From the NCBI RefSeq assembly GCF_900091455.1, contig NZ_LT607412.1, positions 6,324,001 to 6,388,000 of the forward strand: a DNA stretch of 64,000 nucleotides. Reading direction: 5' to 3'. Of the stretch, positions 1-64,000 are shown in pieces; position 1 is the first letter of the stretch; every line of letters starts with the position of its first letter. This DNA is from Micromonospora coriariae (GTDB lineage Bacteria > Actinomycetota > Actinomycetes > Mycobacteriales > Micromonosporaceae). The notes below the pieces were generated by a model that saw only the letters and a list, made by a program, of their open reading frames with translations, was not told where the DNA came from and did no database searches. The position numbers were made by a program, and so were the translations under genes.

Positions 1-92
1 GGTGCGCCTGACGTCGTCCTGATCGCTAGCCATCCTCGCACTGCACCACCGATGCCGATGCCATCAACGAGGACGAAGCCCTACCACTGCGT

Positions 93-827
93 TCATGCCC
101 GGGTGGCGAGCTGTATGAATCTCACCAGTTGCTCAACTGTTTCCTGACGGAGCCGCCATATAGAATCCCGGGCGTCACCGTTCTCCGCGAAGTCGAGCTC
201 GTCGCCGCTCTCGCCTTTCCAGTACACGCTCGTCGAGAGATCATGCGCGTTGCCAGGGTGCCTTGATTCGTGCAGCAGCTTATTAGCAAGTGCGGTTGCC
301 CTAGCCCCGTCAAATTCATCTACGGCTCGCCGGCGGAGTTTCTCGATTTGGGTCTCAATTTCGGATTCGGTAACGAGAGTCGCACCCTTCCGAGCTGGTC
401 TCTTAAGATGCCCCAGTCGCTCAACGATAGTTCTATACCACACGAATACGTCCGCAAGGTCCATCCATAGCGAGATCGCAAGATTGTAGTCGAGCGACTG
501 ATGGTAGGGGCCTGACAAGAACGCCAGAATGGCGGGCACTCCATTCCGCCTAAACTCTTCAACCCGCATCGCGTTCGCTTCTAAAACATCATGAGCTCGC
601 TCGAACGCCCCGACTGCCCAGGCTACGTCCGTTAGGATTAACTTGACGCCGTCATCTTGATTCGACGTTCCTATCTCGCTCCACAGCTTCACTAGCCTCT
701 GGTTCGATTCGCGCTCGATTTTCCACTTGTAGACAGAGTACTGCCTAAAGCTTTCCTCAAATGAAGTGACCTGCTCATCCATCGGCGCTCCGAGTTGAGA
801 TTCCTGAGTAACAGGTTCGGAAAGCAT
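93..827 (-). CDS. Hypothetical protein, lower-GC cargo gene
   Basis: This encodes a 244-residue protein that I do not recognise. It appears soluble and helical, with no signal peptide or membrane segment. Acidic and aromatic residues are common, and a tryptophan-rich stretch around residues 120-130 (LWMDLADVFVWY) stands out. The start is ATG at 827. Base composition is visibly closer to balanced than in any neighbour, with many A/T third positions, which points to recent transfer from a lower-GC source. It lies at the left of the element together with other minus-strand cargo, apart from the plus-strand transfer operon. A defence or toxin role would fit the setting but nothing in the sequence shows it. 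Confidence 0.6.
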   Translation of the reverse strand: MLSEPVTQESQLGAPMDEQVTSFEESFRQYSVYKWKIERESNQRLVKLWSEIGTSNQDDGVKLILTDVAWAVGAFERAHDVLEANAMRVEEFRRNGVPAILAFLSGPYHQSLDYNLAISLWMDLADVFVWYRTIVERLGHLKRPARKGATLVTESEIETQIEKLRRRAVDEFDGARATALANKLLHESRHPGNAHDLSTSVYWKGESGDELDFAENGDARDSIWRLRQETVEQLVRFIQLATRA

Positions 828-847
828 CTCCCACGGGTCGCCTGACT

Positions 848-996
848 GCCATCCCGGCTGCCATCGACCCGCCCTCCTGGGGAGCGGGCCTCCGCCCGAC
901 CCGCCGCGTCAAGCGGACCTTGACGGCTCGCACGAGCGCTGGCGGGTCGGGCGGTGGTTTGCTCGGCTTGCCCGGGTCGATGGCAGCCGGGATGGC
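848..996. repeat. Nested perfect inverted repeats (large cruciform or stem-loop)
   Basis: A perfect 24-bp inverted repeat (848-871 with 973-996) encloses a second perfect 14-bp inverted repeat (892-905 with 941-954). This in turn encloses a third 7-bp one (907-913 with 919-925). The arms read cleanly as one branched hairpin of about 150 nt in DNA or RNA. It lies in the non-coding gap upstream of the 93-827 gene. In rolling-circle plasmids and AICEs, structured non-coding DNA of this kind can be a single-strand origin or a transfer locus. That role is inference. Confidence 0.75.
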
Positions 997-1390
997 CTAC
1001 CGCAACCACCCAGGACCGTAACCCGCCGACGGAGCCCCGGCCATCCTGGAGCCGGAGCGCCCCCGCCGGAGGCGCAGTAACCGCAACCGCGTGACCGCCG
1101 CCAGGCTGCCGGCGCGACCGGCGTGCGCTCCCCTGCGCCGCGCGGGTTCCTGGCCGCGCGGTCCGGCCGGCTGTCGGCCCACCACCTCACCCGTCTAACG
1201 GTCTGTCGTTCTGCGGCGGCCCTCTGGGCTTTCCGCTTTCCGCGCCAGCCGCCGGGCGTGTTGCGTGGCCGGAGTCGGAGCGCCAGCGGAGCGACGGACG
1301 CGCGCCCAGGCGGCGGCGCGTGCGGCCCGTTGCGGGCCGCCTTGAAGACGTACAGAAAGTTTGAACCACTTCGCCGGCGGCCGGCTGTCC
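997..1390. other. Very GC-rich non-coding stretch
   Basis: I find no convincing gene here. Open frames exist on both strands but show only the stop-poor pattern expected of high GC, with no ribosome binding site or recognisable product. A 7-bp stem with a 5-base loop occurs at 1322-1340. The more AT-rich segment around 1341-1365 could hold a promoter, but no clear -35/-10 pair is visible. Confidence 0.5.
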
Positions 1391-1437
1391 GGTCTCGGGA
1401 CCTGCGTGACACATCGGTATCAGGACCTGCGTGACAC
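1391..1437 (-). repeat. Left IS-end-like tandem motif (inverted partner at 2085-2131)
   Basis: The sequence contains two copies of the 15-mer ggacctgcgtgacac (1399-1413 and 1423-1437). Read on the minus strand it aligns with 2085-2131 at 37 of 47 positions, starting with an exact match of gtgtcacgca. Paired motifs of this TGTCA...GAGAC style resemble the ends of IS481-type and related actinobacterial insertion sequences. Here no transposase lies between the two ends. Confidence 0.6.
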
Positions 1438-1505
1438 TCAGTCCAGTGTTGCCCGCATCGGTCGGTGGGGCTCGATGATCGCGGCAAGGACGTTGGCGGA
1501 AGCAC

Positions 1506-1988
1506 TCACGAACTCGGCTCGCGCTCCGGACAGTCGGCGTGCAACCAGGTAGCGGCCAAGTCCTGGCTCGTCACGACCAGCGTTCCAGAGAGGCAAACGA
1601 TTTCGTGTCGGCAACCGTGTTCGTGTGGCAGCACTTCGTCCAGCATCACGTCCCGGAGCTGGGCCACGTCCATCCCTTGGTCAGCGGGCTCAATCGCTAG
1701 GCTCTGCACACCGCTGTAGCGGATCGTCAGGTCTTCCTCGTGCTTCCAACAGTTGTGCCGTAGGTGCAGCTCAAGCCAGCGGCTCCCGCCCGTCTCACCC
1801 GATGCCAGCCGCGCGGGCTTAAGGTCCTTGACGCACCGTCGACCGAAGAAGTCGTAGTGGCCGGGGTCCGTGGCGAACCTGCGCGCCCCCTCGGGCAACG
1901 ACTCGGCGAACCGCGGCAACTGCCGCAGGTACGCATCCGGGTCCAGATCCATGCCATCCCTGGTCCGCTCCACGCTGACGTATCTCAC
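1506..1988 (-). CDS. Hypothetical protein between IS-like ends
   Basis: This encodes a product of about 160 residues that I do not recognise. The frame stays open to 2048, but GTG at 1988 is preferred because GGAAGGA lies 9 bases upstream of it. ATG at 1952 is a second possibility. The protein appears soluble, with a cysteine/histidine-containing centre (residues near HNCWKHEED) and a C-terminal CRHEIVCLSG segment, so metal or disulfide chemistry is possible. It is the only gene between the inverted repeats at 1391-1437 and 2085-2131 and may be a passenger gene of a non-autonomous element. It could also be a bystander. Confidence 0.55.
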   Translation of the reverse strand: MRYVSVERTRDGMDLDPDAYLRQLPRFAESLPEGARRFATDPGHYDFFGRRCVKDLKPARLASGETGGSRWLELHLRHNCWKHEEDLTIRYSGVQSLAIEPADQGMDVAQLRDVMLDEVLPHEHGCRHEIVCLSGTLVVTSQDLAATWLHADCPEREPSS

Positions 1989-2084
1989 TCCCACGATTCC
2001 TTCCACTCCGCCACCCGCAGCCCGCCCAGGTGGTGGACATCGTCGCACCTCGGCCGAGGACGAAAGGAGATCGTCTAGCCGGAT

Positions 2085-2131
2085 GTGTCACGCACATCCC
2101 GAGACTGATCTGTCACGGAGGTCGTGAGAGC
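2085..2131 (+). repeat. Right IS-end-like tandem motif (inverted partner at 1391-1437)
   Basis: Two related halves (gtgtcacgcacatcccgag and ctgtcacggaggtcgtgag) form a 47-bp unit in opposite orientation to 1391-1437, with 37 of 47 positions identical. The spacing of about 740 bp with a single gene inside looks like a small passenger cassette. The unit begins 22 bp past the stop of the cupin gene. No target-site duplication is obvious next to either end. Confidence 0.6.
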
Positions 2132-2153
2132 CGACATCGCCGGCAGTCGGCCG

Positions 2154-2567
2154 CTAGACCGTCTCCGTCACCTCATAGGGGTGCGTGTCGGCCGGGTCGT
2201 ACGGCCGGTTGGCCAGCTCCACGGCTTGCGAGTGTTCCAGCGCGTAGTAAACGTGCGCGCACCGCGGCTGCACCGTGACCAGGTCTCCGGGCTCAAGCGT
2301 CATCCTCGCTCGCTCGCCGGAGTCCAGGTCGTGGTACACCGCCCGGACTCGCCCGCTGATCAGGTACAGCGTCTCTGTCTTGTGCGCGTGGAAGTGGTTG
2401 CCGCGAGGCTTCGTGGCGTCTGGCCGGAACTCCAGGTAGGCAAGGAACTGGTAGCTGTCGCCGTTGACAAGCTGGGCCAGTTCTCCGGCCGGGGACTGGA
2501 CTCGTCCACCGCCGGGAGGGATTGGAGGCGTCGTCACCGGAAGTCGCCGTAGCTGCACCTTGTCCAC
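2154..2567 (-). CDS. Cupin domain protein
   Basis: This 137-residue protein is essentially one cupin barrel. The first cupin motif is visible as HFHAHKTETLYLISG (two His, then Glu) and the second as PGDLVTVQPRCAHVYYAL (His), a typical metal-binding set. The fold serves enzymes such as sugar-nucleotide epimerases or dioxygenases and also small-molecule sensors, and the substrate cannot be told here. The start is GTG at 2567 with only a weak upstream purine run. It follows the XRE regulator gene on the same strand after 63 bp, so the two are probably co-transcribed and act as a regulator plus enzyme pair. Confidence 0.75.
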   Translation of the reverse strand: MDKVQLRRLPVTTPPIPPGGGRVQSPAGELAQLVNGDSYQFLAYLEFRPDATKPRGNHFHAHKTETLYLISGRVRAVYHDLDSGERARMTLEPGDLVTVQPRCAHVYYALEHSQAVELANRPYDPADTHPYEVTETV

Positions 2568-2630
2568 GGCCCTGATGGTAGGCGCTCTGTCCTCGGTCCC
2601 CGGTCAGGCGAGCCTCAACGGCCGATGGAG

Positions 2631-3548
2631 TCAGGCGATGAGTTCCTTGCCCAACTCGTCCAGGTCGACGTCCTCGGAGCCTGTCCACAGTTGTTCAATT
2701 GCTGCGAGGTACTTGCGGATCAGGGGTGTCGGCTCCTCCGGGTCGAACTCGTACTCGTAGACAGGCGAGTCAGCTGCGTCGACCAGCGGCAGGTAGGGGA
2801 TCAGGCGCAGCCACCCGTCAACCAGCAGGATGTTCATGCTGGGCGGTCCGGGATAGGTCCGGGCCTGCACGTGCTCGACGGCGAACCGATGTTGCGCGGC
2901 TCTTGATCGATGCCGGGCGCAGGCGTAGAGGACGTCGTGGATTTCCCCCGATTGCCTGATGCTCGGGCATAGGCGCCGGGTCAGTTCACGCTCCTTCATC
3001 AGCGGTCCGCTGGGGTCCGAGACGACAACCCGGAGTGTGGCCCCCTGCATGATCGCATCACGTACCGCTGACTGGTACTGGGAGACCATCGCGTTGTAGC
3101 CGGTGTGCGCTGCAAAGAAGATGCTGCCTGCCGTTCTTATCCGCTGTGCAACAGCTCGGTTGTCTTCCTTGGTCAGGTCTAGATGGACACTCAGGCCTTG
3201 TACGGCTAAACCCGTGTCACCCGCTGTCTCCGCAGCGGCCGACGTAACAGCGGAGCCATTCACTTCGGGATCCCACGGCTCAAAGAGCTGCTCGGCCGTC
3301 CACCCTGGGAACATCGCTTCCAGCACCCGGCAGTGATCCGGGTACGGCATTCTCTTCACGCTGCCGGACAGCCAGCGGTGCAACTGTGCCCTGCTCGGCC
3401 ACCGCCCGACCAGCGCCCGGTCGATCGTGCCGGCCGCTCGGTCGTACTCCTGGCAGAACGTCCTGTAGGTCTGCCAGTGCCGCTGCTGAAGCAGCACTTT
3501 CAACCGCATTTGCTCGCCGGTCGCAGGCTCAGCGCCAGTGACTGTCAT
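2631..3548 (-). CDS. XRE-type HTH regulator with C-terminal sensor-like domain
   Basis: This 305-residue protein has an N-terminal helix-turn-helix-like region at about 10-90, including RWPSRAQLHRWLSG. A linker follows, and then an alpha/beta domain from about 125 with IFFAAHTGYNAMVSQY and LRVVVSDPSGPLM. Proteins of this layout are common in actinobacteria and are annotated as HTH or XRE regulators. The C-terminal domain may bind a ligand or nucleotide. Start ATG 3548 has no Shine-Dalgarno sequence but has a TAGCAT box just upstream, so the mRNA may be leaderless. Two direct repeats overlap its promoter (3565-3585), which suggests autoregulation. It probably controls the adjacent cupin gene. 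Confidence 0.65.
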   Translation of the reverse strand: MTVTGAEPATGEQMRLKVLLQQRHWQTYRTFCQEYDRAAGTIDRALVGRWPSRAQLHRWLSGSVKRMPYPDHCRVLEAMFPGWTAEQLFEPWDPEVNGSAVTSAAAETAGDTGLAVQGLSVHLDLTKEDNRAVAQRIRTAGSIFFAAHTGYNAMVSQYQSAVRDAIMQGATLRVVVSDPSGPLMKERELTRRLCPSIRQSGEIHDVLYACARHRSRAAQHRFAVEHVQARTYPGPPSMNILLVDGWLRLIPYLPLVDAADSPVYEYEFDPEEPTPLIRKYLAAIEQLWTGSEDVDLDELGKELIA

Positions 3549-3564
3549 GCATGGATGCTAACAC

Positions 3565-3585
3565 AGATGAGACAGAGATGAGACA
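3565..3585 (-). promoter_or_regulatory. Direct repeat in the XRE promoter, likely operator
   Basis: The decamer agatgagaca occurs twice with an 11-bp period (3565-3574 and 3576-3585), 17-37 bp upstream of the XRE start codon. On the minus strand this reads as two TGTCTCATCT boxes just before a TAGCAT -10-like hexamer. A same-face repeat spaced at one helical turn is what a dimeric HTH regulator would bind. That the neighbouring XRE protein is the binder is inference. Confidence 0.5.
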
Positions 3586-3713
3586 ACGCGAGGATCAGAA
3601 GTCTTAGATGTGATACCGATGCCGTATCGATGAAACACCCTCGCCAGTGATGCTGGTTTCAGCCAAGGAGCAGTCGTCCAAAGGGGACGCGCTCATGACC
3701 TCGGAGGTATCTC

Positions 3714-4034
3714 GTGAAGCTGTACGTGGACACCCAGAGCAAGCAGGTCCAGGTGACGAAGGACCCGGAGCCGAAGAACGACCAGAACGGCAATCAGCGG
3801 TCGGAGAAGAACACTGGCCGGCTCATGTGGTCGACCCAGGTCTTCGTGCTCGACGAGACTGGCGGCGAGATCATCACCATCACCACGGCGGGTGAGAAGC
3901 CGGGCGTGACGGTGGGACAGCTCGTCGCTGTCGAGCAGTTGGAGGCCATTCCGTGGGCGACCAACGGGCGCAACGGCGTCGCGTTCCGTGCGATCTCGCT
4001 GAAGCCGAAGGCTGGTAACTCGGCGGCCAAGTAG
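3714..4034 (+). CDS. Pra-like AICE activator or conserved plasmid protein
   Basis: This is a 106-residue soluble protein. Start GTG 3714 is chosen for the GGAGG at 3703-3707. Residues 36-62 (MWSTQVFVLDETGGEIITI) and the C-terminal block around residues 82-98 (PWATNGRNGVAFRAISLKP) resemble, from memory, the family called plasmid replication, integration and excision activator (Pra) in pSAM2-like elements. In pSAM2, Pra switches on the rep-xis-int genes. Its place as the first plus-strand gene of the element fits such a role. The match is from pattern memory and is not strong. It could equally be an uncharacterised SpdA-like protein. Confidence 0.45.
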   Translation: MKLYVDTQSKQVQVTKDPEPKNDQNGNQRSEKNTGRLMWSTQVFVLDETGGEIITITTAGEKPGVTVGQLVAVEQLEAIPWATNGRNGVAFRAISLKPKAGNSAAK

Positions 4035-4117
4035 GTCCCTCGCTCACCGCACTGTGTGAGCCCTGGTGTCTGACGCACGAAGGCGGCCTGATGGTCCGCT
4101 GATCTGAGATCCAAGGT

Positions 4118-4226
4118 CCGGGAGTGGTTCCGACTCCTACATTCCCGGCCCGTCACCACCTGTGGTGGTGGCATCCCCGCAAGAGCTGGCGCGGGGTCGG
4201 TCCGACTCCTACATCTGCCGACCCCG
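4118..4226 (+). repeat. Three hairpins, two displaying the same 14-nt loop motif
   Basis: Hairpin 1 pairs 4118-4123 with 4143-4148. Hairpin 2 pairs 4154-4160 with 4164-4170. Hairpin 3 pairs 4192-4200 with 4218-4226. The loops of hairpins 1 and 3 both contain tccgactcctacat (4129-4142 and 4201-4214), although their stems differ in sequence. Different stems with a conserved loop indicate a recognised element and not a chance duplication. It sits in the 234-bp gap between the Pra-like gene and the membrane-protein gene. Candidate roles are an RNA-binding site, an attenuator, or a transfer locus for the FtsK-like protein. Confidence 0.7.
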
Positions 4227-4268
4227 TGCCCTCCACTCATCCACCCCTTGTGCAAGGGAGGACTCGTC

Positions 4269-5189
4269 GTGTCCAAGTCTAGCCCCCGCCGCCCCTTCGG
4301 GCGGAACACCGGAACGGTGACGGTCATCGAGGCCAAGGTCCACCGTTCCTCGGCCCGCAACGCCCGGTTGGCGTTCATCCTCACGGCGGTCATCGTCGGC
4401 CTGTTGTCGGCCGTGGTGGCCGCTTCCTACATCCACCCGATCCTCGCCGTGTTCGTCGGCGCGCTCATCGGCGTACCGACCGGCGGCCTCGCCTGGGTGC
4501 TGGTCCGGATCTGGCCGGTCCTGCGGCTGCTGTGGTGGTGGACCCCCGAAATCGGGCTCATCACGCTCCTCGGCCTCGGCTGGGTGCAGTTGGCCGACCA
4601 CACCCCGACCTTGGTGACCCTGCTCGTGGTCGCCCTGGTCGTCGGCGTTCCCGCCGCCATCCCCGCCATCCGCCGCCAGGTCCTCGCCTGGACGTGGTGC
4701 CTCGTGGTGCGGCATCGGCTGCGCGTGTGCTTCGCGCAGTTCATCATCGCCAACCAGTCCGGTTCGCTTCCGCTGATCCTGTGGGCTCGGCCCACCCCGG
4801 TCGGTGAGCGGGTCTGGGTCTACCTGCGACCCGGCCTCTCGATTGCCGACCTGGAAGGTCGCCTGGATCGCATTGCGGTCGCCTGCCACGCCTCGACCGC
4901 GCTGGTCGAGCGGGCCTCGGACGGCAACGCCGCCTACCTGCGGTTCGACATCAAACGCCGCGAAGTCCTCACCGCCCAGGTGAACTCTCCGCTGGTCGAC
5001 GTCATCCACCCCGACACCCCCACCGCCGACCGGCCCACGCCGGTCATCCCCACGGCGCTGGACCTGCCCGACGTCGGCGCACCCACCATCACCCTGCCGG
5101 TGCAGAAGAAGCCGGCCACCACCGCCAACGGCAGCAAGCCCGCGGCTTCCTCGGCGACTGACGCCGAGGACGTCTCCGACTGGATCTAA
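4269..5189 (+). CDS. AICE membrane protein
   Basis: The protein has about 306 residues. GTG 4269 is chosen because GGAGG lies upstream at 4257-4261. The ATG at 4248 precedes that site. A basic N-terminus is followed by four predicted hydrophobic segments: two at about 33-70, a tryptophan-rich one near 78-92, and one near 105-130. A soluble domain of about 150 residues and a flexible Pro/Thr/Ala-rich tail follow. Proteins in this position in AICEs and Streptomyces plasmids are usually transfer or spread proteins next to the TraB-like translocase. A scaffold for that pump at the membrane is a reasonable inference. No enzymatic motif is visible. Confidence 0.65.
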   Translation: MSKSSPRRPFGRNTGTVTVIEAKVHRSSARNARLAFILTAVIVGLLSAVVAASYIHPILAVFVGALIGVPTGGLAWVLVRIWPVLRLLWWWTPEIGLITLLGLGWVQLADHTPTLVTLLVVALVVGVPAAIPAIRRQVLAWTWCLVVRHRLRVCFAQFIIANQSGSLPLILWARPTPVGERVWVYLRPGLSIADLEGRLDRIAVACHASTALVERASDGNAAYLRFDIKRREVLTAQVNSPLVDVIHPDTPTADRPTPVIPTALDLPDVGAPTITLPVQKKPATTANGSKPAASSATDAEDVSDWI

Positions 5190-5274
5190 CCCACCACCAC
5201 ACCTGGACGCGGGGAGCCAGTGCGGCTCGTTCGTGTGGCTTCCCGCGCCCACCTACTGCCCAAGGAGGGCACCC

Positions 5275-6132
5275 ATGACCACCACGGCACCCGCCCCGAC
5301 GTCGGGGGTTCCGGTGGGGCCTGGCCTGTCGATGTTCGACCCCATCTTCGTCGGCATCGACGAGTTCGGTCAGCCCGTCTACATCACCCTCGCCTACCGC
5401 AACCTCCTCGCCGGCGGCGAACCCGGCGGAGGCAAGAGCGGCCTGCTCAACTGCATCGCCGCGCACGCCGCCCTCGCCGTCGACTCCCGCCTCGTGCTGC
5501 TCGACGGCAAGCTCGTCGAGCTGGGGCAGTGGGAAGACTGCGCCGACGCGTTCATCGGCCCCGACATCACCGCCGCCCTGACCGTCCTGCGACGGCTCCA
5601 ACAGGTGATGAACAACCGCTACGCCTGGCTGCGCGCCCACGGGCGCCGCAAGCTCACCGCCGCCGACGGCCTGTCCGTCATCACCGTCCTGGTCGACGAG
5701 ATCGCGTTCTTCTCCGCCACCGTCGGCAGCAAGCAGGAACAAGAAGAGTTCGTCGCGCTCCTGCGGGACCTGGTCGCCCGGGGCCGCGCCGCCGGCATCC
5801 CCGTCGTCGCCGCCACCCAACGGCCGTCCTTCGACATCATCCCCACCAGCCTGCGGGACCTGTTCGGCTACCGGGCCGCGTTCCGCTGCACCACCCCGAA
5901 CTCGTCGAACATCGTGCTCGGTCACGGCTGGGCCGAGCAGGGCTACTCGGCCACCGACATCTCGCCCAGCAACCAGGGCGCGGCCTACCTCATCGCCGAA
6001 GGCGGCATCCCCCGCCGCATCAAGGTCGCCTACCTCACCGACACCCAGATCGCCGGCATCGCCGACTACGCCGCCTGGACCCGCCGCCCCGGCGGACAGA
6101 GCACCCCCACCGGATTGGGGCTGGCGGCATGA
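5275..6132 (+). CDS. FtsK/SpoIIIE-like DNA translocase (TraB/TraSA-type)
   Basis: This 285-residue ATPase is the probable conjugation motor, moving double-stranded element DNA between mycelial cells. Walker A is GGEPGGGKS at residues 47-55 and Walker B ends in VDE at 140-142. A sensor-like AATQRPS segment and an arginine-rich GYRAAFRC segment follow, all in FtsK order. It lacks membrane segments and is short, so it corresponds to the motor domain alone; the preceding gene probably provides the membrane anchor. ATG 5275 is chosen over the upstream in-frame start because AAGGAGG lies at 5262-5268. The stop overlaps the next start (ATGA). Confidence 0.85.
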   Translation: MTTTAPAPTSGVPVGPGLSMFDPIFVGIDEFGQPVYITLAYRNLLAGGEPGGGKSGLLNCIAAHAALAVDSRLVLLDGKLVELGQWEDCADAFIGPDITAALTVLRRLQQVMNNRYAWLRAHGRRKLTAADGLSVITVLVDEIAFFSATVGSKQEQEEFVALLRDLVARGRAAGIPVVAATQRPSFDIIPTSLRDLFGYRAAFRCTTPNSSNIVLGHGWAEQGYSATDISPSNQGAAYLIAEGGIPRRIKVAYLTDTQIAGIADYAAWTRRPGGQSTPTGLGLAA

Positions 6133-6338
6133 CCACCCGAGAGCGCACCTACGCCAAGGCCAGCAACCAGCGGGCCGCGCAGTTCACCGAACTGTGGATC
6201 ACCGGCAGTCCCGAGGACATCGCCGCTCTGGTCCAGGCCGTCGCCCGCAGTGGGCGACTCGTCTACGTCTCCGCACCCACCCGCGCGCCGGGTGACGACA
6301 ACCGGCACCGCCGCTACCTGCGGCTACGCGCCCGATGA
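6129..6338 (+). CDS. Small conserved AICE protein
   Basis: This is a 69-residue basic protein whose ATG overlaps the translocase stop by four bases, so its translation is probably coupled. It has one short alpha/beta unit (residues 20-50, ITGSPEDIAALVQAVARSGRLVYVSAP) and a basic tail (RHRRYLRLRAR). This is a common small companion of the translocase gene in elements of this type. It may bind nucleic acid, judging by charge, but no function is known to me. Confidence 0.7.
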   Translation: MTTRERTYAKASNQRAAQFTELWITGSPEDIAALVQAVARSGRLVYVSAPTRAPGDDNRHRRYLRLRAR

Positions 6339-6343
6339 CCGGC

Positions 6344-6387
6344 CGACAGGACCAGGTCACCGCCTGCCAGCAGAGCTGGTCCTGCCG
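6344..6387 (+). other. Hairpin between tra genes
   Basis: Bases 6344-6355 pair with 6376-6387 (11 of 12 positions) around a 20-nt loop, just after the stop at 6338 and before the RBS of the gene at 6425. No T-run follows. It may be an attenuator or an RNA-stability element that sets the ratio between the transfer and downstream genes. Confidence 0.4.
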
Positions 6388-6424
6388 ACCACCAACCGAC
6401 AGCCCCCGAAAGGACGTGGTTGCC

Positions 6425-6865
6425 ATGAAGGCTACCCAAAACCCACCCACCGCAGCACCGGTCACACCCGCTGACCTGCTGCGGATGGCTGCCCTCTACC
6501 TGCGCCGGCACGGCTGGCACCAGGGCACCTACTACGCCCCCACCACCGACCCCCTCACCCCGCCGGCCTGCGCCGCCGGGGCCATCGGCATCGCCTGCGC
6601 CGGATACACCGTCGAGCACTTCTCGCAGCTCGACCCCGACGCCCTCGCCGACTACCTGTCCGCCCTGGGCGTGTTCGTCGACTACCTCGACGCCACCGCG
6701 CCCGTGTTCCACATCGACGAGGACGGCTACCTGCTCGACGAGCACACCTCCCCCTACTCGTGGAACGACGACCCGGCCCGCACCGCCGAGCAGGTCATCA
6801 CCGCCCTTGAGGCGGCTGCCGACGAGTGGGACTCCCTCCGCACCACCGGAGGTGAGAACGCATGA
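6425..6865 (+). CDS. Conserved AICE protein, DUF6197-like
   Basis: This 146-residue acidic protein starts at ATG 6425, with GAAAGGA upstream, and not at the earlier in-frame ATG. The visible pattern is a helical N-terminus (DLLRMAALYLRRHGW), then a cysteine-containing CAAGAIGIACAG segment and an acidic C-terminus. Similar proteins with a short helix, YY and CA-GAI pattern are frequent in actinobacterial mobile elements. The family name is given from memory and is tentative. No catalytic motif is evident. It lies in the transfer operon and its stop overlaps the next start by four bases. Confidence 0.6.
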   Translation: MKATQNPPTAAPVTPADLLRMAALYLRRHGWHQGTYYAPTTDPLTPPACAAGAIGIACAGYTVEHFSQLDPDALADYLSALGVFVDYLDATAPVFHIDEDGYLLDEHTSPYSWNDDPARTAEQVITALEAAADEWDSLRTTGGENA

Positions 6866-7164
6866 GCACCGTCAAGAAGTCCTTGACGCCTTTCGGGCAA
6901 CAACTGAAGCACCGGACTGTCGTGGAGAACGACGAGTTCGCCGGCTTCGCCCGGCGCATCATCCGCGCCCACGGCCGCCGCGTCGCCACCGGCGACGTCG
7001 AAGCCCTCCGCGACCTCGTCGCCTTGTCCGCCGTCATTGACGACGCGATCGGGGAAGCCGTAATCGGCCTGCGGGCCTTCGGCTACTCCTGGGCCGAAAT
7101 CGGCTCCCGCCTCGGCATCACCCGCCAAGCCGCCCAACAGCGCTGGGGCGGTGACATGCCATGA
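6862..7164 (+). CDS. Small HTH protein (sigma-70 region 4-like)
   Basis: This is a 100-residue protein with two helical parts. The C-terminal part (residues 72-96, FGYSWAEIGSRLGITRQAAQQRW) is a clear helix-turn-helix of the sigma region 4 or ECF type. The middle (about 45-65) is a leucine-rich helix that may dimerise. It could act as a small DNA-binding regulator of the element. Its ATG overlaps the previous stop, and its own stop overlaps the next start. Confidence 0.7.
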   Translation: MSTVKKSLTPFGQQLKHRTVVENDEFAGFARRIIRAHGRRVATGDVEALRDLVALSAVIDDAIGEAVIGLRAFGYSWAEIGSRLGITRQAAQQRWGGDMP

Positions 7165-7565
7165 CCGACCTTCGCAGCGTCGACCTCGACAACCTGGCCG
7201 ACCGCACCGGCATCCGGGTCGAGTTCTACGACCCGCTCGGCACCCGCTACGGGTTCCCCACCTTCCCCTACCACTGCGCCCCTACCGGTTTGGCCACCCT
7301 GCGGCAGCTCCGCGCCGCCGGTCTTCGCCCCGGAGGACATGACCCGGTCGCCCAGATCCTCTGGCGACACCGCAGCAACCGCCGGGTCGCCTACCTCTAC
7401 CGCGCCGACCTCGCCAAAGCGAAGCGCACCGCCACGCCCGCCCAGCGGGAGGCCATCGCCAAAGCCCTGCTCGCCCGCCGCACCTGCCGCCACTGCGGCC
7501 AGGTGAACCCCCACTACATCCCCCGCCGCTACGGCTGCTGCCTCGACTGCCACGGAGGCCACTGA
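7161..7565 (+). CDS. RRQRL-motif-like zinc-binding AICE protein
   Basis: This 134-residue protein resembles the actinobacterial family called RRQRL motif-containing zinc-binding protein. The motif region is TLRQLRAAGLRPGG (about residues 49-62), a variant of the named motif. A C-terminal zinc knuckle follows, with CRHCGQ and CCLDCHGGH supplying four or more Cys/His ligands. The basic middle part (RRVAYLYRADLAKAKR) would suit nucleic acid binding. Family members are found in AICEs and conjugative plasmids between the translocase and rep genes, as here. Function is unknown. Confidence 0.75.
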   Translation: MTDLRSVDLDNLADRTGIRVEFYDPLGTRYGFPTFPYHCAPTGLATLRQLRAAGLRPGGHDPVAQILWRHRSNRRVAYLYRADLAKAKRTATPAQREAIAKALLARRTCRHCGQVNPHYIPRRYGCCLDCHGGH

Positions 7566-8281
7566 TGCCCACCACCGCGCCGGCCAGCGCCGGCACCCGC
7601 TTGGAGGGCCTGGTCCTGGTCCTCATCCTCATCGTCGTCGGCGGCTCCGCGGGTGCCGCGTCCTTCACCCACGTTCACGACTGGACCATGGCCAACAGCC
7701 CGGCCAACACCCCGGGATGGTTCGGCTGGGCCAACGCGGTCATCTCCGAACTCGTCCCCATCGCCGCCCTGCTCACGATCCGGCGACGCCGCCGGGTTGG
7801 CGCTCCCATCGGCTACCCGATGGTCCTGCTCATCGCCGCCGCCGGCCTCTCCCTCGCCGCACAGTTGGCGGTTGCCAAGCCCGGCCCGTCCGGGTGGCTC
7901 CTGTCGGCCGTTCCCGCGCTGGCGTTCATGGCCCTGGTCAAACTCGTCCTCGCCCCCGCACCGGCCCCGCAGCCCTTGCCGCCGATCGCTGAGCCGGTCG
8001 AGCCAATCCGCGTCCAAGTGGCCGAGCAGGTCACCACCGAGCCGGCACCACAGGCCGCCATCACCCCGGCCCCGGCTGTCGAGCCGGAACCTGTCACCGC
8101 GCCGGCCTCGGAGCCGGTCGACGTCCCCGCCCATCTGCTGCCCACTGCCCGTTTCGCGGCCGTGCAGCACGAACAAGCCACAGGAGCACCCATCACGCCC
8201 GCCGAGCTGGCCGACCGGCTCGACGTCACCCCGGCCGTTGCCGGGAAGCTCCTGACCACCATCGGTGGTGGTGTCCGATGA
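7565..8281 (+). CDS. DUF2637-like (SpdB-type) membrane protein
   Basis: This 238-residue protein starts in a TGATG overlap with the previous gene. The N-terminal half has about four hydrophobic segments (residues 13-32, 55-70, 82-100 and 108-125), with the SFTHVHDW loop typical of DUF2637. The C-terminal half has a long Pro/Ala/Glu-rich linker and then a small helical domain (about 195-235, ITPAELADRLDVTPAVAGKLL) that looks like a helix-turn-helix. DUF2637 proteins are regular members of AICE and plasmid spread loci. They probably sit in the membrane during intramycelial spread. The DNA-binding tail may link membrane and DNA. Confidence 0.75.
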   Translation: MPTTAPASAGTRLEGLVLVLILIVVGGSAGAASFTHVHDWTMANSPANTPGWFGWANAVISELVPIAALLTIRRRRRVGAPIGYPMVLLIAAAGLSLAAQLAVAKPGPSGWLLSAVPALAFMALVKLVLAPAPAPQPLPPIAEPVEPIRVQVAEQVTTEPAPQAAITPAPAVEPEPVTAPASEPVDVPAHLLPTARFAAVQHEQATGAPITPAELADRLDVTPAVAGKLLTTIGGGVR

Positions 8282-8544
8282 GCATCTACCTGGTCGACAT
8301 CGAGCAGGTCACCCACACCTGCCCCGCCTACCCCGACGCCCACCCGTTCGACATCCGACGGACCCTCGTCGACGTCATTCCCGGTGGTCCCTGCCGGGCA
8401 CCGGTCACGATTCGCTGCGGCGACACCACCGCCGTGATCCCGTGCCGTCGGCACGAACCGGCCAAGCGCCAGTGCGGCGCCTGCCGGGTCATCGTCACCG
8501 AACGCACCATCACCACCCGCCACCTCACCGAGGCACGCGGCTGA
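8278..8544 (+). CDS. Small cysteine-containing AICE protein
   Basis: This is an 88-residue protein between the DUF2637 gene and the rep gene, overlapping both (ATGA upstream, TGATG downstream). Five cysteines occur, including CRRHEPAKRQCGAC near residues 60-73, which may form a zinc site. The product is otherwise unrecognised. Tight coupling to rep suggests it is made together with the initiator. Confidence 0.65.
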   Translation: MSIYLVDIEQVTHTCPAYPDAHPFDIRRTLVDVIPGGPCRAPVTIRCGDTTAVIPCRRHEPAKRQCGACRVIVTERTITTRHLTEARG

Positions 8545-10340
8545 TGGCCTCGACGCTGGACCTCACACCCCGCGCTACGGCCCGGGGTGTGGGCTCGAAC
8601 GCCGACACCATCTCCGTCTACGACTACACCGCCGAAGGCTCCGCCTTCCACCGCGCCACGAAGCCGGACTACTTCGGATGGCTGGAGCACGTCCGCGCCG
8701 CCGCCGGTTGCACCCGTCCGATCCGCCTTTCCGGCCAGCTCTTGACCGTCGAGCAGGGCACCGGCCGGGTCCTGGAGCAGCGGCACACCGACGCCATGCC
8801 GGATGCGGCGATCTACACCGCTTGCGGCAACCGCCGCGCCATCGTCTGCCCCTCCTGCGCCCACACCTACCAACGCGACGCCTTCCAACTCCTACGAGCC
8901 GGCCTCATCGGCGGCAAAGGCGTCCCCGAGACAGTTGCCCAACACCCGGCGGTGTTCGCCACGTTTACCGCACCGTCCTTCGGCACCGTGCACACCCGGG
9001 CCATCAAGCGGCACACCTGCGGCAACCGCAAACGCTGCGACTGCCGCGCCGAGCCCTGCCACGCCCGCCGCGACACCGGCCTCTGCCCCCACGGCCGACC
9101 GGCCGTCTGCTGGGCGCGACACGAGGCCGGGGACCAGGTGCTCGGGCAGCCGCTGTGCCTGGACTGCTACGACCACACCCACCAAGTCGTGTGGAACCTG
9201 TTCTCCGGCGAACTGTGGCACCGCACCAAACAAGCCGCGGAACGATGGCTCGCCAAACTCGCCCGCCGCCGAGGCATCCCCCGCGTCACCGTCGTCACCG
9301 CCTCCGGCAACATCCGCAAGGTCCCGCCGGTTCGGCTGTCGCACGGCAAGGTGGCCGAGTTCCAGGCACGCGGGGCGGTGCACTTCCACGCCCTGGTGCG
9401 CCTCGACGGCGTCCACCCCACCGACCCCACCGCCGTCATCCCGCCGCCGGCCGGGTTTAACGTGGCCGACCTGGACGAGGCGATCCGGGCCGCCGTCGAG
9501 CAGGTCGCCTTCACCAGCCCCACCCACCCCGACCAGCCGGGTGGGTGGCCTATCGCTTGGGGTGACCCGGGCAAGGGCCTGGACATCCGACCCATCAGCC
9601 TGACCGGAGGCGGTGAGGTCACCGACAGCATGGTCGCGGGCTACCTTGCCAAGTACGCCACCAAAAGCACCGAGGTAACCGGGCACCGCTCCGTCAGGCT
9701 CGACGCCGACACCATCGGCGACTATGCCGACCCCGACGGCGACCACACCGCCCGCCTCATCGACGCCTGCTGGCACACCGGCCGACCCACCAGCACACCC
9801 GTCCCGCTGTCGGAGCGGCCCCGGGAACACCGGCCCCGGCCCGGCTTCGTGAAGCGCTGGGAGTGCCCCGACTGCGGCACCCACACCCGCTACGCCGCCT
9901 GCCCCGTCTGCGTCGCCCAGCGTCAAGCCGCGCTTGACGCCGAACCGACGAAACCGGCGACGACCAACCCGTACGCCCGGCTGCGGCGGTGGGCGCACAT
10001 GCTCGGCTTCGGCGGCCACTTCCTCACCAAGGCCCGCCGCTACTCCGTCACCTTCCAACTCCTACGCGACACCCGCGTCACGTACCGACGCCACGAGCAC
10101 CAGGACCAGGCCGACGAGCAACCCGGCACCCTCCGCGCCGTCGACCACCTCGACGAAGACGACACGACGCTCATCGTCGGCACCCTCACCTTCGCCGGAG
10201 TCGGCTGGCACACCACCGGAGACGCACTCCTGGCCAACACCGCCGCCGCCATGGCACGAGAGCGACGAACCACCGGCCGCGAAGAACTCGCCCACGAACT
10301 CGGCACCACCCCCGCCGGCACCGCGCCGGCCGCCGCTTGA
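8544..10340 (+). CDS. repSA: RepSA-type rolling-circle replication initiator
   Basis: This 598-residue protein matches the replication initiator of pSAM2-like elements in layout and motifs. A cysteine/histidine-rich region (CPSCAH, CGNRKRCDCR, CLDCYDH; about residues 98-210) suggests zinc binding. The HUH metal motif is HFH at 280-282, within GAVHFHALVRLDG. The nicking-tyrosine motif is YLAKYATK at 367-374, with Tyr371 the likely nucleophile. A second zinc-like segment (CPDCGTHTRYAACPVC) lies near 443-458. It would nick the element's double-strand origin, which in related elements lies within or near rep. ATG 8544 overlaps the previous stop. Confidence 0.88.
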   Translation: MASTLDLTPRATARGVGSNADTISVYDYTAEGSAFHRATKPDYFGWLEHVRAAAGCTRPIRLSGQLLTVEQGTGRVLEQRHTDAMPDAAIYTACGNRRAIVCPSCAHTYQRDAFQLLRAGLIGGKGVPETVAQHPAVFATFTAPSFGTVHTRAIKRHTCGNRKRCDCRAEPCHARRDTGLCPHGRPAVCWARHEAGDQVLGQPLCLDCYDHTHQVVWNLFSGELWHRTKQAAERWLAKLARRRGIPRVTVVTASGNIRKVPPVRLSHGKVAEFQARGAVHFHALVRLDGVHPTDPTAVIPPPAGFNVADLDEAIRAAVEQVAFTSPTHPDQPGGWPIAWGDPGKGLDIRPISLTGGGEVTDSMVAGYLAKYATKSTEVTGHRSVRLDADTIGDYADPDGDHTARLIDACWHTGRPTSTPVPLSERPREHRPRPGFVKRWECPDCGTHTRYAACPVCVAQRQAALDAEPTKPATTNPYARLRRWAHMLGFGGHFLTKARRYSVTFQLLRDTRVTYRRHEHQDQADEQPGTLRAVDHLDEDDTTLIVGTLTFAGVGWHTTGDALLANTAAAMARERRTTGREELAHELGTTPAGTAPAAA

Positions 10341-10361
10341 CCCTCGACTACGGGAGACGAC

Positions 10362-10553
10362 ATGACCACCACGCAACCCCTCACGCTCTGGACCGTCGAA
10401 GACGTATCGACCTACCTCGGCGTCCCGGTCCAGACCCTCTACACCTGGCGCAAGCGCCGGATAGGTCCGCCCGCCGGCCGCGTCGGTCGGCATCTCCGCT
10501 ACGACCCTGACGTGGTGCGGGCGTGGTTCGCCGACCAGTCCAAGGCGGCCTGA
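10362..10553 (+). CDS. xis: Excisionase (Xis), MerR-like HTH
   Basis: This 63-residue protein consists of a single winged helix-turn-helix of the excisionase/AlpA type (TVEDVSTYLGVPVQTLYTWRKRRIGPP, then VGRHLRYDPDVVRAWF). Together with the integrase it would bend DNA at the attachment sites and favour excision. It begins after GGGAGACGAC and ends one base before the integrase start, the standard xis-int pair of AICEs. Confidence 0.9.
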   Translation: MTTTQPLTLWTVEDVSTYLGVPVQTLYTWRKRRIGPPAGRVGRHLRYDPDVVRAWFADQSKAA

Positions 10554-10554
10554 G

Positions 10555-11796
10555 ATGGCCCACATCGTTGACCGCTGGTACAAGACGGTTGCCGGCCCGG
10601 ACGGGAAGTCACGGCAGGAACCGAAGCCGGAGTGCGGGCAGGGGATGCGCTACCGCGTCCGGTACCTCGCTCCGGACGGCAAAGAGAAGTCACAGTCGTT
10701 CCCCGACAAGAAGAAGCGCGAGGCGCAAGCGTTCCTCGCCAACGTCCAGGCCGACATCCTCAAGGGCACCTACGTCGACCCCGACGCCGGTCGCACCACC
10801 TTCAAGCAGTACGCCGACGAATGGCTCGCCGCCGCCACGACCGATCTCCTCACCCGCGACCGCATCGAATACGAACTTCGGCTGCACGTGTATCCGGCCA
10901 TCGGTGACAAGCCGGTCGCGTTAATCCAACCGGCGACGGTCCGAGCGTGGGCGCGCGGGTTGCAGGAGAAGGGACTGTCCGCCGGCTACCGCCGGGTCCT
11001 GTTCAGCGACGTGTCGATGATTCTCAACGCCGCTGTAGACGACAAGAAGATCGTCAGCAATCCGTTCTCAGCCAAGAGCATCCAGCGCCCCAGGCACGTC
11101 CCCACCAAGGTCCAGCCGTGGTCAGTCGACCGGCTCACCGGGTTCCGCGCGAAGCTGCCCGACCGCTACCGAGTCGCCGTCGACCTAGGCGCGGGCTGTG
11201 GACTGCGGCAGGGAGAGATTTTCGGCGTGAGCCCTGACGACCTGGACGCAACCCGGCCAACCCTGCGATTCGTCCGTCAGATCAAGCTCGTGCGCGGCGC
11301 TCTCATCTTCGCCCCGCCCAAGGGCAGCAAGACGCGGGAGGTTCCCCTTCCGGCCTCGGTAGCTCGTCGCCTAAGCGAGCACGCCAAGCAGTACGCGCCC
11401 GTAGAGGTCACCTTGCCGTGGGGAACCCTGACCGGCGAACCCACGACAGTCACGCTCTACCTGGCCACCGCTGACGGCCTGCCGCTCAGTCGCTCGAAGT
11501 TCAACCCCGGAGTCTGGAAGCCTGCGATCCGGGCCAGCGACATCCCCGACGATCGCCACAACGGTATGCACGTCCTGCGGCACACCTACGCCTCGGTCCT
11601 CCTGGACGCCGGGGAGAGCATCAAGGCCCTGTCGACCTACCTCGGCCACGCCGACCCAGGGTTCACCCTGCGGACGTACACGCATCTCCTACCGACCAGC
11701 GAGGACCGAACGCGCCGGGCCATCGACACAGCGTTCGGTGAGAACCAGGCCGCCATTGACGGCCCGGAAGCCGTTGACGGCCTGGAGACGGCATGA
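10555..11796 (+). CDS. int: Tyrosine recombinase integrase
   Basis: This 413-residue site-specific recombinase integrates and excises the element. An N-terminal arm-type binding domain (about 30-75) and a SAM-like core-binding domain (about 80-165) precede the catalytic domain. The catalytic residues are visible as Arg218 (in LRQGE), His339 and Arg342 (HVLRH), His365 (LGHA) and the nucleophile Tyr375 (RTYTHLLP). Length and motif order are normal and nothing is missing, so the element may still be mobile. The stop lies 57 bp from the metH stop on the opposite strand, which places the attachment site in or next to the end of metH. Confidence 0.93.
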   Translation: MAHIVDRWYKTVAGPDGKSRQEPKPECGQGMRYRVRYLAPDGKEKSQSFPDKKKREAQAFLANVQADILKGTYVDPDAGRTTFKQYADEWLAAATTDLLTRDRIEYELRLHVYPAIGDKPVALIQPATVRAWARGLQEKGLSAGYRRVLFSDVSMILNAAVDDKKIVSNPFSAKSIQRPRHVPTKVQPWSVDRLTGFRAKLPDRYRVAVDLGAGCGLRQGEIFGVSPDDLDATRPTLRFVRQIKLVRGALIFAPPKGSKTREVPLPASVARRLSEHAKQYAPVEVTLPWGTLTGEPTTVTLYLATADGLPLSRSKFNPGVWKPAIRASDIPDDRHNGMHVLRHTYASVLLDAGESIKALSTYLGHADPGFTLRTYTHLLPTSEDRTRRAIDTAFGENQAAIDGPEAVDGLETA

Positions 11797-11853
11797 TCAT
11801 GGTTCAGCGGCCTTCCGGGTGACTTGAGGTGCAGGTCAGGGCACCTGCGCCCG

Positions 11854-14800
11854 TTACTTGGCGTTGAAGTAGCTCGCCTCCGGATGGTGGACCACAATGG
11901 CGTCGGTAGCCTGCTCGGGCATCAGCTGGAACTCCTCGGACAGCTCCACGCCGATCCGTTCCGACTCGAGCAGCTGCACGATCTTCGCCCGGTCCTCCAG
12001 GTCCGGACAGGCCGGGTAGCCGAACGCGTACCGGCAGCCCCGGTAGTCGTTGCGCAGCAGGCCGGCCAGGTCCGCCGGGTCGTCCTCGCCGATCGTGCGG
12101 CCGTCGGGCAGGGTCAGCTCGGCGCGGATACGCCGGTGCCAGTACTCGGCGAGTGCCTCGGTGAGCTGCACCGAGAGGCCGTGCACCTCCAGGTAGTCGC
12201 GGTACTCGTTGCGGGCGAACAGCTTCGCCGCGTACTCGCTGACCGGCTGACCCACGGTGACCAGTTGCAGCGCGACCACGTCGAGCTGGTCGCCCTTGGG
12301 CCGGAAGAAGTCGGCCAGGCAGAGCCGCCGCTCCTGCCGCTGCCTGGGGAAGGAGAACCGGGCCCGCTCGGCGTGCCCGTTCTCGTCCAGCACCACCAGG
12401 TCGTTGCCCTCGGAGTACGCGGGGAAGTAGCCGTACACGACGGCCGCCTCCAGCACCTGGTCGGCGATCAGCCGGTCCAGCCAGTAGCGCAGCCGCGGCC
12501 GGCCCTCGGTCTCCACCAGCTCCTCGTAGGACGGTCCGTTGCCGCCCCGTGCGCCGTTCAGCCCCCACTGCCCGCGGAACGTGGCCCGCTCGTCGAGCAG
12601 CGCCGCGTAGTCGGCCATCGGCACACCCTTGACCACCCGGGTGCCGAAGAACGGCGGGGTGGGCACCGCCACGTCCGCGGCCACGTCGGAGCGGACCGAC
12701 GAGTCGTGCAGCTCCGGCAGCGACTCGCTGACCATCGACCGCTGCCGTTCGCGGCGGGCTCGACGGGCCGCCAACGCGGCCTCCCGCTCCGGGTCGACCA
12801 CCGGCGCGCCGCCGCGCTTGGCGGTCATCACCCGGTCCATCAGGGACAACCCCTCGAACGCGTCCCGCGCGTAGTGCACCTGCCCGGGGAACGTCGACCG
12901 CAGGTCGTCCTCGACGTACGCCCGGGTGAGCGCCGCCCCGCCCAGCAGCACCGGCCAGCGCTCCGCGACCCCGCGGGTGGCCATCTCGGCGAGGTTCTCC
13001 TTCATGATCACGGTGCTCTTGACCAGCAGCCCGGACATGCCGATCGCGTCGGCCCGGTGCTGCTCGGCGGCGTCCAGAATGGCGCTGATCGGCTGTTTGA
13101 TGCCGATGTTCACCACCTCGTAGCCGTTGTTCGACAGGATGATGTCGACGAGGTTCTTGCCGATGTCGTGCACGTCCCCGCGCACGGTGGCCAGCACGAT
13201 GCGGCCCTTGCCGCCGTCCTCGGTGGTCTCCATGTGCGGCTCCAGGTAGGCCACCGCGGTCTTCATCACCTCGGCGGACTGGAGCACGAACGGCAGTTGC
13301 ATCTGCCCGGAGCCGAACAGCTCACCGACCACCTTCATCCCGTCCAGCAGGATGTCGTTGATGATCGACAGCGGGGACCGGCCGCCGGCCATCGCGGCGT
13401 CCAGGTCGGCCTCCAGGCCGTTGCGCTCACCGTCGATGATCCGCCGCTTGAGCCGCTCGTCCAGCGGCAACGCGGCCAACTCCTGCGCCCGGCTGGCCCG
13501 CGCGCTGGTCACGTCGACCCCCTCGAAGAGTTCGAGGAAGCGCTGCACCGGGTCGTACCCCTCGCGGCGCCGGTCGTAGACCAGGTCCAGTGCGACCTCG
13601 CGCTGCTCCTCGGGGATCTTCGTCATCGGCAGGATCTTGCTGGCGTGCACGATCGCCGAGGTCAACCCGGCCTGCACGCACTCGTGCAGGAACACCGAGT
13701 TGAGCACCTGCCGGGCCGCCGGGTTGAGGCCGAAGGAGATGTTCGAGATGCCCAGGGTGAAGTTGACTCCCGGGTAGCGGCGGGCGATCTCCCGGATCGC
13801 CTCGATCGTCTCGATGCCGTCGCGGCGGGTCTCCTCCTGCCCGGTGGCGATCGGGAAGGTCAGCGCGTCGATCAGGATGTCGGAACGGTCCATGCCCCAC
13901 CGGCCGGTCAGGTCGTCGATCAGCCGCGCCGCGACCCGGACCTTCCACTCCCGGGTACGCGCCTGCCCCTCCTCGTCGATGAGCAGCGCCACCACCGCCG
14001 CGCCGTGCTCCCGCACGACCGGCATCACCCGCGCGTACCGGGAGTCGGGGCCGTCGCCGTCCTCGAAGTTCACCGAGTTGACCACGCACCGGCCGCCGAG
14101 CATCTCCAACCCGGCCTCCACCACGTTCGGCTCGGTGGAGTCCAGCATGATCGGCAGCGTCGACGCGGTGGCGAACCGACCGGCCAGCTCCCGCATGTCC
14201 TGGGTGCCGTCGCGGCCGACGTAGTCCACACAGAGGTCGAGCAGGTGCGAGCCGTCCCGCGCCTGGCTGCGGGCGATCTCCACACAGGCCCGCCAGTCGC
14301 CGGCCAGCATCGCCTCCCGGAACGCCTTGGAACCGTTGGCGTTGGTCCGCTCCCCCACCATCAGCACCGAAGCGTCCTGGGCGAACGGCACCGGGTGGTA
14401 CACCGACGAGACGCCGGCTTCGTGCCGCGGCTCACGCGACCCGGCGGTGACGCCGTGCAGCCGCTCGGCCAGCACCCGGATGTGCTCCGGCGTGGTGCCG
14501 CAACAGCCGCCGACCAGGCCCACGCCGTACTCGGTGCTGAACCGTTCCAGCGCGTCGGCCAGCTCCACGGGAGTGAGCGGGAAGTACGCACCGTCGGCGG
14601 TCAGCACCGGCAGGCCGGCGTTCGGCATCACCGACAGCGGGATGCGGGAGTGCTGCGACAGGTACCGCAGGTGCTCGCTCATCTCCGCCGGGCCGGTGGA
14701 GCAGTTCAGCCCGATCAGGTCCACCCCGAGCGGCTCGATCGCGGCGAGGGCCGCGCCGATCTCGCTGCCCACGAGCATAGTGCCGGTGGTCTCCACGGCG

Positions 14801-15369
14801 ACGTGGCAGATGATCGGCACCGGCTGGCCCAGCTCGGCCATCGCCCGCTTCGACCCGACCACCGCCGCCTTGACCTGGAGCAGGTCCTGGCAGGTCTCGA
14901 TGATCAGCGCGTCCGCCCCGCCGGCGATCAACCCGGCGGCGTTCTCCTGGTACGCGTCGCGCAGGGTGGCGTAGTCGGCGTGCCCGAGGGTGGGGAGCTT
15001 GGTGCCCGGCCCGATCGAGCCGAGCACGAACCGGGGCCGCTGCGGGGTGCTTGCCGCGTCGGCGGCCTCCCGGGCGATCCGGGCTCCCGCCTCGGACAGC
15101 TCCCGGATGCGGTGCGGGATGTCGTACTCGCCGAGGTTGGCCAGGTTGGCGCCGAACGTGTTGGTCTCCACGCAGTCCGCGCCGGCGGCCAGGTAGGCGT
15201 CGTGCACCCCACGCACCACGTCCGGCCGGGTGACGTTGAGGATCTCATTGCACCCTTCGAGGCCGTCGAAGTCGTCGAGCGTGAGGTCCGCGGCCTGCAG
15301 CATCGTGCCCATCGCCCCGTCGGCGATGAGGATCCGGTCGGCCAGCACATCCATCAACGAAGTCCGCAC
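11854..15369 (-). CDS. metH: Cobalamin-dependent methionine synthase
   Basis: This 1171-residue protein transfers a methyl group from methyltetrahydrofolate through cobalamin to homocysteine. Domains run in order: homocysteine-binding barrel (1-310) with zinc cysteines Cys223, Cys289 and Cys290; pterin-binding barrel (about 340-600); cobalamin cap and binding module with the DVHDIG motif at 732-737, where His734 ligates cobalt; and the S-adenosylmethionine reactivation domain to the C-terminus. Length is close to the family norm. The start is GTG 15369, with ATG 15354 an alternative. I saw no cobalamin riboswitch upstream. The 3' end abuts the AICE integrase and may contain the attachment core, but the protein end looks intact. 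Confidence 0.96.
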   Translation of the reverse strand: MRTSLMDVLADRILIADGAMGTMLQAADLTLDDFDGLEGCNEILNVTRPDVVRGVHDAYLAAGADCVETNTFGANLANLGEYDIPHRIRELSEAGARIAREAADAASTPQRPRFVLGSIGPGTKLPTLGHADYATLRDAYQENAAGLIAGGADALIIETCQDLLQVKAAVVGSKRAMAELGQPVPIICHVAVETTGTMLVGSEIGAALAAIEPLGVDLIGLNCSTGPAEMSEHLRYLSQHSRIPLSVMPNAGLPVLTADGAYFPLTPVELADALERFSTEYGVGLVGGCCGTTPEHIRVLAERLHGVTAGSREPRHEAGVSSVYHPVPFAQDASVLMVGERTNANGSKAFREAMLAGDWRACVEIARSQARDGSHLLDLCVDYVGRDGTQDMRELAGRFATASTLPIMLDSTEPNVVEAGLEMLGGRCVVNSVNFEDGDGPDSRYARVMPVVREHGAAVVALLIDEEGQARTREWKVRVAARLIDDLTGRWGMDRSDILIDALTFPIATGQEETRRDGIETIEAIREIARRYPGVNFTLGISNISFGLNPAARQVLNSVFLHECVQAGLTSAIVHASKILPMTKIPEEQREVALDLVYDRRREGYDPVQRFLELFEGVDVTSARASRAQELAALPLDERLKRRIIDGERNGLEADLDAAMAGGRSPLSIINDILLDGMKVVGELFGSGQMQLPFVLQSAEVMKTAVAYLEPHMETTEDGGKGRIVLATVRGDVHDIGKNLVDIILSNNGYEVVNIGIKQPISAILDAAEQHRADAIGMSGLLVKSTVIMKENLAEMATRGVAERWPVLLGGAALTRAYVEDDLRSTFPGQVHYARDAFEGLSLMDRVMTAKRGGAPVVDPEREAALAARRARRERQRSMVSESLPELHDSSVRSDVAADVAVPTPPFFGTRVVKGVPMADYAALLDERATFRGQWGLNGARGGNGPSYEELVETEGRPRLRYWLDRLIADQVLEAAVVYGYFPAYSEGNDLVVLDENGHAERARFSFPRQRQERRLCLADFFRPKGDQLDVVALQLVTVGQPVSEYAAKLFARNEYRDYLEVHGLSVQLTEALAEYWHRRIRAELTLPDGRTIGEDDPADLAGLLRNDYRGCRYAFGYPACPDLEDRAKIVQLLESERIGVELSEEFQLMPEQATDAIVVHHPEASYFNAK

Positions 15370-15631
15370 CCGTTCAGGTTAGTGCGGTCGCCATCGAACC
15401 CCACCGCCGTCCGCGCCCGATCCCATATTGTGTCAGCGGGATCACCCTGTCCGGTTCATGGTCCTATGCCCGGTCGTCGGCCGGGCTGACCGGCGCGGCC
15501 GACGGGCCGCACCCCGGCCCGGCACGTAGGCTGACGGACGTGAAGGACAACAGGGACGCCACCGTGCCCCACGGCCCGACGACCGGGCACGGTCCCGGCG
15601 CCGGCCGCGACGAGCAGGGTGAGGTGACGGC

Positions 15632-16501
15632 GTGACCGAGTTCGACGGACTGCCGGTGCTGCGGTCCCCGGTGGCCATCGCCGCGTTCGAGGGCTGGAAC
15701 GACGCCGCCGACGCGTCCACCGCCGCGGTCGAGCACCTGGAACAGGTGTGGAACGCCCGGCCGGTCACCGAGCTGGATCCGGAGGACTTCTACGACTTCC
15801 AGGTCAGCCGGCCGACCATCACGATGGCCGACGGCGAGACCCGGCGGGTGGAGTGGCCGACGACCCGGTTCATGGTGGCCAGCCCGGAGGGCACCGAGCG
15901 GGACGTGGTGCTGATCCGGGGCATCGAGCCGAGCATGCGCTGGCGGACGTTCTGCGAGCAGGTGTTGGAGATCTGCCACAGCCTCGAGGTGGAACGGGTG
16001 GTGCTGCTCGGCGCGTTGCTCGCCGACGTGCCGTACACCCGGCCGCTGCCGATCAGCGGCAGCGCCTCCGACGCGCAGGCCGCCGAGCGCTACCAGCTCA
16101 CCCCCACCCGGTACGACGGGCCGACCGGCATCGTCGGCGTGCTGCACGACGCGTGCACCCGCGCCGAGGTGGACGCGGTGTCGTTCTGGGTGCACGTGCC
16201 GCACTACGCCAACAACCCGCCCTGCCCGAAGGCCACCCTGGCCCTGCTGCACCGGGTCGAGGAGGTCGTCGACCTGCCGGTGCCGATGGCCGACCTGGCC
16301 GAGGAGTCCGCCGAGTGGGAGCAGCGGGTGCGCAACGCCGCCGAGCAGGACGCCGAGCTCGGCGAGTACGTCCGTGAGCTGGAGGAGCGGGTCGGCGACG
16401 AGGGGATCACCCCGTTGACCGGTGACGAGATCGCCCAGGAGTTCGAGAAGTACCTGCGGCGTCGCGGCGGTTCGGCGGGCCCCACCGCCGGCTCCTGGTA
16501 G
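15632..16501 (+). CDS. PAC2 family protein
   Basis: This 289-residue protein belongs to the PAC2 (proteasome assembly chaperone 2-like) family of actinobacteria. Typical segments are FEGWNDAADAST near residue 18, LIRGIEPSMRWRTF near 85, and VPYTRPLPISG near 125. A helical acidic tail of about 60 residues ends the protein. Its molecular role in bacteria is not established; the fold suggests an assembly factor. It starts at GTG 15632 and is closed by a strong intrinsic terminator. It stands divergently from metH. Confidence 0.88.
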   Translation: MTEFDGLPVLRSPVAIAAFEGWNDAADASTAAVEHLEQVWNARPVTELDPEDFYDFQVSRPTITMADGETRRVEWPTTRFMVASPEGTERDVVLIRGIEPSMRWRTFCEQVLEICHSLEVERVVLLGALLADVPYTRPLPISGSASDAQAAERYQLTPTRYDGPTGIVGVLHDACTRAEVDAVSFWVHVPHYANNPPCPKATLALLHRVEEVVDLPVPMADLAEESAEWEQRVRNAAEQDAELGEYVRELEERVGDEGITPLTGDEIAQEFEKYLRRRGGSAGPTAGSW

Positions 16502-16523
16502 CGCCCTCTCCCCCGTTTCCGTG

Positions 16524-16558
16524 CGGGCCCCGGACCTTCATGGTTCGGGGCCCGTTTT
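16524..16558 (+). terminator. Intrinsic terminator after the PAC2 gene
   Basis: A 13-bp GC-rich stem (16524-16536 with 16542-16554, one G-T pair) and a 5-nt loop are followed at once by TTTT, 23 bp past the PAC2 stop. This is the most canonical terminator in the window. Confidence 0.85.
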
Positions 16559-16588
16559 CGCGTGTCCGGGGTAGCGCCATCTCACCCG

Positions 16589-16610
16589 CTAGGGCATCCT
16601 AGGAACCTAG
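16589..16610. promoter_or_regulatory. Three-half-site CTAGG/CCTAG operator upstream of the GntR gene
   Basis: Two perfect, overlapping inverted repeats share a half site: CTAGG-4-CCTAG at 16589-16602 and CTAGG-2-CCTAG at 16599-16610. They end 20 bp upstream of the ATG of the GntR regulator. Palindromes of this size placed over a promoter suit GntR-family dimers, so autoregulation is likely. The mixed spacing (4 and 2) is unusual and may reflect two occupancy states. Confidence 0.6.
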
Positions 16611-16630
16611 CTGTGATCGAGGAGGCGGGT

Positions 16631-17422
16631 ATGCAGATCAACCCCGGGGCCGCCGAGTTCCCGCACAGGCAGATCGCCGCGCAGCTCAAGGCCCAGGTCC
16701 GCCGCGGCGACTGGGCGCCGGGCGAGCGACTGCCGTCCATCCCGGCCATCGCCGAGATGTTCGGCGTCGCCAAGCAGACAGTGCAACGCGCCGTCGACCA
16801 GCTGCGGGTCGAGGGCATCCTGATCACCAAACCCGGCTCCGGTACGTACGTCCGGGGCACCCGCCGCCGGCTCAACCGGCTCTCCCGCGGCCGGTACGGC
16901 GGCTTCCGGGGCTACCACACCGACCTGGCCGCCCGGTACCGGCAACAGCTCGTCTCGGTCGGCCGCTCCCCCGCCCCCGCCGAGGTCGCCGACGCGTTCG
17001 GCGTCCCCGACGGCACCGACCTGCTCTGCCGCCGGCACCTGGTCCGCACCGACGACTCCCCCGTCGAGGTGGGCGCCTCCTGGTTCCTGCCCGCCGACAC
17101 CGCCGGCACCTCGCTGGAGCGCGCCGAGGCGTTCGGCCGGCCGCTCTACCAGGAGGCCGAGGAAGCCACCGGGCGGCGGTACGTCTCGGCCACCGACACG
17201 ATAAGCGCTCGCCAGCCCAGCCGGGAGGAGGCCGAGACCCTTCAGATCCGGCCCGACACACCGGTGCTGCACCTGCTGCACGTCGCGTACGACGCCCACC
17301 GCAAGCCGATCGAGGTCGCCCAGGCCACCTGGCCCGGCCCGATGACCACCCTCACCGAGGAGTACAAGATCCCCGCCCCAACCCCAGACCCGACCCCCGA
17401 CCCGGGCCTGGTCCTGGGCTGA
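16631..17422 (+). CDS. GntR-family regulator with UTRA domain (HutC-like)
   Basis: This is a 263-residue transcription factor. Residues 1-75 are a GntR winged helix (IAAQLKAQVRRGDWAPGERLPSI, then TVQRAVDQLRVEGILITKPG). Residues about 95-245 form a UTRA ligand-binding domain (ISARQPSREEAETLQI and PVLHLLHVAYDAHRKPIEV). ATG 16631 is chosen because GAGGAGG lies just upstream. HutC/KorSA-type regulators of this shape occur both in AICEs and in the chromosome. This one is separated from the element by metH and PAC2 and is probably chromosomal. The effector is unknown. The C-terminus is a short Pro/Asp repeat tail. Confidence 0.88.
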   Translation: MQINPGAAEFPHRQIAAQLKAQVRRGDWAPGERLPSIPAIAEMFGVAKQTVQRAVDQLRVEGILITKPGSGTYVRGTRRRLNRLSRGRYGGFRGYHTDLAARYRQQLVSVGRSPAPAEVADAFGVPDGTDLLCRRHLVRTDDSPVEVGASWFLPADTAGTSLERAEAFGRPLYQEAEEATGRRYVSATDTISARQPSREEAETLQIRPDTPVLHLLHVAYDAHRKPIEVAQATWPGPMTTLTEEYKIPAPTPDPTPDPGLVLG

Positions 17423-17477
17423 ACCGCCCGCAGCCCACCCAAAGCCCGCCCGCGCCGCTCACGCCGCTCACCCTGTC

Positions 17478-17532
17478 GATCATGAAGTTGTTACCGCCTG
17501 CCGCGGCGTGTCGGGGCAATAACTCCATGATC
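17478..17532. repeat. REP-like imperfect palindrome
   Basis: Arms 17478-17495 and 17515-17532 pair at 15 of 18 positions around a GC-rich centre, in the gap between the convergent GntR and mshC genes. The arm begins gatcatgaagttgtt, an AT-richer sequence than its surroundings. It may serve as a bidirectional terminator for both genes. It looks like a dispersed intergenic repeat of these genomes, which is from memory. Confidence 0.6.
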
Positions 17533-17573
17533 AACGGGGGCAGAGAGGGAGGACGCCCCGGGGGTGGGGGTTG

Positions 17574-18812
17574 TTAGAGGTGGATGCCGAGGAGGGCGTC
17601 TACCGTCTTGGCGAACAGGGCCGGGGCTTCCGGGTCGTCCGTCGCGCCGGCGAGGGTTGCGTCGGCCCAGCGGTCGGCGACCGCCAGGGCCCCGGGGGTG
17701 TCCAGGTCGTCGGCCAGGCGTTCGCGTACCCCGGCCAGCAGCTCCGCCCCGGACGGTCCGGCGGGCGCGGCGGCGGCCCGGCGCCAGCGCGCCAGCCGGT
17801 CCTGGGCGGCGGTCAGCAGTTCGTCGGTCCACGTGCGGTCGCTGCGGTAGTGGCCGGAGATCAGGGCCAGTCGGACCGCCATCGGGTCGATCTTGTCGGC
17901 GCGCAGCCGGGAGACGAAGACCAGGTTGCCGCGGGACTTGGACATCTTCTCGCCGTCCAGGCCGATCATGCCGGCGTGCACGTAGTGCTCGGCGAACGGC
18001 GACTGACCGGTGAGCCGCTCGGCGTGCGCGGCGGACGCCTCGTGGTGCGGGAACAGCAGGTCGTTGCCGCCGCCCTGCACGTCGATCCGGTCACCGAGCA
18101 GGTTCAGCGCGATCACCGCGCACTCGATGTGCCAACCCGGGCGGCCCGGACCCAGCTCGCCACCGGGCCAGGACGGCTCGCCCTCGCGGGCGCCGCGCCA
18201 CAGTAGCGGGTCCAGCGGGTCGCGTTTGCCGGCCCGGTCCGGGTCACCGCCGCGCTCCGGGAAGATCTCCAGCATCTGCTCCCGGGTCAGGTTCGACTCG
18301 TAGCCGTACCGGCCGGTGGCGGAGACGTCGAAGTAGACATCCCCGGTGCCGTCGTCGAGCCGGTACGCGGCCCCGTCCTTGAGCAGCACCTCGACCTTGT
18401 CGGCGATGTCCGGGATCGACTCGACCGCGCCCACGTAGTGCTCCGGCGGGATGATCCGCAGCGCCTCCATGTCCTCCCGGAACAGCGCCGTCTCGCGCAT
18501 CGCCAGGACCACCCAGTCCTCGCCGTCACGGGCGGCCCGCTCCAGCAGTGGGTCGTCGATGTCGGTGACGTTCTGCACGTACCGCACCGGACGGCCGGCG
18601 TCGCGCCACATCCGCTGCACCAGGTCAAAGGTGATCATCGTGGCGGCGTGGCCGAGGTGCGTGGCGTCGTACGGGGTGATGCCGCAGACGTACATGCTTC
18701 CCGCGTCGGACGGCTCACTCGGGTGGACACCCTGCCGCGCCGAGTCGTACAACGCCAACGGCTCGCCCCTGCCCGGCAGCCGTGGCACCTCGTGTCCCGC
18801 CCAAGACTCCAT
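17574..18812 (-). CDS. mshC: Mycothiol biosynthesis cysteine ligase
   Basis: This 412-residue protein joins L-cysteine to glucosaminyl-inositol in an ATP-dependent step of mycothiol synthesis. It is a cysteinyl-tRNA synthetase paralogue. The HIGH signature is THLGHA at 51-56, a zinc cysteine is Cys43 in [12 protein letters not shown], and the KMSKS loop is at 289-293. The C-terminal anticodon-binding domain of true CysRS is absent, which with the length and the [10 protein letters not shown] form identifies MshC. It is the downstream member of the conserved same-strand cluster with SCO1664, DUF3090 and a histidine phosphatase. Confidence 0.95.
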
Positions 18813-18878
18813 GACCTCAGCCTAGCCAGCGCCAGGACCGCCTCGGGCCGCCCCACGGGTGATCAAGATGACAGCTGA

Positions 18879-19697
18879 TCACATGGGCGGCCAGGGCACC
18901 GCCGGCCAGTCCTCGGGCGGCTGCGGGAAACGGCCGGTCTGCCGCAACACGTCGACCCGGGCGGCCAGCTCGGCGATCTCGCTGATCGTCAGGTGGTCGG
19001 CCAGCTCCGCGCCGAGTGCCCCGGAGACCTGGCCGGCGAGCCCGTCGAGCATCTCCACGGCGTCCGGTGGCAGCTGCTTCCCGGCCCAGCCCCAGAGGAC
19101 CGTACGCAGCTTGTCCTCGACGTGGAAGCTCACCCCGTGGTCCACGCCGTAGATCCGGTCGTCGGCGCCGACCAGCACGTGGCCGCCCTTACGGTCGGCG
19201 TTGTTGATCACCGCGTCGAGCACCGCGAGCCGGGCCAGCCGCGGGTCGTCGGCGTGGGCGAGGGCGTACGCGGCGCCGTCGTCGTCACGGGCGGCGGCGA
19301 TCGGGAACCAGCGCGGCGGCAGCTCCTCGGCGGGCACGAACCCGACCAGCGGTTCGGCGTCCTCCGGCTCGTCGATCCAGAGCTGGCAGGAGCCCGGCCC
19401 GAACGGGCCGTCGCGGAGCACGGTGGGCGGCACCAGGTCCCATCCGGTGGCCCGGGAGACCAGGTACGCCGAGACCTCCCGGCCGGCGAGGGTGCCGTCG
19501 GGGAAGTCCCAGAGTGGGCGCTCGCCACGGACCGGCTTGTAGACACAGCGGGCGGTCAACCCGTCGAGGGTCAGGATGCCGCGCAGCGTGGTGTTCGACG
19601 CGTCGACCAGCCGACCCTCCAGGTCGAGCGCGCCGTCACGCAACAGCCGCAGCGCGGCGTCGCCGTCCTGGCGAGGCTGGAGGCCGGACGACGTCAC
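18879..19697 (-). CDS. SCO1664 family protein (PI3/4-kinase-like fold)
   Basis: This 272-residue protein belongs to an actinobacterial family that always travels with DUF3090 and MshC genes. Kinase-like pieces are visible: CVYKPVRGERPLWDFPDG (nucleotide-binding lysine region, about 60-77), VLDAVINNADRKGGHVLV (catalytic-loop-like, about 175-192) and YGVDHGVSFH (metal Asp-like, about 200-209). These resemble phosphatidylinositol 3/4-kinase-type folds. The substrate is unknown. GTG 19697 is chosen because it overlaps the DUF3090 stop (GTGA). Confidence 0.85.
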   Translation of the reverse strand: MTSSGLQPRQDGDAALRLLRDGALDLEGRLVDASNTTLRGILTLDGLTARCVYKPVRGERPLWDFPDGTLAGREVSAYLVSRATGWDLVPPTVLRDGPFGPGSCQLWIDEPEDAEPLVGFVPAEELPPRWFPIAAARDDDGAAYALAHADDPRLARLAVLDAVINNADRKGGHVLVGADDRIYGVDHGVSFHVEDKLRTVLWGWAGKQLPPDAVEMLDGLAGQVSGALGAELADHLTISEIAELAARVDVLRQTGRFPQPPEDWPAVPWPPM

Positions 19698-20275
19698 CGG
19701 TGGTAACCGTTGTGCCGCGGGCAGAGGTGCCCGGCGGGGTCCAACGGCTGGCCGCACAGCGGGCACGGCGGCCGGCCCGCGTTCACCACTCGCCGGGCCC
19801 GCTCGATGAACTGGCGGGTCGCCTGCGGGGTGAGCCGGACCCGGAGCCGGTCCAGGTCCTCGTCCGGCTCGTCGTCCTCGTCGTCGTCCTCGTCGTCGTC
19901 CTCGTCGCCCAGCTCGACCTCGGCTTCGACCTCGCCGGCGGCGATCGCTTCGATCACCACGGTCGCGGTGTCCACGTCGAAGGCCAGCCCGAGGGTGCCG
20001 ACCCGGAACTCCTCGTCGACCGGAGTGTCCAGCGGCTCGTTGTCGCCCACCACCGGCGCCAGCTCGGGCAGGTCCACGCCGAAGCGCCGCTGCGCCTCGG
20101 TCAGTAGCTCTTCCAGCTTCTCGGCGAGCAGGGACACCTGGACCTTCTCCAGCGCGACGCTGACCAGCCGGCCGCCGCCGCGAGCCTGCAGGAAGAACGT
20201 GCGCTCCCCCGGCGGGCCGACGGTCCCGGCGACGAACCGCTCCGGCGGCTCGAAGGCGTGCACCTGGTGGGTCAT
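19694..20275 (-). CDS. DUF3090 family protein
   Basis: This 193-residue protein has the DUF3090 start (VHAFEPPERFVAGTVGPPG) and a C-terminal zinc-finger-like end (CPLCGQPLDP, then CPRHNGY). Between them, residues near 127-145 form a run of aspartate and glutamate encoded by near-identical triplets, which may vary in length between strains. It precedes the SCO1664 gene with a 4-base overlap. The family is conserved in actinobacteria, is of unknown function, and is linked to mshC by gene order. Confidence 0.88.
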   Translation of the reverse strand: MTHQVHAFEPPERFVAGTVGPPGERTFFLQARGGGRLVSVALEKVQVSLLAEKLEELLTEAQRRFGVDLPELAPVVGDNEPLDTPVDEEFRVGTLGLAFDVDTATVVIEAIAAGEVEAEVELGDEDDDEDDDEDDEPDEDLDRLRVRLTPQATRQFIERARRVVNAGRPPCPLCGQPLDPAGHLCPRHNGYHR

Positions 20276-20459
20276 ACCCACGACCCTATCCGGCCCGCCA
20301 TGGCATCGCGCACCCCACCGACCCGAATCGCCCCGGCGGCGGCGCGCCCGGCGTAACGGTGGCTGCACCCGGGCGTGGCGGCCCGTCCGCCGCCTGCCGG
20401 CACCCGAGACGGACGGCCTGCACCGGTTCGGTAGGTGGGCGGGAGTGTCGCTGCCAAGG

Positions 20460-21164
20460 TCATCGCGAAGCACCAGCCCCACCGCCGACGGCCGCGTCGG
20501 AATCACCCGCACGGGTCGCGCGCCGACGCCGCTTGCGCGGCGGCGGCACCAGCGCGGCGAGGTCGCCCCCGGTGTCGTTGAGCCGGATCAGGAACGGCCG
20601 CAGCGGCGTGAACCGGATCGCGGTCACCGACGCCGGGTCGGCCACGATCCGCTGAAAAAGATCCAGGTGTACGCCGAGAGCGTCCGCCACGATGGCCTTG
20701 ATCACATCACCGTGGCTGCAGGCCAGCCAGACCGCCTCGGGCCCGTGCTCGGCGCTCACCCGGGCGTCCCATGAGCGGACCGCCGCCACCGCACGCGCCG
20801 CCATCGCGGCCATCGCCTCCCCTTCCGGAAAGACCACCGCGCTGGGGTGCTGCTGGACCACCGGCCAGAGCGGCTCCTTGGCGAGCTTCTTCAGCGGCTG
20901 TCCCTCCCAGCTGCCGTAGTCACACTCGATCAGCCCCTCCTCGACCACCGGAGCGGCCTGCGGAAGCGCCAGCTCCAGCGTCTGCCGGCAGCGGATCAGC
21001 GGACTCGTCACCACCGCCGCGAGCGGCACCCCCCGCAGCCGCTCGCCCACCGCGCTCGCCTGGGCCCGGCCCGTCTCGTCCAACTCGACGGGCTGGCGGC
21101 CAGCCAGGCCGCCGTCCGCGTTCGCGGTCGTCCGGCCGTGTCGCAGAAGCAGAAGGGTCGCCAC
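20460..21164 (-). CDS. Histidine phosphatase (MSMEG_4193-like)
   Basis: This 234-residue enzyme belongs to the phosphoglycerate-mutase-like superfamily. The catalytic motif LLRHGRTTANADGGLAG begins at residue 6. Glu in IECDYGSWEG (about 79-88) and the second His in ACSHGDVIKAI (about 150) complete the active site. A basic tail (PPRKRRRRATRAG) ends the protein. It is the first gene of the phosphatase-DUF3090-SCO1664-mshC group, a conserved actinobacterial order. The physiological substrate is not known. Confidence 0.88.
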   Translation of the reverse strand: MATLLLLRHGRTTANADGGLAGRQPVELDETGRAQASAVGERLRGVPLAAVVTSPLIRCRQTLELALPQAAPVVEEGLIECDYGSWEGQPLKKLAKEPLWPVVQQHPSAVVFPEGEAMAAMAARAVAAVRSWDARVSAEHGPEAVWLACSHGDVIKAIVADALGVHLDLFQRIVADPASVTAIRFTPLRPFLIRLNDTGGDLAALVPPPRKRRRRATRAGDSDAAVGGGAGASR

Positions 21165-21401
21165 GGGACCACCCTATGACCTGCTCCAGGCAGGTGATCG
21201 TCGCGGGCTCCCCGGTGGGACTGCCCGAATGTCGGGTTGCGTGATGAACGCTGTCCCTGCTGGCTCGCTGCGATGGTTTGGTTCGGGGATGCCGGAATCC
21301 GTCTCGGGCTTGACCGGCGGTGCTGACGATCCCCGGCGGGTTGTTCGGTCCGCCTCTGCGATGGGCGCGGCCCGGCCACCCTCACTCGTGGTCGCTGTGG
21401 T

Positions 21402-21449
21402 GAGCGGTATACCTGTGAGGCATAAATATGCCTCTGAGGTATACCGCTC
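21402..21449. repeat. 48-bp near-perfect palindrome
   Basis: Outer arms of 13 bp (gagcggtatacct and its complement) and inner arms of 8 bp (gaggcata and its complement) are separated by a two-base mismatch on each side, with an AT-rich centre. The AT-rich inner part contrasts with the flanking GC-rich DNA. It resembles a dispersed palindromic repeat. A tight DNA or RNA hairpin is expected. Confidence 0.75.
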
Positions 21450-21487
21450 GGGTGACCACCTCGCCGGGGACGCGCCTCGGTCACGGT

Positions 21488-21561
21488 GATCGACTCGATG
21501 TCGGCGATGTCGGGGTGTCCCGGCCTGCGGATGGCCCGATATCGGCGATACCGAGTCGATC
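21488..21561 (+). repeat. 74-bp palindromic repeat, copy 1
   Basis: The 27-bp arms pair at 23 of 27 positions. A second copy of exactly the same length lies at 52229-52302 in opposite orientation and agrees at about 61 of 74 positions, with the outer gatcgactcg and the central ggtgtcccggcc conserved. This is a dispersed intergenic repeat family of REP or small MITE type. Confidence 0.8.
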
Positions 21562-21663
21562 TACCTCAGCCGGTCGAGCTGGCGGCGCGACGACCGGCGA
21601 TCCCGCGCGTCGAATGTCCGGTATCGGGGTTTCTGGGCTGTGACCGGGCGCATCCGTGGGCCG

Positions 21664-21880
21664 GAATCGTGGGCCGGCGGGGGTCGTTACACACCCTGAC
21701 GATCGCAGCACCACCACCGCCCCCCGGTGGTTGAGATGGTGGCCCGGCCCGGGTGGGAATGCCCCCCGGCGGCCGGTCGTTGCAGACCCCCTGAACGACC
21801 GCACCAGCACCCGCTCACCCAGGGTGCCGACGGATGGGCCACCCCCGGAATGAGCCCGGCCCGGCGGTCGTTACACAGAC
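21664..21880 (+). repeat. Three direct repeats with ~92-bp period
   Basis: The core ggcggtcgttacaca-like motif recurs at 21683, 21776 and 21867 (start of gtcgtt), with spacings of 93 and 91 bp. Each is preceded by a ggaat...cccggc-type segment, and the first two are followed by an arm that reads as its rough complement (gacgatcgc, gaacgaccgc). The array ends about 150 bp before the secreted lysozyme-like gene and could be a cluster of regulator sites for it. Confidence 0.55.
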
Positions 21881-22031
21881 CCGGCGCCACGAGCCCCCGC
21901 CCGTAGGCCGCCGACCTCAAAGACTTTCCCCCCTGTAGTTGTTGAAAGCGCCCGACGAGGTGCTCGCACCCTGCGCCGTTTCCCCCGGATCGCCGCGCGG
22001 GTGTCTACCCCCGTGAAGGAGCTGACCCCTC

Positions 22032-22586
22032 ATGAACACGATCATTCGTAAGAGCATGCTGTCCGTTGCTGGTCTCGCGTTCGCCGGTGGTGTGTTCGCC
22101 GGTCCGATCGCCGCGCACGCCGCGACCCCCGTCGTGGACGGCAAGCCCGCCGCCGTGGCGGTGGCCAAGGTGCAGGGCGCGCAGTCGCACATCGACCTGA
22201 ACGACGAGCAGACCGCGAACGTCAAGGCGATCATCGCCGCGACGAAGAAGGCCGGCCTGCCCGAGCGGGCCGCGGTCATCTCGATCGCCACGAGCCTGCA
22301 GGAGTCGAAGCTGGAGAACCTGGGCCACCTCGGCGACATGAACGACCATGACTCGCTGGGCCTGTTCCAGCAGCGCCCCTCCAGTGGTTGGGGCACACCG
22401 GAGCAGATCACCAACCCCGAGTACTCGACCACCGCGTTCCTCAAGGGTCTCAAGCAGGTCGACGGGTGGCAGGACATGGCGTTGACCGACGCCGCGCAGA
22501 CCGTGCAGGTCTCGGCCTACCCGGATGCCTACGCCCAGTGGGAGCAGCAGGCCGCCGACCTGGTCGCCCAGCACTGGAACAGCTGA
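22032..22586 (+). CDS. Secreted lysozyme-like protein (putative transglycosylase)
   Basis: This is a 184-residue exported protein. The signal peptide spans residues 1-30 (basic NTIIRKS start, hydrophobic core, then AHA-A cleavage site). The mature part has a helix-rich domain with ERAAVISIATSLQESKLENL, where the Glu may be catalytic. DSLGLFQQRPSSGWGTPEQI follows, a segment shared by many actinobacterial cell-wall hydrolases with a lysozyme-like fold. It probably cleaves peptidoglycan during growth. It is preceded by an unusually repeat-rich leader region and followed by a strong hairpin, so it is a single-gene unit. Confidence 0.78.
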   Translation: MNTIIRKSMLSVAGLAFAGGVFAGPIAAHAATPVVDGKPAAVAVAKVQGAQSHIDLNDEQTANVKAIIAATKKAGLPERAAVISIATSLQESKLENLGHLGDMNDHDSLGLFQQRPSSGWGTPEQITNPEYSTTAFLKGLKQVDGWQDMALTDAAQTVQVSAYPDAYAQWEQQAADLVAQHWNS

Positions 22587-22603
22587 CCCACCGCACACAA
22601 CGA

Positions 22604-22641
22604 CCGCTGGCCGGCACCCCAACCGGGGTGCCGGCCAGCGG
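22604..22641 (+). terminator. Strong hairpin after the lysozyme-like gene
   Basis: A perfect 17-bp stem (22604-22620 with 22625-22641) and a 4-nt loop start 17 bp past the stop. There is no T-run, which is common for actinobacterial terminators. Confidence 0.75.
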
Positions 22642-22811
22642 CGTATCCGCGTCGAGGACCGGCGGGGAATGACACCGGCCGGCGGCGGGTTGTGGACAGT
22701 GTCGGTGTGATCCAGTGTCCCCGGGCCTCACCTAATATTGCCGTCGCGGAACACCGTTCGGCTGGAGCCGCGACGCGCCACTCGCCGAGAGGCGACCTGC
22801 ACACCGACACC

Positions 22812-22849
22812 CAGCGCCGCCCCCAGCCCACCAGCCGGGGGCGGCGCTG
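22812..22849. terminator. Hairpin in the convergent gap before uppP
   Basis: A perfect 13-bp stem (22812-22824 with 22837-22849) has a 12-nt loop. A further 8-bp inverted repeat (22849-22856 with 22867-22874) abuts it. The region 22587-22949 has no gene and carries four hairpins in all, between the convergent lysozyme-like and uppP genes. Confidence 0.5.
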
Positions 22850-22893
22850 TCTGTACCCCGTCCGGAGTACAGACAGCGGGTGGGGGAACGCGG

Positions 22894-22934
22894 ACGGCCC
22901 CCGCCCGCGCCCGGAGGGCGGTGGTGGGGGCCGT
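22894..22934 (-). terminator. Terminator-like hairpin after uppP
   Basis: Nine-base arms (22894-22902 with 22926-22934) enclose a further short GC stem, 16 bp beyond the uppP stop on the minus strand. No T-run follows. Confidence 0.6.
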
Positions 22935-22949
22935 CGACGGATCGGTCGG

Positions 22950-23786
22950 TCAGGTGGCGGTGATCGTCCCGGTCAGCAGCAGGGCGAGTACCAGGGTGCC
23001 CAGCGCGACCCGGTACAGCACGAAGACGTACAGGGTGTGGTGGGCGACGTAGCGGAGCAGCCAGGCGATGGCCGCGTACCCGATGCCGAAGGCGATCACC
23101 GTGGCCACGATCATCTGGGCGACTGTGGGTGCGGACGTGCCCGGGGCGGACGGTTCGAAGACGTCCCCGAGGCTGAACACGCCGGACATGACCACCGCCG
23201 GGATGGCCAGCAGGAACGAGTACCGCGCCGCCGCCTCCCGGGTCAGGTTGAGCAGCAGCCCGGCGGTGAGCGTGCCCCCGGAGCGGGACACCCCCGGGAT
23301 CAGCGCCATGGCCTGGGCGAAGCCCATCACCACGCCGTCCTTCATGCGGAAGTTCTCCAGGGTGCGGGTCTGCCGGCCCCAGTACTCCGCGAACGCCAGC
23401 ACGAACGCGAAGACGATCAGCGTGGTCGCGACGACCCACAGGTTTCGCCCGGCGGTCTTGATCTGGTCCTTGAACACGAAACCGAACAGCCCGATGGGGA
23501 TCGAGCCGACGATCACGTACCAGCCCATCCGGTAGTCGAGGCTGGAGCGCACCGAGCGGTCACGCAGCCCGACCAGCCAGGTCCGGGTGATCCGCCAGAT
23601 GTCCTTGGCGAAGTAGATCAGCACGGCGGCTTCGGTGCCGAGCTGGGTGACCGCGGTGAACGACGCGCCGGCGTCGCGGTCGAAGAAGATCGCCGACGTG
23701 ATCCGTAGGTGCCCCGACGAGCTGACCGGAAGGAACTCGGTCAATCCCTGGACGATGCCCAGGACGATGGCCTCGACCCAGGTCAC
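22950..23786 (-). CDS. uppP: Undecaprenyl-diphosphatase
   Basis: This 278-residue integral membrane enzyme dephosphorylates undecaprenyl diphosphate to recycle the lipid carrier of cell-wall synthesis. It gives background bacitracin resistance. The BacA/UppP signatures are [13 protein letters not shown] at residues 15-27 and [20 protein letters not shown] in the middle of the protein. Around seven or eight hydrophobic segments are visible. GTG 23786 overlaps the stop of the upstream oxidoreductase gene (GTGA), so the two are translationally coupled. Confidence 0.95.
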
Positions 23787-24835
23787 TCGCCGACTCCCGA
23801 GAGGTCGAGCGCCTCGGCGACGGTACGGAGGGTCTGCACGCCGCTGTCCCGGTCGGCCACGAACAGGGTCACCGACAGCGTGGTGACGCCTGCGGCGGCG
23901 TACTCCCGCATCCGCTCGGCGATGCGTTCCTTCGGGCCGAGCAGTGAGGTGCGGTCGATGAACTCCATCGGCACCGCGGCGGCCGCGTCGCGCTGCCGCT
24001 TGGCCAGGTACAGGTCCTGCACCTCGCGGGCGGCGTCGCCGTAGCCCATCCGGGTGGCGAGCTGGTTGTAGAAGTTCTGCTGCCGGCTGCCCATCCCGCC
24101 GACGTAGAGCGCGGCGTACCAGCGCACCAGCTCGGCGCAGGAGGCCACGTCGTCGCCGACCACCACCGGCACCGAGGGCACCACGTCGAAGCCGGCCAGT
24201 TCCTTGCCGACCTTGGCCCGCCCGGCGCTGACCGAGGCGAGCTGCTCATCGGCGAACTCTGGGGCGTAGAAGACGGCCAGCCAACCGTCGGCGATCTCGC
24301 CGGCCAGTTCCAGGTTCTTCGGGCCGACCGCGGCCAGGTAGATCGGGATGTGCTCGCGGGGCGGGTGGAAGCCCAGTCGCAGCGCCTTGCCGGGGCCGTC
24401 CGGGAGCGGCAGTGTGTAGTGCTCACCGTCGTACGCCACCTCCTTGCGGGCGATGGCGAGCTTGACGATGTCCACGAACTCGCGGGTCCGGGCCAGGGGC
24501 TTGGCGAAGCGCACCCCGTGCCAGCCCTCGGAGACCTGCGGGCCGGAGACGCCGAGGCCGAGCCGGAACCGGCCGCCGGAGAGCGCGTCGATGGTGGCGG
24601 CGGTCATCGCGGTGGCCGCCGGCGTACGGGCCGGGATCTGCATCACCGCGGCGCCCACGTCGATCCGTTCGGTCTGGCCGGCCATCCAGGCGAGCATGCT
24701 GGGCGAGTCGGAGCCGTAGGCCTCCGCGGCCCACACCACCGAGTAGCCGAGCCGGTCCGCTTCCTGGGCCAGCGCCAGGTGGTCTGCTGGCGTGCTCCAC
24801 GCCGTCTGGTATCCGAGGCTGAGCCCGAGTCGCAC
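23783..24835 (-). CDS. LLM-class F420-dependent oxidoreductase
   Basis: This 350-residue protein has the luciferase-like barrel typical of coenzyme F420-dependent enzymes. Visible segments are the N-terminal [17 protein letters not shown] near residue 37, [26 protein letters not shown] near 86-111, and [24 protein letters not shown] near 164-187. This is the order of TIGR03559-like actinobacterial LLM proteins. The substrate is unknown. GTG 24835 has GGGGGAGG upstream. It forms an operon with uppP. Confidence 0.9.
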
Positions 24836-25022
24836 TGGTCCTCCCCCATCCGTGGCACAGGTCGCATCAGGTTACGCAATGCCGATTACTGCCTCGATCA
24901 CCGGCTCGCCACCAATGATCCCCCGTCCGTCGGGGTACCCACGGCCGGCGGAACCGGCAGAACCGGCAGAGATGACGGGAGCGAGGATATCGGTGGCGGC
25001 GGGTTCGAAATAAGGTTCACCC

Positions 25023-25994
25023 ATGCAACAGCGACCGCTCGGCCGAAGCGGGCTGGCGGTTTCCCGGCTCGCGCTCGGCACCATGACGTGGGGCCGGGAC
25101 ACCGACGCCGACGATGCGGCCGCCCAGCTGAAGAGTTACCTGGACGCGGGCGGCAACCTGATCGACACCGCCGACGTGTACGGCGACGGGGACGCCGAGT
25201 CGGTGATCGGCTCGCTGCTGGGCACCCTCGTTCCCCGTGACGATCTGCTGATCGCCACGAAGGCGGGGTTGCGCCCGGGCAGCGGCCGGCGCCGCGACGG
25301 CTCCCGTGGGCACCTGCTGCGCACCCTGGACGCCTCCCTGCGCCGGCTCGGCACCGACCACGTGGACCTGTTCCAGGTGCACGGGTACGACCCGGACACC
25401 CCGCTGGAGGAGACCCTGGCCGCGCTGGACAACGCGGTGGCCAGCGGAAAAGTGCGCTATGTCGGGGTGTCGAACTTCTCCGGCTGGCAGACCGCGCGGG
25501 CCGCCGCCTGGCAGACCGCCTGGCCGGGCCGGGCGCCGGTGGTCGCCGCTCAGGTGGAGTACTCGCTGTTGGAGCGGGGCGTGGAGCGGGAGGTGCTGCC
25601 CGCCTGCGAGGCGCTCGGCCTCGGCGTGCTGCCGTGGTCACCGCTGGGCCGGGGGGTGCTCACGGGCAAGTACCGCCATGGCCGTCCGGCGGACTCCCGG
25701 GCCGCCTCGCCGCACTTCGAGCGGTTCGTCGCCACGTACCTGGAGCCGCGGTGCTCCAGCATCGTGGAGGCGGTGGCGACCGCGGCCGGCGGGCTGGGCG
25801 TGTCGCCGCTGGAGGTGGCGCTGGCCTGGATCCGGGACCGGCCGGGGGTGACCGCGCCGATCCTCGGCGCCCGCACGGTCGGGCAGCTGCTCGGTGCGCT
25901 CCAGGTCGAACGGATCACGCTGCCCGAGGAGATCACCACTGCCCTGGACGACGTCTCCGCCGTGCCGGTGGGCTACCCCGAGCGGGACGGCTAG
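25023..25994 (+). CDS. Aldo/keto reductase
   Basis: This 323-residue NADPH-type reductase has a TIM barrel. The catalytic tetrad is recognisable: Asp and Tyr in NLIDTADVYGDG (about 40-51), Lys in LLIATKAG (about 75-82) and His in DLFQVHGYD (about 117-125). The C-terminal cofactor region is TAPILGARTVGQL. It is divergent from the F420 oxidoreductase gene with a 187-bp gap holding both promoters. The substrate is not evident. Confidence 0.92.
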   Translation: MQQRPLGRSGLAVSRLALGTMTWGRDTDADDAAAQLKSYLDAGGNLIDTADVYGDGDAESVIGSLLGTLVPRDDLLIATKAGLRPGSGRRRDGSRGHLLRTLDASLRRLGTDHVDLFQVHGYDPDTPLEETLAALDNAVASGKVRYVGVSNFSGWQTARAAAWQTAWPGRAPVVAAQVEYSLLERGVEREVLPACEALGLGVLPWSPLGRGVLTGKYRHGRPADSRAASPHFERFVATYLEPRCSSIVEAVATAAGGLGVSPLEVALAWIRDRPGVTAPILGARTVGQLLGALQVERITLPEEITTALDDVSAVPVGYPERDG

Positions 25995-26038
25995 CGCTTC
26001 TCAGGCACGCCCTGGCGGCGGCTGAGGGTCGGCCCGCC

Positions 26039-26956
26039 TCAGATCGCCGGCCGCTGGCCGGGGATGTCCCGGATGGCGGCGAGGAACCGTGCCTGGTCGT
26101 CCCGGGTCGCCGGGTTGACGATCCGGATCCATGAACCGTCGTCGAACCCGATGGTGGACGGGAACTGCATCAGTCGCGCGGCGCTGTGGTCGCCGTCGAC
26201 GCGGGTCACCCGGTGCCGCTCCACGCTCCACAGCACCCGGGGCTGGCGGCGATCCGGCCGACCCTCGTCCGGGCGGCGACCCATCCGCAGCAGGTGCAGG
26301 TGCGTGTCGGTCACCACCAGCGGCGTGCCGGTGTAGCGCTCCAGAAAGAGCAGCAGGCTGCCGGCGAGGCTGGCCAGCTCACCGCTGAAGACGTACCGCC
26401 GCCGGTAGGCGATCTCGGCGAGCTGGTCGGCCAGCGGACGGTACTGGCTGAGCCGGAACAACGCCCGGAAGGCCTCCTGCTCGGGTGTCAACGGCAGCGG
26501 TTGCCGGGGCTCGGCGCCCTGGCGTTGTGCGGGTGGGCCGGGCTCCGGCTCGGCGGCGTCCGCGACCCCGCCGGCCAGCGCGGCGGCCTTGCCGGGAAGC
26601 AGCAGCACACCCGCGGCGATCCGCACAGGTGTCAGCACGGCGTCCACCCAGACCACCGGATTGACGATGTTGAGCAGCCCGAACAGCGCCCGCGGTTCCA
26701 GCGACTCGGCCACGGCGTCGGTCATCGTGTCGGCGAACTGGCTGCCCACCCGGTGCGTCTCGTCCGCCCGGACCGGCGCCAGCCCGACGTAGCGGACCTC
26801 CTGGTCGGGCAGCAGCGGCGCGACCAGGGCGCGTTCCGGCTCGTCGCTGGTGCGGAACTCGTCGCGCAGCTCGCGGGCCTTGTCCCGGGCCGCCCGCGCA
26901 CCGCCGAGCACCGCGTCGGTCAACCGACCGAGCCGGCCCCGCTCCCCTGACGTCAC
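26039..26956 (-). CDS. Hypothetical protein with PH-like C-terminal domain
   Basis: This is a 305-residue protein. A charged helical N-terminus (1-45) leads to a beta-rich part, then a hydrophobic stretch at about 100-130 (ALFGLLNIVNPVVWVDAVL and AAGVLLLPGKAAAL) that could be a membrane-associated hairpin. The C-terminal third (about 205-300) has alternating strands such as TPLVVTDTHLHLLRM and VLWSVERHRVTRVD, as seen in bacterial PH or GRAM-like domains. It is the last gene of an operon with two type VII-like proteins, and its GTG start has GAGGAGG. It may be a membrane-bound accessory of that set. Confidence 0.6.
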   Translation of the reverse strand: MTSGERGRLGRLTDAVLGGARAARDKARELRDEFRTSDEPERALVAPLLPDQEVRYVGLAPVRADETHRVGSQFADTMTDAVAESLEPRALFGLLNIVNPVVWVDAVLTPVRIAAGVLLLPGKAAALAGGVADAAEPEPGPPAQRQGAEPRQPLPLTPEQEAFRALFRLSQYRPLADQLAEIAYRRRYVFSGELASLAGSLLLFLERYTGTPLVVTDTHLHLLRMGRRPDEGRPDRRQPRVLWSVERHRVTRVDGDHSAARLMQFPSTIGFDDGSWIRIVNPATRDDQARFLAAIRDIPGQRPAI

Positions 26957-26976
26957 GCCTTACCTCCTCGACCGGC

Positions 26977-28038
26977 CTAACGGCCCGCCGGCTTCTCTGC
27001 GGGCGGCTGCCCGAAGACATTCTGGTCGATCCAGTCGGCGCCACCCTGCACCGCCTGGTCGATCTGGTCGCTGACCTGCTCGCTACCGGGCACGGAGAGG
27101 CCGGAGGCGAGCGCGACGGACCCCCAGGTGACGCCGTGCACTATCGAGTTCGGCACGTTCCACGGCAGGTTGGTGGCCCAGTCCCGGGCGATCACCCGGG
27201 CGCCGTCGGCGACGCCGTGCGCCCGCAGCGCGGCGGCCCGGTCGAGGGCGCCCATGTCGAACGGTGAACCGGACTTGCCCAGCTTGTAGGTGCCCTTCGT
27301 GGGGTCGAGGAACTTGTGGTGCCACTTGTCGGCCTTGCCGGCGGCGCGCCGCTTGTCGGCGTACTTCTGGCCGGTGCGCAGCTTCTTCTGCATGTCGACG
27401 AGCTTGTCGAGGTGGTTGCGCAGCTTGCGCAGGTACAGCATGACCCGCTGGAGCAGCCGGATGACCTTCTGCAGGTGCGCCGCCAGCGGCCTGATGATCT
27501 TCAGCATGCGGGTGAGCACGATCAGGCCCCTGGTCACGGCGACCCCCATGCCTGCCACCCAGGACGCCCCGGCGGTGAACGGCGCCATCAGCAACGCCGT
27601 CACCAGCGTCACCAGCAGGAAGTTCACGAACTCGACGCAGAGGTCGACGAGCACGTCGTGCACGGTCTGCAGACCGTCGGCGACGCTGCGCAGATACTCC
27701 GCGGTCGCGGCGAACTGCTCGGCGACGTCGAGCAGTTGCTGTTCCACCTCGGCCAGCCGCTGGCCGTACGCCTCGCCGGCGGGCGACCGCCACCCGGGCT
27801 GCGCGGCCTCGCGGGCCCCGCGGTGCCCCTGCGCCAGCTCGCGCACCTGCCCGGCCAGCGCGTCCCACTCGGCGGCCTTCGCGCGCAGCACGGCGGGCTC
27901 GCCGTCGACCATGTCGACGATCTGGATGAGTGGCCAGGCGAGCGTCCGGCAGACGCTGTCGACCGCGTCCTCCACTCCGGACAGTGCGTTGTCGAGGCCG
28001 TTCCACAGCTGGACGGCGCTGCCTGCCGGCCCGCTCAT
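26977..28038 (-). CDS. WXG100-like helical protein, candidate type VII-related effector
   Basis: This is a 353-residue protein. The N-terminal 110 residues are long helices with a WXG-type turn (PGWRSPAGEAYGQRL, about 80-94), as in ESX substrates. A hydrophobic segment follows (about 120-160, FVNFLLVTLVTALLMAPFTAGASWVAGMGVAV), then a basic coiled region rich in Leu/Arg/Lys (165-215) and a polymorphic C-terminal part. This resembles PPE/LXG-style proteins whose C-terminus varies between strains, and also signals a possible toxin carrier. I do not recognise a catalytic motif. Its ATG overlaps the stop of the upstream ESX-like gene. Confidence 0.65.
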   Translation of the reverse strand: MSGPAGSAVQLWNGLDNALSGVEDAVDSVCRTLAWPLIQIVDMVDGEPAVLRAKAAEWDALAGQVRELAQGHRGAREAAQPGWRSPAGEAYGQRLAEVEQQLLDVAEQFAATAEYLRSVADGLQTVHDVLVDLCVEFVNFLLVTLVTALLMAPFTAGASWVAGMGVAVTRGLIVLTRMLKIIRPLAAHLQKVIRLLQRVMLYLRKLRNHLDKLVDMQKKLRTGQKYADKRRAAGKADKWHHKFLDPTKGTYKLGKSGSPFDMGALDRAAALRAHGVADGARVIARDWATNLPWNVPNSIVHGVTWGSVALASGLSVPGSEQVSDQIDQAVQGGADWIDQNVFGQPPAEKPAGR

Positions 28039-28367
28039 CCGGGCAGCCCCGCCTGGATGGCCTTGAACCCGCCGTCGAGGTCCTGCTCGTTGCGTTCGTA
28101 CGTGTCGACCGTGTCGGCCAGCGCGCTGGCGACCCGGCCGAACGCGGCGTTGGCGGCGCCGAACAGCTCCACGCCACCGGCGACCTGCTCGGCGTACTTG
28201 CCGCGGAGCATGTCGCTGGCGAACGGCAGATGGCCGAAGGCGTCCGACGGCACGTCACCGGCCGAGACGATCTGACTCTCCAGCGCCGCCAGCGAGCTGG
28301 CAACCTGCTTGGCGGCTGTTTCCAGTCGACGGATCGCGTGCACGTCGACATCGATGTCCGGCGCCAT
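28035..28367 (-). CDS. Small ESX/EspC-like type VII protein
   Basis: This 110-residue protein is all-helical, with a central turn at DAFGHLPFASDMLRGKY. It matches the size and pattern of actinobacterial type VII secretion targets of the EspC/DUF2580 kind (two helices; VDVHAIRRLETAAKQVA at the start, then YAEQVAGGVELFGAANAAF). It overlaps the following larger WXG-like gene by four bases, the usual arrangement for a secreted heterodimer partner. GGGGAGGAACGGC precedes the ATG. Confidence 0.75.
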   Translation of the reverse strand: MAPDIDVDVHAIRRLETAAKQVASSLAALESQIVSAGDVPSDAFGHLPFASDMLRGKYAEQVAGGVELFGAANAAFGRVASALADTVDTYERNEQDLDGGFKAIQAGLPG

Positions 28368-28460
28368 GCCGTTCCTCCCCCGTGTGTTCAGCGCACCGAC
28401 GATACGATTCCCCGACCGCCGGGCACCACCCCGGTGCGCGGTCCACGGGGGAGGAATCTC

Positions 28461-28880
28461 ATGACAGACCCGATGTCCGCGTTCGACGCGCTCGCCGGAC
28501 GGATCGCCGACATCGAACGCCGGTTCACGGGCCTACAGGACGACCTGGCCGAGCTGTCCGGCACCGCGAGCGACGAGAGCGGCCTGGTCTCCGCGACCGT
28601 CGACGCCACCGGCGTGCTCACCGGCCTCAACTTCGCGCCCGCCGCGCTGCGCGCCGGCACCGAGGGGTTGGCGGAGCTGGTGCTCGACGCGTACCGGCGG
28701 GCCCGCACGGCAGCCACCGAGCGGGTCGAGGAGCGCACCGAGGGGTTGGGCGTCGAGCTCGGCGCGGGCCTGACCGACCTGTTCGGCAGGCCCGGTGACT
28801 TCTCGGCGCTGGGTCGCCTGGAGGAGACCATCGGCCGGCTCGGGCGGCTGGACGACCGCCTCCCGGGTTCGCCGGCATGA
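28461..28880 (+). CDS. YbaB/EbfC-like DNA-binding family protein
   Basis: This 139-residue protein has the layout of YbaB/EbfC proteins: an N-terminal helix (FDALAGRIADIERRFTGLQDDLAELSG), a short beta sheet (SATVDATGVLTGLNFAPAAL) and a C-terminal helix (GLAELVLDAYRRARTAATERVEERTEG). Variants of this family are frequent beside type VII (ESX-like) genes in actinobacteria, where they may act as structural or chaperone proteins and not as nucleoid proteins. It is divergent from the ESX-like operon and overlaps the next gene by four bases. Confidence 0.75.
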   Translation: MTDPMSAFDALAGRIADIERRFTGLQDDLAELSGTASDESGLVSATVDATGVLTGLNFAPAALRAGTEGLAELVLDAYRRARTAATERVEERTEGLGVELGAGLTDLFGRPGDFSALGRLEETIGRLGRLDDRLPGSPA

Positions 28881-29647
28881 CCTCGCCGAGCTGGCCGGAG
28901 ATCGTCGCGCGGCTGCGGGACGCGATCGCCCGTTGCGACCGCGACACGGACCTGGAGCTCTCCGCCGGTTCGCGGGGGATCCGGCTGTTGGTGCGCCGCG
29001 AGGTGGTTCGGGTGCTCTGCCCGGGCTACGACGAGGCACGCCTGACCGCGCTCGGCTGGCGCCGGCCGACCGGCGACACCAACTGGTGGTACGAGTTGCC
29101 GCGTGTTCCGCAGCAGGTGGAGCGGCTGAGCACGTTGGTGGCCCGTACCGCCGCCGAGGTCCTGACCGACCAGCCGGGCGCGCTCTCCTGCCGGGCCGTG
29201 GCACCGGCCACCCGTCCCACCCCGGCGGCGCGGCCGGCCGGGCCGGTCGTCCGGGCGGCACCCGGCCAGACGGCGGAGCCGGCGGTGGTGGCGCTGCTCG
29301 CCGCGGCCGCCGAGCGGCACGACCTGCCCGGATACCTCGGCGTGCTGGCCGGCGCCATGGTGTGCGTTCCGCTGACCGGGGAGCCGGCGGCGGACGGCGA
29401 CTTCCCGTGGGCGGTGGTCGGCGATGCGACGGGCGCGCCGCTGCTGCCGGTCTTCACCTCCCCACAGGCCCTTGCCGCGTTCGCCGGGGCCGGCGTGCCG
29501 TTCGTCGCGCTGCCCTGCGCCGAGCTGCTGGAGGACTGGCCGGACGAGTCGTGGGGGCTGGCGGTGGACGCGGGCAGCGACCGGGCGGTCAGCCTGGCCC
29601 CACCGGCGCTGGCGGCCCTGCTCACGGCGAACGTCCCGGCCGGGTAG
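28877..29647 (+). CDS. TY-Chap/SseB-like domain protein, type VII chaperone candidate
   Basis: This is a 256-residue protein. The N-terminal domain (1-80) has LELSAGSRGIRLLVRREVVRVLCPG and LTALGWRRPTGDTNWWYEL, the pattern of the TY-Chap/YbjN-like domains of actinobacteria. After a Pro/Ala linker, residues about 140-250 resemble an SseB domain (MVCVPLTGE, LLPVFTSPQALAAF, VPFVALPCAELLEDWP). Both domain types accompany type III or VII secretion genes as chaperone-like modules. Coupling to the YbaB-like gene and proximity to ESX-like genes support such a role here. Confidence 0.72.
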   Translation: MTSPSWPEIVARLRDAIARCDRDTDLELSAGSRGIRLLVRREVVRVLCPGYDEARLTALGWRRPTGDTNWWYELPRVPQQVERLSTLVARTAAEVLTDQPGALSCRAVAPATRPTPAARPAGPVVRAAPGQTAEPAVVALLAAAAERHDLPGYLGVLAGAMVCVPLTGEPAADGDFPWAVVGDATGAPLLPVFTSPQALAAFAGAGVPFVALPCAELLEDWPDESWGLAVDAGSDRAVSLAPPALAALLTANVPAG

Positions 29648-29768
29648 CGCCGGGCGCGTGGCATTGATCACGCGCCGGCGCCCAGGGCGGCACGAACCAC
29701 GCGCGGCAGCGGCGCCGGTCACCCCGCAGGGGTGGCGAACGGCCGCTGGGCTGGGCAGCATGGATGGC

Positions 29769-29960
29769 ATGGACTACGAATACGCGCCGCTACGGTTGCC
29801 GCCGAACGTCGACCGGTTGACCGCCGCGGCGCAGCTGGCGATCCAGGCGGAGTTCTCCGGATGGGAGTTGGCCCGGGTGCGGCTGTTCCGGGACGGCACC
29901 CGGCAGGTGGTGCTACGTCGGCGACGGGCCAACCAGCCGCAGCCGGGCCTGTCGTACTGA
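29769..29960 (+). CDS. DUF5703 family small protein
   Basis: This 63-residue protein matches DUF5703 (YEYAPLRLPPNVDRLTAAAQLAIQAEFSGWEL, then DGTRQVVLRRR). The second ATG (29769) is preferred because family members begin MDYEY. The family is widespread in actinobacteria and of unknown function. A strong hairpin follows the stop. Confidence 0.85.
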   Translation: MDYEYAPLRLPPNVDRLTAAAQLAIQAEFSGWELARVRLFRDGTRQVVLRRRRANQPQPGLSY

Positions 29961-29986
29961 CGCCCGGTCGGGCCGGGGGCCACGAG

Positions 29987-30022
29987 GCCCGGGGTCCGGC
30001 CGTGATCGGTCGGGCCCCGGGC
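29987..30022. terminator. Hairpin between convergent genes
   Basis: The 15-bp arms (29987-30001 with 30008-30022, two imperfect pairs) and 6-nt loop lie between the DUF5703 stop and the stop of the minus-strand gene ending at 30033. It is probably a shared terminator. Confidence 0.65.
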
Positions 30023-30032
30023 GTGTCACGGC

Positions 30033-30695
30033 CTAGTGCTGGTGCCCGGCGTGGTCGTGGTCGTCGTCGAGCTCCAGGAACGGGTGCTCGTCGAGCCGAC
30101 CGACCAACCGGTCGTCGACCGCCGGCTGGAACGGGCCGACCGCGTCGTCGTCGTCGAACGACTCCAGGTCGACCGGGGTGCCCACCTCGCTGACCATGAC
30201 CACCCCGTCGAGCGGCTCCAGTTCGGGGACGTCCAGCGCGCCGAGCGAGCCGTCGCCGCTCTGCAGCAGCTCCAGCACCGCCTCACCGACACCCTCCACC
30301 GGCGCCGGCTCGTCGTCCTCCGGGGTGCCCTCGCGGCGGGCCACCTCGGCCACCCGCAGCAGCGCGGAGATGCTCGGCACCCGGTAGTCGCGGCGCTGGC
30401 GTACCGAGATCACCCTGGGGTGCGGGTCGCTGGCCTCGCCTCCCTCGGCGCCGCCGAAGCGCTCGTCGGCCTCGTCCGGGTCGATCGAGTCGACGTCCCA
30501 CGGCGTCACCTCGCCGAAGGCGTCGAGCAGCCGCTCGTCGTAGGCGTAGGACGCGTTGTTCAACGCCACGTACGCCTGCCAGACGTCGTCGTCGTCGACG
30601 CGGCCCTGCGCGGCACGTACGGCGGCCAGGTGGTGGCGGGCCGCTTCGATCACCCGCTCGAGAGCGGCGTCCAGCTCACCGTGCTGGTCGGTCAT
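30033..30695 (-). CDS. Acidic hypothetical protein
   Basis: This is a 220-residue, very acidic protein. ATG 30695 is chosen because GAAGGGA lies 8-10 bases upstream; an ATG six codons earlier lacks a site. The N-terminal 100 residues are helical and contain the conserved-looking DDDVWQAYVALNNASYAYDERLLDAFGEVTPWDVDSI region. The C-terminal half is disordered with many Asp/Glu and ends in a His-rich tail (DDDHDHAGHQH) that could bind metal. This layout is typical of a conserved actinobacterial primosome-like or unknown protein; I cannot assign a function. It lies just downstream of the M20 peptidase-like gene's opposite end. Confidence 0.7.
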   Translation of the reverse strand: MTDQHGELDAALERVIEAARHHLAAVRAAQGRVDDDDVWQAYVALNNASYAYDERLLDAFGEVTPWDVDSIDPDEADERFGGAEGGEASDPHPRVISVRQRRDYRVPSISALLRVAEVARREGTPEDDEPAPVEGVGEAVLELLQSGDGSLGALDVPELEPLDGVVMVSEVGTPVDLESFDDDDAVGPFQPAVDDRLVGRLDEHPFLELDDDHDHAGHQH

Positions 30696-30753
30696 GTGGG
30701 GCAGTCCCTTCACGATGGGGAGGGTCCGAGCCGGGTGCGGCTACCGGACACGG

Positions 30754-32082
30754 CTAGCAGGTGCGGAGGAACCGGTCGAGTACCCGCACGCCGAACTGTA
30801 GTCCGTCGACCGGAACCCGCTCGTCGATGCCGTGGAACAACGCGGAGAAGTTCAGGTCGGCGGGCAGCCGCAGCGGCGCGAACCCGAAGCAACGGATGCC
30901 GAGCTGCGAGAACGCCTTGGCGTCGGTGCCGCCGGAGAGCATGTACGGCACTGGCCGCGCGCCCGGGTCCTCGGCGCGCAGCGCCGCCGACATGGCCTCG
31001 ACCAGGTCACCGTCGAAGGTGGTCTCCAACGCCGGCTGGCGCTGGACGTACTCGATCGCGATGTCCGGGCCGACCAGCTCGCGCAACTGCCGCTCCAACA
31101 GCTCCGACTGACCGGGCAGGCTGCGACAGTCGATGGTGGCGGTGGCCCGGCCGGGGATGACGTTGTCCTTGTAACCGGCGGCCAGCCGGGTCGGGTTCGC
31201 CGTGTTGCGGATGGTCGCGCCGATGATGTTGGCGATCGGGCCGAGCTTCGCGATCGCCGTCTCCGGATCCTCCGGGTCCAACTCGACGCCGAGCAGGTCG
31301 GAGACCTCCTCCAGGAACGCCCGTACGGTGTCGGTGACCACCACCGGGAAACGGTGCCGGCCGATGCGGGCCACCGCCTCGGCCAGCGCGGTGACCGCGT
31401 TGTCGTCGTGCACCATCGAGCCGTGCCCGGGGCGGCCCTTGGCGTGCAGCCGCAGCCAGTCGATGCCCTTCTCGGCGGTCTCGATCAGGTAGAGCCGCTG
31501 ACTGTCGTTCACCGAGTACGAGAAACCACCGACCTCACCGATCGCCTCGGTGCAGCCGTCGAAGAGCTCACGGTGGTTGTCCACCAGGAAACGCGCGCCG
31601 TAGTCGCTGCCCGCCTCCTCGTCGGCGGTGTACGCCAGCACGATGTCGCGCGGGGGGCGTACGCCGGTGCGCTGCCAGTGCCGCACCACCGCGAGCACCA
31701 TGGCGTCGAAGTCCTTCATGTCGATCGCGCCCCGACCCCACAGGTAGCCGTCGCGCTGCTCACCGGAGAACGGGTGCACGGACCACTCGTCGGCGTCGGC
31801 GGGCACCACGTCCAGGTGGCCGTGCACCAGCAGAGCGCCGCGGCTCGGGTCGGTGCCGGGGATCCGGGCCACCACGTTCGCCCGACCGGGCGCGGACTCG
31901 TGCAGGACCGATTCCAGGCCCACCTCGGCGAGCTTCTCCGCCACGTACTCGGCCGCACGGCGCTCACCGACGCTGGTGTCGTTGTCCCCCGTGTTGGTGG
32001 TGTCGATACGCAGCAGGTCGCGGCAGAGGTCCACGACCTCCGCGGTGGGTTCCGGTCCGGCGGGGGCGGCATTGCTCGTCAT
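30754..32082 (-). CDS. M20-family metallopeptidase/deacylase
   Basis: This 442-residue enzyme has a two-zinc amidohydrolase fold of the M20/ArgE/DapE type. Metal ligands are visible: LVHGHLDVVP, GRGAIDMKDF, the Glu pair in YTADEEAGSDYGA, CTEAIGEVGG and the C-terminal His in LFHGIDERVP. The lid domain lies at about 200-320. It hydrolyses an N-acyl or peptide bond in an amino-acid derivative, but the substrate cannot be told. ATG 32082 is used; the upstream in-frame extension has no support. It is divergent from the hemerythrin-like gene. Confidence 0.92.
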   Translation of the reverse strand: MTSNAAPAGPEPTAEVVDLCRDLLRIDTTNTGDNDTSVGERRAAEYVAEKLAEVGLESVLHESAPGRANVVARIPGTDPSRGALLVHGHLDVVPADADEWSVHPFSGEQRDGYLWGRGAIDMKDFDAMVLAVVRHWQRTGVRPPRDIVLAYTADEEAGSDYGARFLVDNHRELFDGCTEAIGEVGGFSYSVNDSQRLYLIETAEKGIDWLRLHAKGRPGHGSMVHDDNAVTALAEAVARIGRHRFPVVVTDTVRAFLEEVSDLLGVELDPEDPETAIAKLGPIANIIGATIRNTANPTRLAAGYKDNVIPGRATATIDCRSLPGQSELLERQLRELVGPDIAIEYVQRQPALETTFDGDLVEAMSAALRAEDPGARPVPYMLSGGTDAKAFSQLGIRCFGFAPLRLPADLNFSALFHGIDERVPVDGLQFGVRVLDRFLRTC

Positions 32083-32256
32083 CGCCTCTTCATACCAGCC
32101 CGAGCCGGCCGGCGGGCCGGCGCACCGGCCGAGGTGGGCCGGACATTCAGGGCGGCGGATGAGGGAGACGGTTTCGCCGGGTCCGCCTTCGGGTACCGCC
32201 GCCCACGACCGCATGTCCCCTGCCGGAGCTTCCGCCCGCCAGTCGAGGAGGGCACC

Positions 32257-32859
32257 ATGTCCGCCGTTTCCCTGCCACCGCTGCCGCCCACCCCCGAGGA
32301 GGGCTACCGGCCCGGCGGACGCAGCATCGCCGACATCGTGGACCGGGAGCACAGGCAACTGCTGGCGCTGCTGGACCAGTTGACCGGCGCGGACGTCGCG
32401 CCGCAGGACGGCCTCACGGTGCTCACCGCCGCGTTGTCGCGGCACCTCTCCGCTGAGGAGCAGTACCTGCTGCCGGCGGTGCGCGCCGCGCTACCGGACA
32501 CGGTCGAGCGGGTGGACGCCGAGATCAACGCCGACGCCGCGCTGCTGGGCATCCTCACGGCGCTGAGCGACGAGACGCTGATTGAGGTCGCCGACCGGGT
32601 TCGCCGACACGTGGACGGGGTCGGCGCTCTCGTCGCGGAGCTGCGCGCGGTGGCCACCGAGGAGGAGCTGATCCGGCTGGGCAACCGGCTGGAGATCGCC
32701 GAGGAGGCGGCGCCGACCCGGCCGCACCCGGGCACCCCGGCCACGCCGCCGTGGAACCGGATCGTCGAGCCGGTGGTGGGGGTGGTGGACAAGGTCCGCG
32801 ACGCGGTGACCGGCCGGTCGACGTACCTGGCGGACCTGCCGGAGCCACCTCGCGGCTGA
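32257..32859 (+). CDS. Hemerythrin HHE-domain protein
   Basis: This 200-residue protein has a four-helix HHE domain at about 25-140 with candidate iron ligands in DIVDREHRQLL (His), LSRHLSAEEQYLLP (His, Glu) and RVRRHVDGVG (His). Such proteins bind a di-iron centre and respond to oxygen, nitric oxide or oxidative stress. The C-terminal 60 residues are a Pro-rich linker and a short helix. GAGGAGG precedes ATG 32257. Confidence 0.85.
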   Translation: MSAVSLPPLPPTPEEGYRPGGRSIADIVDREHRQLLALLDQLTGADVAPQDGLTVLTAALSRHLSAEEQYLLPAVRAALPDTVERVDAEINADAALLGILTALSDETLIEVADRVRRHVDGVGALVAELRAVATEEELIRLGNRLEIAEEAAPTRPHPGTPATPPWNRIVEPVVGVVDKVRDAVTGRSTYLADLPEPPRG

Positions 32860-32945
32860 GGAGCGCCGACACCCACCGATGCATTCAATCTCACCGATCC
32901 GTCCGGGCCCTTCCGCCGACTGCGGCGTGGTCCTACCGTCACCGT

Positions 32946-33917
32946 ATGAACCTGGAGCTGCGACACCTGCGGGTGGTCTGCGCGATCGCGGAGACGGGGA
33001 GTGTGACCAAGGCGGCGTCGGCGCTCGGCCTGGCCCAGCCGGCGCTCACCGCCCAGCTCCAGCGGATCGAGCGGACACTGGGCGGGCCGCTGTTCGACCG
33101 GGATCGCCGCGGCGCGCGGCCCACCGCGCTCGGTGAGCTGGTGCTGGCCCGGGCCCGGGTGCTGCTGCCGGCGATGAAGGGCCTGCAGGACGAGGCGGCC
33201 CGGCTGGCCGGCGCCGGTGAGACGCCGCGCTGGTACCGGTTCGGCGGGGTGAACAGCCCGATCCTGGGGCGGTTGGTGCACCGGCTGGCCGCCGAGCAGC
33301 CGCCCGCGCAGATCACCACGTACGCGTCCTGGTCGGTGGACGAGTTGGCGCAGTTGGTGGCCGGCGGCCGGTTGGATTTCGCGCTCACCGGCGTGTGCGG
33401 TGACGCCGTCCCCTCGGCCGAGTTCGGGTTGAGCTGGCGGGAGGTCTCGGTCGACCCGGTGCTGGTGCTGCTGCCGGAGACCCATCCCCTCGCGCCACGC
33501 GACGAGGTGCGGTTGGTCGACCTGCGTCACGAGCAGTGGGTGGCCGCGCCCGGCGACGGCTGCTTCGGCGACTGCTTCGCCGCCGCCTGCGCCCGCGCCG
33601 GCTTCACCCCCCGCAAGGTGTACGAGACCGACGTGCGGGGCTGCGTCGACCTGGTGGACGCCGGCGAGGCGGTGGCCCTGTGCCAGGCGACGTTCCGCCC
33701 GGTGGCCGGCCTGGTCACCCGACGGCTGGCCGGGATACCGCTGCGCTGGCGGCTGCTGCTGGGCTGGCACCCGGACTCCCCCGCCGCCCAGGGGGCGGAG
33801 CTGGTGCTGGAGACGGCCAAGGCCGCGTACACCGACTCCCTTGCCCCCCATCCCAGCTACCTGGCCTGGCTGCTGCGCAATCCCGGGTTCGGCGTCCGCC
33901 AGCCGAGCGGGGTCTGA
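32946..33917 (+). CDS. LysR-family transcriptional regulator
   Basis: This 323-residue protein has an N-terminal winged HTH (LRHLRVVCAIAETGSVTKAASALGLAQPALTAQLQRIERTLGG) and a periplasmic-binding-type effector domain from about residue 95. Length and order are standard. No divergent target gene adjoins it: the upstream hemerythrin-like gene points the same way. The target is therefore unclear. The closest candidates are the hemerythrin-like gene and its own gene. Confidence 0.92.
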   Translation: MNLELRHLRVVCAIAETGSVTKAASALGLAQPALTAQLQRIERTLGGPLFDRDRRGARPTALGELVLARARVLLPAMKGLQDEAARLAGAGETPRWYRFGGVNSPILGRLVHRLAAEQPPAQITTYASWSVDELAQLVAGGRLDFALTGVCGDAVPSAEFGLSWREVSVDPVLVLLPETHPLAPRDEVRLVDLRHEQWVAAPGDGCFGDCFAAACARAGFTPRKVYETDVRGCVDLVDAGEAVALCQATFRPVAGLVTRRLAGIPLRWRLLLGWHPDSPAAQGAELVLETAKAAYTDSLAPHPSYLAWLLRNPGFGVRQPSGV

Positions 33918-33945
33918 TCCACCGTCGGCGGGGTATCTGGCGGAC

Positions 33946-34188
33946 ATGACCGACCTCTACCCGCCCACCGGCGACCGGGAACTGCTCCACCAGGCGGCCG
34001 CCGCGCACACCGCCGCCATTCGCGAGACGGAGGCGTTCCTGCGCCGGCTGTCGAACGTGCCCGACCCGGCCGACGTCGCCGAGTACGCCAACCTGCTCAG
34101 CCGCGAGGAACGGACCCGCGGCGAGCGGGACGCCGCCGCCGACGCGGTCGGGCTGACCATCGGCAGCCTGGAGCCCGATCAGGCCTGA
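33946..34188 (+). CDS. Small helical hypothetical protein
   Basis: This is an 80-residue acidic, Ala/Arg-rich helical protein (REL-LHQAAAAHTAAIRETEAFLRRL) that probably forms a coiled coil. It starts 28 bp after the LysR stop and is followed by a perfect hairpin. No function is recognised. Confidence 0.6.
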   Translation: MTDLYPPTGDRELLHQAAAAHTAAIRETEAFLRRLSNVPDPADVAEYANLLSREERTRGERDAAADAVGLTIGSLEPDQA

Positions 34189-34200
34189 CCCCGCTCGACG

Positions 34201-34235
34201 CGACGGTGCCGTCCCTGCCCGGGACGGCACCGTCG
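34201..34235. terminator. Perfect 14-bp hairpin between convergent genes
   Basis: Arms 34201-34214 and 34222-34235 pair perfectly around a 7-nt loop, 13 bp after one stop and 13 bp before the stop of the convergent DUF3140 gene. It is probably a bidirectional terminator. Confidence 0.75.
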
Positions 34236-34247
34236 AGGGTGCACGTC

Positions 34248-34598
34248 TCAGCGTTCGACCAGGGGGTCGTGGCCCAGGTCGAGCAGTGAGTGCCGCCACT
34301 CGTCGTCGGCGTTGCCGCGCGGTGGCTTGGCGTCCATCAGCTCGCGGATCCGGTCGACGGCCTCCCGCATCACCTCGATGTCCTCCGGGGTGAGGTCGAC
34401 CTTGCGCTTGTTCAGCACCTTGAGGATCTCCCGGCCCGGCTGGGGCAGGTCGAGGGTCGGGTTGGACCCGAACGACTCCTCCCCGGAGCCCCGGGTCAGC
34501 AGCCAGGTGCGCAGCTGCTCCGACGGGACGTTGACCTCCGCGTGGAAGTCCTCCCAGAGCACCTCCACCTCGGGATCGATCCGAGTCTCGCGTACCAT
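34248..34598 (-). CDS. DUF3140 family protein
   Basis: This 116-residue protein matches DUF3140 (VLWEDFHAEVNVPSEQLRTWLLTRGSGEESFG, then REILKVLNKRKVDLTPEDIEVMREAV). The family may bind DNA, by its helical basic centre, and is found in stress-related neighbourhoods. It overlaps the 67-residue gene by four bases and forms the end of the Clp operon. Confidence 0.85.
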   Translation of the reverse strand: MVRETRIDPEVEVLWEDFHAEVNVPSEQLRTWLLTRGSGEESFGSNPTLDLPQPGREILKVLNKRKVDLTPEDIEVMREAVDRIRELMDAKPPRGNADDEWRHSLLDLGHDPLVER

Positions 34599-34797
34599 CA
34601 GGTCTCCTCTCCGGGCGGCGACCCGGACGTCTCCGGGTCGTCCTCGTCGGTCTTCGGATGCAGGCCCTCCGGCGGCACCCGGGTCCTCCTGGGGTTCGCG
34701 GTGGGCGCCGCCAGGATCGGGTCGGGATGGTGGTCCTCGTCCCGGGATTCCGCGGACTCTCGCGGTTCCTCGGGTTCCGGTCGTCGCGTGGCCCCGC

Positions 34798-34801
<4 letters not shown>
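34598..34801 (-). CDS. Small charged, probably disordered protein
   Basis: This 67-residue protein is made almost only of charged and turn residues (Glu, Asp, Arg, Pro), with no hydrophobic core. It overlaps the Clp ATPase gene (upstream) and the DUF3140 gene (downstream) by four bases each, so its expression is coupled to both. A disordered adaptor or substrate of the ATPase is possible. This is inferred from position only. Confidence 0.6.
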
Positions 34802-37353
<2,552 letters not shown>

Positions 37354-37493
37354 GTCTCTCCTCCGCAGTTCGGTGCGGCACGGTCGCCAGGGGCTACCCG
37401 ACGCGCGTGCCGACAAACGCCGCAGTTGGCGGCGCACCGCCGTGGTGGGAGTGGCGCCGGGCGGGCGAGCGCCGGTGGTGGCAGGCTGACGGA

Positions 37494-37886
37494 ATGGATG
37501 AGACCCCGCTGCTGATCGTGGACGGCGCCAACGTGGTGGGCTCCCGCCCGAACGGGTGGTGGCGGGACCGGGCCGCGGCTGCCGCCCTGCTGCGTGACTC
37601 GCTGGCGCCGGTGGCGTCCTCCGGCCTGCCGGCGCGGCTGGCCGCCCCGGTGGAGGTGGTGCTGGTGGTCGAGGGGGCCGCGCGGGACGTGCCCGGCATC
37701 GACGCCGTGCGGGTGGTCTCGGCCGCCGGCTCGGGTGACGACACCGTGGTCGACCTGGTCGAGGCCGCCCCGCTGCGTCGCCGGCTGGTCATCACCGCCG
37801 ACCGGGAGCTACGCGACCGGGTCGCCGCCCTGGGCGCCGAGGTGTACGGGCCACGCTGGCTACGCGACACGCCCGCGGACACCTGA
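37494..37886 (+). CDS. NYN/PIN-like nuclease-fold protein
   Basis: This 130-residue protein has the acidic pattern of NYN/PIN domains: LLIVDGANVVGSRPNGWW (first Asp, about residues 6-23), VVLVVEGA in the middle and GSGDDTVVDLVEA plus LVITADRELRDRV (last acidic cluster). These would bind the metal used to cut RNA. ATG 37494 is in frame and sits next to the GGCAGGCTGACGG stretch. It is divergent from the Clp gene and about 150 bp ahead of the FtsK-like operon. Confidence 0.8.
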   Translation: MDETPLLIVDGANVVGSRPNGWWRDRAAAAALLRDSLAPVASSGLPARLAAPVEVVLVVEGAARDVPGIDAVRVVSAAGSGDDTVVDLVEAAPLRRRLVITADRELRDRVAALGAEVYGPRWLRDTPADT

Positions 37887-38038
37887 GAGGCGCTCGCACT
37901 GGGACTCCCACAGAACGGACTCCCGGCACTTCCGGTCAACAACGGGACGGCCGGGCAGGAACACCGACAGGGCGGATGTTCTCCCGCGGACGCCGATAGG
38001 CTCTAATGGAACTCTCCCCGCCCCCAGGAGGTTCCGCC

Positions 38039-38299
38039 GTGGCGAGCGTCGCCGAGCTGAAGGCTGCCATCGATGTCGCCCTCCAACAGATCGGGGACGG
38101 GCAGACAGCCGTGCAGTCGGCCGGCGAGAAGCTGGCCGAGGCACAGCAGACCCTGGCCGGCGCGCTGGAGGGCAGCGGGCACGAGACGGTGGAGGCGGCT
38201 CAGGCGTCGCTGACACAGGCCAGCCAGGAGCTGGAGGAGTGTCTCGCCGCGACACTGGTCGCGGTGGAGCAGGCGCAGCTCTACGTCGCCACGCTGTAG
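38039..38299 (+). CDS. Small coiled-coil protein, first gene of the FtsK-like operon
   Basis: This is an 86-residue protein that is helical throughout, rich in Ala/Gln/Glu/Leu, with the length and pattern of WXG100/ESAT-6-like hairpins but without a WXG turn (a SGHETVEAA segment sits at the turn). GTG 38039 is chosen because AGGAGG lies at 38026-38031. The next gene starts 6 bp after its stop. It may be the small substrate or structural partner of the translocase encoded downstream. Confidence 0.7.
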   Translation: MASVAELKAAIDVALQQIGDGQTAVQSAGEKLAEAQQTLAGALEGSGHETVEAAQASLTQASQELEECLAATLVAVEQAQLYVATL

Positions 38300-38305
38300 G
38301 CCACC

Positions 38306-39316
38306 ATGTCCATCATCGAGGACGTCGGTGGGCAGGTCCGTGCCGCCAGCGAGGAGTTCCCGGTGGCCCTGCTCGGGCAGGCGCTGGAGAAGTTCGGCCT
38401 GGCCGCGGAGCGGCTGCGCTGGGTACGGCAGGAGTCGGCCAACCCGATGGGCGTGCCCGAGCTGTCCGCCGCCACCGAGCATGCCGAGACCGCCGGTTAC
38501 GCGCTGCGGGTGGCGCAGGAGCAGCTGTCGGCGTACCTGGCCGCGATCGGGCTGGCCGCGGACGGCGCACCGCCGCCCCGCCCGCAGCAACACGAACCCC
38601 GGCACGACGCGCCGCCGGCGGACGGGCCCGCCACCGTGGCGCCGGAGCAGGCCGAGCAGGTCCGGCTGCGCCGCTGGTGGTCGGTGCGGGTGGCGGAGCT
38701 GACCGGCGGACGCGAGGGCGCCGCCGACGAGCCCGACGAACGGCTGGACGACTCCCAGGAGCTGCTGCGCCGGGTGGTACGCGGGGTGCGCGCCGGCGAC
38801 CGGGACCGGTTGGGCACCGAGCTGCGCCGCGCCCCGGCCGACGTCGGCCTGGGGATGGCGGCGCTGGCGCCGCCGCTGCTGCGCGAGCTGGCCGGCGAGC
38901 TGCTGGGCCATCCTCCCCGCGCCGCCGACCTCGGACGGCTGCGCGGGGAGCTGGACGGCCGCGTCCGCGACCTGCTGCCCGGGCTGCCGCCGCCGGTGCT
39001 GGAGACGCTGCTGACCCGGATCTGCCGGATGCCGCCGCCGCGCGGTTCCGGCGAGCCGCCGCACGCCGCCGACTCCGCGGTGACGGCCGGCGTGGCGACC
39101 GGGCTGCTGCTCGCCCGGCTTGGCCGGGACCTGGCCACCTCCGCCGGCCCGCAGCCCGCGACCGCCGGGCAGCCGGTCGGCGCGGGACAACGCCCCGGTG
39201 GTGCGGGCCCACAGCTGCGCGATGCCGGCCGGCGGCACGCCACGGTGCCGCCGCGCGCCGCCGGCCCGTGGCGGGACGCACCGGCGCCGCAGCGACGCCG
39301 GAGCTCCGATGGCTGA
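38306..39316 (+). CDS. Helical protein of the FtsK-like operon
   Basis: This is a 336-residue protein. Residues 1-85 form a helical pair similar in style to the preceding small protein (EFPVALLGQALEKFGLAAERL, then AETAGYALRVAQEQLSAYLAAI). A Pro/His-rich linker (85-110) leads to a second helical domain (about 118-275, with LRRWWSVRVAELTGG and ELLRRVVRGVRAGDRDRL). The basic tail is disordered. No known domain is recognised. Its stop overlaps the FtsK-like start by eight bases. A substrate with a tandem helical hairpin or a scaffold is plausible. Confidence 0.68.
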   Translation: MSIIEDVGGQVRAASEEFPVALLGQALEKFGLAAERLRWVRQESANPMGVPELSAATEHAETAGYALRVAQEQLSAYLAAIGLAADGAPPPRPQQHEPRHDAPPADGPATVAPEQAEQVRLRRWWSVRVAELTGGREGAADEPDERLDDSQELLRRVVRGVRAGDRDRLGTELRRAPADVGLGMAALAPPLLRELAGELLGHPPRAADLGRLRGELDGRVRDLLPGLPPPVLETLLTRICRMPPPRGSGEPPHAADSAVTAGVATGLLLARLGRDLATSAGPQPATAGQPVGAGQRPGGAGPQLRDAGRRHATVPPRAAGPWRDAPAPQRRRSSDG

Positions 39317-41984
39317 CCGGCGTGGCCAACTGGCCGCCCGGGTCCGGGACACCCTCGCCGAGGCGCTGGGCGCCACCCGTACCCGGCTGTCCGCGGCACA
39401 GGCCGAGCTGACCGCCGCGCGCGACCGGCTGACCCGGGTGCGCCGGGCGGCCGCCGCCGTACCGGATCGGGTGGGCGGCCAGCGGGACCGCCGGCTGGCC
39501 GAGATCGACGCCCGGCACGCCGCCCGGATCGCCGAGCTGGCCCGCCACGCCGCCGACGCCGCCCGCCGGGAGGCGCCCGGCTGCGCCGGCGCCGACTGGC
39601 CGGAATGGACGGCCACGCCCTCCCGCCGGGCCGAGCCGCCCGGCGCGCTGCGTGTCGGCACGGTCCGGATCGACGACGTCGACCCGGTGCCCGCGCTGGT
39701 GCCGCTCCTCGACGCGGGGCACGTGCACCTCTCCGGGGACGACCGCGCCGGCTGCGACGCCGTGGTGGCCGCACTGCTGCTGCGGGCCGTCGGCCGCGCC
39801 GACCCGGGCGCGGTACGGCTGATCGGGTACGACCCGGAGCACCTCGGCGGCGGCCTGGCCGGGTTCGCCCCGCTGGGCACGGCGGGCCTGCTCACCTTCG
39901 TCGGCCCCGGCGGGCTGGGCCCCCTCCTGGACGACCTCGTCGAGCAGATCCGCCGGATCAACGAGACCGTGCTGGCCGGCGAGTACGGCTCGCTGCGGGA
40001 GCTGGCCGCGGCGACCGGCCGCCGCCCCGAACCGTGGCGGGTGGCGGTGCTGCTCGGCGGCGACGAGCTGAACCGGCACGAGCGCGGGCAGCTCGACCGG
40101 GTGGTACGGGCCGGCACGGCGTGCGGGGTGCACCTGGTGGTCCGTGGCGTGCCGCTGCCGGAGGACCTGACGGTGACCCGGGTGGTCGCCGAGGCGTCCG
40201 GCGCCCGGATCGGCGGTCCGTCCGGCCTGCCGGTACGGCTGGACCCGCCCCCACCGGCGGCGCTGGTCACCGAGACCTGCCGGGACGCCGCCGCCCGGGT
40301 GAACGCCGGCCCACCGCCGGCCCCGTTCGCCGACCTGCTGCCTCCGCCGGAGCTGATGTGGCGGGAGGACTCCGCCGCCGGGCTGACCGCCCCGATCGGC
40401 GAGGGCCCGCACGGCCGGCCGGTGCGTTTGACGCTGGGCGACTATCCGCCGCACGCGCTGATCGGCGGGCCGTCCGGCACCGGCAAGACGAACCTGATCT
40501 TCGCCTGGATCGGCGCGTTGGCGGCCCGCTACTCCCCCGCCGAGCTGGAGTTCTACCTGCTGGACTTCAAGGAGGGGGTGTCCTTCGCACGGTTCGCGAA
40601 GGGCCGGCGCGACCCGAGCTGGCTGCCGCACATGCGGTTGGTCGGGATCAACGTGAACACCGACCGGGAGTTCGGGCTGGCGCTGCTGCGGTTCCTCACC
40701 GAGGAGCTGCGCCGCCGGGCCGACGCGGCCAAGAAGCACGAGGTGACCAAGCTGGCCGAGCTGCGCGCGGTCGACCCGACGGGGCACTGGCCGCGGATCG
40801 TCGCGGTGGTCGACGAGTTCCAGATGCTGCTGGCCGGCCGGGACGTGGTCGCCCGGGAGGCGGCGGACCTGCTGGAGGACCTGGCCCGGCGGGGCCGGTC
40901 GCAGGGCATCCACCTGGTGCTCGCCTCGCAGGACGTGCGCGGCATCGAGGCGTTGTGGGGTCGCCCGGCGCTGGTCGCCCAGTTCGCCCTGCGCATCGCG
41001 CTGCCCAAGGCGTTGCGGATCCTGGCCGAACGCAACGACGCGGCGCAGTCGCTGCCCCGCTGGCACGCGGTGGTCAACGCAGAGTCGGGCATGGTGGAGG
41101 GCAACGAGATCGCCCGGATCCCGGCGGCCAGCGACTGGGAGACGTGGAGCGGGCTGCAGAACCGGTTGTGGCGGATGCGCCCGCCGGACGCGGCGCCGGC
41201 CCGGCTCTTCGACGGCGACGCCATCCCCCGGCTGGCGGACGCCCCGGATTTCCGGGCGCTCGCCGCTCCCGTGGACGCGACCGCGCCGCGCAGCCCGGTG
41301 GCCCTGCTCGGCGAGATCATCGACGTGCAGGCCCGCTCGGCGGCGCTGCGGCTGCCGCGAGCCCCGGGGCGCAATCTCGCGGTGCTGGGCACCCGGGTGG
41401 ACGAGGCGTGTGCGGTGCTGGACGCGGCGGCCCGGTCGCTGGCCCGCCAGCACCCGCCCGGCACGGCCCGCTTCTCCATCGCGTGCCTGGACCCCGACGC
41501 CGACCCGATGGCCCGCGCGCTCTACGACGACCTGGCCGACGACGCCGCCTGGTACGACGAGGAGACCGTCGGTGAGCTGATGGCCGAGACCGCCGACGGG
41601 CTGGCCGGCCCCGGCAGCCCGCACTACCTGCTGCTGTTCGCGGTGGACGCGGCGGCCGGGGCGCTGGCCGCGCGGGCGGGCAGCCGGACCGGCCTGGAGC
41701 AGCTGCGCCGGGTCCTGCACGACGGGCCGGAACGGCGGACCCACGTGCTGGCCTGGTGGCGGGGGGTGGCCCGGATGCGCGCCGACCTGGGCGGGCCGGC
41801 CGCCCGCACCGACCAGATCGGCGCCTGGGTGGCGCTGGACGCCCACGGCGGCGAGCTGGGGGCCTCGCTCTATCCGGGCACCGGCGGCCCGGACTGGTAT
41901 CCCCGCCCCTGGCGGGGACTCTTCTTCGACCGGGCGGTGCACCGCACCGGACAGGTGATCATCCCCTATGGACCGTCACGATGA
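39309..41984 (+). CDS. FtsK/EccC-like ATPase with N-terminal coiled coil
   Basis: This is an 891-residue protein. Residues 1-85 form a charged coiled coil. A first ATPase-like module (about 105-300) lacks a Walker A: SGDDRAGCDAV stands in its place. The central module is intact: GGPSGTGKTN at 386-395 and VVDEF with Asp502-Glu503. The third (about 660-860) again lacks the lysine (GTRVDEAC). Three tandem modules with some degenerate are characteristic of EccC of type VII secretion, but no transmembrane helices are present. It probably powers transport or assembly of the helical proteins encoded beside it. A DNA-translocase role is the alternative. Confidence 0.82.
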   Translation: MADRRGQLAARVRDTLAEALGATRTRLSAAQAELTAARDRLTRVRRAAAAVPDRVGGQRDRRLAEIDARHAARIAELARHAADAARREAPGCAGADWPEWTATPSRRAEPPGALRVGTVRIDDVDPVPALVPLLDAGHVHLSGDDRAGCDAVVAALLLRAVGRADPGAVRLIGYDPEHLGGGLAGFAPLGTAGLLTFVGPGGLGPLLDDLVEQIRRINETVLAGEYGSLRELAAATGRRPEPWRVAVLLGGDELNRHERGQLDRVVRAGTACGVHLVVRGVPLPEDLTVTRVVAEASGARIGGPSGLPVRLDPPPPAALVTETCRDAAARVNAGPPPAPFADLLPPPELMWREDSAAGLTAPIGEGPHGRPVRLTLGDYPPHALIGGPSGTGKTNLIFAWIGALAARYSPAELEFYLLDFKEGVSFARFAKGRRDPSWLPHMRLVGINVNTDREFGLALLRFLTEELRRRADAAKKHEVTKLAELRAVDPTGHWPRIVAVVDEFQMLLAGRDVVAREAADLLEDLARRGRSQGIHLVLASQDVRGIEALWGRPALVAQFALRIALPKALRILAERNDAAQSLPRWHAVVNAESGMVEGNEIARIPAASDWETWSGLQNRLWRMRPPDAAPARLFDGDAIPRLADAPDFRALAAPVDATAPRSPVALLGEIIDVQARSAALRLPRAPGRNLAVLGTRVDEACAVLDAAARSLARQHPPGTARFSIACLDPDADPMARALYDDLADDAAWYDEETVGELMAETADGLAGPGSPHYLLLFAVDAAAGALAARAGSRTGLEQLRRVLHDGPERRTHVLAWWRGVARMRADLGGPAARTDQIGAWVALDAHGGELGASLYPGTGGPDWYPRPWRGLFFDRAVHRTGQVIIPYGPSR

Positions 41985-42640
41985 ACCAACCGGTGGCCAG
42001 TGAGGCGTACGCGGCGCAGCTCCGGCGGCTGGCCGACCTGACCGCTCGGGTGCGCGAACAGCGCGCCGAGGCGCACACCTGGTACGACCGGCAGTGCGCG
42101 GCGGCCGACCGGGCAGTCGCCGACGCCACCGAGCAGGTACGGCGCGCCGAGGAGGAGCTGGTCGCGGCGCGCGAGGAGCAGGAGCGGGTGGACGCCGAGG
42201 TGGCGCACCTGTGGCAACAGCTGCGGGAGCGGCTCGGCGCCGGCCGTCTCGGTGGCCCGCCCGCCCCGGCCAACGGTGGTGCGACCGACCCGGTGCTGCT
42301 GCTCAGCCGGGCCCGGAACCTGCTGGAGCGGGCCGGGCAGCCGGGTGAGCTGCCCGGCTCGGTCAACCCGCTGCTGGCGCTCTGCGGGGTGGCCGGCACG
42401 GTGGTGGCGTACGCGCTGGGCGCCGGCGCGCGTGCGCTCGGCGTCGGGTACGGCGGCGACCTCGCGGTGGGGATGCCGGTGCTGGCGCTGGTGGTGACCC
42501 TGCTGGGGCCGCTGGTCGGCCTGGTGCCGGCGCGGGTGCTGGCGGACCGCCGGCACGCGGTGCTCGGGCCCCGGCCGATCACCGTGGTCCTCGGCGTCGG
42601 CCTGCTCACCACCGCGCTGCTGCTGGTGCTCGGCCCCTGA
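41981..42640 (+). CDS. Coiled-coil membrane protein of the FtsK-like operon
   Basis: This is a 219-residue protein. Residues 1-85 are a long coiled coil (RRLADLTARVREQRAEAHTW and ATEQVRRAEEELVAAREEQER). After a linker, three hydrophobic helices follow at about 128-150, 160-180 and 198-218. It overlaps the ATPase gene by four bases. The coiled coil could dock on the coiled-coil N-terminus of the ATPase, which has no membrane segments of its own, and thereby tether it to the membrane. That is inference from layout. Confidence 0.7.
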   Translation: MNQPVASEAYAAQLRRLADLTARVREQRAEAHTWYDRQCAAADRAVADATEQVRRAEEELVAAREEQERVDAEVAHLWQQLRERLGAGRLGGPPAPANGGATDPVLLLSRARNLLERAGQPGELPGSVNPLLALCGVAGTVVAYALGAGARALGVGYGGDLAVGMPVLALVVTLLGPLVGLVPARVLADRRHAVLGPRPITVVLGVGLLTTALLLVLGP

Positions 42641-42654
42641 CCCCATCGGGCCGA
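42630..42654. terminator. Hairpin at the convergent end of the FtsK-like operon
   Basis: The 7-bp arms (42630-42636 with 42648-42654) span the stop codon of the membrane-protein gene and lie 18 bp from the stop of the convergent JmjC gene. It could terminate both. Confidence 0.5.
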
Positions 42655-42671
42655 CCCCCGACGTGTTGCGC

Positions 42672-43946
42672 TCAGGCCGGGATCAGGACGGCCTCGCGGA
42701 GCAGCCGGCGGGCCAGGGTGACCCGGTCGGCGTCGTCGGGCAGCCCGGGCAGGTCGCCCACCCGGGTGACCGCGCCGCTGAGCAGGGCGCGGACGGCCGG
42801 CTCGCAGTCGGCGGGCAGGGTGATGGTGCGGTCGAACAGCCGCAGCGCCACCGCGTCAGTCCCGTGCGGCGCGAGCTGCCAGCGCAGGCCCGGGCGCAGG
42901 GTGAGCAGGGAGTCGGCGTCCAACGCGGCAAGCGCGCCGGCCTGGGCGAGCGGCCGGATCGGCGCCGGGCGGGCAGCCGGCCAGGCCCGCTGCCGCAGCC
43001 GCGCCGCGACGGCGCCCGGCTCGACGCGCAGCAGCCAGTCCCGCAGCGCCTCCACCGTCTCGGTCAGCTCCGGCTCGATGGCGTCCGGGTCGGCGACCTC
43101 GGTGCCGAACGGCAGGCTCGCCCGCAGCCGCTGGTCCTCGGCGGCGAGGGCGAGCAGCTCCTCGACCAGGGCGTAACGGGTCAGCGCGCGGATGCCCACG
43201 GTCAGGTGCAGCGAGCTGGCCTCCTGCGCCTGCGCGCTGTGCAGCCAGCCGCGCGGCAGGTAGAGCGCGTCGCCGGGGGCGAGTACCACGTCCAGCGCGG
43301 CGGGGCCCTGCGCGGTGGCGCCGACCTCGTCGGCGCGGCCGCCCCAGGGCTGCTTCTCCAGCGGGTCGGGCAGCACCGGCGGGTGGATCCGCCAGTGCTT
43401 GCGACCGTCGACCTGGAGCACGAACACGTCGTGGGTGTCGTAGTGGGTGGCGAAGCCCTGACTGCCGGCGGGCGTGAGGTACGCGTTGATCTGCAGTGGT
43501 TGGCTCAGCGCGATGCCCAGGTCGCGGGCGAAGTCGATCAGCGGCGGCCAGATCCGGTGCAGACCCTGCAGCACCAGGGTGGCGCCGGCGGCGTACTGCT
43601 CCAGGACCCGCTCGTCGAGCACCTGGTCGCCGATCTCCGCGCCGGCGCCGCCGCCGCCGGTCCAGCGCGCCGCCGGAACGAGCTGCCCGTCCCTGGCGAC
43701 ACGCAGGAACGGGGTACGCAGACCGCGCCGGCTGAGCAGCTCGTCGGCGTCGGCGGGGCTGAAGAGGTCGGTGAAGCCGGCCGGGTCGGGCAGCTCGGCG
43801 GCGCGGGACAGCAGCGGTGTGTGACCCCAGTGCGCGGCGGCGAACTTGGCCGGTTCGACCGAGACGCAGCGGGCCAGCGCGGCGGCGGCGTGCACGGACG
43901 GAACCGCCGGGCGACCGTGGCCGCCCGGCGGGTCGAGATGCGTCAT
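42672..43946 (-). CDS. JmjC/cupin-4 Fe(II)/2-oxoglutarate oxygenase
   Basis: This is a 424-residue oxygenase of the JmjC (cupin-4) type related to ribosomal oxygenases. The iron triad is visible: His168 and Asp170 in THYDTHDVF, and His236 in LPRGWLHSA. LQVDGRKHWRIHPP and APGDALYLPRGW are typical of the fold. A helical dimerisation part (about 260-330) and a C-terminal winged-helix-like part (340-424) follow. Such enzymes hydroxylate side chains of proteins or peptides. ATG 43946 lies 10 bp after the stop of the repeat-peptide gene on the same strand, so that peptide is its likely substrate. Confidence 0.85.
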   Translation of the reverse strand: MTHLDPPGGHGRPAVPSVHAAAALARCVSVEPAKFAAAHWGHTPLLSRAAELPDPAGFTDLFSPADADELLSRRGLRTPFLRVARDGQLVPAARWTGGGGAGAEIGDQVLDERVLEQYAAGATLVLQGLHRIWPPLIDFARDLGIALSQPLQINAYLTPAGSQGFATHYDTHDVFVLQVDGRKHWRIHPPVLPDPLEKQPWGGRADEVGATAQGPAALDVVLAPGDALYLPRGWLHSAQAQEASSLHLTVGIRALTRYALVEELLALAAEDQRLRASLPFGTEVADPDAIEPELTETVEALRDWLLRVEPGAVAARLRQRAWPAARPAPIRPLAQAGALAALDADSLLTLRPGLRWQLAPHGTDAVALRLFDRTITLPADCEPAVRALLSGAVTRVGDLPGLPDDADRVTLARRLLREAVLIPA

Positions 43947-43956
43947 GACGGTGCCG

Positions 43957-44262
43957 TCACCGCGCGCTGCCGTCGGCGCCACCGTCCTGCTGACCGGGGG
44001 TCGCACCGCCGTCGGCCGGACCCTCCGCGCCACCATCCGCGCCACCGTCCTGCTGACCGGGGGTCGCACCGCCGTCGGCGGGACCCTCCGCGCCACCATC
44101 GGCGCCACCGTCCTGGCGACCCGGAGTGGCACCGCCGTCGGCCGGACCCTCCGCGCCACCATCCGCGCCACCGTCCTGGCGACCCGGGGTCGCACCGCCG
44201 TCGGCCGGGCCCTCCAGGCCGCCGCCGCCAGTGGTCTGCATGTCGTCATCGTTGAGTGCCAT
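43957..44262 (-). CDS. Repeat peptide, possible multi-core RiPP precursor
   Basis: This is a 101-residue protein: a 15-residue N-terminus (MALNDDDMQTTGGGG), four 21-residue repeats with the core GPADGGATPG followed by (R/Q)QDGGADG, and Ala-Arg at the end. It has no hydrophobic core and cannot fold as a globular domain. Start ATG 44262 has GAGGGAG upstream. The oxygenase gene follows after 10 bp. A short leader followed by identical cores beside a modifying enzyme is the organisation of a ribosomally made, post-translationally modified peptide, with Asp, Pro or Gln as hydroxylation sites. A storage or surface repeat protein is the alternative. Confidence 0.7.
   Translation of the reverse strand: MALNDDDMQTTGGGGLEGPADGGATPGRQDGGADGGAEGPADGGATPGRQDGGADGGAEGPADGGATPGQQDGGADGGAEGPADGGATPGQQDGGADGSAR
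43981..44232 (-). repeat. Four in-frame 63-bp tandem repeats
   Basis: Units begin at 43981, 44044, 44107 and 44170, exactly 63 bp apart, and differ at few positions. The two units nearest the gene start code for Arg where the two distal units code for Gln (cgg/ccg versus cag). The exact period keeps the frame. Recombination could change the copy number between strains. Confidence 0.9.
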
Positions 44263-44420
44263 CGGTACTCCCTCGGGTGTGCCGCCCCGCCGTACGCCGG
44301 GGTTCGTCGTGCTGCGGGTGGTACCCCACGCGCGATCTTCTCTAACCCACACCGTAGACGCCGAACCGGGGCGACACGGGCTGTTCACCGGGGGGCGCGG
44401 GTCGGTGCCAGGATGGAGGG

Positions 44421-45209
44421 GTGATCCTGGTGGGCACGTCCGGCTGGCAGTACCGGGACTGGCGCGGCGGCTTCTATCCGGAGCGGCTGCCGCAGCGGCT
44501 CTGGTTGGAGCACTTCGCGGCCGGGTTCGCGACGGTCGAGGTCAACAACGCCTTCTACCGGCTGCCCGAGCGGGACACCTTCGCCGCCTGGCGGGCCCGC
44601 ACCCCGACGGACTTCTGCGTGGCGGTGAAGATGAGCCGCTATCTGACCCACATCAAGCGACTGCGTGACCCGGCCGAGCCGGTGGCCCGGTTCCTCGGGC
44701 GGGCGACCGCGCTCGGTGACCGGCTCGGCCCGGTGCTGCTGCAACTGCCACCGAACCTGCCGGCGAACGTCGAGGCGCTCGACGCGACGCTGCGGCTGTT
44801 TCCGGCCGACGTGCGGGTGGCGGTGGAACCGAGGCACCCGTCCTGGTGGACCGACGCCACCCGCGGGGTGCTGGAACGCCGGCGGGCGGCGCTGGTCTGG
44901 GCGGACCGGCTGGGTCGCCCGGTCGCGCCGCGCTGGCGCACCACCGACTTCGGCTACCTGCGGTTGCACGAGGGGCGGGCCCGGCCCTGGCCCCGGTACG
45001 GTCGCACCGCGCTCGCCTCCTGGGTGCGCCGGCTGGCCGACGCCTTCGGCGCGGATGAGCCGGCGTACGTCTACTTCAACAACGACCCGGGCGGCGCCGC
45101 CATCGTGGACGCCGTCGCCTTCGCCGCGCTGGCCCGGCGGGCCGGTCACCCGGTGTCCCGGGTGCCGCCCGCACCGCCCCGGGACGCGGTGGCCGCCACC
45201 GACGGCTGA
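44421..45209 (+). CDS. DUF72 family protein
   Basis: This 262-residue protein has the DUF72 barrel: VGTSGWQYRDWRGGFYPERLP at the start, FATVEVNNAFYRLPE, GPVLLQLPPNLP, VAVEPRHPSWW and AYVYFNNDPGGAA. The family resembles TIM-barrel sugar isomerases/endonucleases but its activity is unknown. The start is GTG 44421 after GGATGGAGGG. A second DUF72 gene lies 760 bp downstream on the opposite strand. It is divergent from the repeat-peptide gene. Confidence 0.9.
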   Translation: MILVGTSGWQYRDWRGGFYPERLPQRLWLEHFAAGFATVEVNNAFYRLPERDTFAAWRARTPTDFCVAVKMSRYLTHIKRLRDPAEPVARFLGRATALGDRLGPVLLQLPPNLPANVEALDATLRLFPADVRVAVEPRHPSWWTDATRGVLERRRAALVWADRLGRPVAPRWRTTDFGYLRLHEGRARPWPRYGRTALASWVRRLADAFGADEPAYVYFNNDPGGAAIVDAVAFAALARRAGHPVSRVPPAPPRDAVAATDG

Positions 45210-45210
45210 A

Positions 45211-45234
45211 CCCGCCCGACGACGGTCGGGCGGG
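45211..45234. terminator. Perfect 10-bp hairpin between convergent genes
   Basis: Arms 45211-45220 and 45225-45234 pair perfectly with a 4-nt loop, starting one base after the DUF72 stop and ending 9 bp before the DUF2267 stop. Confidence 0.75.
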
Positions 45235-45243
45235 CTCACAGCG

Positions 45244-45672
45244 TCAGGGCAGCATCCGCGCCAGGTCCTTGGGCATGGTGTCCTTGACGTCCTGCCACTC
45301 ACCCTGGGTGACGTGTCGGCGCAGGGTGTCGAGCACCACCTGCGTCACCCGCTCCGGGCCGCCCTCCACGTCGTACGGGAATCCCTGGCGCACCTCGTAG
45401 AGAAAGTCGTCCCGGTTGAGCTTGATCGGGACGTCCGAGGGGTTCCAGCCGTCGAAGTAGATCCCCCGGACCAGGATCGGCAGCTGCTGGGCGAACTCCA
45501 CGCTCTCGTTCACGGGCAGCCGGTCCCGCAGCAGGTGCAGCACCGTGCGCAACGCCGCGTACGACTGGTTGCGTCGGTCCTTCGGCCAGCCGTAGGCGCT
45601 CTCGATGTCCTTGAGGATGAGGTTCGTCTTGTCCAGCGAGGACTCGAATGCCGAAATCATCGTGTCAGCCAT
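45244..45672 (-). CDS. DUF2267 family protein
   Basis: This 142-residue protein matches DUF2267 (AYGWPKDRRNQSYAALRTVLHLLRDRLPVNESVEFAQQLPILVRGIYFDGW). It is a helical family common in stress-related loci and of unknown function. It lies downstream of, and overlaps by eight bases, a 61-residue small gene. Confidence 0.9.
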   Translation of the reverse strand: MADTMISAFESSLDKTNLILKDIESAYGWPKDRRNQSYAALRTVLHLLRDRLPVNESVEFAQQLPILVRGIYFDGWNPSDVPIKLNRDDFLYEVRQGFPYDVEGGPERVTQVVLDTLRRHVTQGEWQDVKDTMPKDLARMLP

Positions 45673-45850
45673 CGGTCGACCCCCGTTCCGCGTTGTCCCA
45701 CCGTTGGTAGTCGTTGCGCCGCGGTGGCCCCGCCGGGCCGCGTCGGGCCCGTATCGGGCTGCCCTGCGGCGCGCGCCGGGCGTTGTCGGCCGTACCGACC
45801 ACGTGCAGGACGGCACCGCGCCGTCTATCCGCCACCAGTCGAACCGTCAT
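45665..45850 (-). CDS. Small basic hypothetical protein
   Basis: This is a 61-residue arginine-rich protein (TVRLVADRRRGAVLHVVGTADNARRAP). ATG 45850 has a full GGAGGTGA site 5-12 bases upstream, so translation is likely. The stop overlaps the DUF2267 start region. The N-terminus forms one beta hairpin and the rest is disordered. No family is recognised. Confidence 0.6.
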   Translation of the reverse strand: MTVRLVADRRRGAVLHVVGTADNARRAPQGSPIRARRGPAGPPRRNDYQRWDNAERGSTDG

Positions 45851-45969
45851 CCCCGTCACCTCCGTGTCGTGTCCGGCGGCGGCCGCCATCACGACCGCAC
45901 GCACCTGCCAGCCTGCCCGCCCGGTGGGTGACCCGGCCCCACCCCGAACGGGTGAGCCGACGGCGCAGA

Positions 45970-46842
45970 TCAGTCTGCGCCGAGCAGCCCGGCGAGGGTC
46001 TTCGCGTTCGTCTGCGCGTAGTCGCGGTAGCAGTTGTTCATGAGCACGTGTGTCTGCCCGGCCTCGTCGGCCAGCTCGCGCAGCTTCGGCGCCCAGTCGG
46101 CCAGCTCCCGCTTGGAGTAGTGGTAGCCGAACTTCTCGTGGATGTCCTTGCTGGTCCACTTGTCGCTGTGGCCGTGAAAGCGCACCACGGCGAGGTCCGC
46201 GGTCGCGGCCAGCACCGGCGGCACCGACGACCGATGGCCCTGCGGCATGTCCACGCAGACGTACGGCAGCCGGTGCTCCCGCAGGAAGGCGAGCGTCTCG
46301 TCGGCGTTGGCGCCGTCGAACCAGGAGGCGTGGCGGAACTCGTAGGCCGGCCGCAGCGGCGCGCAGCGCTTCGCCACCTCCAGCAGGTACTGCTTGTTGT
46401 CCCGCTTGATGGTGAACCAGGGCGGGAACTGGAACAGCAGCGCTCCCAACCTGCCGGCCTCGACAAGCGGGTCCAACGCGGACAGGAAACGCGACCACAC
46501 CTCCTCGTACGCCTGCGCGGGCAGGTCGTCGGGGTAGATGTTCTTCTTGTCGGTCTCCGGGCGCAGGTCCTTGTAGAGCGCGCTGACCCGGGTGGGATGA
46601 CCGGTCAGCAGGCTGAACGCCTTGATGTTGAATGTGAAGCCGGCCGGGGTGCGTTCGGCCCAGAGCCGCGCGGTCGCCTCGGCGGGCGGCGAGTAGTAGG
46701 TGGCGTCCACCTCGACCAGCGGAAACTGCCGGGCGTAGTACGCCAGCCGCTTCTCCGGCGTGTCCGCGGTCTGCGGATACCAGCCCGAGTCCAGCAGCGT
46801 GCGGTCGGTCCAGGACGCGGTCCCCACGAGGATGTCACCCAT
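45970..46842 (-). CDS. DUF72 family protein, second copy
   Basis: This is a 290-residue DUF72 protein distinct from the copy at 44421-45209, with different spacing and an internal TDKKNIYPDDL segment. Typical pieces are VGTASWTDRTLLDSGWYP, FPLVEVDATYYSPP, ALLFQFPPWFTI, PAYEFRHASWF and HVLMNNCYRDYAQTNA. These are two separate subfamilies and not a recent duplication. Function is unknown. Confidence 0.9.
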   Translation of the reverse strand: MGDILVGTASWTDRTLLDSGWYPQTADTPEKRLAYYARQFPLVEVDATYYSPPAEATARLWAERTPAGFTFNIKAFSLLTGHPTRVSALYKDLRPETDKKNIYPDDLPAQAYEEVWSRFLSALDPLVEAGRLGALLFQFPPWFTIKRDNKQYLLEVAKRCAPLRPAYEFRHASWFDGANADETLAFLREHRLPYVCVDMPQGHRSSVPPVLAATADLAVVRFHGHSDKWTSKDIHEKFGYHYSKRELADWAPKLRELADEAGQTHVLMNNCYRDYAQTNAKTLAGLLGAD

Positions 46843-46890
46843 GTGAGGAGTCCATCGTGTCGTGGACCGACCGGCAACCGCTGGCGTCGC

Positions 46891-47289
46891 TCAGGCCGCC
46901 CGCCGCTCGCGGGTCTGCTTGCAGGCCACGCAGGTGGTGGCGGACGGGAAGATCTCCAGCCGCTCCACGGGGATCGCCGCCGAGCAGCCTTCACACCAGC
47001 CGTAGGTGCCCTCCGCGAGCCGCGCGAGGGCGTGCTCGTACTGGGCGCGGCGGTCGAGGATGGTGCGCAACAGGGACTGCGCGGTGTCGCGCTCGGCCGT
47101 CTTGGTGCCGCTGTCGGCCTGGTCGTCACCTGCGGTGTCACCGACCTCCACCAGCCGCAGCACCTGGCTCTGCAGCACGGCCTGCTCGTACTCCGCGGAC
47201 AGCTCGTCGTAGCGCGCCTGGAGGGAGAGCCGGATCTCATCGATCTCCGCCTGGGAACGGCCCGTACCGACCGTGTCGTGGACGAGCAT
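46891..47289 (-). CDS. DksA/TraR-type C4 zinc-finger protein
   Basis: This 132-residue protein has a long coiled coil (about 12-85) and a C-terminal zinc finger of the DksA/TraR kind (CEGC at about 99-102, then CVAC at 122-125). In well-studied relatives the coiled coil enters the RNA polymerase secondary channel and changes promoter choice. GAAAGGCAGG precedes ATG 47289. It stands as a single gene just upstream of the second DUF72 gene on the same strand. Confidence 0.88.
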   Translation of the reverse strand: MLVHDTVGTGRSQAEIDEIRLSLQARYDELSAEYEQAVLQSQVLRLVEVGDTAGDDQADSGTKTAERDTAQSLLRTILDRRAQYEHALARLAEGTYGWCEGCSAAIPVERLEIFPSATTCVACKQTRERRAA

Positions 47290-47451
47290 CGCTGCCTGCC
47301 TTTCCTGGGCCTGGTCAAGGTGAACCGGGAAACCGGCGGCACCCGGCCCCGGTCACGGTCGCATCTGGTGCGCGGGCGGTCACCCGCGCTCTGTGAGCCG
47401 GGCGAGTACCCGCCCGGGCAGTCGAGCAAACCGGCGAATTCTCCGCGGTTG

Positions 47452-48108
47452 TCAGGCGCCGGGATCCACGAGCGCCGGGCGGCGGGGGTCGTCGGCCCGC
47501 ACCACCACGTCGGCGAAGCTGGCCGGGACGACCTCGTCGGCGTACCGGTCGAAGGCCGGCAGGGTCCAGTCCTGGGCCGGTTCGGTACGCCGGCGCAGCG
47601 CCGCGGCGGACAGCTCCAGGTGGACGGTGATGTCGAAGGGCAGGCCGCCGCCGAGCAGCAGCGCGCCACTGACCAGGACCACACCGCCGGGAGGCAGGTC
47701 GACGTAGCGGGCGCGGCTGGCCCGGTCGGCGACGGCGTCCCAGAGCGAGGGGAGCAGCCGCCCGGTGCCGCCGGGGCCGGCCGGGTCGAGCACCTCCCGG
47801 CGCAATCCGGCCTCGTCCACCCAGCCCTCGTAGTAGGCGTCCGGGTTGGTTCGGCCGAGCTCGAAGCGCAGTGACGCGGGGCGGAGGAAGTCGGTGGCGC
47901 GTACGTGCAGCACCGGGCGGCCCCGGGCGCGCAACGGTTCGACCAGCGCGGCGGCCAGCTCGTCCGGGCCGGCGGCGGGGGCGCCGTCCACCGCCACGCG
48001 CAGGCGCGCGGGCCCGGCGGCGGCGGTCGCGGCGTGGGTCGCGGCGTCGGCCAGCCGGCCGGTCAGCTCGGTGACGAGCAGGTCGGGCGAGATGGGGCGG
48101 ATGCGCAC
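47452..48108 (-). CDS. Uridine kinase-like protein with degenerate P-loop
   Basis: This 218-residue protein follows the layout of uridine kinase/P-loop nucleoside kinases: VDGAP near residue 40, HVRATDFLRPASLRFELGRTNPDAYYEGWVDEAGLRREVLDP (substrate part), and VVLVSGALLLGGGLPFDITVHLEL. The P-loop reads DGAPAAGPDELA and lacks the GKT/S lysine, so ordinary ATP hydrolysis is doubtful. It may be a regulatory or substrate-binding relic. Actinobacterial genomes often carry such versions. The start is GTG 48108. Confidence 0.78.
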   Translation of the reverse strand: MRIRPISPDLLVTELTGRLADAATHAATAAAGPARLRVAVDGAPAAGPDELAAALVEPLRARGRPVLHVRATDFLRPASLRFELGRTNPDAYYEGWVDEAGLRREVLDPAGPGGTGRLLPSLWDAVADRASRARYVDLPPGGVVLVSGALLLGGGLPFDITVHLELSAAALRRRTEPAQDWTLPAFDRYADEVVPASFADVVVRADDPRRPALVDPGA

Positions 48109-48149
48109 CGGACCATCCTGCCCCGGGTCGGGCGGGATGGTGGCGCCGG

Positions 48150-48755
48150 TCAGCCGGTGCGGTCGATGGTGACCCGGGCGTCGTCGGCCAGCCGGTAGCC
48201 CACGCCGTAGACGGTGGTGACCAGCGGGACGTCGACGCCGACCTTGCCGCGCAGCCGACGCACGTGCACGTCGACGGTGCGCACGCCGGCGTGCTCGTAG
48301 CCCCAGACGGCGTTGAGCAGTTGCAGTCGGGTGAAGACGCGGCGGGGATGCGCGACCAGGTGCAGCAGCAGGTCGAACTCCAGCCGGGTCAGCGGCAGCG
48401 GCTCGTCGTCGCGCAGCACCGACCGGGACGAGGCGAGGATGTGCAGGGCGGGGATTGTCGGGCTCAGTGGTCGGGCCGGCGACCGGTTGGCCGGCACCGG
48501 GTCGGCGCGGCGTTCGACCGGGACGGAGCTGGTGATCACGGCCTCGCCGCGTTCCAGCATTTCGCGGGCCGCCTCAAGCAGCCGCCGTGCGGGCGGTGTC
48601 AGCGACTCCTCGCAGGCCAGCGGGATGGACAGCGTCACGGTGAGCACGGGCGCGGCGGTGTTCGCGGGGCGGCGTTGGCCGCCCGGCGGTCGACCGGGCA
48701 CCGCGGGTTGGGACGTATGCCATCCGGCGCGCGACGAGGCGGGGCTGACCGACAT
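48150..48755 (-). CDS. Orphan OmpR/PhoB-type winged-helix regulator
   Basis: This is a 201-residue protein. There is no receiver domain; residues 1-100 are a variable, partly disordered region. Residues about 105-195 are a complete OmpR-type winged helix ([28 protein letters not shown], then [16 protein letters not shown] and [11 protein letters not shown]). AAGGAGG precedes ATG 48755. A duplicate with an internal deletion lies 250 bp upstream (49005-49082). The target genes are unknown. Confidence 0.85.
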
Positions 48756-49004
48756 GGTCCTCCTTGGGCTGGTCCGGGTATCTCCCCACGGCCCGGGACG
48801 CCGCTTCATCGATGCTTCCCGGCGCCCGGGCGAGGGTCAAGAGGCGGCTGCGTTGCATGAATGTGACAATTGACGAACACATAGGAGCCGTGTGCTCGCT
48901 CTGCGTACGAGGCCAGATGATTAGAGCAGAGCCGCCCGGATGACCCGATACGGGGGTCCCCGCCCGGTTCACCGCCGCCCGTGGATTTGAAAGTCGAGGG
49001 ATGT

Positions 49005-49082
49005 TCAGCGGTTGGGGTCCACGGTGATCCGCGCCTCGTCGGCCAGCCGGTAGCCCACTCCGTAGACGGTGGTGACGGACAT
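49005..49082 (-). pseudogene. Internally deleted copy of the winged-helix regulator
   Basis: This is a 25-codon frame whose product joins the first residues of the regulator (MSV) directly to its last wing ([16 protein letters not shown]), with a fresh GGAGG-type site (CAGGAGG) 5 bases before ATG 49082. The end of the 48150-48755 protein reads [17 protein letters not shown], so 16 of 18 residues agree. About 175 codons are missing. It is best read as a remnant of a tandem duplication. Confidence 0.7.
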
Positions 49083-49106
49083 GGTGCCTCCTGAGATGGC
49101 GTGCGG

Positions 49107-49132
49107 CCGCCACGCCCGGTGCGGCGTGGCGG
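49107..49132 (-). terminator. Perfect 10-bp hairpin
   Basis: Arms 49107-49116 and 49123-49132 pair perfectly with a 6-nt loop, directly adjoining the stop of the truncated cysteine dioxygenase on the minus strand and 25 bp before the regulator remnant's start. Confidence 0.5.
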
Positions 49133-49357
49133 TCAGCGGCGCGCCCGGAACGCCCCGGCCGAGCCGCCGTGGTCGTGCAGGTCGGTGCCCTGCCCGGGCA
49201 GCCAGCTCAACGCCCACACCTCGTGCTCGGCGTCGGCGGCCAGCCGGGGGTACCAGCGCTCGTCGGGGTCGAAACGCAGCGCCACCGGCCAGTCGGACGG
49301 GTCGGCCCAGCGGGCTGCGCGGGCGAGCAGGTCGGGCTCCGGGCGGTGGTGGGTCAT
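49133..49357 (-). pseudogene. Truncated cysteine dioxygenase family gene
   Basis: This 74-residue frame matches the first half of actinobacterial cysteine dioxygenases (RWYPRLAADAEHEVWALSWLPGQGTDLHDHGGSAGAF), including the iron-binding HDH. It stops three residues after GAF (RARR), before the third His and the Tyr of the active site. Complete relatives are about twice as long. It therefore cannot be an active dioxygenase unless a partner supplies the rest. Next to it lies another deletion remnant, so a local deletion is likely. Confidence 0.72.
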
Positions 49358-49465
49358 GACGGTCCTCGCGGGTCGTTCGGCGGGTGCCCCGTACTCTAGC
49401 CGGCGAACCCTATAGGTTTAGTAGGTAATTCCATCTGTCGGGACGCCGGCACGAGCGCGGCCGAC

Positions 49466-49843
49466 TCAGCGCAGGACCGGTGGGTCCACCCGGTAGCCGG
49501 GCAGCGACGGCCACCGCACGGTCAGCACCACCGAGGCGTACTCGGCGTACCAGGAGTGGTCCACCCCACGGGCCCACACGACGTAGTCCCCCGGCGCGGC
49601 CAACCGCACCGTCCGATCCGGAAGCTCGACCCGGAACCGTCCCTCGATCAGCACGAGCAGCGTCGTCCGCCGTTCCCCGGTCGCCCACCGCGACCGGGCC
49701 TCCCCGGGCGGGTGCACGCCCCACTTCACCTCGACGTCGGTGCTGTGCCGGATCTCCCCCGGCGGCGCGAAGTGCCCGAGCAGCCACCCCGCGTTGCCGG
49801 CGCCGTCGACACCGGCGTTGCCCACGTACACCGTCTCACCCAT
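49466..49843 (-). CDS. Cupin-like protein
   Basis: This is a 125-residue protein with a small beta barrel: VKWGVHPPGEARSRW, TTLLVLIEGRFRVELP, LAAPGDYVVWARGVDHSWYA. This is the cupin order with His residues at the two motif positions, although the first motif is degenerate. ATG 49843 is chosen over TTG 49858 because GGGGGAGGG lies upstream of it. A signal-sensing or isomerase role cannot be told. It is divergent from the ankyrin gene. Confidence 0.7.
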   Translation of the reverse strand: MGETVYVGNAGVDGAGNAGWLLGHFAPPGEIRHSTDVEVKWGVHPPGEARSRWATGERRTTLLVLIEGRFRVELPDRTVRLAAPGDYVVWARGVDHSWYAEYASVVLTVRWPSLPGYRVDPPVLR

Positions 49844-49905
49844 CGGACCCTCCCCCAACGCGCCGGCCGAGCAACCTATCAGGGCCCACGCCCTATCCTG
49901 GACCG

Positions 49906-50298
49906 GTGACCGAGGACCTCGACGCCGAGACGCTGGCGTTCGCGCACCGGATGTTCGACCTGGCCCGTGCAGGCTCCACCGAGGAGCTGGCCGCGCAGGT
50001 CGACGCCGGCCTGCCGGTGAACCTGACCAACGACAAGGGCGACACGTTGCTGATCCTGGCCGCGTACCACGCGCACCCGGAGACGGTCGCGGCCCTGCTG
50101 ACCCGCGGCGCGGACCACTCCAGGATCAACGACCGGGGCCAGACGGCGCTGGCCGCCGCGGTCTTTCGTAGCAGCGCCGATGCGGTCCGCGCGCTGCTCG
50201 CCGCCGGCGCCGACCCCGGGCACGGCAACCCGTCCGCGGCGGAGACCGCGCAGTTCTTCGACCTGCCGGAGATGACGGAGCTGCTGCGGGCTGGCTGA
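49906..50298 (+). CDS. Ankyrin repeat protein
   Basis: This 130-residue protein has about three ankyrin repeats after an N-terminal helix (FDLARAGSTEELAAQVDAGLPVNLTNDKGDTLLILAAYHAHPETVAALLTRGADHSRINDRGQTALAAAVF and a further one). Such small cytosolic ankyrin proteins bind other proteins, and actinobacterial ones often sit beside catalase genes, though none is here. It starts at GTG 49906. Confidence 0.88.
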   Translation: MTEDLDAETLAFAHRMFDLARAGSTEELAAQVDAGLPVNLTNDKGDTLLILAAYHAHPETVAALLTRGADHSRINDRGQTALAAAVFRSSADAVRALLAAGADPGHGNPSAAETAQFFDLPEMTELLRAG

Positions 50299-50330
50299 CA
50301 CCGGCCCCGCCGGCCCGGTATACAGGGTCG

Positions 50331-51281
50331 GTGGAAGATCCCCTGCCGGAGCAGATGCGCGCCGCCGGCAGCGCGCTGCTGGCCGCGCTCGACCCGACGG
50401 CCCGCGACCGCGCCGTGCATCCGTTCGATGACGAGACGGCCCGACGCTGGCTGGAGTACCGGCCCCGGCCCCGCCCGGGTGCCTGCCTCGCGGAGCTGGA
50501 CATCGTCGGGCGCAAGGCCGCGCACCGGTTGCTGGCCACCGCGCTGAGCCCCTCGGCGTACGCGCAGGCCATGGCGATCGTCGCGCTGGAGGAGGTGCTG
50601 GACCGGGCCGAGGGCTGGCAGCGGGGGCGGCACAGCGGCGACTACTGGATCGCGGTGTTCGGCGATCCGGTGCGCGACGACCGCTGGGCGTGGCGGCTGG
50701 AGGGGCACCACCTGTCGGTGAACATGACCGTGGTGGACGACCAGGTCTCCCCCGCCCCGATCTTCTTCGGCGCCAACCCGGCGGCGGTCCGGTACGCCGG
50801 CCGACCGGTCTCGCGGCCGCTCGGCCCCGAGGAGGACCTGGCCCGCGCGCTGCTCGACGCGCTCGGCCCGGCCGAGCGGGACGCCGCGATCATCGCCGAC
50901 GAGGCCCCGGCGGACATCATCAGCGCCACCCGCGGGCGGGTCGACGGCCGGTTGGAGCCGCTCGGCGTGCCGGCGAGCCGACTGGGGCCCACCGGCCGGG
51001 CGTTGCTCGACCAGGTGGTCGCGCTGTACCTGGACCGGCTGTCACCGGAGCTGGCGATCCGGGAGGCACGCCGGCTCGACGGCGGCCAGCTGCACTTCGC
51101 CTGGGCCGGCCCGACCCGCCCCGGGCAGCGGCACTACTACCGGGTGCAGGGCGACGACCTGCTGATCGAGTACGACAACACCACCGACGACGGCAACCAC
51201 GCGCACACCGTGCTCCGCCGCCCGGCGAGCGACTTCGGCGCCGACGTCCTGGCCGCCCACCACCAGACCGATCCCCACTGA
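50331..51281 (+). CDS. DUF3500 family protein
   Basis: This 316-residue protein matches DUF3500 (FDDETARRWLEYRPRPRPG, SGDYWIAVFGDP, WRLEGHHLSVNMTVVD, FFGANPAAVRYAG, HFAWAG, YYRVQGDDLLIEYDNTTDDGNHAHTVLRRP). The conserved His and Asp residues suggest a metal site or hydrolase, but the activity is unknown. It starts at GTG 50331. A run of 10-bp repeats begins at its stop. Confidence 0.88.
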   Translation: MEDPLPEQMRAAGSALLAALDPTARDRAVHPFDDETARRWLEYRPRPRPGACLAELDIVGRKAAHRLLATALSPSAYAQAMAIVALEEVLDRAEGWQRGRHSGDYWIAVFGDPVRDDRWAWRLEGHHLSVNMTVVDDQVSPAPIFFGANPAAVRYAGRPVSRPLGPEEDLARALLDALGPAERDAAIIADEAPADIISATRGRVDGRLEPLGVPASRLGPTGRALLDQVVALYLDRLSPELAIREARRLDGGQLHFAWAGPTRPGQRHYYRVQGDDLLIEYDNTTDDGNHAHTVLRRPASDFGADVLAAHHQTDPH

Positions 51282-51331
51282 CCGACTCCGACCGGCTCCG
51301 ACCCGGCTCTGAACGGCTCCGACCGGCTTTG
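51281..51331 (+). repeat. Short tandem repeats, five 10-11 bp units
   Basis: Units at 51281, 51291, 51301, 51312 and 51322 follow the consensus accggctccg with one to three changes each. They fill most of the 62-bp gap between the DUF3500 stop and the methyltransferase stop. A small inverted repeat (gaccg, cggtc) follows at 51331-51345. Confidence 0.7.
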
Positions 51332-51343
51332 ACCGGTGATCGG

Positions 51344-52102
51344 TCAGGCGTGGATGGCCTCGATGAGGAAGCGCTGGGCGTGGGCCACGAACGGTCCTTC
51401 GGTGGTGATGCGGCCGTGCAGCGCCCGCAGCTGCGGGCGGTAGCGGTCCACAGTGAAGTCGGGCACCGTCCAGATGACCTTGCGCAGGAACCAGACCACC
51501 GCGCCGACGTCGTGGAAGACCGCCCGCAGCGTGACCCGGCGCAGGTCGACGACGGTCAGGCCGGCGGCCCGGGCGGCGCCCACCGCCTGCTCGGGGTGCC
51601 GCTGGGTCGCCGGCGGCAGCGGGCCCAGCATCGCCTCGCTCACCTCCCGCATGGTGCCCGGCCCGATCTGCTGGGACAGGAACGTGCCGCCGGGGCGCAG
51701 CACCCGGGCCGTCTCGGCCCAGTCGGTGTTGACCGGGTGCCGGCTGACCACCAGGTCGAAGGAGGCGTCGCGGAACGGCAGCGGCGCGCCCGGGGTCACC
51801 GCCACCACCGTCGCGCCGACCCGGCGCAGGGTACGCCGGGCGACCTCGACGTTGGGCGGCCAGCCCTCGGTGGCCGTCAGCAGCCGTGGTGGCCGGGGGA
51901 CCTCGGCGAGCACCTCGCCACCGCCGGTGTCCACGTCCAGCGCCGCGTCGGCGTGCGCCATCCGGTCGGCGACCAACCGGGCGTACCCCCAGGGTGGGCG
52001 TTCCTCGGTGGCCCGACCGGCGAGCCAGTCGAAGCCCCAGCCGTCGACCGGCGCGGCGGCCGCCTCCGCGATCAGGTCCTCCACGTCGCGCTCAGTTTCC
52101 AC
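51344..52102 (-). CDS. SAM-dependent methyltransferase
   Basis: This 252-residue class I methyltransferase has motif I as ALDVDTGGGEVLAEVP, where Asp replaces the usual first Gly, as in a known actinobacterial subfamily. An acidic motif II follows, and LPFRDASFDLVVSRHPVNTDWAETARVLRPGGTFLSQQIG is the post-motif. The substrate is unknown. GTG 52102 (VETERDVEDL) is the likely start; the frame extends further upstream without a site. Confidence 0.85.
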   Translation of the reverse strand: METERDVEDLIAEAAAAPVDGWGFDWLAGRATEERPPWGYARLVADRMAHADAALDVDTGGGEVLAEVPRPPRLLTATEGWPPNVEVARRTLRRVGATVVAVTPGAPLPFRDASFDLVVSRHPVNTDWAETARVLRPGGTFLSQQIGPGTMREVSEAMLGPLPPATQRHPEQAVGAARAAGLTVVDLRRVTLRAVFHDVGAVVWFLRKVIWTVPDFTVDRYRPQLRALHGRITTEGPFVAHAQRFLIEAIHA

Positions 52103-52228
52103 GCCGGCCAGCCTCGCCGGCCGCCCCCGCCGCTGGCAACGCATTTGCCGCCGCACCCCTCGCCGCCCGGTCTCCCGGCCGGCCCCGTGCCGCGTGGGCC
52201 GCGCGAGGCCGACCGTCCGTTGGGCGGT

Positions 52229-52302
52229 GATCCACTCCGTATCGGCGGCATGGGGGCGTCCCTCGGCCGGGACACCGCGACATCGCCGACACCGAGTCGA
52301 TC
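52229..52302 (-). repeat. 74-bp palindromic repeat, copy 2
   Basis: This copy has the same length as 21488-21561 in the opposite orientation. The right arm (ending accgagtcgatc) and the central gggacaccgcgacatcgccga match copy 1 closely. The left arm has diverged, so the palindrome is weaker here. It lies in the gap between the methyltransferase gene start and the DUF2231 stop. Confidence 0.78.
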
Positions 52303-52322
52303 AACCCGACGGGTCGGTCGCG

Positions 52323-52826
52323 TCAGGGGCGCGGGCGGGCGACCTCGACGGTGGAGCCGGCCACGCCGCCGAGCGCGTCGAACGTGCCCGCCTCGGTGCG
52401 GCGGCGACCGTCGAACTGGCGCATCAGCCGAGCGCCCAGGCGCACGCCGACCCCACCGACGGCCAGCGCGACCAGCTCGGTGAACAGGATCGCGGCGGAG
52501 GCGCCACGCTGCGGGGAGTGCGCCCGGATCAGGCAGGTGAGCAGGAACATGCCCGCCATCGCCGCGTTCACCAGGTTGAAGGCGACGGCCGTGCGGCGGG
52601 TGCGGTCACCCGGTACGTCCCACAGGTCGACCATGCCGGCAATCGCTGTCATCGCGGCGGCGAACAGGGCGGCGACGCCGGTCCAGTAGCCGACCTCGCC
52701 CAGGAACGCCGGCCCACCGATGACGTCTGTGAGATCGAAGACGGTGGCGCTGACGAAGAGCCCGAGCGGGAACGTCACCAACATCGGTTGGATGGGGTGC
52801 CCCTGCACCCGTAGCCGGCTCTGCAT
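52323..52826 (-). CDS. DUF2231 family membrane protein
   Basis: This 167-residue protein has four hydrophobic helices (about 14-40, 45-65, 80-100, 108-128) and the DUF2231 start (VQGHPIQPMLVTFPLGLFVSATVFDL). The conserved His may bind haem in related proteins. Function is unknown. GGGGGAGG precedes ATG 52826. Confidence 0.9.
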   Translation of the reverse strand: MQSRLRVQGHPIQPMLVTFPLGLFVSATVFDLTDVIGGPAFLGEVGYWTGVAALFAAAMTAIAGMVDLWDVPGDRTRRTAVAFNLVNAAMAGMFLLTCLIRAHSPQRGASAAILFTELVALAVGGVGVRLGARLMRQFDGRRRTEAGTFDALGGVAGSTVEVARPRP

Positions 52827-52947
52827 CGGTCCTCCCCCGGGTCGGCGCAGCTCACCAGTAGCAGAGTGCTACCCGAGCCGTACAACGGCGAAACAACGCC
52901 GTCGGACTCGCCACCGACCGGGAGAACGGGCACCCGCGGGGGCCGGG

Positions 52948-53688
52948 TCAGGTGTCGCGTTGCCGGGAGACCGTCCGGACCAGCCGCTCAGCCACCTCAC
53001 GCAGCGGGATGGCCAACGAGGACGCGGCGGTACGCAGGACCTCCAGCGCCTCGGCCGGCGGGCACCCGCGCTGCGTCATGATCACGCCGACGGCCTGGCC
53101 CACCACCCCCTCGTGCAGCAGCGCGGCGTCCCGCTCACCGGCGAGCGCGAGCTGGCGGCCCCGGTCCCGGACGGCGGCCAGCAGCAGGCCGGCGTGCTCG
53201 GCGAGCAGCATCGCGGTCAACTGGTGCTGCGGGGTGAGAAGGTTCGGCGCGGCGGCGTACAGGTTGATCGCCCCGATCACCTGGTCGTCGATGTCGACCG
53301 GCGCGGAGATCACGCCGCGGACCCCGAGGTCGCGGGCGCGCGCCGTCCAGGCCGGCCACCGTGGCTCCCCGGCCAGGTCGACGGCGAGGATCATCTCCCG
53401 GCGCCGGATCGCGCTCATCGCCGGTGAGTCGGGCCCGTGCCGCAGGTCGTCCAGGCCGGCGAGCCGCTCGTCGGAGGCGGCCACCCCGGCGGGCTCGCCC
53501 GCGCGCAGGGCGGTGAACCCGCACCAGCGCACGCCGGCGACCGCGTCCCGGGTGACCCGGACCAGCGCCAGCAGCCCCTCATCGAAATCGGTCAGGTTGA
53601 TCAGGCCGGCAGTCAGCTCGCGCAGCAGCGCGGCGGTCTCCAGCACACCGAGGCTCTGCAGCACCGGTTCCCGCGTATCCAGGTTCAC
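52948..53688 (-). CDS. GAF-ANTAR regulator
   Basis: This 246-residue protein has a GAF domain (about 15-170) and a C-terminal ANTAR RNA-binding domain (VVGQAVGVIMTQRGCPPAEALEVLRTAASSLAIPLREVAERLV). ANTAR domains bind paired hairpins in RNA leaders and prevent termination. The GAF part would sense a ligand, perhaps redox. GTG 53688 is preferred, with TGGAGG upstream. Another GTG lies at 53721. No paired ANTAR hairpins were noticed nearby. Confidence 0.88.
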   Translation of the reverse strand: MNLDTREPVLQSLGVLETAALLRELTAGLINLTDFDEGLLALVRVTRDAVAGVRWCGFTALRAGEPAGVAASDERLAGLDDLRHGPDSPAMSAIRRREMILAVDLAGEPRWPAWTARARDLGVRGVISAPVDIDDQVIGAINLYAAAPNLLTPQHQLTAMLLAEHAGLLLAAVRDRGRQLALAGERDAALLHEGVVGQAVGVIMTQRGCPPAEALEVLRTAASSLAIPLREVAERLVRTVSRQRDT

Positions 53689-53877
53689 CGGTCCGCAGCC
53701 TCCATACGCCTCCGCGCACACCCAGCGGGCATCGTCACCTGTGTCATCGTCTGCTCTCTCCCGACTGGACCGACCAGCCCTACTACCCTCGCAGACTCGG
53801 GTCGAAACGGCGTAAATCGGGGTCCCTGTCGCGCGTTCGCGCGACAGGGATCCCGAAAACCGCTGAGCCGGCGCGGG

Positions 53878-56169
53878 TCAGCGCGGAGCGCCGCTGAGCC
53901 GCCGCCCGATCGCCGCGATCAGCCGATCGAGCTCGGAGCCGAACGGGTTGTCGTGCACCAGGTACGTCCAGGTGGCGGTCGGCCGGACCAGGGTGCCGTC
54001 GTCCGGGTCCCAGTCCTCGTCAAATTCGGTCTCGGCGAACGTGGCGAGGGTGCGGGCCTCGATCTCCGGGACGAGGTTGTTGAACGCCGGCACCGCGGCC
54101 CGGTGGAACTCGTCCAGCGGGTCGAGCCGGCCCAGCGCGCGCAGATGCACGCCCTCACGGACCTCGGACAGCTCGGCCAGGTGCTCGGCCCAGAGCCGGT
54201 CCAGGTGATACAGCGCGATCGACCGGGCCGCCCTGGCGAGCAGGTCCTCGTCCATCTCGCCGGCCTTCTCGGGCATCTTGTCCAGCAGCATCAGCGCGGC
54301 CACGTCGCTGGTCAGCAGCCGCTCCCGGCGCAGGGCGAGGGCCTTGCGCTGCTGCTCGATCACCACGCTGTAGCGCCACGTGTTGCGGTGGATCTCGTGG
54401 TTGACGCCCTCGGCGACCCGCTGGGCGTGCTCCACCGCGTAGTCCACCTGGTCGTCGGTGACCAGGCCGTCCGCGTTCATCCGCGGCGACGCCGGAATAG
54501 CGTCGGCGGCGTGCCGGGTGACCAGGTCGTCCTCCAGGCTGACGAAGAAGACCGAGCCGCCCGGGTCGCCCTGCCGGCCGGCCCGGCCGCGCAGTTGGTC
54601 GTCCACCCGGCGGCTGTCGTGCCGGCCGCTGCCGATCACGTAGAGACCGCCCAGCTCGGCCACCCGCTCCTGGTCGGCCTGGTCGCTGCCGCCGAGCCGG
54701 ATGTCCACGCCCCGGCCGGCCATCTGGGTGGAGACCGTCACCGCGCCGTACGCGCCGGCCTCGGCGATGATCGCCGCTTCCTCGTCGTCGTTCTTGGCGT
54801 TCAGCACCACGCAGGGCACCCCGGCCGCGTTCAGCCCGGCGGCCAGCCCCTCGGACTCCTTGACGTCCAGCGTGCCGACCAGCACCGGCCGCCCCGCCTC
54901 GTGGCAGCGGCGGATCTCGTCGATCAGCGCCTCGTCCTTCTCCGCCCGGGTGGCGTAGATCCGGTCCGGCTCGTCCTCGCGCACGCACGGGGTGTTCGGC
55001 GGGATCACCGCCACCTCGAGGCCGAAGAACTCCCGCAGCTGGTCGCCGACCAGCACCGCGGTGGCGGTCATCCCGCAGACCTTCGGGTAGAGCGCGATGT
55101 ACGCCTGCATCGCGATGGTGCCCAGCACCTCGCCCTCGGCGGTGGCGTCCAGGCCTTCCTTGGCCTCGACCGCCGCCTGGAGCCCGTCCGGCCAGCGGCG
55201 GCGCTGGGCCACCCGGCCGCGCATCTCGTCGATCAGCTCGACCGAGCCGTCCCGGACGATGTAGTCCACGTCGCGGTGCAGCAGGGCGTGCGCGTGCAGC
55301 GCCACGTTGACCGCGGAGAGCTGCGCGACGTGCTCCTCGTCGTACAGGTCGATGCCGAGCTTGGCCTCGACGGCGGCCAGGCCGGCGGCGGTGAACGCCA
55401 CGCTGCGCCCGTCCTCGGGGATCGTGTAGTGCTTGCCGCTGCGCAGCCCGCGCACCAGCGCGGCGGCGGCGTGCACCGGGTCCTGCTCGCCCGGCACCGA
55501 GCCGGCGAGGACCATCGGCACACGGGCCTCGTCGATCATGATCGAGTCGGCCTCGTCCACGATCGCGGTGGCCAGCGGCGGCTGCACCCGGTCGGCCACG
55601 TCGGTGACCAGTTGGTCGCGCAGATAGTCGAAGCCCGCCTCGCTGACCGAGACGTAGGTGACGTCGCAGCCGTACGCGTCGCGCCGCTCCTGGGGGGTGG
55701 AGGCCTCGTTGACCCAGCCGACGGTCAGGCCGAGCAGGGTGTAGACCGGCTCCATCCACAGGGCGTCGCGGCGGGCCAGGTAGTCGTTGACGGTGAGCAC
55801 GTGCACCGGCCCGTTTCCGAGCCGGACGTGCCCGTACGCGGCGATCGTGGCGGTCAGGGTCTTGCCCTCACCGGTGGCCATCTCGGCGACCTTGCCGGAC
55901 AGCAGCGACATCGCGCCGAGCAGCTGCACGTCGTACGGCCGCTGGTCGAGGCCGCGGCGGGCGGCCTCCCGGCCGACCGCGCAGATCTCCTCGTAGTCGG
56001 TCGCCGCGCCGGCGGCCTCGGTCAACTCGGCGTCGTCCAGCGCGGCGAGGTCATCCTCACGCGCCTCGATCGCCGGCAGCAGCTTCTCCAGCGGAGCAAG
56101 ATCCACCGTCGAGCCCGGGCGCTGGAGGAACCGGCGGAACTTGCTCTTGAACCGTTGCGACACACCCAT
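53878..56169 (-). CDS. secA2: Accessory preprotein translocase ATPase SecA2
   Basis: This 763-residue SecA-family ATPase has the Walker A ATGEGKT at 98-104, DEAD-type IVDEADSIMIDEAR near 214, TVSTQMAGRGVDIRLGG and DQLRGRAGRQGDPG. It lacks the C-terminal zinc tail and linker of SecA1 and is shorter than SecA1 (about 900 or more residues), the normal form of actinobacterial SecA2. It exports a subset of proteins together with SecYEG. ATG 56169 is used; the TTG three codons upstream lacks support. It is monocistronic by spacing. Confidence 0.92.
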   Translation of the reverse strand: MGVSQRFKSKFRRFLQRPGSTVDLAPLEKLLPAIEAREDDLAALDDAELTEAAGAATDYEEICAVGREAARRGLDQRPYDVQLLGAMSLLSGKVAEMATGEGKTLTATIAAYGHVRLGNGPVHVLTVNDYLARRDALWMEPVYTLLGLTVGWVNEASTPQERRDAYGCDVTYVSVSEAGFDYLRDQLVTDVADRVQPPLATAIVDEADSIMIDEARVPMVLAGSVPGEQDPVHAAAALVRGLRSGKHYTIPEDGRSVAFTAAGLAAVEAKLGIDLYDEEHVAQLSAVNVALHAHALLHRDVDYIVRDGSVELIDEMRGRVAQRRRWPDGLQAAVEAKEGLDATAEGEVLGTIAMQAYIALYPKVCGMTATAVLVGDQLREFFGLEVAVIPPNTPCVREDEPDRIYATRAEKDEALIDEIRRCHEAGRPVLVGTLDVKESEGLAAGLNAAGVPCVVLNAKNDDEEAAIIAEAGAYGAVTVSTQMAGRGVDIRLGGSDQADQERVAELGGLYVIGSGRHDSRRVDDQLRGRAGRQGDPGGSVFFVSLEDDLVTRHAADAIPASPRMNADGLVTDDQVDYAVEHAQRVAEGVNHEIHRNTWRYSVVIEQQRKALALRRERLLTSDVAALMLLDKMPEKAGEMDEDLLARAARSIALYHLDRLWAEHLAELSEVREGVHLRALGRLDPLDEFHRAAVPAFNNLVPEIEARTLATFAETEFDEDWDPDDGTLVRPTATWTYLVHDNPFGSELDRLIAAIGRRLSGAPR

Positions 56170-56255
56170 GAGCGGCAACGGTACGCGATTCGCGCCGGCT
56201 TTTGCCGCCCGGCCGCCCGGCCACCGGGCGGCATGTCGGAGCCGACGCCGCCGGG

Positions 56256-58007
56256 TCAGCCGACCAGCAGCTGATGGGTGGCCAGCTCCCGGTAGAGCGG
56301 GTCGGTGGCGGTCAGCTCGGCGTGGGTGCCCACGGCCACGACGCGACCGCCGTCGAGGACGACGATCTGGTCGGCGTCGACCACGGTGGCGAGCCGGTGC
56401 GCCACGATCAACAGTGTCCGGCGGACGGCCACCGCGTCGATGGCGCGGCGCAGCGCGACCTCGTTGCGCGCGTCGAGGTTGCTGGTCGGCTCGTCGAGCA
56501 GCAGCACCGGCGGGCCGGCCAGCAGCGCCCGGGCGATGGCCAGCCGCTGCCGTTCACCCCCGGAGAGCAGGACGCCACCCTCCCCCACCTGAACCTCGAG
56601 GCCCAGCGGGGACCGGTGCGCCAGATGAGCGAGGTTGACCTTGTCGAGGACCTCGTGCAGTCGGTCGTCGGTGGCGTCCGGGGTGGTGATCAGCAGATTC
56701 TCCCGCAGCGTTCCCGCCAGCACCGGGGCCTCCTGCTCGACGTAGCCGAGTTGGGCCCGCAGCACGTCGCGGGGCAGCTCCCGTACGTCCGTGCCGTCCA
56801 GCCGGACCGCACCGGAGCTCACCTCGTAGAAGCGCTCGACCAGGGCCAGCAGGGTCGACTTGCCGGCGCCGGACGGACCCACCAGGGCGGTGCGGGTGCC
56901 GGCCGGCACCGCGAAGCTCACCTCGTGCAGCACCGCTTCGCCGCCCGGGTAGCCGAAGCCCACCCGATCGAACTCGATCATCGGGGCGGGGCGGCGCGGG
57001 GTCGTCGTCACGCCGGTTTCCACCGGCCGGTCCGCCCCGCCCTCCGCCGGCACCGTCAGGATCTCCTCGATCCGCTGCAACGCGCCAAGGCCGGTCTGCA
57101 ACTGGGTGTACGCGCGCAACACCTGGGCCAGCGGCAGGGCCAGGAAGAACAGGTACATGACGAAGGCGACCAGGTCGCCGACGGTGATCGCGCCGGCGGC
57201 CACCCGGGCCCCGCCGATGCCGAGCACCAGCAGGAAGGCGCCCTGCACGGTGACCGAGCCGATCGGACCGACCACCGCCTGCACCCGGGCCACCCGCAAC
57301 CCCGCCTCGTACGCCGCCCGGGCACTGCCGGTGACGATCTCCGCCTCCCGGGCCTCGGCCCGGCTGGCCCGGATGGTCCGGGCCGCCGAGATGGCCCGCT
57401 CCACCGCCGACGTCATCTCGCCGATCCGTTCCTGGGCGGCACGGGCCAGCGCCCGGACCCGCCGGGCGAAGGTGGCCGCGAAGCCCAGCCCCAGCCCCAC
57501 ACCGAGCAGGGTGACGCCGAACAGCAGCGGGTCGAGCAGCACCATCGCCGTGCCCGCGCCGACCACCATGACCGCCCCGGTGACCGTCTCGAACAAGCCG
57601 GAGGTGACCACCGCGCGCAGCAGGGTGGTGTCCGAACCCACCCGGGAGAGCAGGTCGCCGGTGCGCCGGCGGTCGTACTCGGCGATCGGCAGCCGCAGCA
57701 GGTGCCCGGCCAGCCGCCGCCGGGTGCCCAGCACCAGCCCCTCGGCGGTGCGCTGCAGCAGGTAGTCACGCAGCCCGCCGATCGCCGCGCCGAGCACCAC
57801 CAGCACCACCAGCACCGCCACCAGCTCGGTCACCGCGCCGCCGGCGCCCACCCGGTCGAGCACCGACCGGGTGAGCAGCGGCTGGGCGAGCGAAGCCGCC
57901 GCGCCGGCCAGCGACAGGGCGCCCACCACGGCGAGCGTGCCGCGGTGCGCACGCAGGTACGGCAGCAGCGCGGCCAGACCGACGGGCCGGGCGTCAGGGG
58001 TGCTCAT
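56256..58007 (-). CDS. ABC exporter (fused membrane and ATPase domains)
   Basis: This 583-residue half-transporter has a six-helix membrane domain (about 20-300, including the QPLLTRSVLDRVG loop) and a nucleotide-binding domain (about 335-580) with GPSGAGKST, LSGGERQRLAIARALL, LLLDEPTSNLD and the His loop IVAHRLAT. All catalytic motifs are intact. It works as a homodimer exporting a lipid, drug or peptide of unknown identity. ATG 58007 is used. The gene is isolated. Confidence 0.93.
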   Translation of the reverse strand: MSTPDARPVGLAALLPYLRAHRGTLAVVGALSLAGAAASLAQPLLTRSVLDRVGAGGAVTELVAVLVVLVVLGAAIGGLRDYLLQRTAEGLVLGTRRRLAGHLLRLPIAEYDRRRTGDLLSRVGSDTTLLRAVVTSGLFETVTGAVMVVGAGTAMVLLDPLLFGVTLLGVGLGLGFAATFARRVRALARAAQERIGEMTSAVERAISAARTIRASRAEAREAEIVTGSARAAYEAGLRVARVQAVVGPIGSVTVQGAFLLVLGIGGARVAAGAITVGDLVAFVMYLFFLALPLAQVLRAYTQLQTGLGALQRIEEILTVPAEGGADRPVETGVTTTPRRPAPMIEFDRVGFGYPGGEAVLHEVSFAVPAGTRTALVGPSGAGKSTLLALVERFYEVSSGAVRLDGTDVRELPRDVLRAQLGYVEQEAPVLAGTLRENLLITTPDATDDRLHEVLDKVNLAHLAHRSPLGLEVQVGEGGVLLSGGERQRLAIARALLAGPPVLLLDEPTSNLDARNEVALRRAIDAVAVRRTLLIVAHRLATVVDADQIVVLDGGRVVAVGTHAELTATDPLYRELATHQLLVG

Positions 58008-58059
58008 GGCGGGAACGGTAGCCCGCCCGATCACCCGGAGAGCCCGCTCCGACGCCGGA

Positions 58060-59148
58060 TCAGCCGGTCAGCACCACCTGAAGCTCGTGGCGGCGGCGCT
58101 CGGCCAGGTCGGTGAGCAGGGCGGGCGCCTCGTCGAACGGCACCACCGCCGAGATCAGGTGCTTGCGGATCACATCCCCGTACGTCCGGAGCAGGTCGAT
58201 GGTCTCGGCGGAGAGCCGCTCCCGGTCCCAGGTGGGCGCGAGCCCGCGCGGCACCCGACCGATCTGCGCGCAGCGCAGTGACAGCCCGTTGTGGTGGAAC
58301 TCCTCGCCGAACCGGACCGCGTCCGCGCCGCCCTGGTAGAAGGCGAGGTCGATCACGGTGCCCTGTGGCCGCAGCAGCCGCAGCGCGAGCTGCAACGCCC
58401 ACGCCTGCCCCCGGCACTGGAACACCACGTCGGCGCCGCGGTCGCCGGCGGTGTGCGCCCAGCGGGTCTTGAGCACCACCGCCGGGTCGTCCGAGCCCGG
58501 GTCGAGGGTTTCCAGGCCGAGCGCCTCGGCGATGTGCCGGCGCTGCGGGGTGGGGTCGAGCACCACCACCGAGGCGGCGCCGTGTCGCCGGGCGAACAGC
58601 GCGGTCAGCAGCGCCACCACCCCGGCGCCGACCACCGCGACGCGCCGGCCGCGTACCCCGTCGCCCAGCGAGCGGACGCCCGCGCCGTGCAGGTCGGCGG
58701 CGGCGTGCAGCAGACCGTTGGCGCAGATCGGGCCCATGTGCGCGACGTAGACGCCGAGCACCGGATCCAGGTCGTCGGGGAGCGGCACGAACCGCTCGGC
58801 GACCGGGTCGGCCAGCCAGCCGGTGCGGTGCCCGTAGGTCATCGCACCCACCGCGCCCACCGCGACCGCCGGGGTGGCGCTCTCCACCACCCGGCCGACC
58901 TGCATGTAGCCCAGCCGGGTCACCGGGTACGGGGTGCTCGCGCCGCCCGGTTGGAACAGCCCGAGGTCGGCGTTCCAGGTGACGTGCAGGTACGGGTTGG
59001 TGCCCTTGACGTAGCTCAGTTCGGTGCCGGCGGAGACGCCGCTGAACAGCGTCTCGACCCGGAAGGTGCCGGGGCGCGGCGGGGCGGGGTCCTGCTCGAC
59101 CAGCTCCACCCGGCCGGGGGCGGAGACCACCACGACCCGGTCACGCAT
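58060..59148 (-). CDS. Zinc-type alcohol dehydrogenase family protein
   Basis: This 362-residue medium-chain dehydrogenase has the NAD(P)-binding GAGVVALLTALFARRHGA fold at about 170-187 and DPTPQRRHIAEALG following. The usual GHE zinc motif is replaced (LGYMQVGRVVE), as in the sugar-type subfamily found next to Gfo/Idh oxidoreductases. The Gfo/Idh gene overlaps its start by eight bases, so the pair forms one operon, probably acting on a sugar or polyol. Confidence 0.85.
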   Translation of the reverse strand: MRDRVVVVSAPGRVELVEQDPAPPRPGTFRVETLFSGVSAGTELSYVKGTNPYLHVTWNADLGLFQPGGASTPYPVTRLGYMQVGRVVESATPAVAVGAVGAMTYGHRTGWLADPVAERFVPLPDDLDPVLGVYVAHMGPICANGLLHAAADLHGAGVRSLGDGVRGRRVAVVGAGVVALLTALFARRHGAASVVVLDPTPQRRHIAEALGLETLDPGSDDPAVVLKTRWAHTAGDRGADVVFQCRGQAWALQLALRLLRPQGTVIDLAFYQGGADAVRFGEEFHHNGLSLRCAQIGRVPRGLAPTWDRERLSAETIDLLRTYGDVIRKHLISAVVPFDEAPALLTDLAERRRHELQVVLTG

Positions 59149-60151
59149 CGACTGTCACTCCGGTGGCGAGCACCGCCGGCCCGGCGGGTGTGGTGAGCCG
59201 CACGGTCTCGCCGGTGCGGGCCGAGTCGGCCACCGCCAGGGCCAGCCGCTGGGTGCCCAGCGCTTCGGCGTACGGGACGCGCACGTCGTCGCCGATGCCG
59301 CGCACCGCGTCGATGAAGGCGCGGTCGACCGCCACCCGGGCGGCCTCCGGGTCGGCCGGCAGGTGTCGCTCACCGTCGGTGTCGCGGATCAGCAGGCCGT
59401 CCTCGGTGATCGACAGGACCAGCCCGTCGGCGAGGATCTCCAGCCCGGCGCGGTGCTTCCAGCCCAGCACGCAGGCCGCGCTGAGCGTGCCGACCGCGCC
59501 GCCGGCGAAGCGCAGCGCGGCGGTGGTGACCGAGTCGATGTCGGCGCCGTCCACCGGCGGCGGCGTGCCGTTGCCGTACGCGGTGACCTCGGTGACCTCC
59601 CCGACCAGCGCGCGGATCAGGTCCAGCACGTGCGCGGCCTGCTCGACGACCGGCCCGCCGGAGGCGTCCCGCCGCGACCACCAGGCCACCGGCGGCACCT
59701 TGTCCAGCCAGGAGCCGCTGACCATCCGTACCGGACGGTCGGCGAGCAGCTCGCGGGCCTGGTCGAGCACGCTCAGGTAGCGCCAGTGGTGTCCGACGGC
59801 GGTACGCAGCCCACGCCGGGCGATCAGGCCGGCGATCCGCTCGGCGGTGACCAGGTCGACCGCGACGGGCTTCTCCACGAACATCGGCACACCGGCGTCG
59901 ATCACCGCCTCCTCGGCCGGGCCGTGCGCGAACGGTGGCACGCAGACGTACACTGCGTCCGGACCGGCGGCCAGCAGCTCGGCGACGTCCGCGCAGGCCC
60001 GTCCGCCGTGCTGCGCGACCAGCGCCGACGCCGCCTGCGGGGCCACGTCGGTCACGCCGATCAGTTCGACGTCATCGAACCCGGCGAGCACGCGGGCGTG
60101 CCGCTGTGCCACTCCGCCGGCGCCCACCAGACCCACCCGGCATCCACGCAT
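59141..60151 (-). CDS. Gfo/Idh/MocA family oxidoreductase
   Basis: This 336-residue NAD(P)-dependent sugar oxidoreductase has the Rossmann motif VGLVGAGGVAQRH at residue 6, the catalytic-lysine motif VEKPVAVD near 92-99 and the second motif AVGHHWRY near 118. The C-terminal sheet follows. Its stop overlaps the start of the dehydrogenase gene. It is divergent from the glucosyltransferase genes, with a 196-bp gap. The substrate is not known. Confidence 0.9.
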   Translation of the reverse strand: MRGCRVGLVGAGGVAQRHARVLAGFDDVELIGVTDVAPQAASALVAQHGGRACADVAELLAAGPDAVYVCVPPFAHGPAEEAVIDAGVPMFVEKPVAVDLVTAERIAGLIARRGLRTAVGHHWRYLSVLDQARELLADRPVRMVSGSWLDKVPPVAWWSRRDASGGPVVEQAAHVLDLIRALVGEVTEVTAYGNGTPPPVDGADIDSVTTAALRFAGGAVGTLSAACVLGWKHRAGLEILADGLVLSITEDGLLIRDTDGERHLPADPEAARVAVDRAFIDAVRGIGDDVRVPYAEALGTQRLALAVADSARTGETVRLTTPAGPAVLATGVTVDA

Positions 60152-60347
60152 TCGACAAGCCCCTTCGAGAAGGTTTCATCTCTCCGATGGGAGCAGTCCC
60201 CCGGGGTGAGCGCAATCAAACGTTCATCCCCCGGGAACGCGGCCAGGTCACCCTGTGATCAAGCTGTTTGCTGGAGGCGGTTAGCGCATGGTGGGGAATG
60301 GGAACAACCAATCTCGGTTTTCCGCCCACGATTTCGGAGGGGTGCCC

Positions 60348-61364
60348 GTGCGGGATACGACATCGAGCGTGTCACCGGTGGTGGAGGCGTGGGCCACGTA
60401 CCGGACGACATCGGCGGCGGCTTGGCCGGCACGCCGGCTGCTGCGTGCCAAGGGGGGCAGCCGGGTCAGCGTCGTGCTGCCGGCGCACAACGAGGAGGCC
60501 ACGGTCGGCGCGATCGTGGCGACCATCCGGGAGCACCTGATGGATCGGGTCGCCCTGGTCGACGAGCTGATCGTGGTGGACTCACGATCGACCGACCGCA
60601 CCGCGCAGGTGGCCCGGGCCGCCGGGGCGGAGGTGGTCAGCCAGGACGAGATGACCCGGGGGCTGCCTCGGCTCACCGGCAAGGGCGATGCGCTCTGGGC
60701 CGGCCTGGCCGCCGCGGAGGGGGACGTGGTGGCGTTCATCGACGCCGACCTGCGGGAGTTCCGGCCGCACTTCGTCAGCGGGCTGCTCGGCCCACTGCTG
60801 ACCGACCCGTCCGTGGAATTCGTGAAGGGCTTCTACCACCGTCCTCTGGTGGGTACCGCCAGCGTGGAGCAGGACGGCGGCGGTCGGGTGACCGAGTTGC
60901 TGGCGCGACCGCTGCTCAACCTCTTCTGGCCCGAGCTGGCCGGGTTCGTGCAGCCGCTCGCCGGCGAGTACGCCGGCCGGCGGGAGGTGCTGGCCCAGGT
61001 GCCGTTCGTCTCCGGGTACGGCGTGGAGACGGCGATGCTGATCGACCTGCTCGACCTGGTTGGCCTGGACGCGTTGGCGCAGGTCGACCTCGGCGAACGC
61101 AAGCACCGGCACCAGGACACGGCGGCGCTCGGCCGGATGTCGGCACAGATCATGCTGACCGCCTGGGCCCGGTTGCAACGGCGTGGCTGGGCGTACCCCG
61201 GCATGTCACCGGAGGTGCTGCTGACCCAGTTCCGCCGCGGCGGCTCCGACGCGCTGCCGAACCTCGACCGCGAGATCGTGGTCAGCGACGTGTCCATCGA
61301 AGAGCGCCCGCCGCTGGCCGAGCTGCGCCACCGGGTGCCCCGCCGACGGGTGGCCGCGGCGTGA
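60348..61364 (+). CDS. gpgS: Glucosyl-3-phosphoglycerate synthase-like glycosyltransferase
   Basis: This 338-residue GT81-like enzyme probably joins glucose from a nucleotide sugar to 3-phosphoglycerate. The visible motifs are VVLPAHNEEATVGAIV, LIVVDSRSTDRTAQVARAAGAEV, the metal-binding DADL, and the signature PFVSGYGVETAMLIDLLD with LGERKHRHQD near the C-terminus. GTG 60348 is chosen for the GGAGGGG at 60336-60342. ATG 60288 is in frame but has no such site. It is coupled to the GT4 gene 50 bp downstream. Confidence 0.85.
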   Translation: MRDTTSSVSPVVEAWATYRTTSAAAWPARRLLRAKGGSRVSVVLPAHNEEATVGAIVATIREHLMDRVALVDELIVVDSRSTDRTAQVARAAGAEVVSQDEMTRGLPRLTGKGDALWAGLAAAEGDVVAFIDADLREFRPHFVSGLLGPLLTDPSVEFVKGFYHRPLVGTASVEQDGGGRVTELLARPLLNLFWPELAGFVQPLAGEYAGRREVLAQVPFVSGYGVETAMLIDLLDLVGLDALAQVDLGERKHRHQDTAALGRMSAQIMLTAWARLQRRGWAYPGMSPEVLLTQFRRGGSDALPNLDREIVVSDVSIEERPPLAELRHRVPRRRVAAA

Positions 61365-61413
61365 GGGCCCGGGCGCTCGCGTCGGGCGCCACCGCACGGG
61401 AGGGCCGGGCCCG

Positions 61414-62571
61414 ATGAGCCTCACCGTGCTGATGAACGCCGGCCCGTGGCTGTCCGTGCCGCCGCCGGGCTACGGCGGCATCGAGAACGTGATCGCCACG
61501 TTGGTGCCGGAGCTTCGGCGTCTCGGCGTACGGGTGGTGCTCGCCTCGGTGGAGAGCAGCACCCTGCCGGTGGACGAGAAGGTGTCGGTCTTTTCCGAAG
61601 GGCAGTTCGCCTCGCTTCAGCGGCCGTACAACCAGGTCTGTGGAATCGCGCAGGCGCACCTGGCCGGGGTGGTGCGCGAGCTGCGCGCCCGCGACGACAT
61701 CGACCTGGTGCACGACCACGTGGAGGCGGTCGGGCTGGCCACCCTCGCGGCGATGGGACCGACCGGCCCGCCGACCCTGCACACCCTGCACTGGGACCTG
61801 GCCAAGCACCCCGCGCTCTACGGCAGCCTGGACGGCGGCGGGCGGGTCCGGGTCAACGGCGTGTCCGCGTCCCAGCTGGACCGGGCCCCTCGGGCGCTAC
61901 GGGAGCACTCGGTGGGGCACGTGCACCTGTCCACCCCGCTGGCCGTGGACGCCGACCGGCGGTCCCGCCCCGAGAAGGGCGAGCACCTGCTCATCCTCGG
62001 CCGGATCAACCCGGGCAAGGGGCAGGACGTGGGCGCCCGGCTCGCCCATCAGGTGGGTTTCCCGTTGGTGCTGGCCGGACCCGTCGGCCCCTATCACCGT
62101 CCGGCCGAGCTGGCCGCGGCCGGCGATGAGGCCCGGCAGAACCCGGACGTGCGGTTCTTCCTCGACGAGGTGGCGCCGCACGTCGACGGCGACCTGGTCC
62201 GCTGGGTCGGCACCGTGGCCGGTCAGGAGCGTGACGACCTGCTCGCCAGCGCCCGCGCGTCGCTGTTTCCGCTGCGCTGGGAGGAGCCGGGCGGCACGGC
62301 GGTGGTCGAGTCGCTCGCCCTGGGCACGCCGGTGGTGGCGACCACCCGGGGGTGCCTGCCGGAGCTCATCGAGCACGGTCGCACCGGGCTGCTCACCGCC
62401 AATGAGGAGGAGCTGGGTGAGCTGGTGCTGGCCGCCGAACTGCTCGACGTCGACGAGTGCCGTCGGGTGGCCGCGCAGCGGTTCACCCCTGCGGTGATGG
62501 CTCAGCGGTACGTCGAGCTGTATCAGCGGGTTCGCCAGCTGGCCAGCGTGCCGCGCCTGCAACCGGTCTGA
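61414..62571 (+). CDS. GT4-type glycosyltransferase
   Basis: This is a 385-residue GT-B enzyme with two Rossmann domains. The N-terminal PPPGYGGIENVIATLVPELRRLGVRV is the usual acceptor-side start. The C-terminal donor site includes ILGRINPGKGQDVG, a FFLDEVAP segment and the EX7E-like FPLRWEEPGGTAVVESLALGTPVV. Donor and acceptor sugars are unknown. It follows the glucosyl-3-phosphoglycerate synthase gene and may extend its product or act in the same glycolipid pathway. Confidence 0.85.
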   Translation: MSLTVLMNAGPWLSVPPPGYGGIENVIATLVPELRRLGVRVVLASVESSTLPVDEKVSVFSEGQFASLQRPYNQVCGIAQAHLAGVVRELRARDDIDLVHDHVEAVGLATLAAMGPTGPPTLHTLHWDLAKHPALYGSLDGGGRVRVNGVSASQLDRAPRALREHSVGHVHLSTPLAVDADRRSRPEKGEHLLILGRINPGKGQDVGARLAHQVGFPLVLAGPVGPYHRPAELAAAGDEARQNPDVRFFLDEVAPHVDGDLVRWVGTVAGQERDDLLASARASLFPLRWEEPGGTAVVESLALGTPVVATTRGCLPELIEHGRTGLLTANEEELGELVLAAELLDVDECRRVAAQRFTPAVMAQRYVELYQRVRQLASVPRLQPV

Positions 62572-62655
62572 CCGGCGTCGCCGCCGACGGGTTTGCGGTC
62601 GGCGGCGACGGGTAGCCCGCAGCGCTCACGCCCGCCGCGCAGCGAGGAGTCGGTG

Positions 62656-63114
62656 ATGGTCGGACCGATGGCGCACTCCCGGGCCCGGCACAATCCGGCC
62701 GACGGCAGGCCGCCGGTACGCCGCGCCGCCGGGACGGTGGCTGTGCTGTTCCTGCTGATCGGCTTGCTCGGCTTCGTCCCGGGGATCACCAGCGGCGCGT
62801 CCGATCTCCGGTTCGCCGGTCACGGCTCGGGCGCGTACCTGTTCGGCGTGTTCCAGGTGTCGGTGCTGCACAACCTGGTGCACCTGCTGTTCGGGGTGGC
62901 CGGCCTCGCGCTGGCCCGGACGGTCGGCGGCGCCCGGGCGTTCCTCGTCGGCGGGGGCGCCGTCTACCTGGTGTTGTGGCTCTACGGCCTCGCCGTGGAC
63001 CACGACACCGGGGCGAACGTGCTGCCGGTCAACGACGCCGACGACTGGCTGCACCTCGGCCTCGGTGTCGGCATGATCGCGCTGGGCGTGCTGACCGGCC
63101 GCGCCCGTCCCTGA
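62656..63114 (+). CDS. DUF4383 family membrane protein
   Basis: This 152-residue protein has four hydrophobic helices (about 27-46, 62-88, 92-113, 131-148), the DUF4383 pattern (FGVFQVSVLHNLVHLLFGVAGLALAR, then DWLHLGLGVGMIALGVL). Several conserved His lie in helices 2 and 4. Function is unknown. GCGAGGAGTC precedes ATG 62656. Confidence 0.88.
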   Translation: MVGPMAHSRARHNPADGRPPVRRAAGTVAVLFLLIGLLGFVPGITSGASDLRFAGHGSGAYLFGVFQVSVLHNLVHLLFGVAGLALARTVGGARAFLVGGGAVYLVLWLYGLAVDHDTGANVLPVNDADDWLHLGLGVGMIALGVLTGRARP

Positions 63115-63222
63115 CCGGCCCCGCCACCCGTGACGTGCCGCGCCCGGCCCGTAGGTCCGGTTTGACCGGGGTGTGGCTCGGGTAGTTCGCAGGTCCCGAC
63201 ACATCAGCGAGGTGAGGGCACC

Positions 63223-63951
63223 ATGTCCAGCCGGATCACCTGGCAGGTGAGCGACACCGCACCGGTGACGGTCGTCCGGCTCCGCGGTCCGCTGGACCTG
63301 GGCACCATGCGCCCGGTCCACCGCGTGCTGGACCGGGCGCTGGCCGCTCAACCGGATGCGCTGGTCGTCGACCTCGAAGAGGTCACCGTGCGGGACCGGC
63401 TCGCGCTGTCCGTCTTCGCCGCGACAGCCCGGCGGGCCGCCGAGTGGCCGGCCGTGCCGGTGGTGCTCTGCGCCCCACCGCCGGCCGCCGCCCGTTGGCT
63501 GGCCGAGTCGACCACGTGCCGGGTGGTCCCCGTGTCGCGGGACTGCGCGGAGGCGACCCGGGTGGCCGGCGCCGCCGCCGCGCCCCGGCTGCAGGCGCGG
63601 CTGGAGCCGGTGGCCGAGGCCTGCCGGCGGGCGAGGGAGCTGGTAGTCGACGCGTGCACGCGGTGGAACCTTCCCGAGGCCGCCGGTCCGGCCGCAGTGG
63701 TGCTCAGTGAACTCGTCGGCAACGTGGTCCGGCATGCCGGCACGCCGATGCAGGTGACGCTGACCCTGCGTCGGCCGTACCTGCACCTGGCCGTGGTGGA
63801 CGGCAGCCGGGCGGCGGCCCGACCGGCCGGAGCGGACCTGCGCGCCGAAGGTGGGCGTGGGCTGCTGCTGGTTCGGGAGTTGGCTCAGCGGTGGGGCAGC
63901 GTACCGGCCGGCCAGGGTAAGGCGGTGTGGGCGATGGTGGCGGGAACGTGA
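63223..63951 (+). CDS. STAS-HATPase fusion (RsbV/RsbW-like)
   Basis: This is a 242-residue protein with an N-terminal STAS domain (about 1-105; VTVVRLRGPLDLGTMRPV, then LVVDLEEVTVRDRLALSVF) and a C-terminal HATPase domain (about 125-240; ELVGNVVRHA N-box, then LAVVDGS and GRGLLLVRELAQRWG). Both halves of an anti-sigma regulatory pair are therefore fused. The usual phosphorylated Ser after the STAS Asp is absent (DRLAL), so classical phospho-switching is unlikely. The kinase N-box is intact. It may control a sigma factor encoded elsewhere. The final 50 bases of the window hold nothing recognisable. Confidence 0.85.
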   Translation: MSSRITWQVSDTAPVTVVRLRGPLDLGTMRPVHRVLDRALAAQPDALVVDLEEVTVRDRLALSVFAATARRAAEWPAVPVVLCAPPPAAARWLAESTTCRVVPVSRDCAEATRVAGAAAAPRLQARLEPVAEACRRARELVVDACTRWNLPEAAGPAAVVLSELVGNVVRHAGTPMQVTLTLRRPYLHLAVVDGSRAAARPAGADLRAEGGRGLLLVRELAQRWGSVPAGQGKAVWAMVAGT

Positions 63952-64000
63952 GCGTTCCAGGTGGTTCTGCCGCCCTCTGACGAACTGACTGAAATTACCG

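What the first reader, a model, noticed from the sequence alone, without database searches (positions are those of the whole stretch)
42672..44262. Possible RiPP-like locus: repeat peptide plus JmjC oxygenase
Seen: a 101-residue frame of a 15-residue leader and four exact-period 21-residue repeats (core GPADGGATPG, then R/Q-QDGGADG), with a good RBS, ends 10 bp before a JmjC/cupin-4 gene with an intact iron triad (His168, Asp170, His236). Known: JmjC/cupin-4 enzymes hydroxylate side chains, and multi-core RiPP precursors have repeated cores. Inference: the oxygenase modifies each repeat. I do not know a named RiPP class with this pairing, so it may be undescribed. No protease or exporter gene adjoins it.
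Basis: partly seen in the sequence, partly recalled or inferred. Interest (0 to 1): 0.72.

Follow-up and report, generated by a model that had tools for sequence, protein, structure and literature searches.

The report
Asp-repeat peptide and its JmjC hydroxylase
Actinobacteria from many families carry a tiny gene for an aspartate-rich repeat peptide next to an iron-dependent oxygenase that most likely hydroxylates it; it looks like an undescribed kind of modified peptide, waiting for a simple mass-spectrometry test.

Summary
A 101-residue frame (MALNDDDM leader, four 21-residue repeats) ends 10 nt before a JmjC_2 (PF08007) gene with an intact iron triad. Variable sites by codon position are 9/9/85 in 15 genus sequences, so it is a real gene. 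The pairing is phylum-wide: JmjC lies directly downstream in 30 of 30 genus loci, in 78 of 80 named loci (the best 80 of 233; the other two end at contig ends) and in 20 of 20 peptide-bearing genomes of a 396-genome sample. More distant members of the JmjC group have a different upstream peptide, with similar leader (L-[ST]-D-E-D-I) and Asp-rich core, in 30 of 30 testable loci, against 0 of 6 remote-JmjC controls. Outside Micromonosporaceae a Suc_Fer-like gene (PF06999) usually follows. All cores share Asp; His is common but missing in the window. The enzyme's C-terminal domain resembles RiPP recognition elements. Best reading: an undescribed RiPP-like system whose JmjC enzyme hydroxylates several Asp per precursor. 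Chemistry, export and function are inferred. In one genome (G115) the two genes are unlinked.

The parts
43957..44262 (-). precursor peptide gene, 101 aa plus stop
   Evidence: codon constraint; homologues
44215..44262 (-). leader MALNDDDMQTTGGGGL with conserved L-N-D-D-D-[IM] motif
   Evidence: similar motif in distant precursors
44152..44214 (-). repeat 1 EGPADGGATPGRQDGGADGGA
44089..44151 (-). repeat 2 EGPADGGATPGRQDGGADGGA
44026..44088 (-). repeat 3 EGPADGGATPGQQDGGADGGA
43963..44025 (-). repeat 4 EGPADGGATPGQQDGGADGSA
44267..44274 (-). ribosome-binding sequence GAGGGAGT before the peptide ATG
   Evidence: read
44322..44347 (-). conserved promoter-like element GGTTAGAGAAGATCGCGCGTGGGGTA (fits a sigma-B/F-type consensus that is recalled, not from a call)
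   Evidence: pattern GNTT-N14-18-GGGTA in 64 of 69 Micromonosporaceae upstream regions (the window's own counted twice, as L001 and L002), mean 0.3 in single-base shuffles; 0 of 33 other loci
42672..43946 (-). JmjC_2/cupin-4 Fe(II)/2-oxoglutarate oxygenase, 424 aa
43239..43445 (-). stretch holding the iron triad His168, Asp170, His236 and Lys183 (2OG-binding role recalled)
   Evidence: each 53 of 53
42675..42911 (-). C-terminal winged-helix / RRE-like domain of the JmjC protein (residues 346-424)

Best explanation
The two genes form an operon for a ribosomally made, multiply hydroxylated peptide. The JmjC enzyme binds the peptide's N-terminal leader (L-x-D-D-D-I/M motif), probably through its C-terminal RRE-like domain, and threads the disordered repeat tail past its Fe(II)/2-oxoglutarate site. 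There it hydroxylates aspartates, most simply at the beta carbon, several per peptide. In other lineages the same enzyme group acts on other Asp-rich repeat tails, helped by a Suc_Fer-like (thioredoxin-fold [2Fe-2S], recalled) protein that Micromonosporaceae dispense with. The product would be a multivalent beta-hydroxyaspartyl peptide, plausibly a metal binder, kept in the cell or released by housekeeping proteases, since no protease or exporter was found to travel with the genes. Shown: the pairing, its phylum-wide conservation, the leader/core architecture, Asp as the common residue, the intact active site. Inferred: hydroxylation, its site, leader binding, product role.
Confidence: 0.66

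Rival explanations
1. The JmjC enzyme does modify the peptide, but at the His/Gln/Arg before DGG or at Pro, as a local variant of NO66/MINA53 (His) or YcfD (Arg) chemistry.
For: Closest solved relatives are NO66, MINA53 and YcfD. The pre-DGG position is His in 285 of 378 units, the linker has Pro in 364 of 378, and 116 of 126 peptides have some His after residue 12.
Against: The window's peptide has no His, and 10 of 126 peptides have none after residue 12. L130 has neither His nor Arg between ADGGA and DGGADG. In the distant cores His is 0.7%, Arg 2.2% and Pro 3.3% of residues.
Confidence: 0.13
2. The peptide is not a natural-product precursor but a small acidic cellular protein whose hydroxylation state or chelated metal serves an intracellular role (metal buffer, or oxygen/iron/2OG-responsive factor), never cleaved or exported.
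For: No protease or exporter family was seen to recur beside the pair. The EGPADGGA...DGGADG unit is almost invariant across families, unlike diversifying antibiotics. A stress-type promoter element is conserved in Micromonosporaceae (consensus recalled).
Against: A leader plus fast-evolving Asp-rich core across classes is the layout expected of precursors; export genes may lie elsewhere.
Confidence: 0.4
3. The JmjC protein is an ordinary ribosomal oxygenase and the peptide is only its regulator or pseudo-substrate.
Against: A patchy distribution (20 of 396 for the repeat type) with close pairing does not fit a housekeeping ribosome modifier. The unit number varies, 2 to 6 in 123 of 126 peptides, which suits a substrate better than a regulator.
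Confidence: 0.06
4. The repeat frame is a non-functional low-complexity ORF.
For: It is low in complexity and GC-rich.
Against: Codon-position variation 9/9/85; conserved leader and position before JmjC across the phylum.
Confidence: 0.01

Closest known systems
BipG/PbsQ JmjC (cupin-like) hydroxylases of biphenomycin-type RiPP clusters
   Same: JmjC Fe(II)/2OG enzyme encoded with a RiPP precursor and hydroxylating a side chain in it (PMC12707348 section 9 read; PMC12257519 passages read)
   Different: Acts on an ornithine that an arginase makes from Arg in a short core, in a many-gene cluster with MNIO, radical SAM, transporter and protease; here a two- or three-gene cassette with repeat Asp-rich cores and no such partners seen
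Ribosomal oxygenases NO66, MINA53, YcfD (PF08007)
   Same: Full-length fold and C-terminal winged-helix domain, HxD...H triad and Lys
   Different: Solved members are titled as His or Arg hydroxylases of ribosomal proteins; here the gene is paired with an Asp-rich peptide, and Arg77 is specific to the paired group against six controls
MNIO-made beta-hydroxyaspartate in RiPPs (PesHI, nitrilobacillins)
   Same: Beta-hydroxylation of Asp in a ribosomal precursor (PMC13060819, passages read)
   Different: Different enzyme family (MNIO type recalled), a single Asp, in a nitrile-forming pathway
JmjC-RRE fusions noted in the RRE survey
   Same: PMC12710340 (one passage read) reports RRE-like folds fused to PF08007 and bacterial JmjC homologues in RiPP-like contexts
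   Different: That passage names no precursor, repeat, cassette or target residue

Membership tests
RiPP | gene-encoded precursor peptide | tested here: met
   (codon constraint)
RiPP | leader separate from core, core free to vary | tested here: met
   similar L-[STN]-D-[DE]-D-[IM] leader with four core types; not seen in the Streptomyces/Arthrobacter types and L172
RiPP | co-encoded modifying enzyme candidate | tested here: met
   exceptions G115 and the second copy in G137
RiPP | post-translational modification of the core | not testable with these tools
   needs mass spectrometry
RiPP | leader-binding RRE domain | tested here: inconclusive
RiPP | proteolytic release and export | tested here: inconclusive
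   no protease or exporter family recurs in flanks of up to 8 kb; could be encoded elsewhere or missed by the clustering
PF08007 JmjC_2 / ribosomal oxygenase fold | JmjC_2 domain with HxD...H triad and NO66-like architecture | tested here: met
PF08007 JmjC_2 / ribosomal oxygenase fold | hydroxylates a ribosomal protein at His or Arg | not testable with these tools
   no assay; pairing with the peptide argues against it
biphenomycin-type RiPP | MNIO, arginase and B12 radical SAM genes with the precursor | tested here: not met
   none among nine window neighbours scanned with Pfam; no such recurring neighbour across 24 genera
multicore RiPP precursor | several near-identical core units in tandem | tested here: met
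   2 to 6 units in 123 of 126 peptides

The most novel reading that the evidence does not exclude
A phylum-wide, undescribed class of ribosomal peptides made by JmjC aspartate hydroxylases: peptide, JmjC and [2Fe-2S] Suc_Fer protein together make a poly-beta-hydroxyaspartyl peptide that binds iron or another metal, i.e. a ribosomal hydroxyaspartate metallophore or metal buffer, with the ferredoxin reducing the enzyme's or the ligand's iron. It would also mean that many actinobacterial proteins annotated as NO66/L16 ribosomal oxygenases are peptide hydroxylases.
Probability: 0.3. Interest if true: 0.88.

Novelty: new variant of a known kind. Interest (0 to 1): 0.76.

Why it matters
If right, it gives a substrate to a large JmjC group now often named after human NO66 or E. 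coli YcfD, adds a minimal two- or three-gene RiPP-like system with Asp as target, and offers one-step heterologous enzymes that could hydroxylate many Asp residues in a repeat peptide. It also suggests that the winged-helix domain of ribosomal oxygenases and the RiPP recognition element may share a peptide-binding role, which the actinobacterial pairs make directly testable.

Tried and rejected
NCBIfam gave no family for the peptide or the window's JmjC protein, and Pfam none for the peptide (one relative had a meaningless NCBIfam hit at E 2.7). The database name 'BatC protein' had no support in these searches. His or Arg as the universal target was weighed by composition and set aside, not excluded. 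The promoter pattern was not found in 33 non-Micromonosporaceae upstream regions, so no general regulation is claimed; the shuffles were of single bases and the loci are related. The neighbour clustering (one locus for each of 24 genera or groups, frames of 70 aa or more, blastp bits over 80; 20 distant loci) would miss small or fast-evolving genes; several listed groups lie antisense within JmjC or Suc_Fer and were taken as shadow frames. The own-genome JmjC paralogue (5.37 Mb) has no Asp-rich upstream frame. Plasmid search: 46 records, all under 60% identity (best 33.6%), not followed. Literature: searches showed no paper on the pair in their listings (one search was about Suc_Fer relatives); 'DGGADG' occurs in one unrelated paper. 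Searches listed only 20 of the papers that held the terms. Only open-licence papers are held, so this is not proof of absence. A complex model of enzyme with leader could not be made with the tools.

Rows dropped before counts: L001 and duplicate loci of the same genomes in the motif counts. In the phylum JmjC sample, 40 of the 44 genomes without the repeat peptide were examined; G420, G493, G532 and G500 were not. L185 is cut by a contig end. L035 and G057 have the JmjC frame split in pieces; they were left as they are.

Full report
What is there. On the minus strand, 44262-43957 encodes a 101-residue peptide: MALNDDDMQTTGGGGL, four 21-residue units EGPADGGATPG[R/Q]QDGGADG[G/S]A, and Arg. Ten bases later starts a 424-residue protein (43946-42672) that matches Pfam JmjC_2, PF08007, at E 5.7e-29. 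The tandem array has the highest score of the 17 found in the window. Pfam and NCBIfam have nothing for the window's peptide. The genome is one contig of 6.93 Mb with a single copy of the peptide gene.

It is a real gene. Fifteen genus sequences of 101 residues, the window's included, vary at 9, 9 and 85 sites in codon positions 1, 2 and 3. A protein search found 153 relatives (only the 7989 candidates sharing most words were scored; 120 listed), many of about 60 residues with two units, with names from Micromonospora, Salinispora, Phytohabitans, Amycolatopsis, Leifsonia, Rhodococcus, Aeromicrobium and Streptomyces.

The pairing. The 30 best JmjC loci, all of the genus, have the peptide directly upstream. 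In a sample of 200 Micromonosporaceae genomes, 130 have a JmjC match and 125 a peptide match. 124 have both; the six JmjC-only genomes have only remote matches (best E 8.7e-36 to 2.3e-5), and the one peptide-only genome, G113, has the peptide at a contig end. Adjacency was not checked in all 124. They come from Micromonosporaceae, Mycobacteriaceae, Nocardiaceae, Dietziaceae, Geodermatophilaceae, Cellulomonadaceae, Microbacteriaceae, Micrococcaceae and Streptomycetaceae (names, families). In 78 of the 80 the JmjC frame is directly downstream on the same strand; the other two contigs stop 2 and 42 bases after the peptide match. In 396 genomes across the phylum, 20 have the peptide, and all 20 have the JmjC gene beside it. 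Searching the same 396 with the JmjC profile gave 64 genomes; the 20 best scores are those 20.

Results against strict pairing. G115 (one contig, 10% contamination given) has a full-length JmjC frame with no Asp-rich frame before it; its main peptide lies about 2.4 Mb away and a weak further hit about 0.26 Mb away; position 173, Asp in all 53 aligned enzymes, is Gly there. G137 carries a second, unpaired peptide about 19 kb from its pair. So the link can be broken, but both genes are still present in these genomes.

Distant relatives reveal the logic. The next JmjC proteins by score have no EGPADGG peptide hit. Two of them, L172 and L173, sit within the EGPADGG-type group of the tree: L172 has a DGGADGG-rich frame without the leader, L173 an acidic frame without repeats. 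The others lie mostly in other classes and have, directly upstream, another short frame with a similar start, such as RVTDEDI, LSDEDI or LTDEDI, followed by tails such as DGDATDGTDGDA. I wrote a criterion after the first batch (leader motif in the first 30 residues, stop close to the JmjC start) and applied it to both. Of 31 such loci (L174-L205 without the EGPADGG-type L189), one is cut by a contig end and 30 of 30 others have such a peptide; in the second batch alone it is 14 of 14, while six remote-JmjC controls have none. Of 5087 open frames in these loci, 29 met leader plus at least 18% Asp, one per locus, none in controls. Two loci have a TEDDENLDAPGEHS[QK]DTGDE type and one an ADGTDQGV..GPRDA type with less Asp. 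In a tree of 59 JmjC proteins the EGPADGG-type rows plus L172 and L173 form one group (90/100) and the other peptide-bearing rows a second (90/89); the split from the controls is weak.

A third gene. In 32 of 37 named loci outside Micromonosporaceae, and in 25 of 31 of the distant loci, a Suc_Fer-like frame lies directly downstream of JmjC on the same strand; four tested copies match PF06999 at E 8e-17 to 6e-19. Of the six distant loci without it, L182 has it on the opposite strand and L184 ends at a contig end. It is in none of 43 named Micromonosporaceae loci, none of six controls, and at E 0.001 nowhere in the window's genome. Nothing else was seen to recur widely across genera in the flanks clustered, apart from antisense shadow frames and local synteny. 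That this family is a thioredoxin-fold [2Fe-2S] protein like yeast Apd1/Aim32 is recalled; the listing includes a paper titled with Aim32 as a 2Fe-2S protein (listing seen only).

Which residue. In 380 units anchored only on E-G-x-A and length (135 distinct), three positions are Asp in 380 of 380; the residue before DGG is His in 285, Gln in 75 and Arg in 17 of 378. So His is frequent: 116 of 126 peptides have one after residue 12. But the window's peptide has none, nor do nine others. In the distant cores (31 peptides, L189 included) Asp is 29% and His 0.7% of residues, and 496 of 592 Asp-Asp gaps are two or three residues. Asp is therefore the reactive side chain that all core types share. 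Known relatives of the enzyme hydroxylate His (NO66, MINA53) or Arg (YcfD) according to the PDB titles. The catalytic residues are invariant in 53 of 53 aligned enzymes. Arg77 is in 52 of 53 but in none of six controls, and Gln152 in 53 of 53 against two of six; Arg77 might hold the Asp carboxylate (inference).

Mechanism and confidence. That JmjC modifies the peptide: about 0.85. That Asp is the target: about 0.7. That the product is a beta-hydroxyaspartyl metal binder: about 0.3. Whether it stays in the cell is open; no exporter or protease was found linked. The near-invariance of the EGPADGG unit across families argues for a conserved physiological role rather than a diversifying antibiotic. 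In Micromonosporaceae a GNTT-N14-18-GGGTA element precedes the gene in 64 of 69 upstream regions (the window's counted twice), like stress-sigma promoters (recalled), but in 0 of 33 others.

Known and new. JmjC enzymes in RiPP clusters have precedent in BipG and PbsQ, and beta-hydroxy-Asp in RiPPs in PesHI, from different clusters or enzyme families. No paper seen in the listings describes this cassette (open-licence library only). I rate it a new variant of a known kind: RiPP-like, with an unassigned target chemistry and a very simple gene set.

Noticed in passing
window 39120-41981 (+), with 38006-38299 and 38306-39316: FtsK/SpoIIIE-family ATPase frame with two small upstream frames without Pfam match, convergent to the JmjC gene; related frames recur near it in five Micromonosporaceae genera. 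Could be a type VII-like secretion locus (guess).
   Followed up: partly
window 44421-45209 (+) and 45970-46842 (-): Two DUF72 genes flank a DUF2267 gene (45244-45816) just upstream of the peptide operon, followed by a dksA/traR zinc-finger gene.
   Followed up: no
L188 (G442) upstream of JmjC: Precursor of another repeat type, ADGTDQGVxGGTYGPRDA, with the leader LGDDDI, beside a JmjC of the same group.
   Followed up: partly
L190 and L205: Precursors with two TEDDENLDAPGEHS[QK]DTGDE units each and no Suc_Fer neighbour found.
   Followed up: partly
G115:C1:7319817 and 4881203: Peptide and JmjC unlinked, and JmjC position 173 is Gly instead of Asp; possibly a decaying pair.
   Followed up: partly
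L129 (G509): Peptide whose tail is an almost pure GGAD run after one EGPADGGA unit, which suggests slippage-driven growth of the core.
   Followed up: no
database names: The peptide is called BatC protein in some records and the enzyme NO66 or L16 Arg81 hydroxylase; the names look transferred.
   Followed up: partly
G000:C1:5371809-5372861 (L212): A remote JmjC_2 paralogue in the same genome without an Asp-rich upstream peptide.
   Followed up: yes
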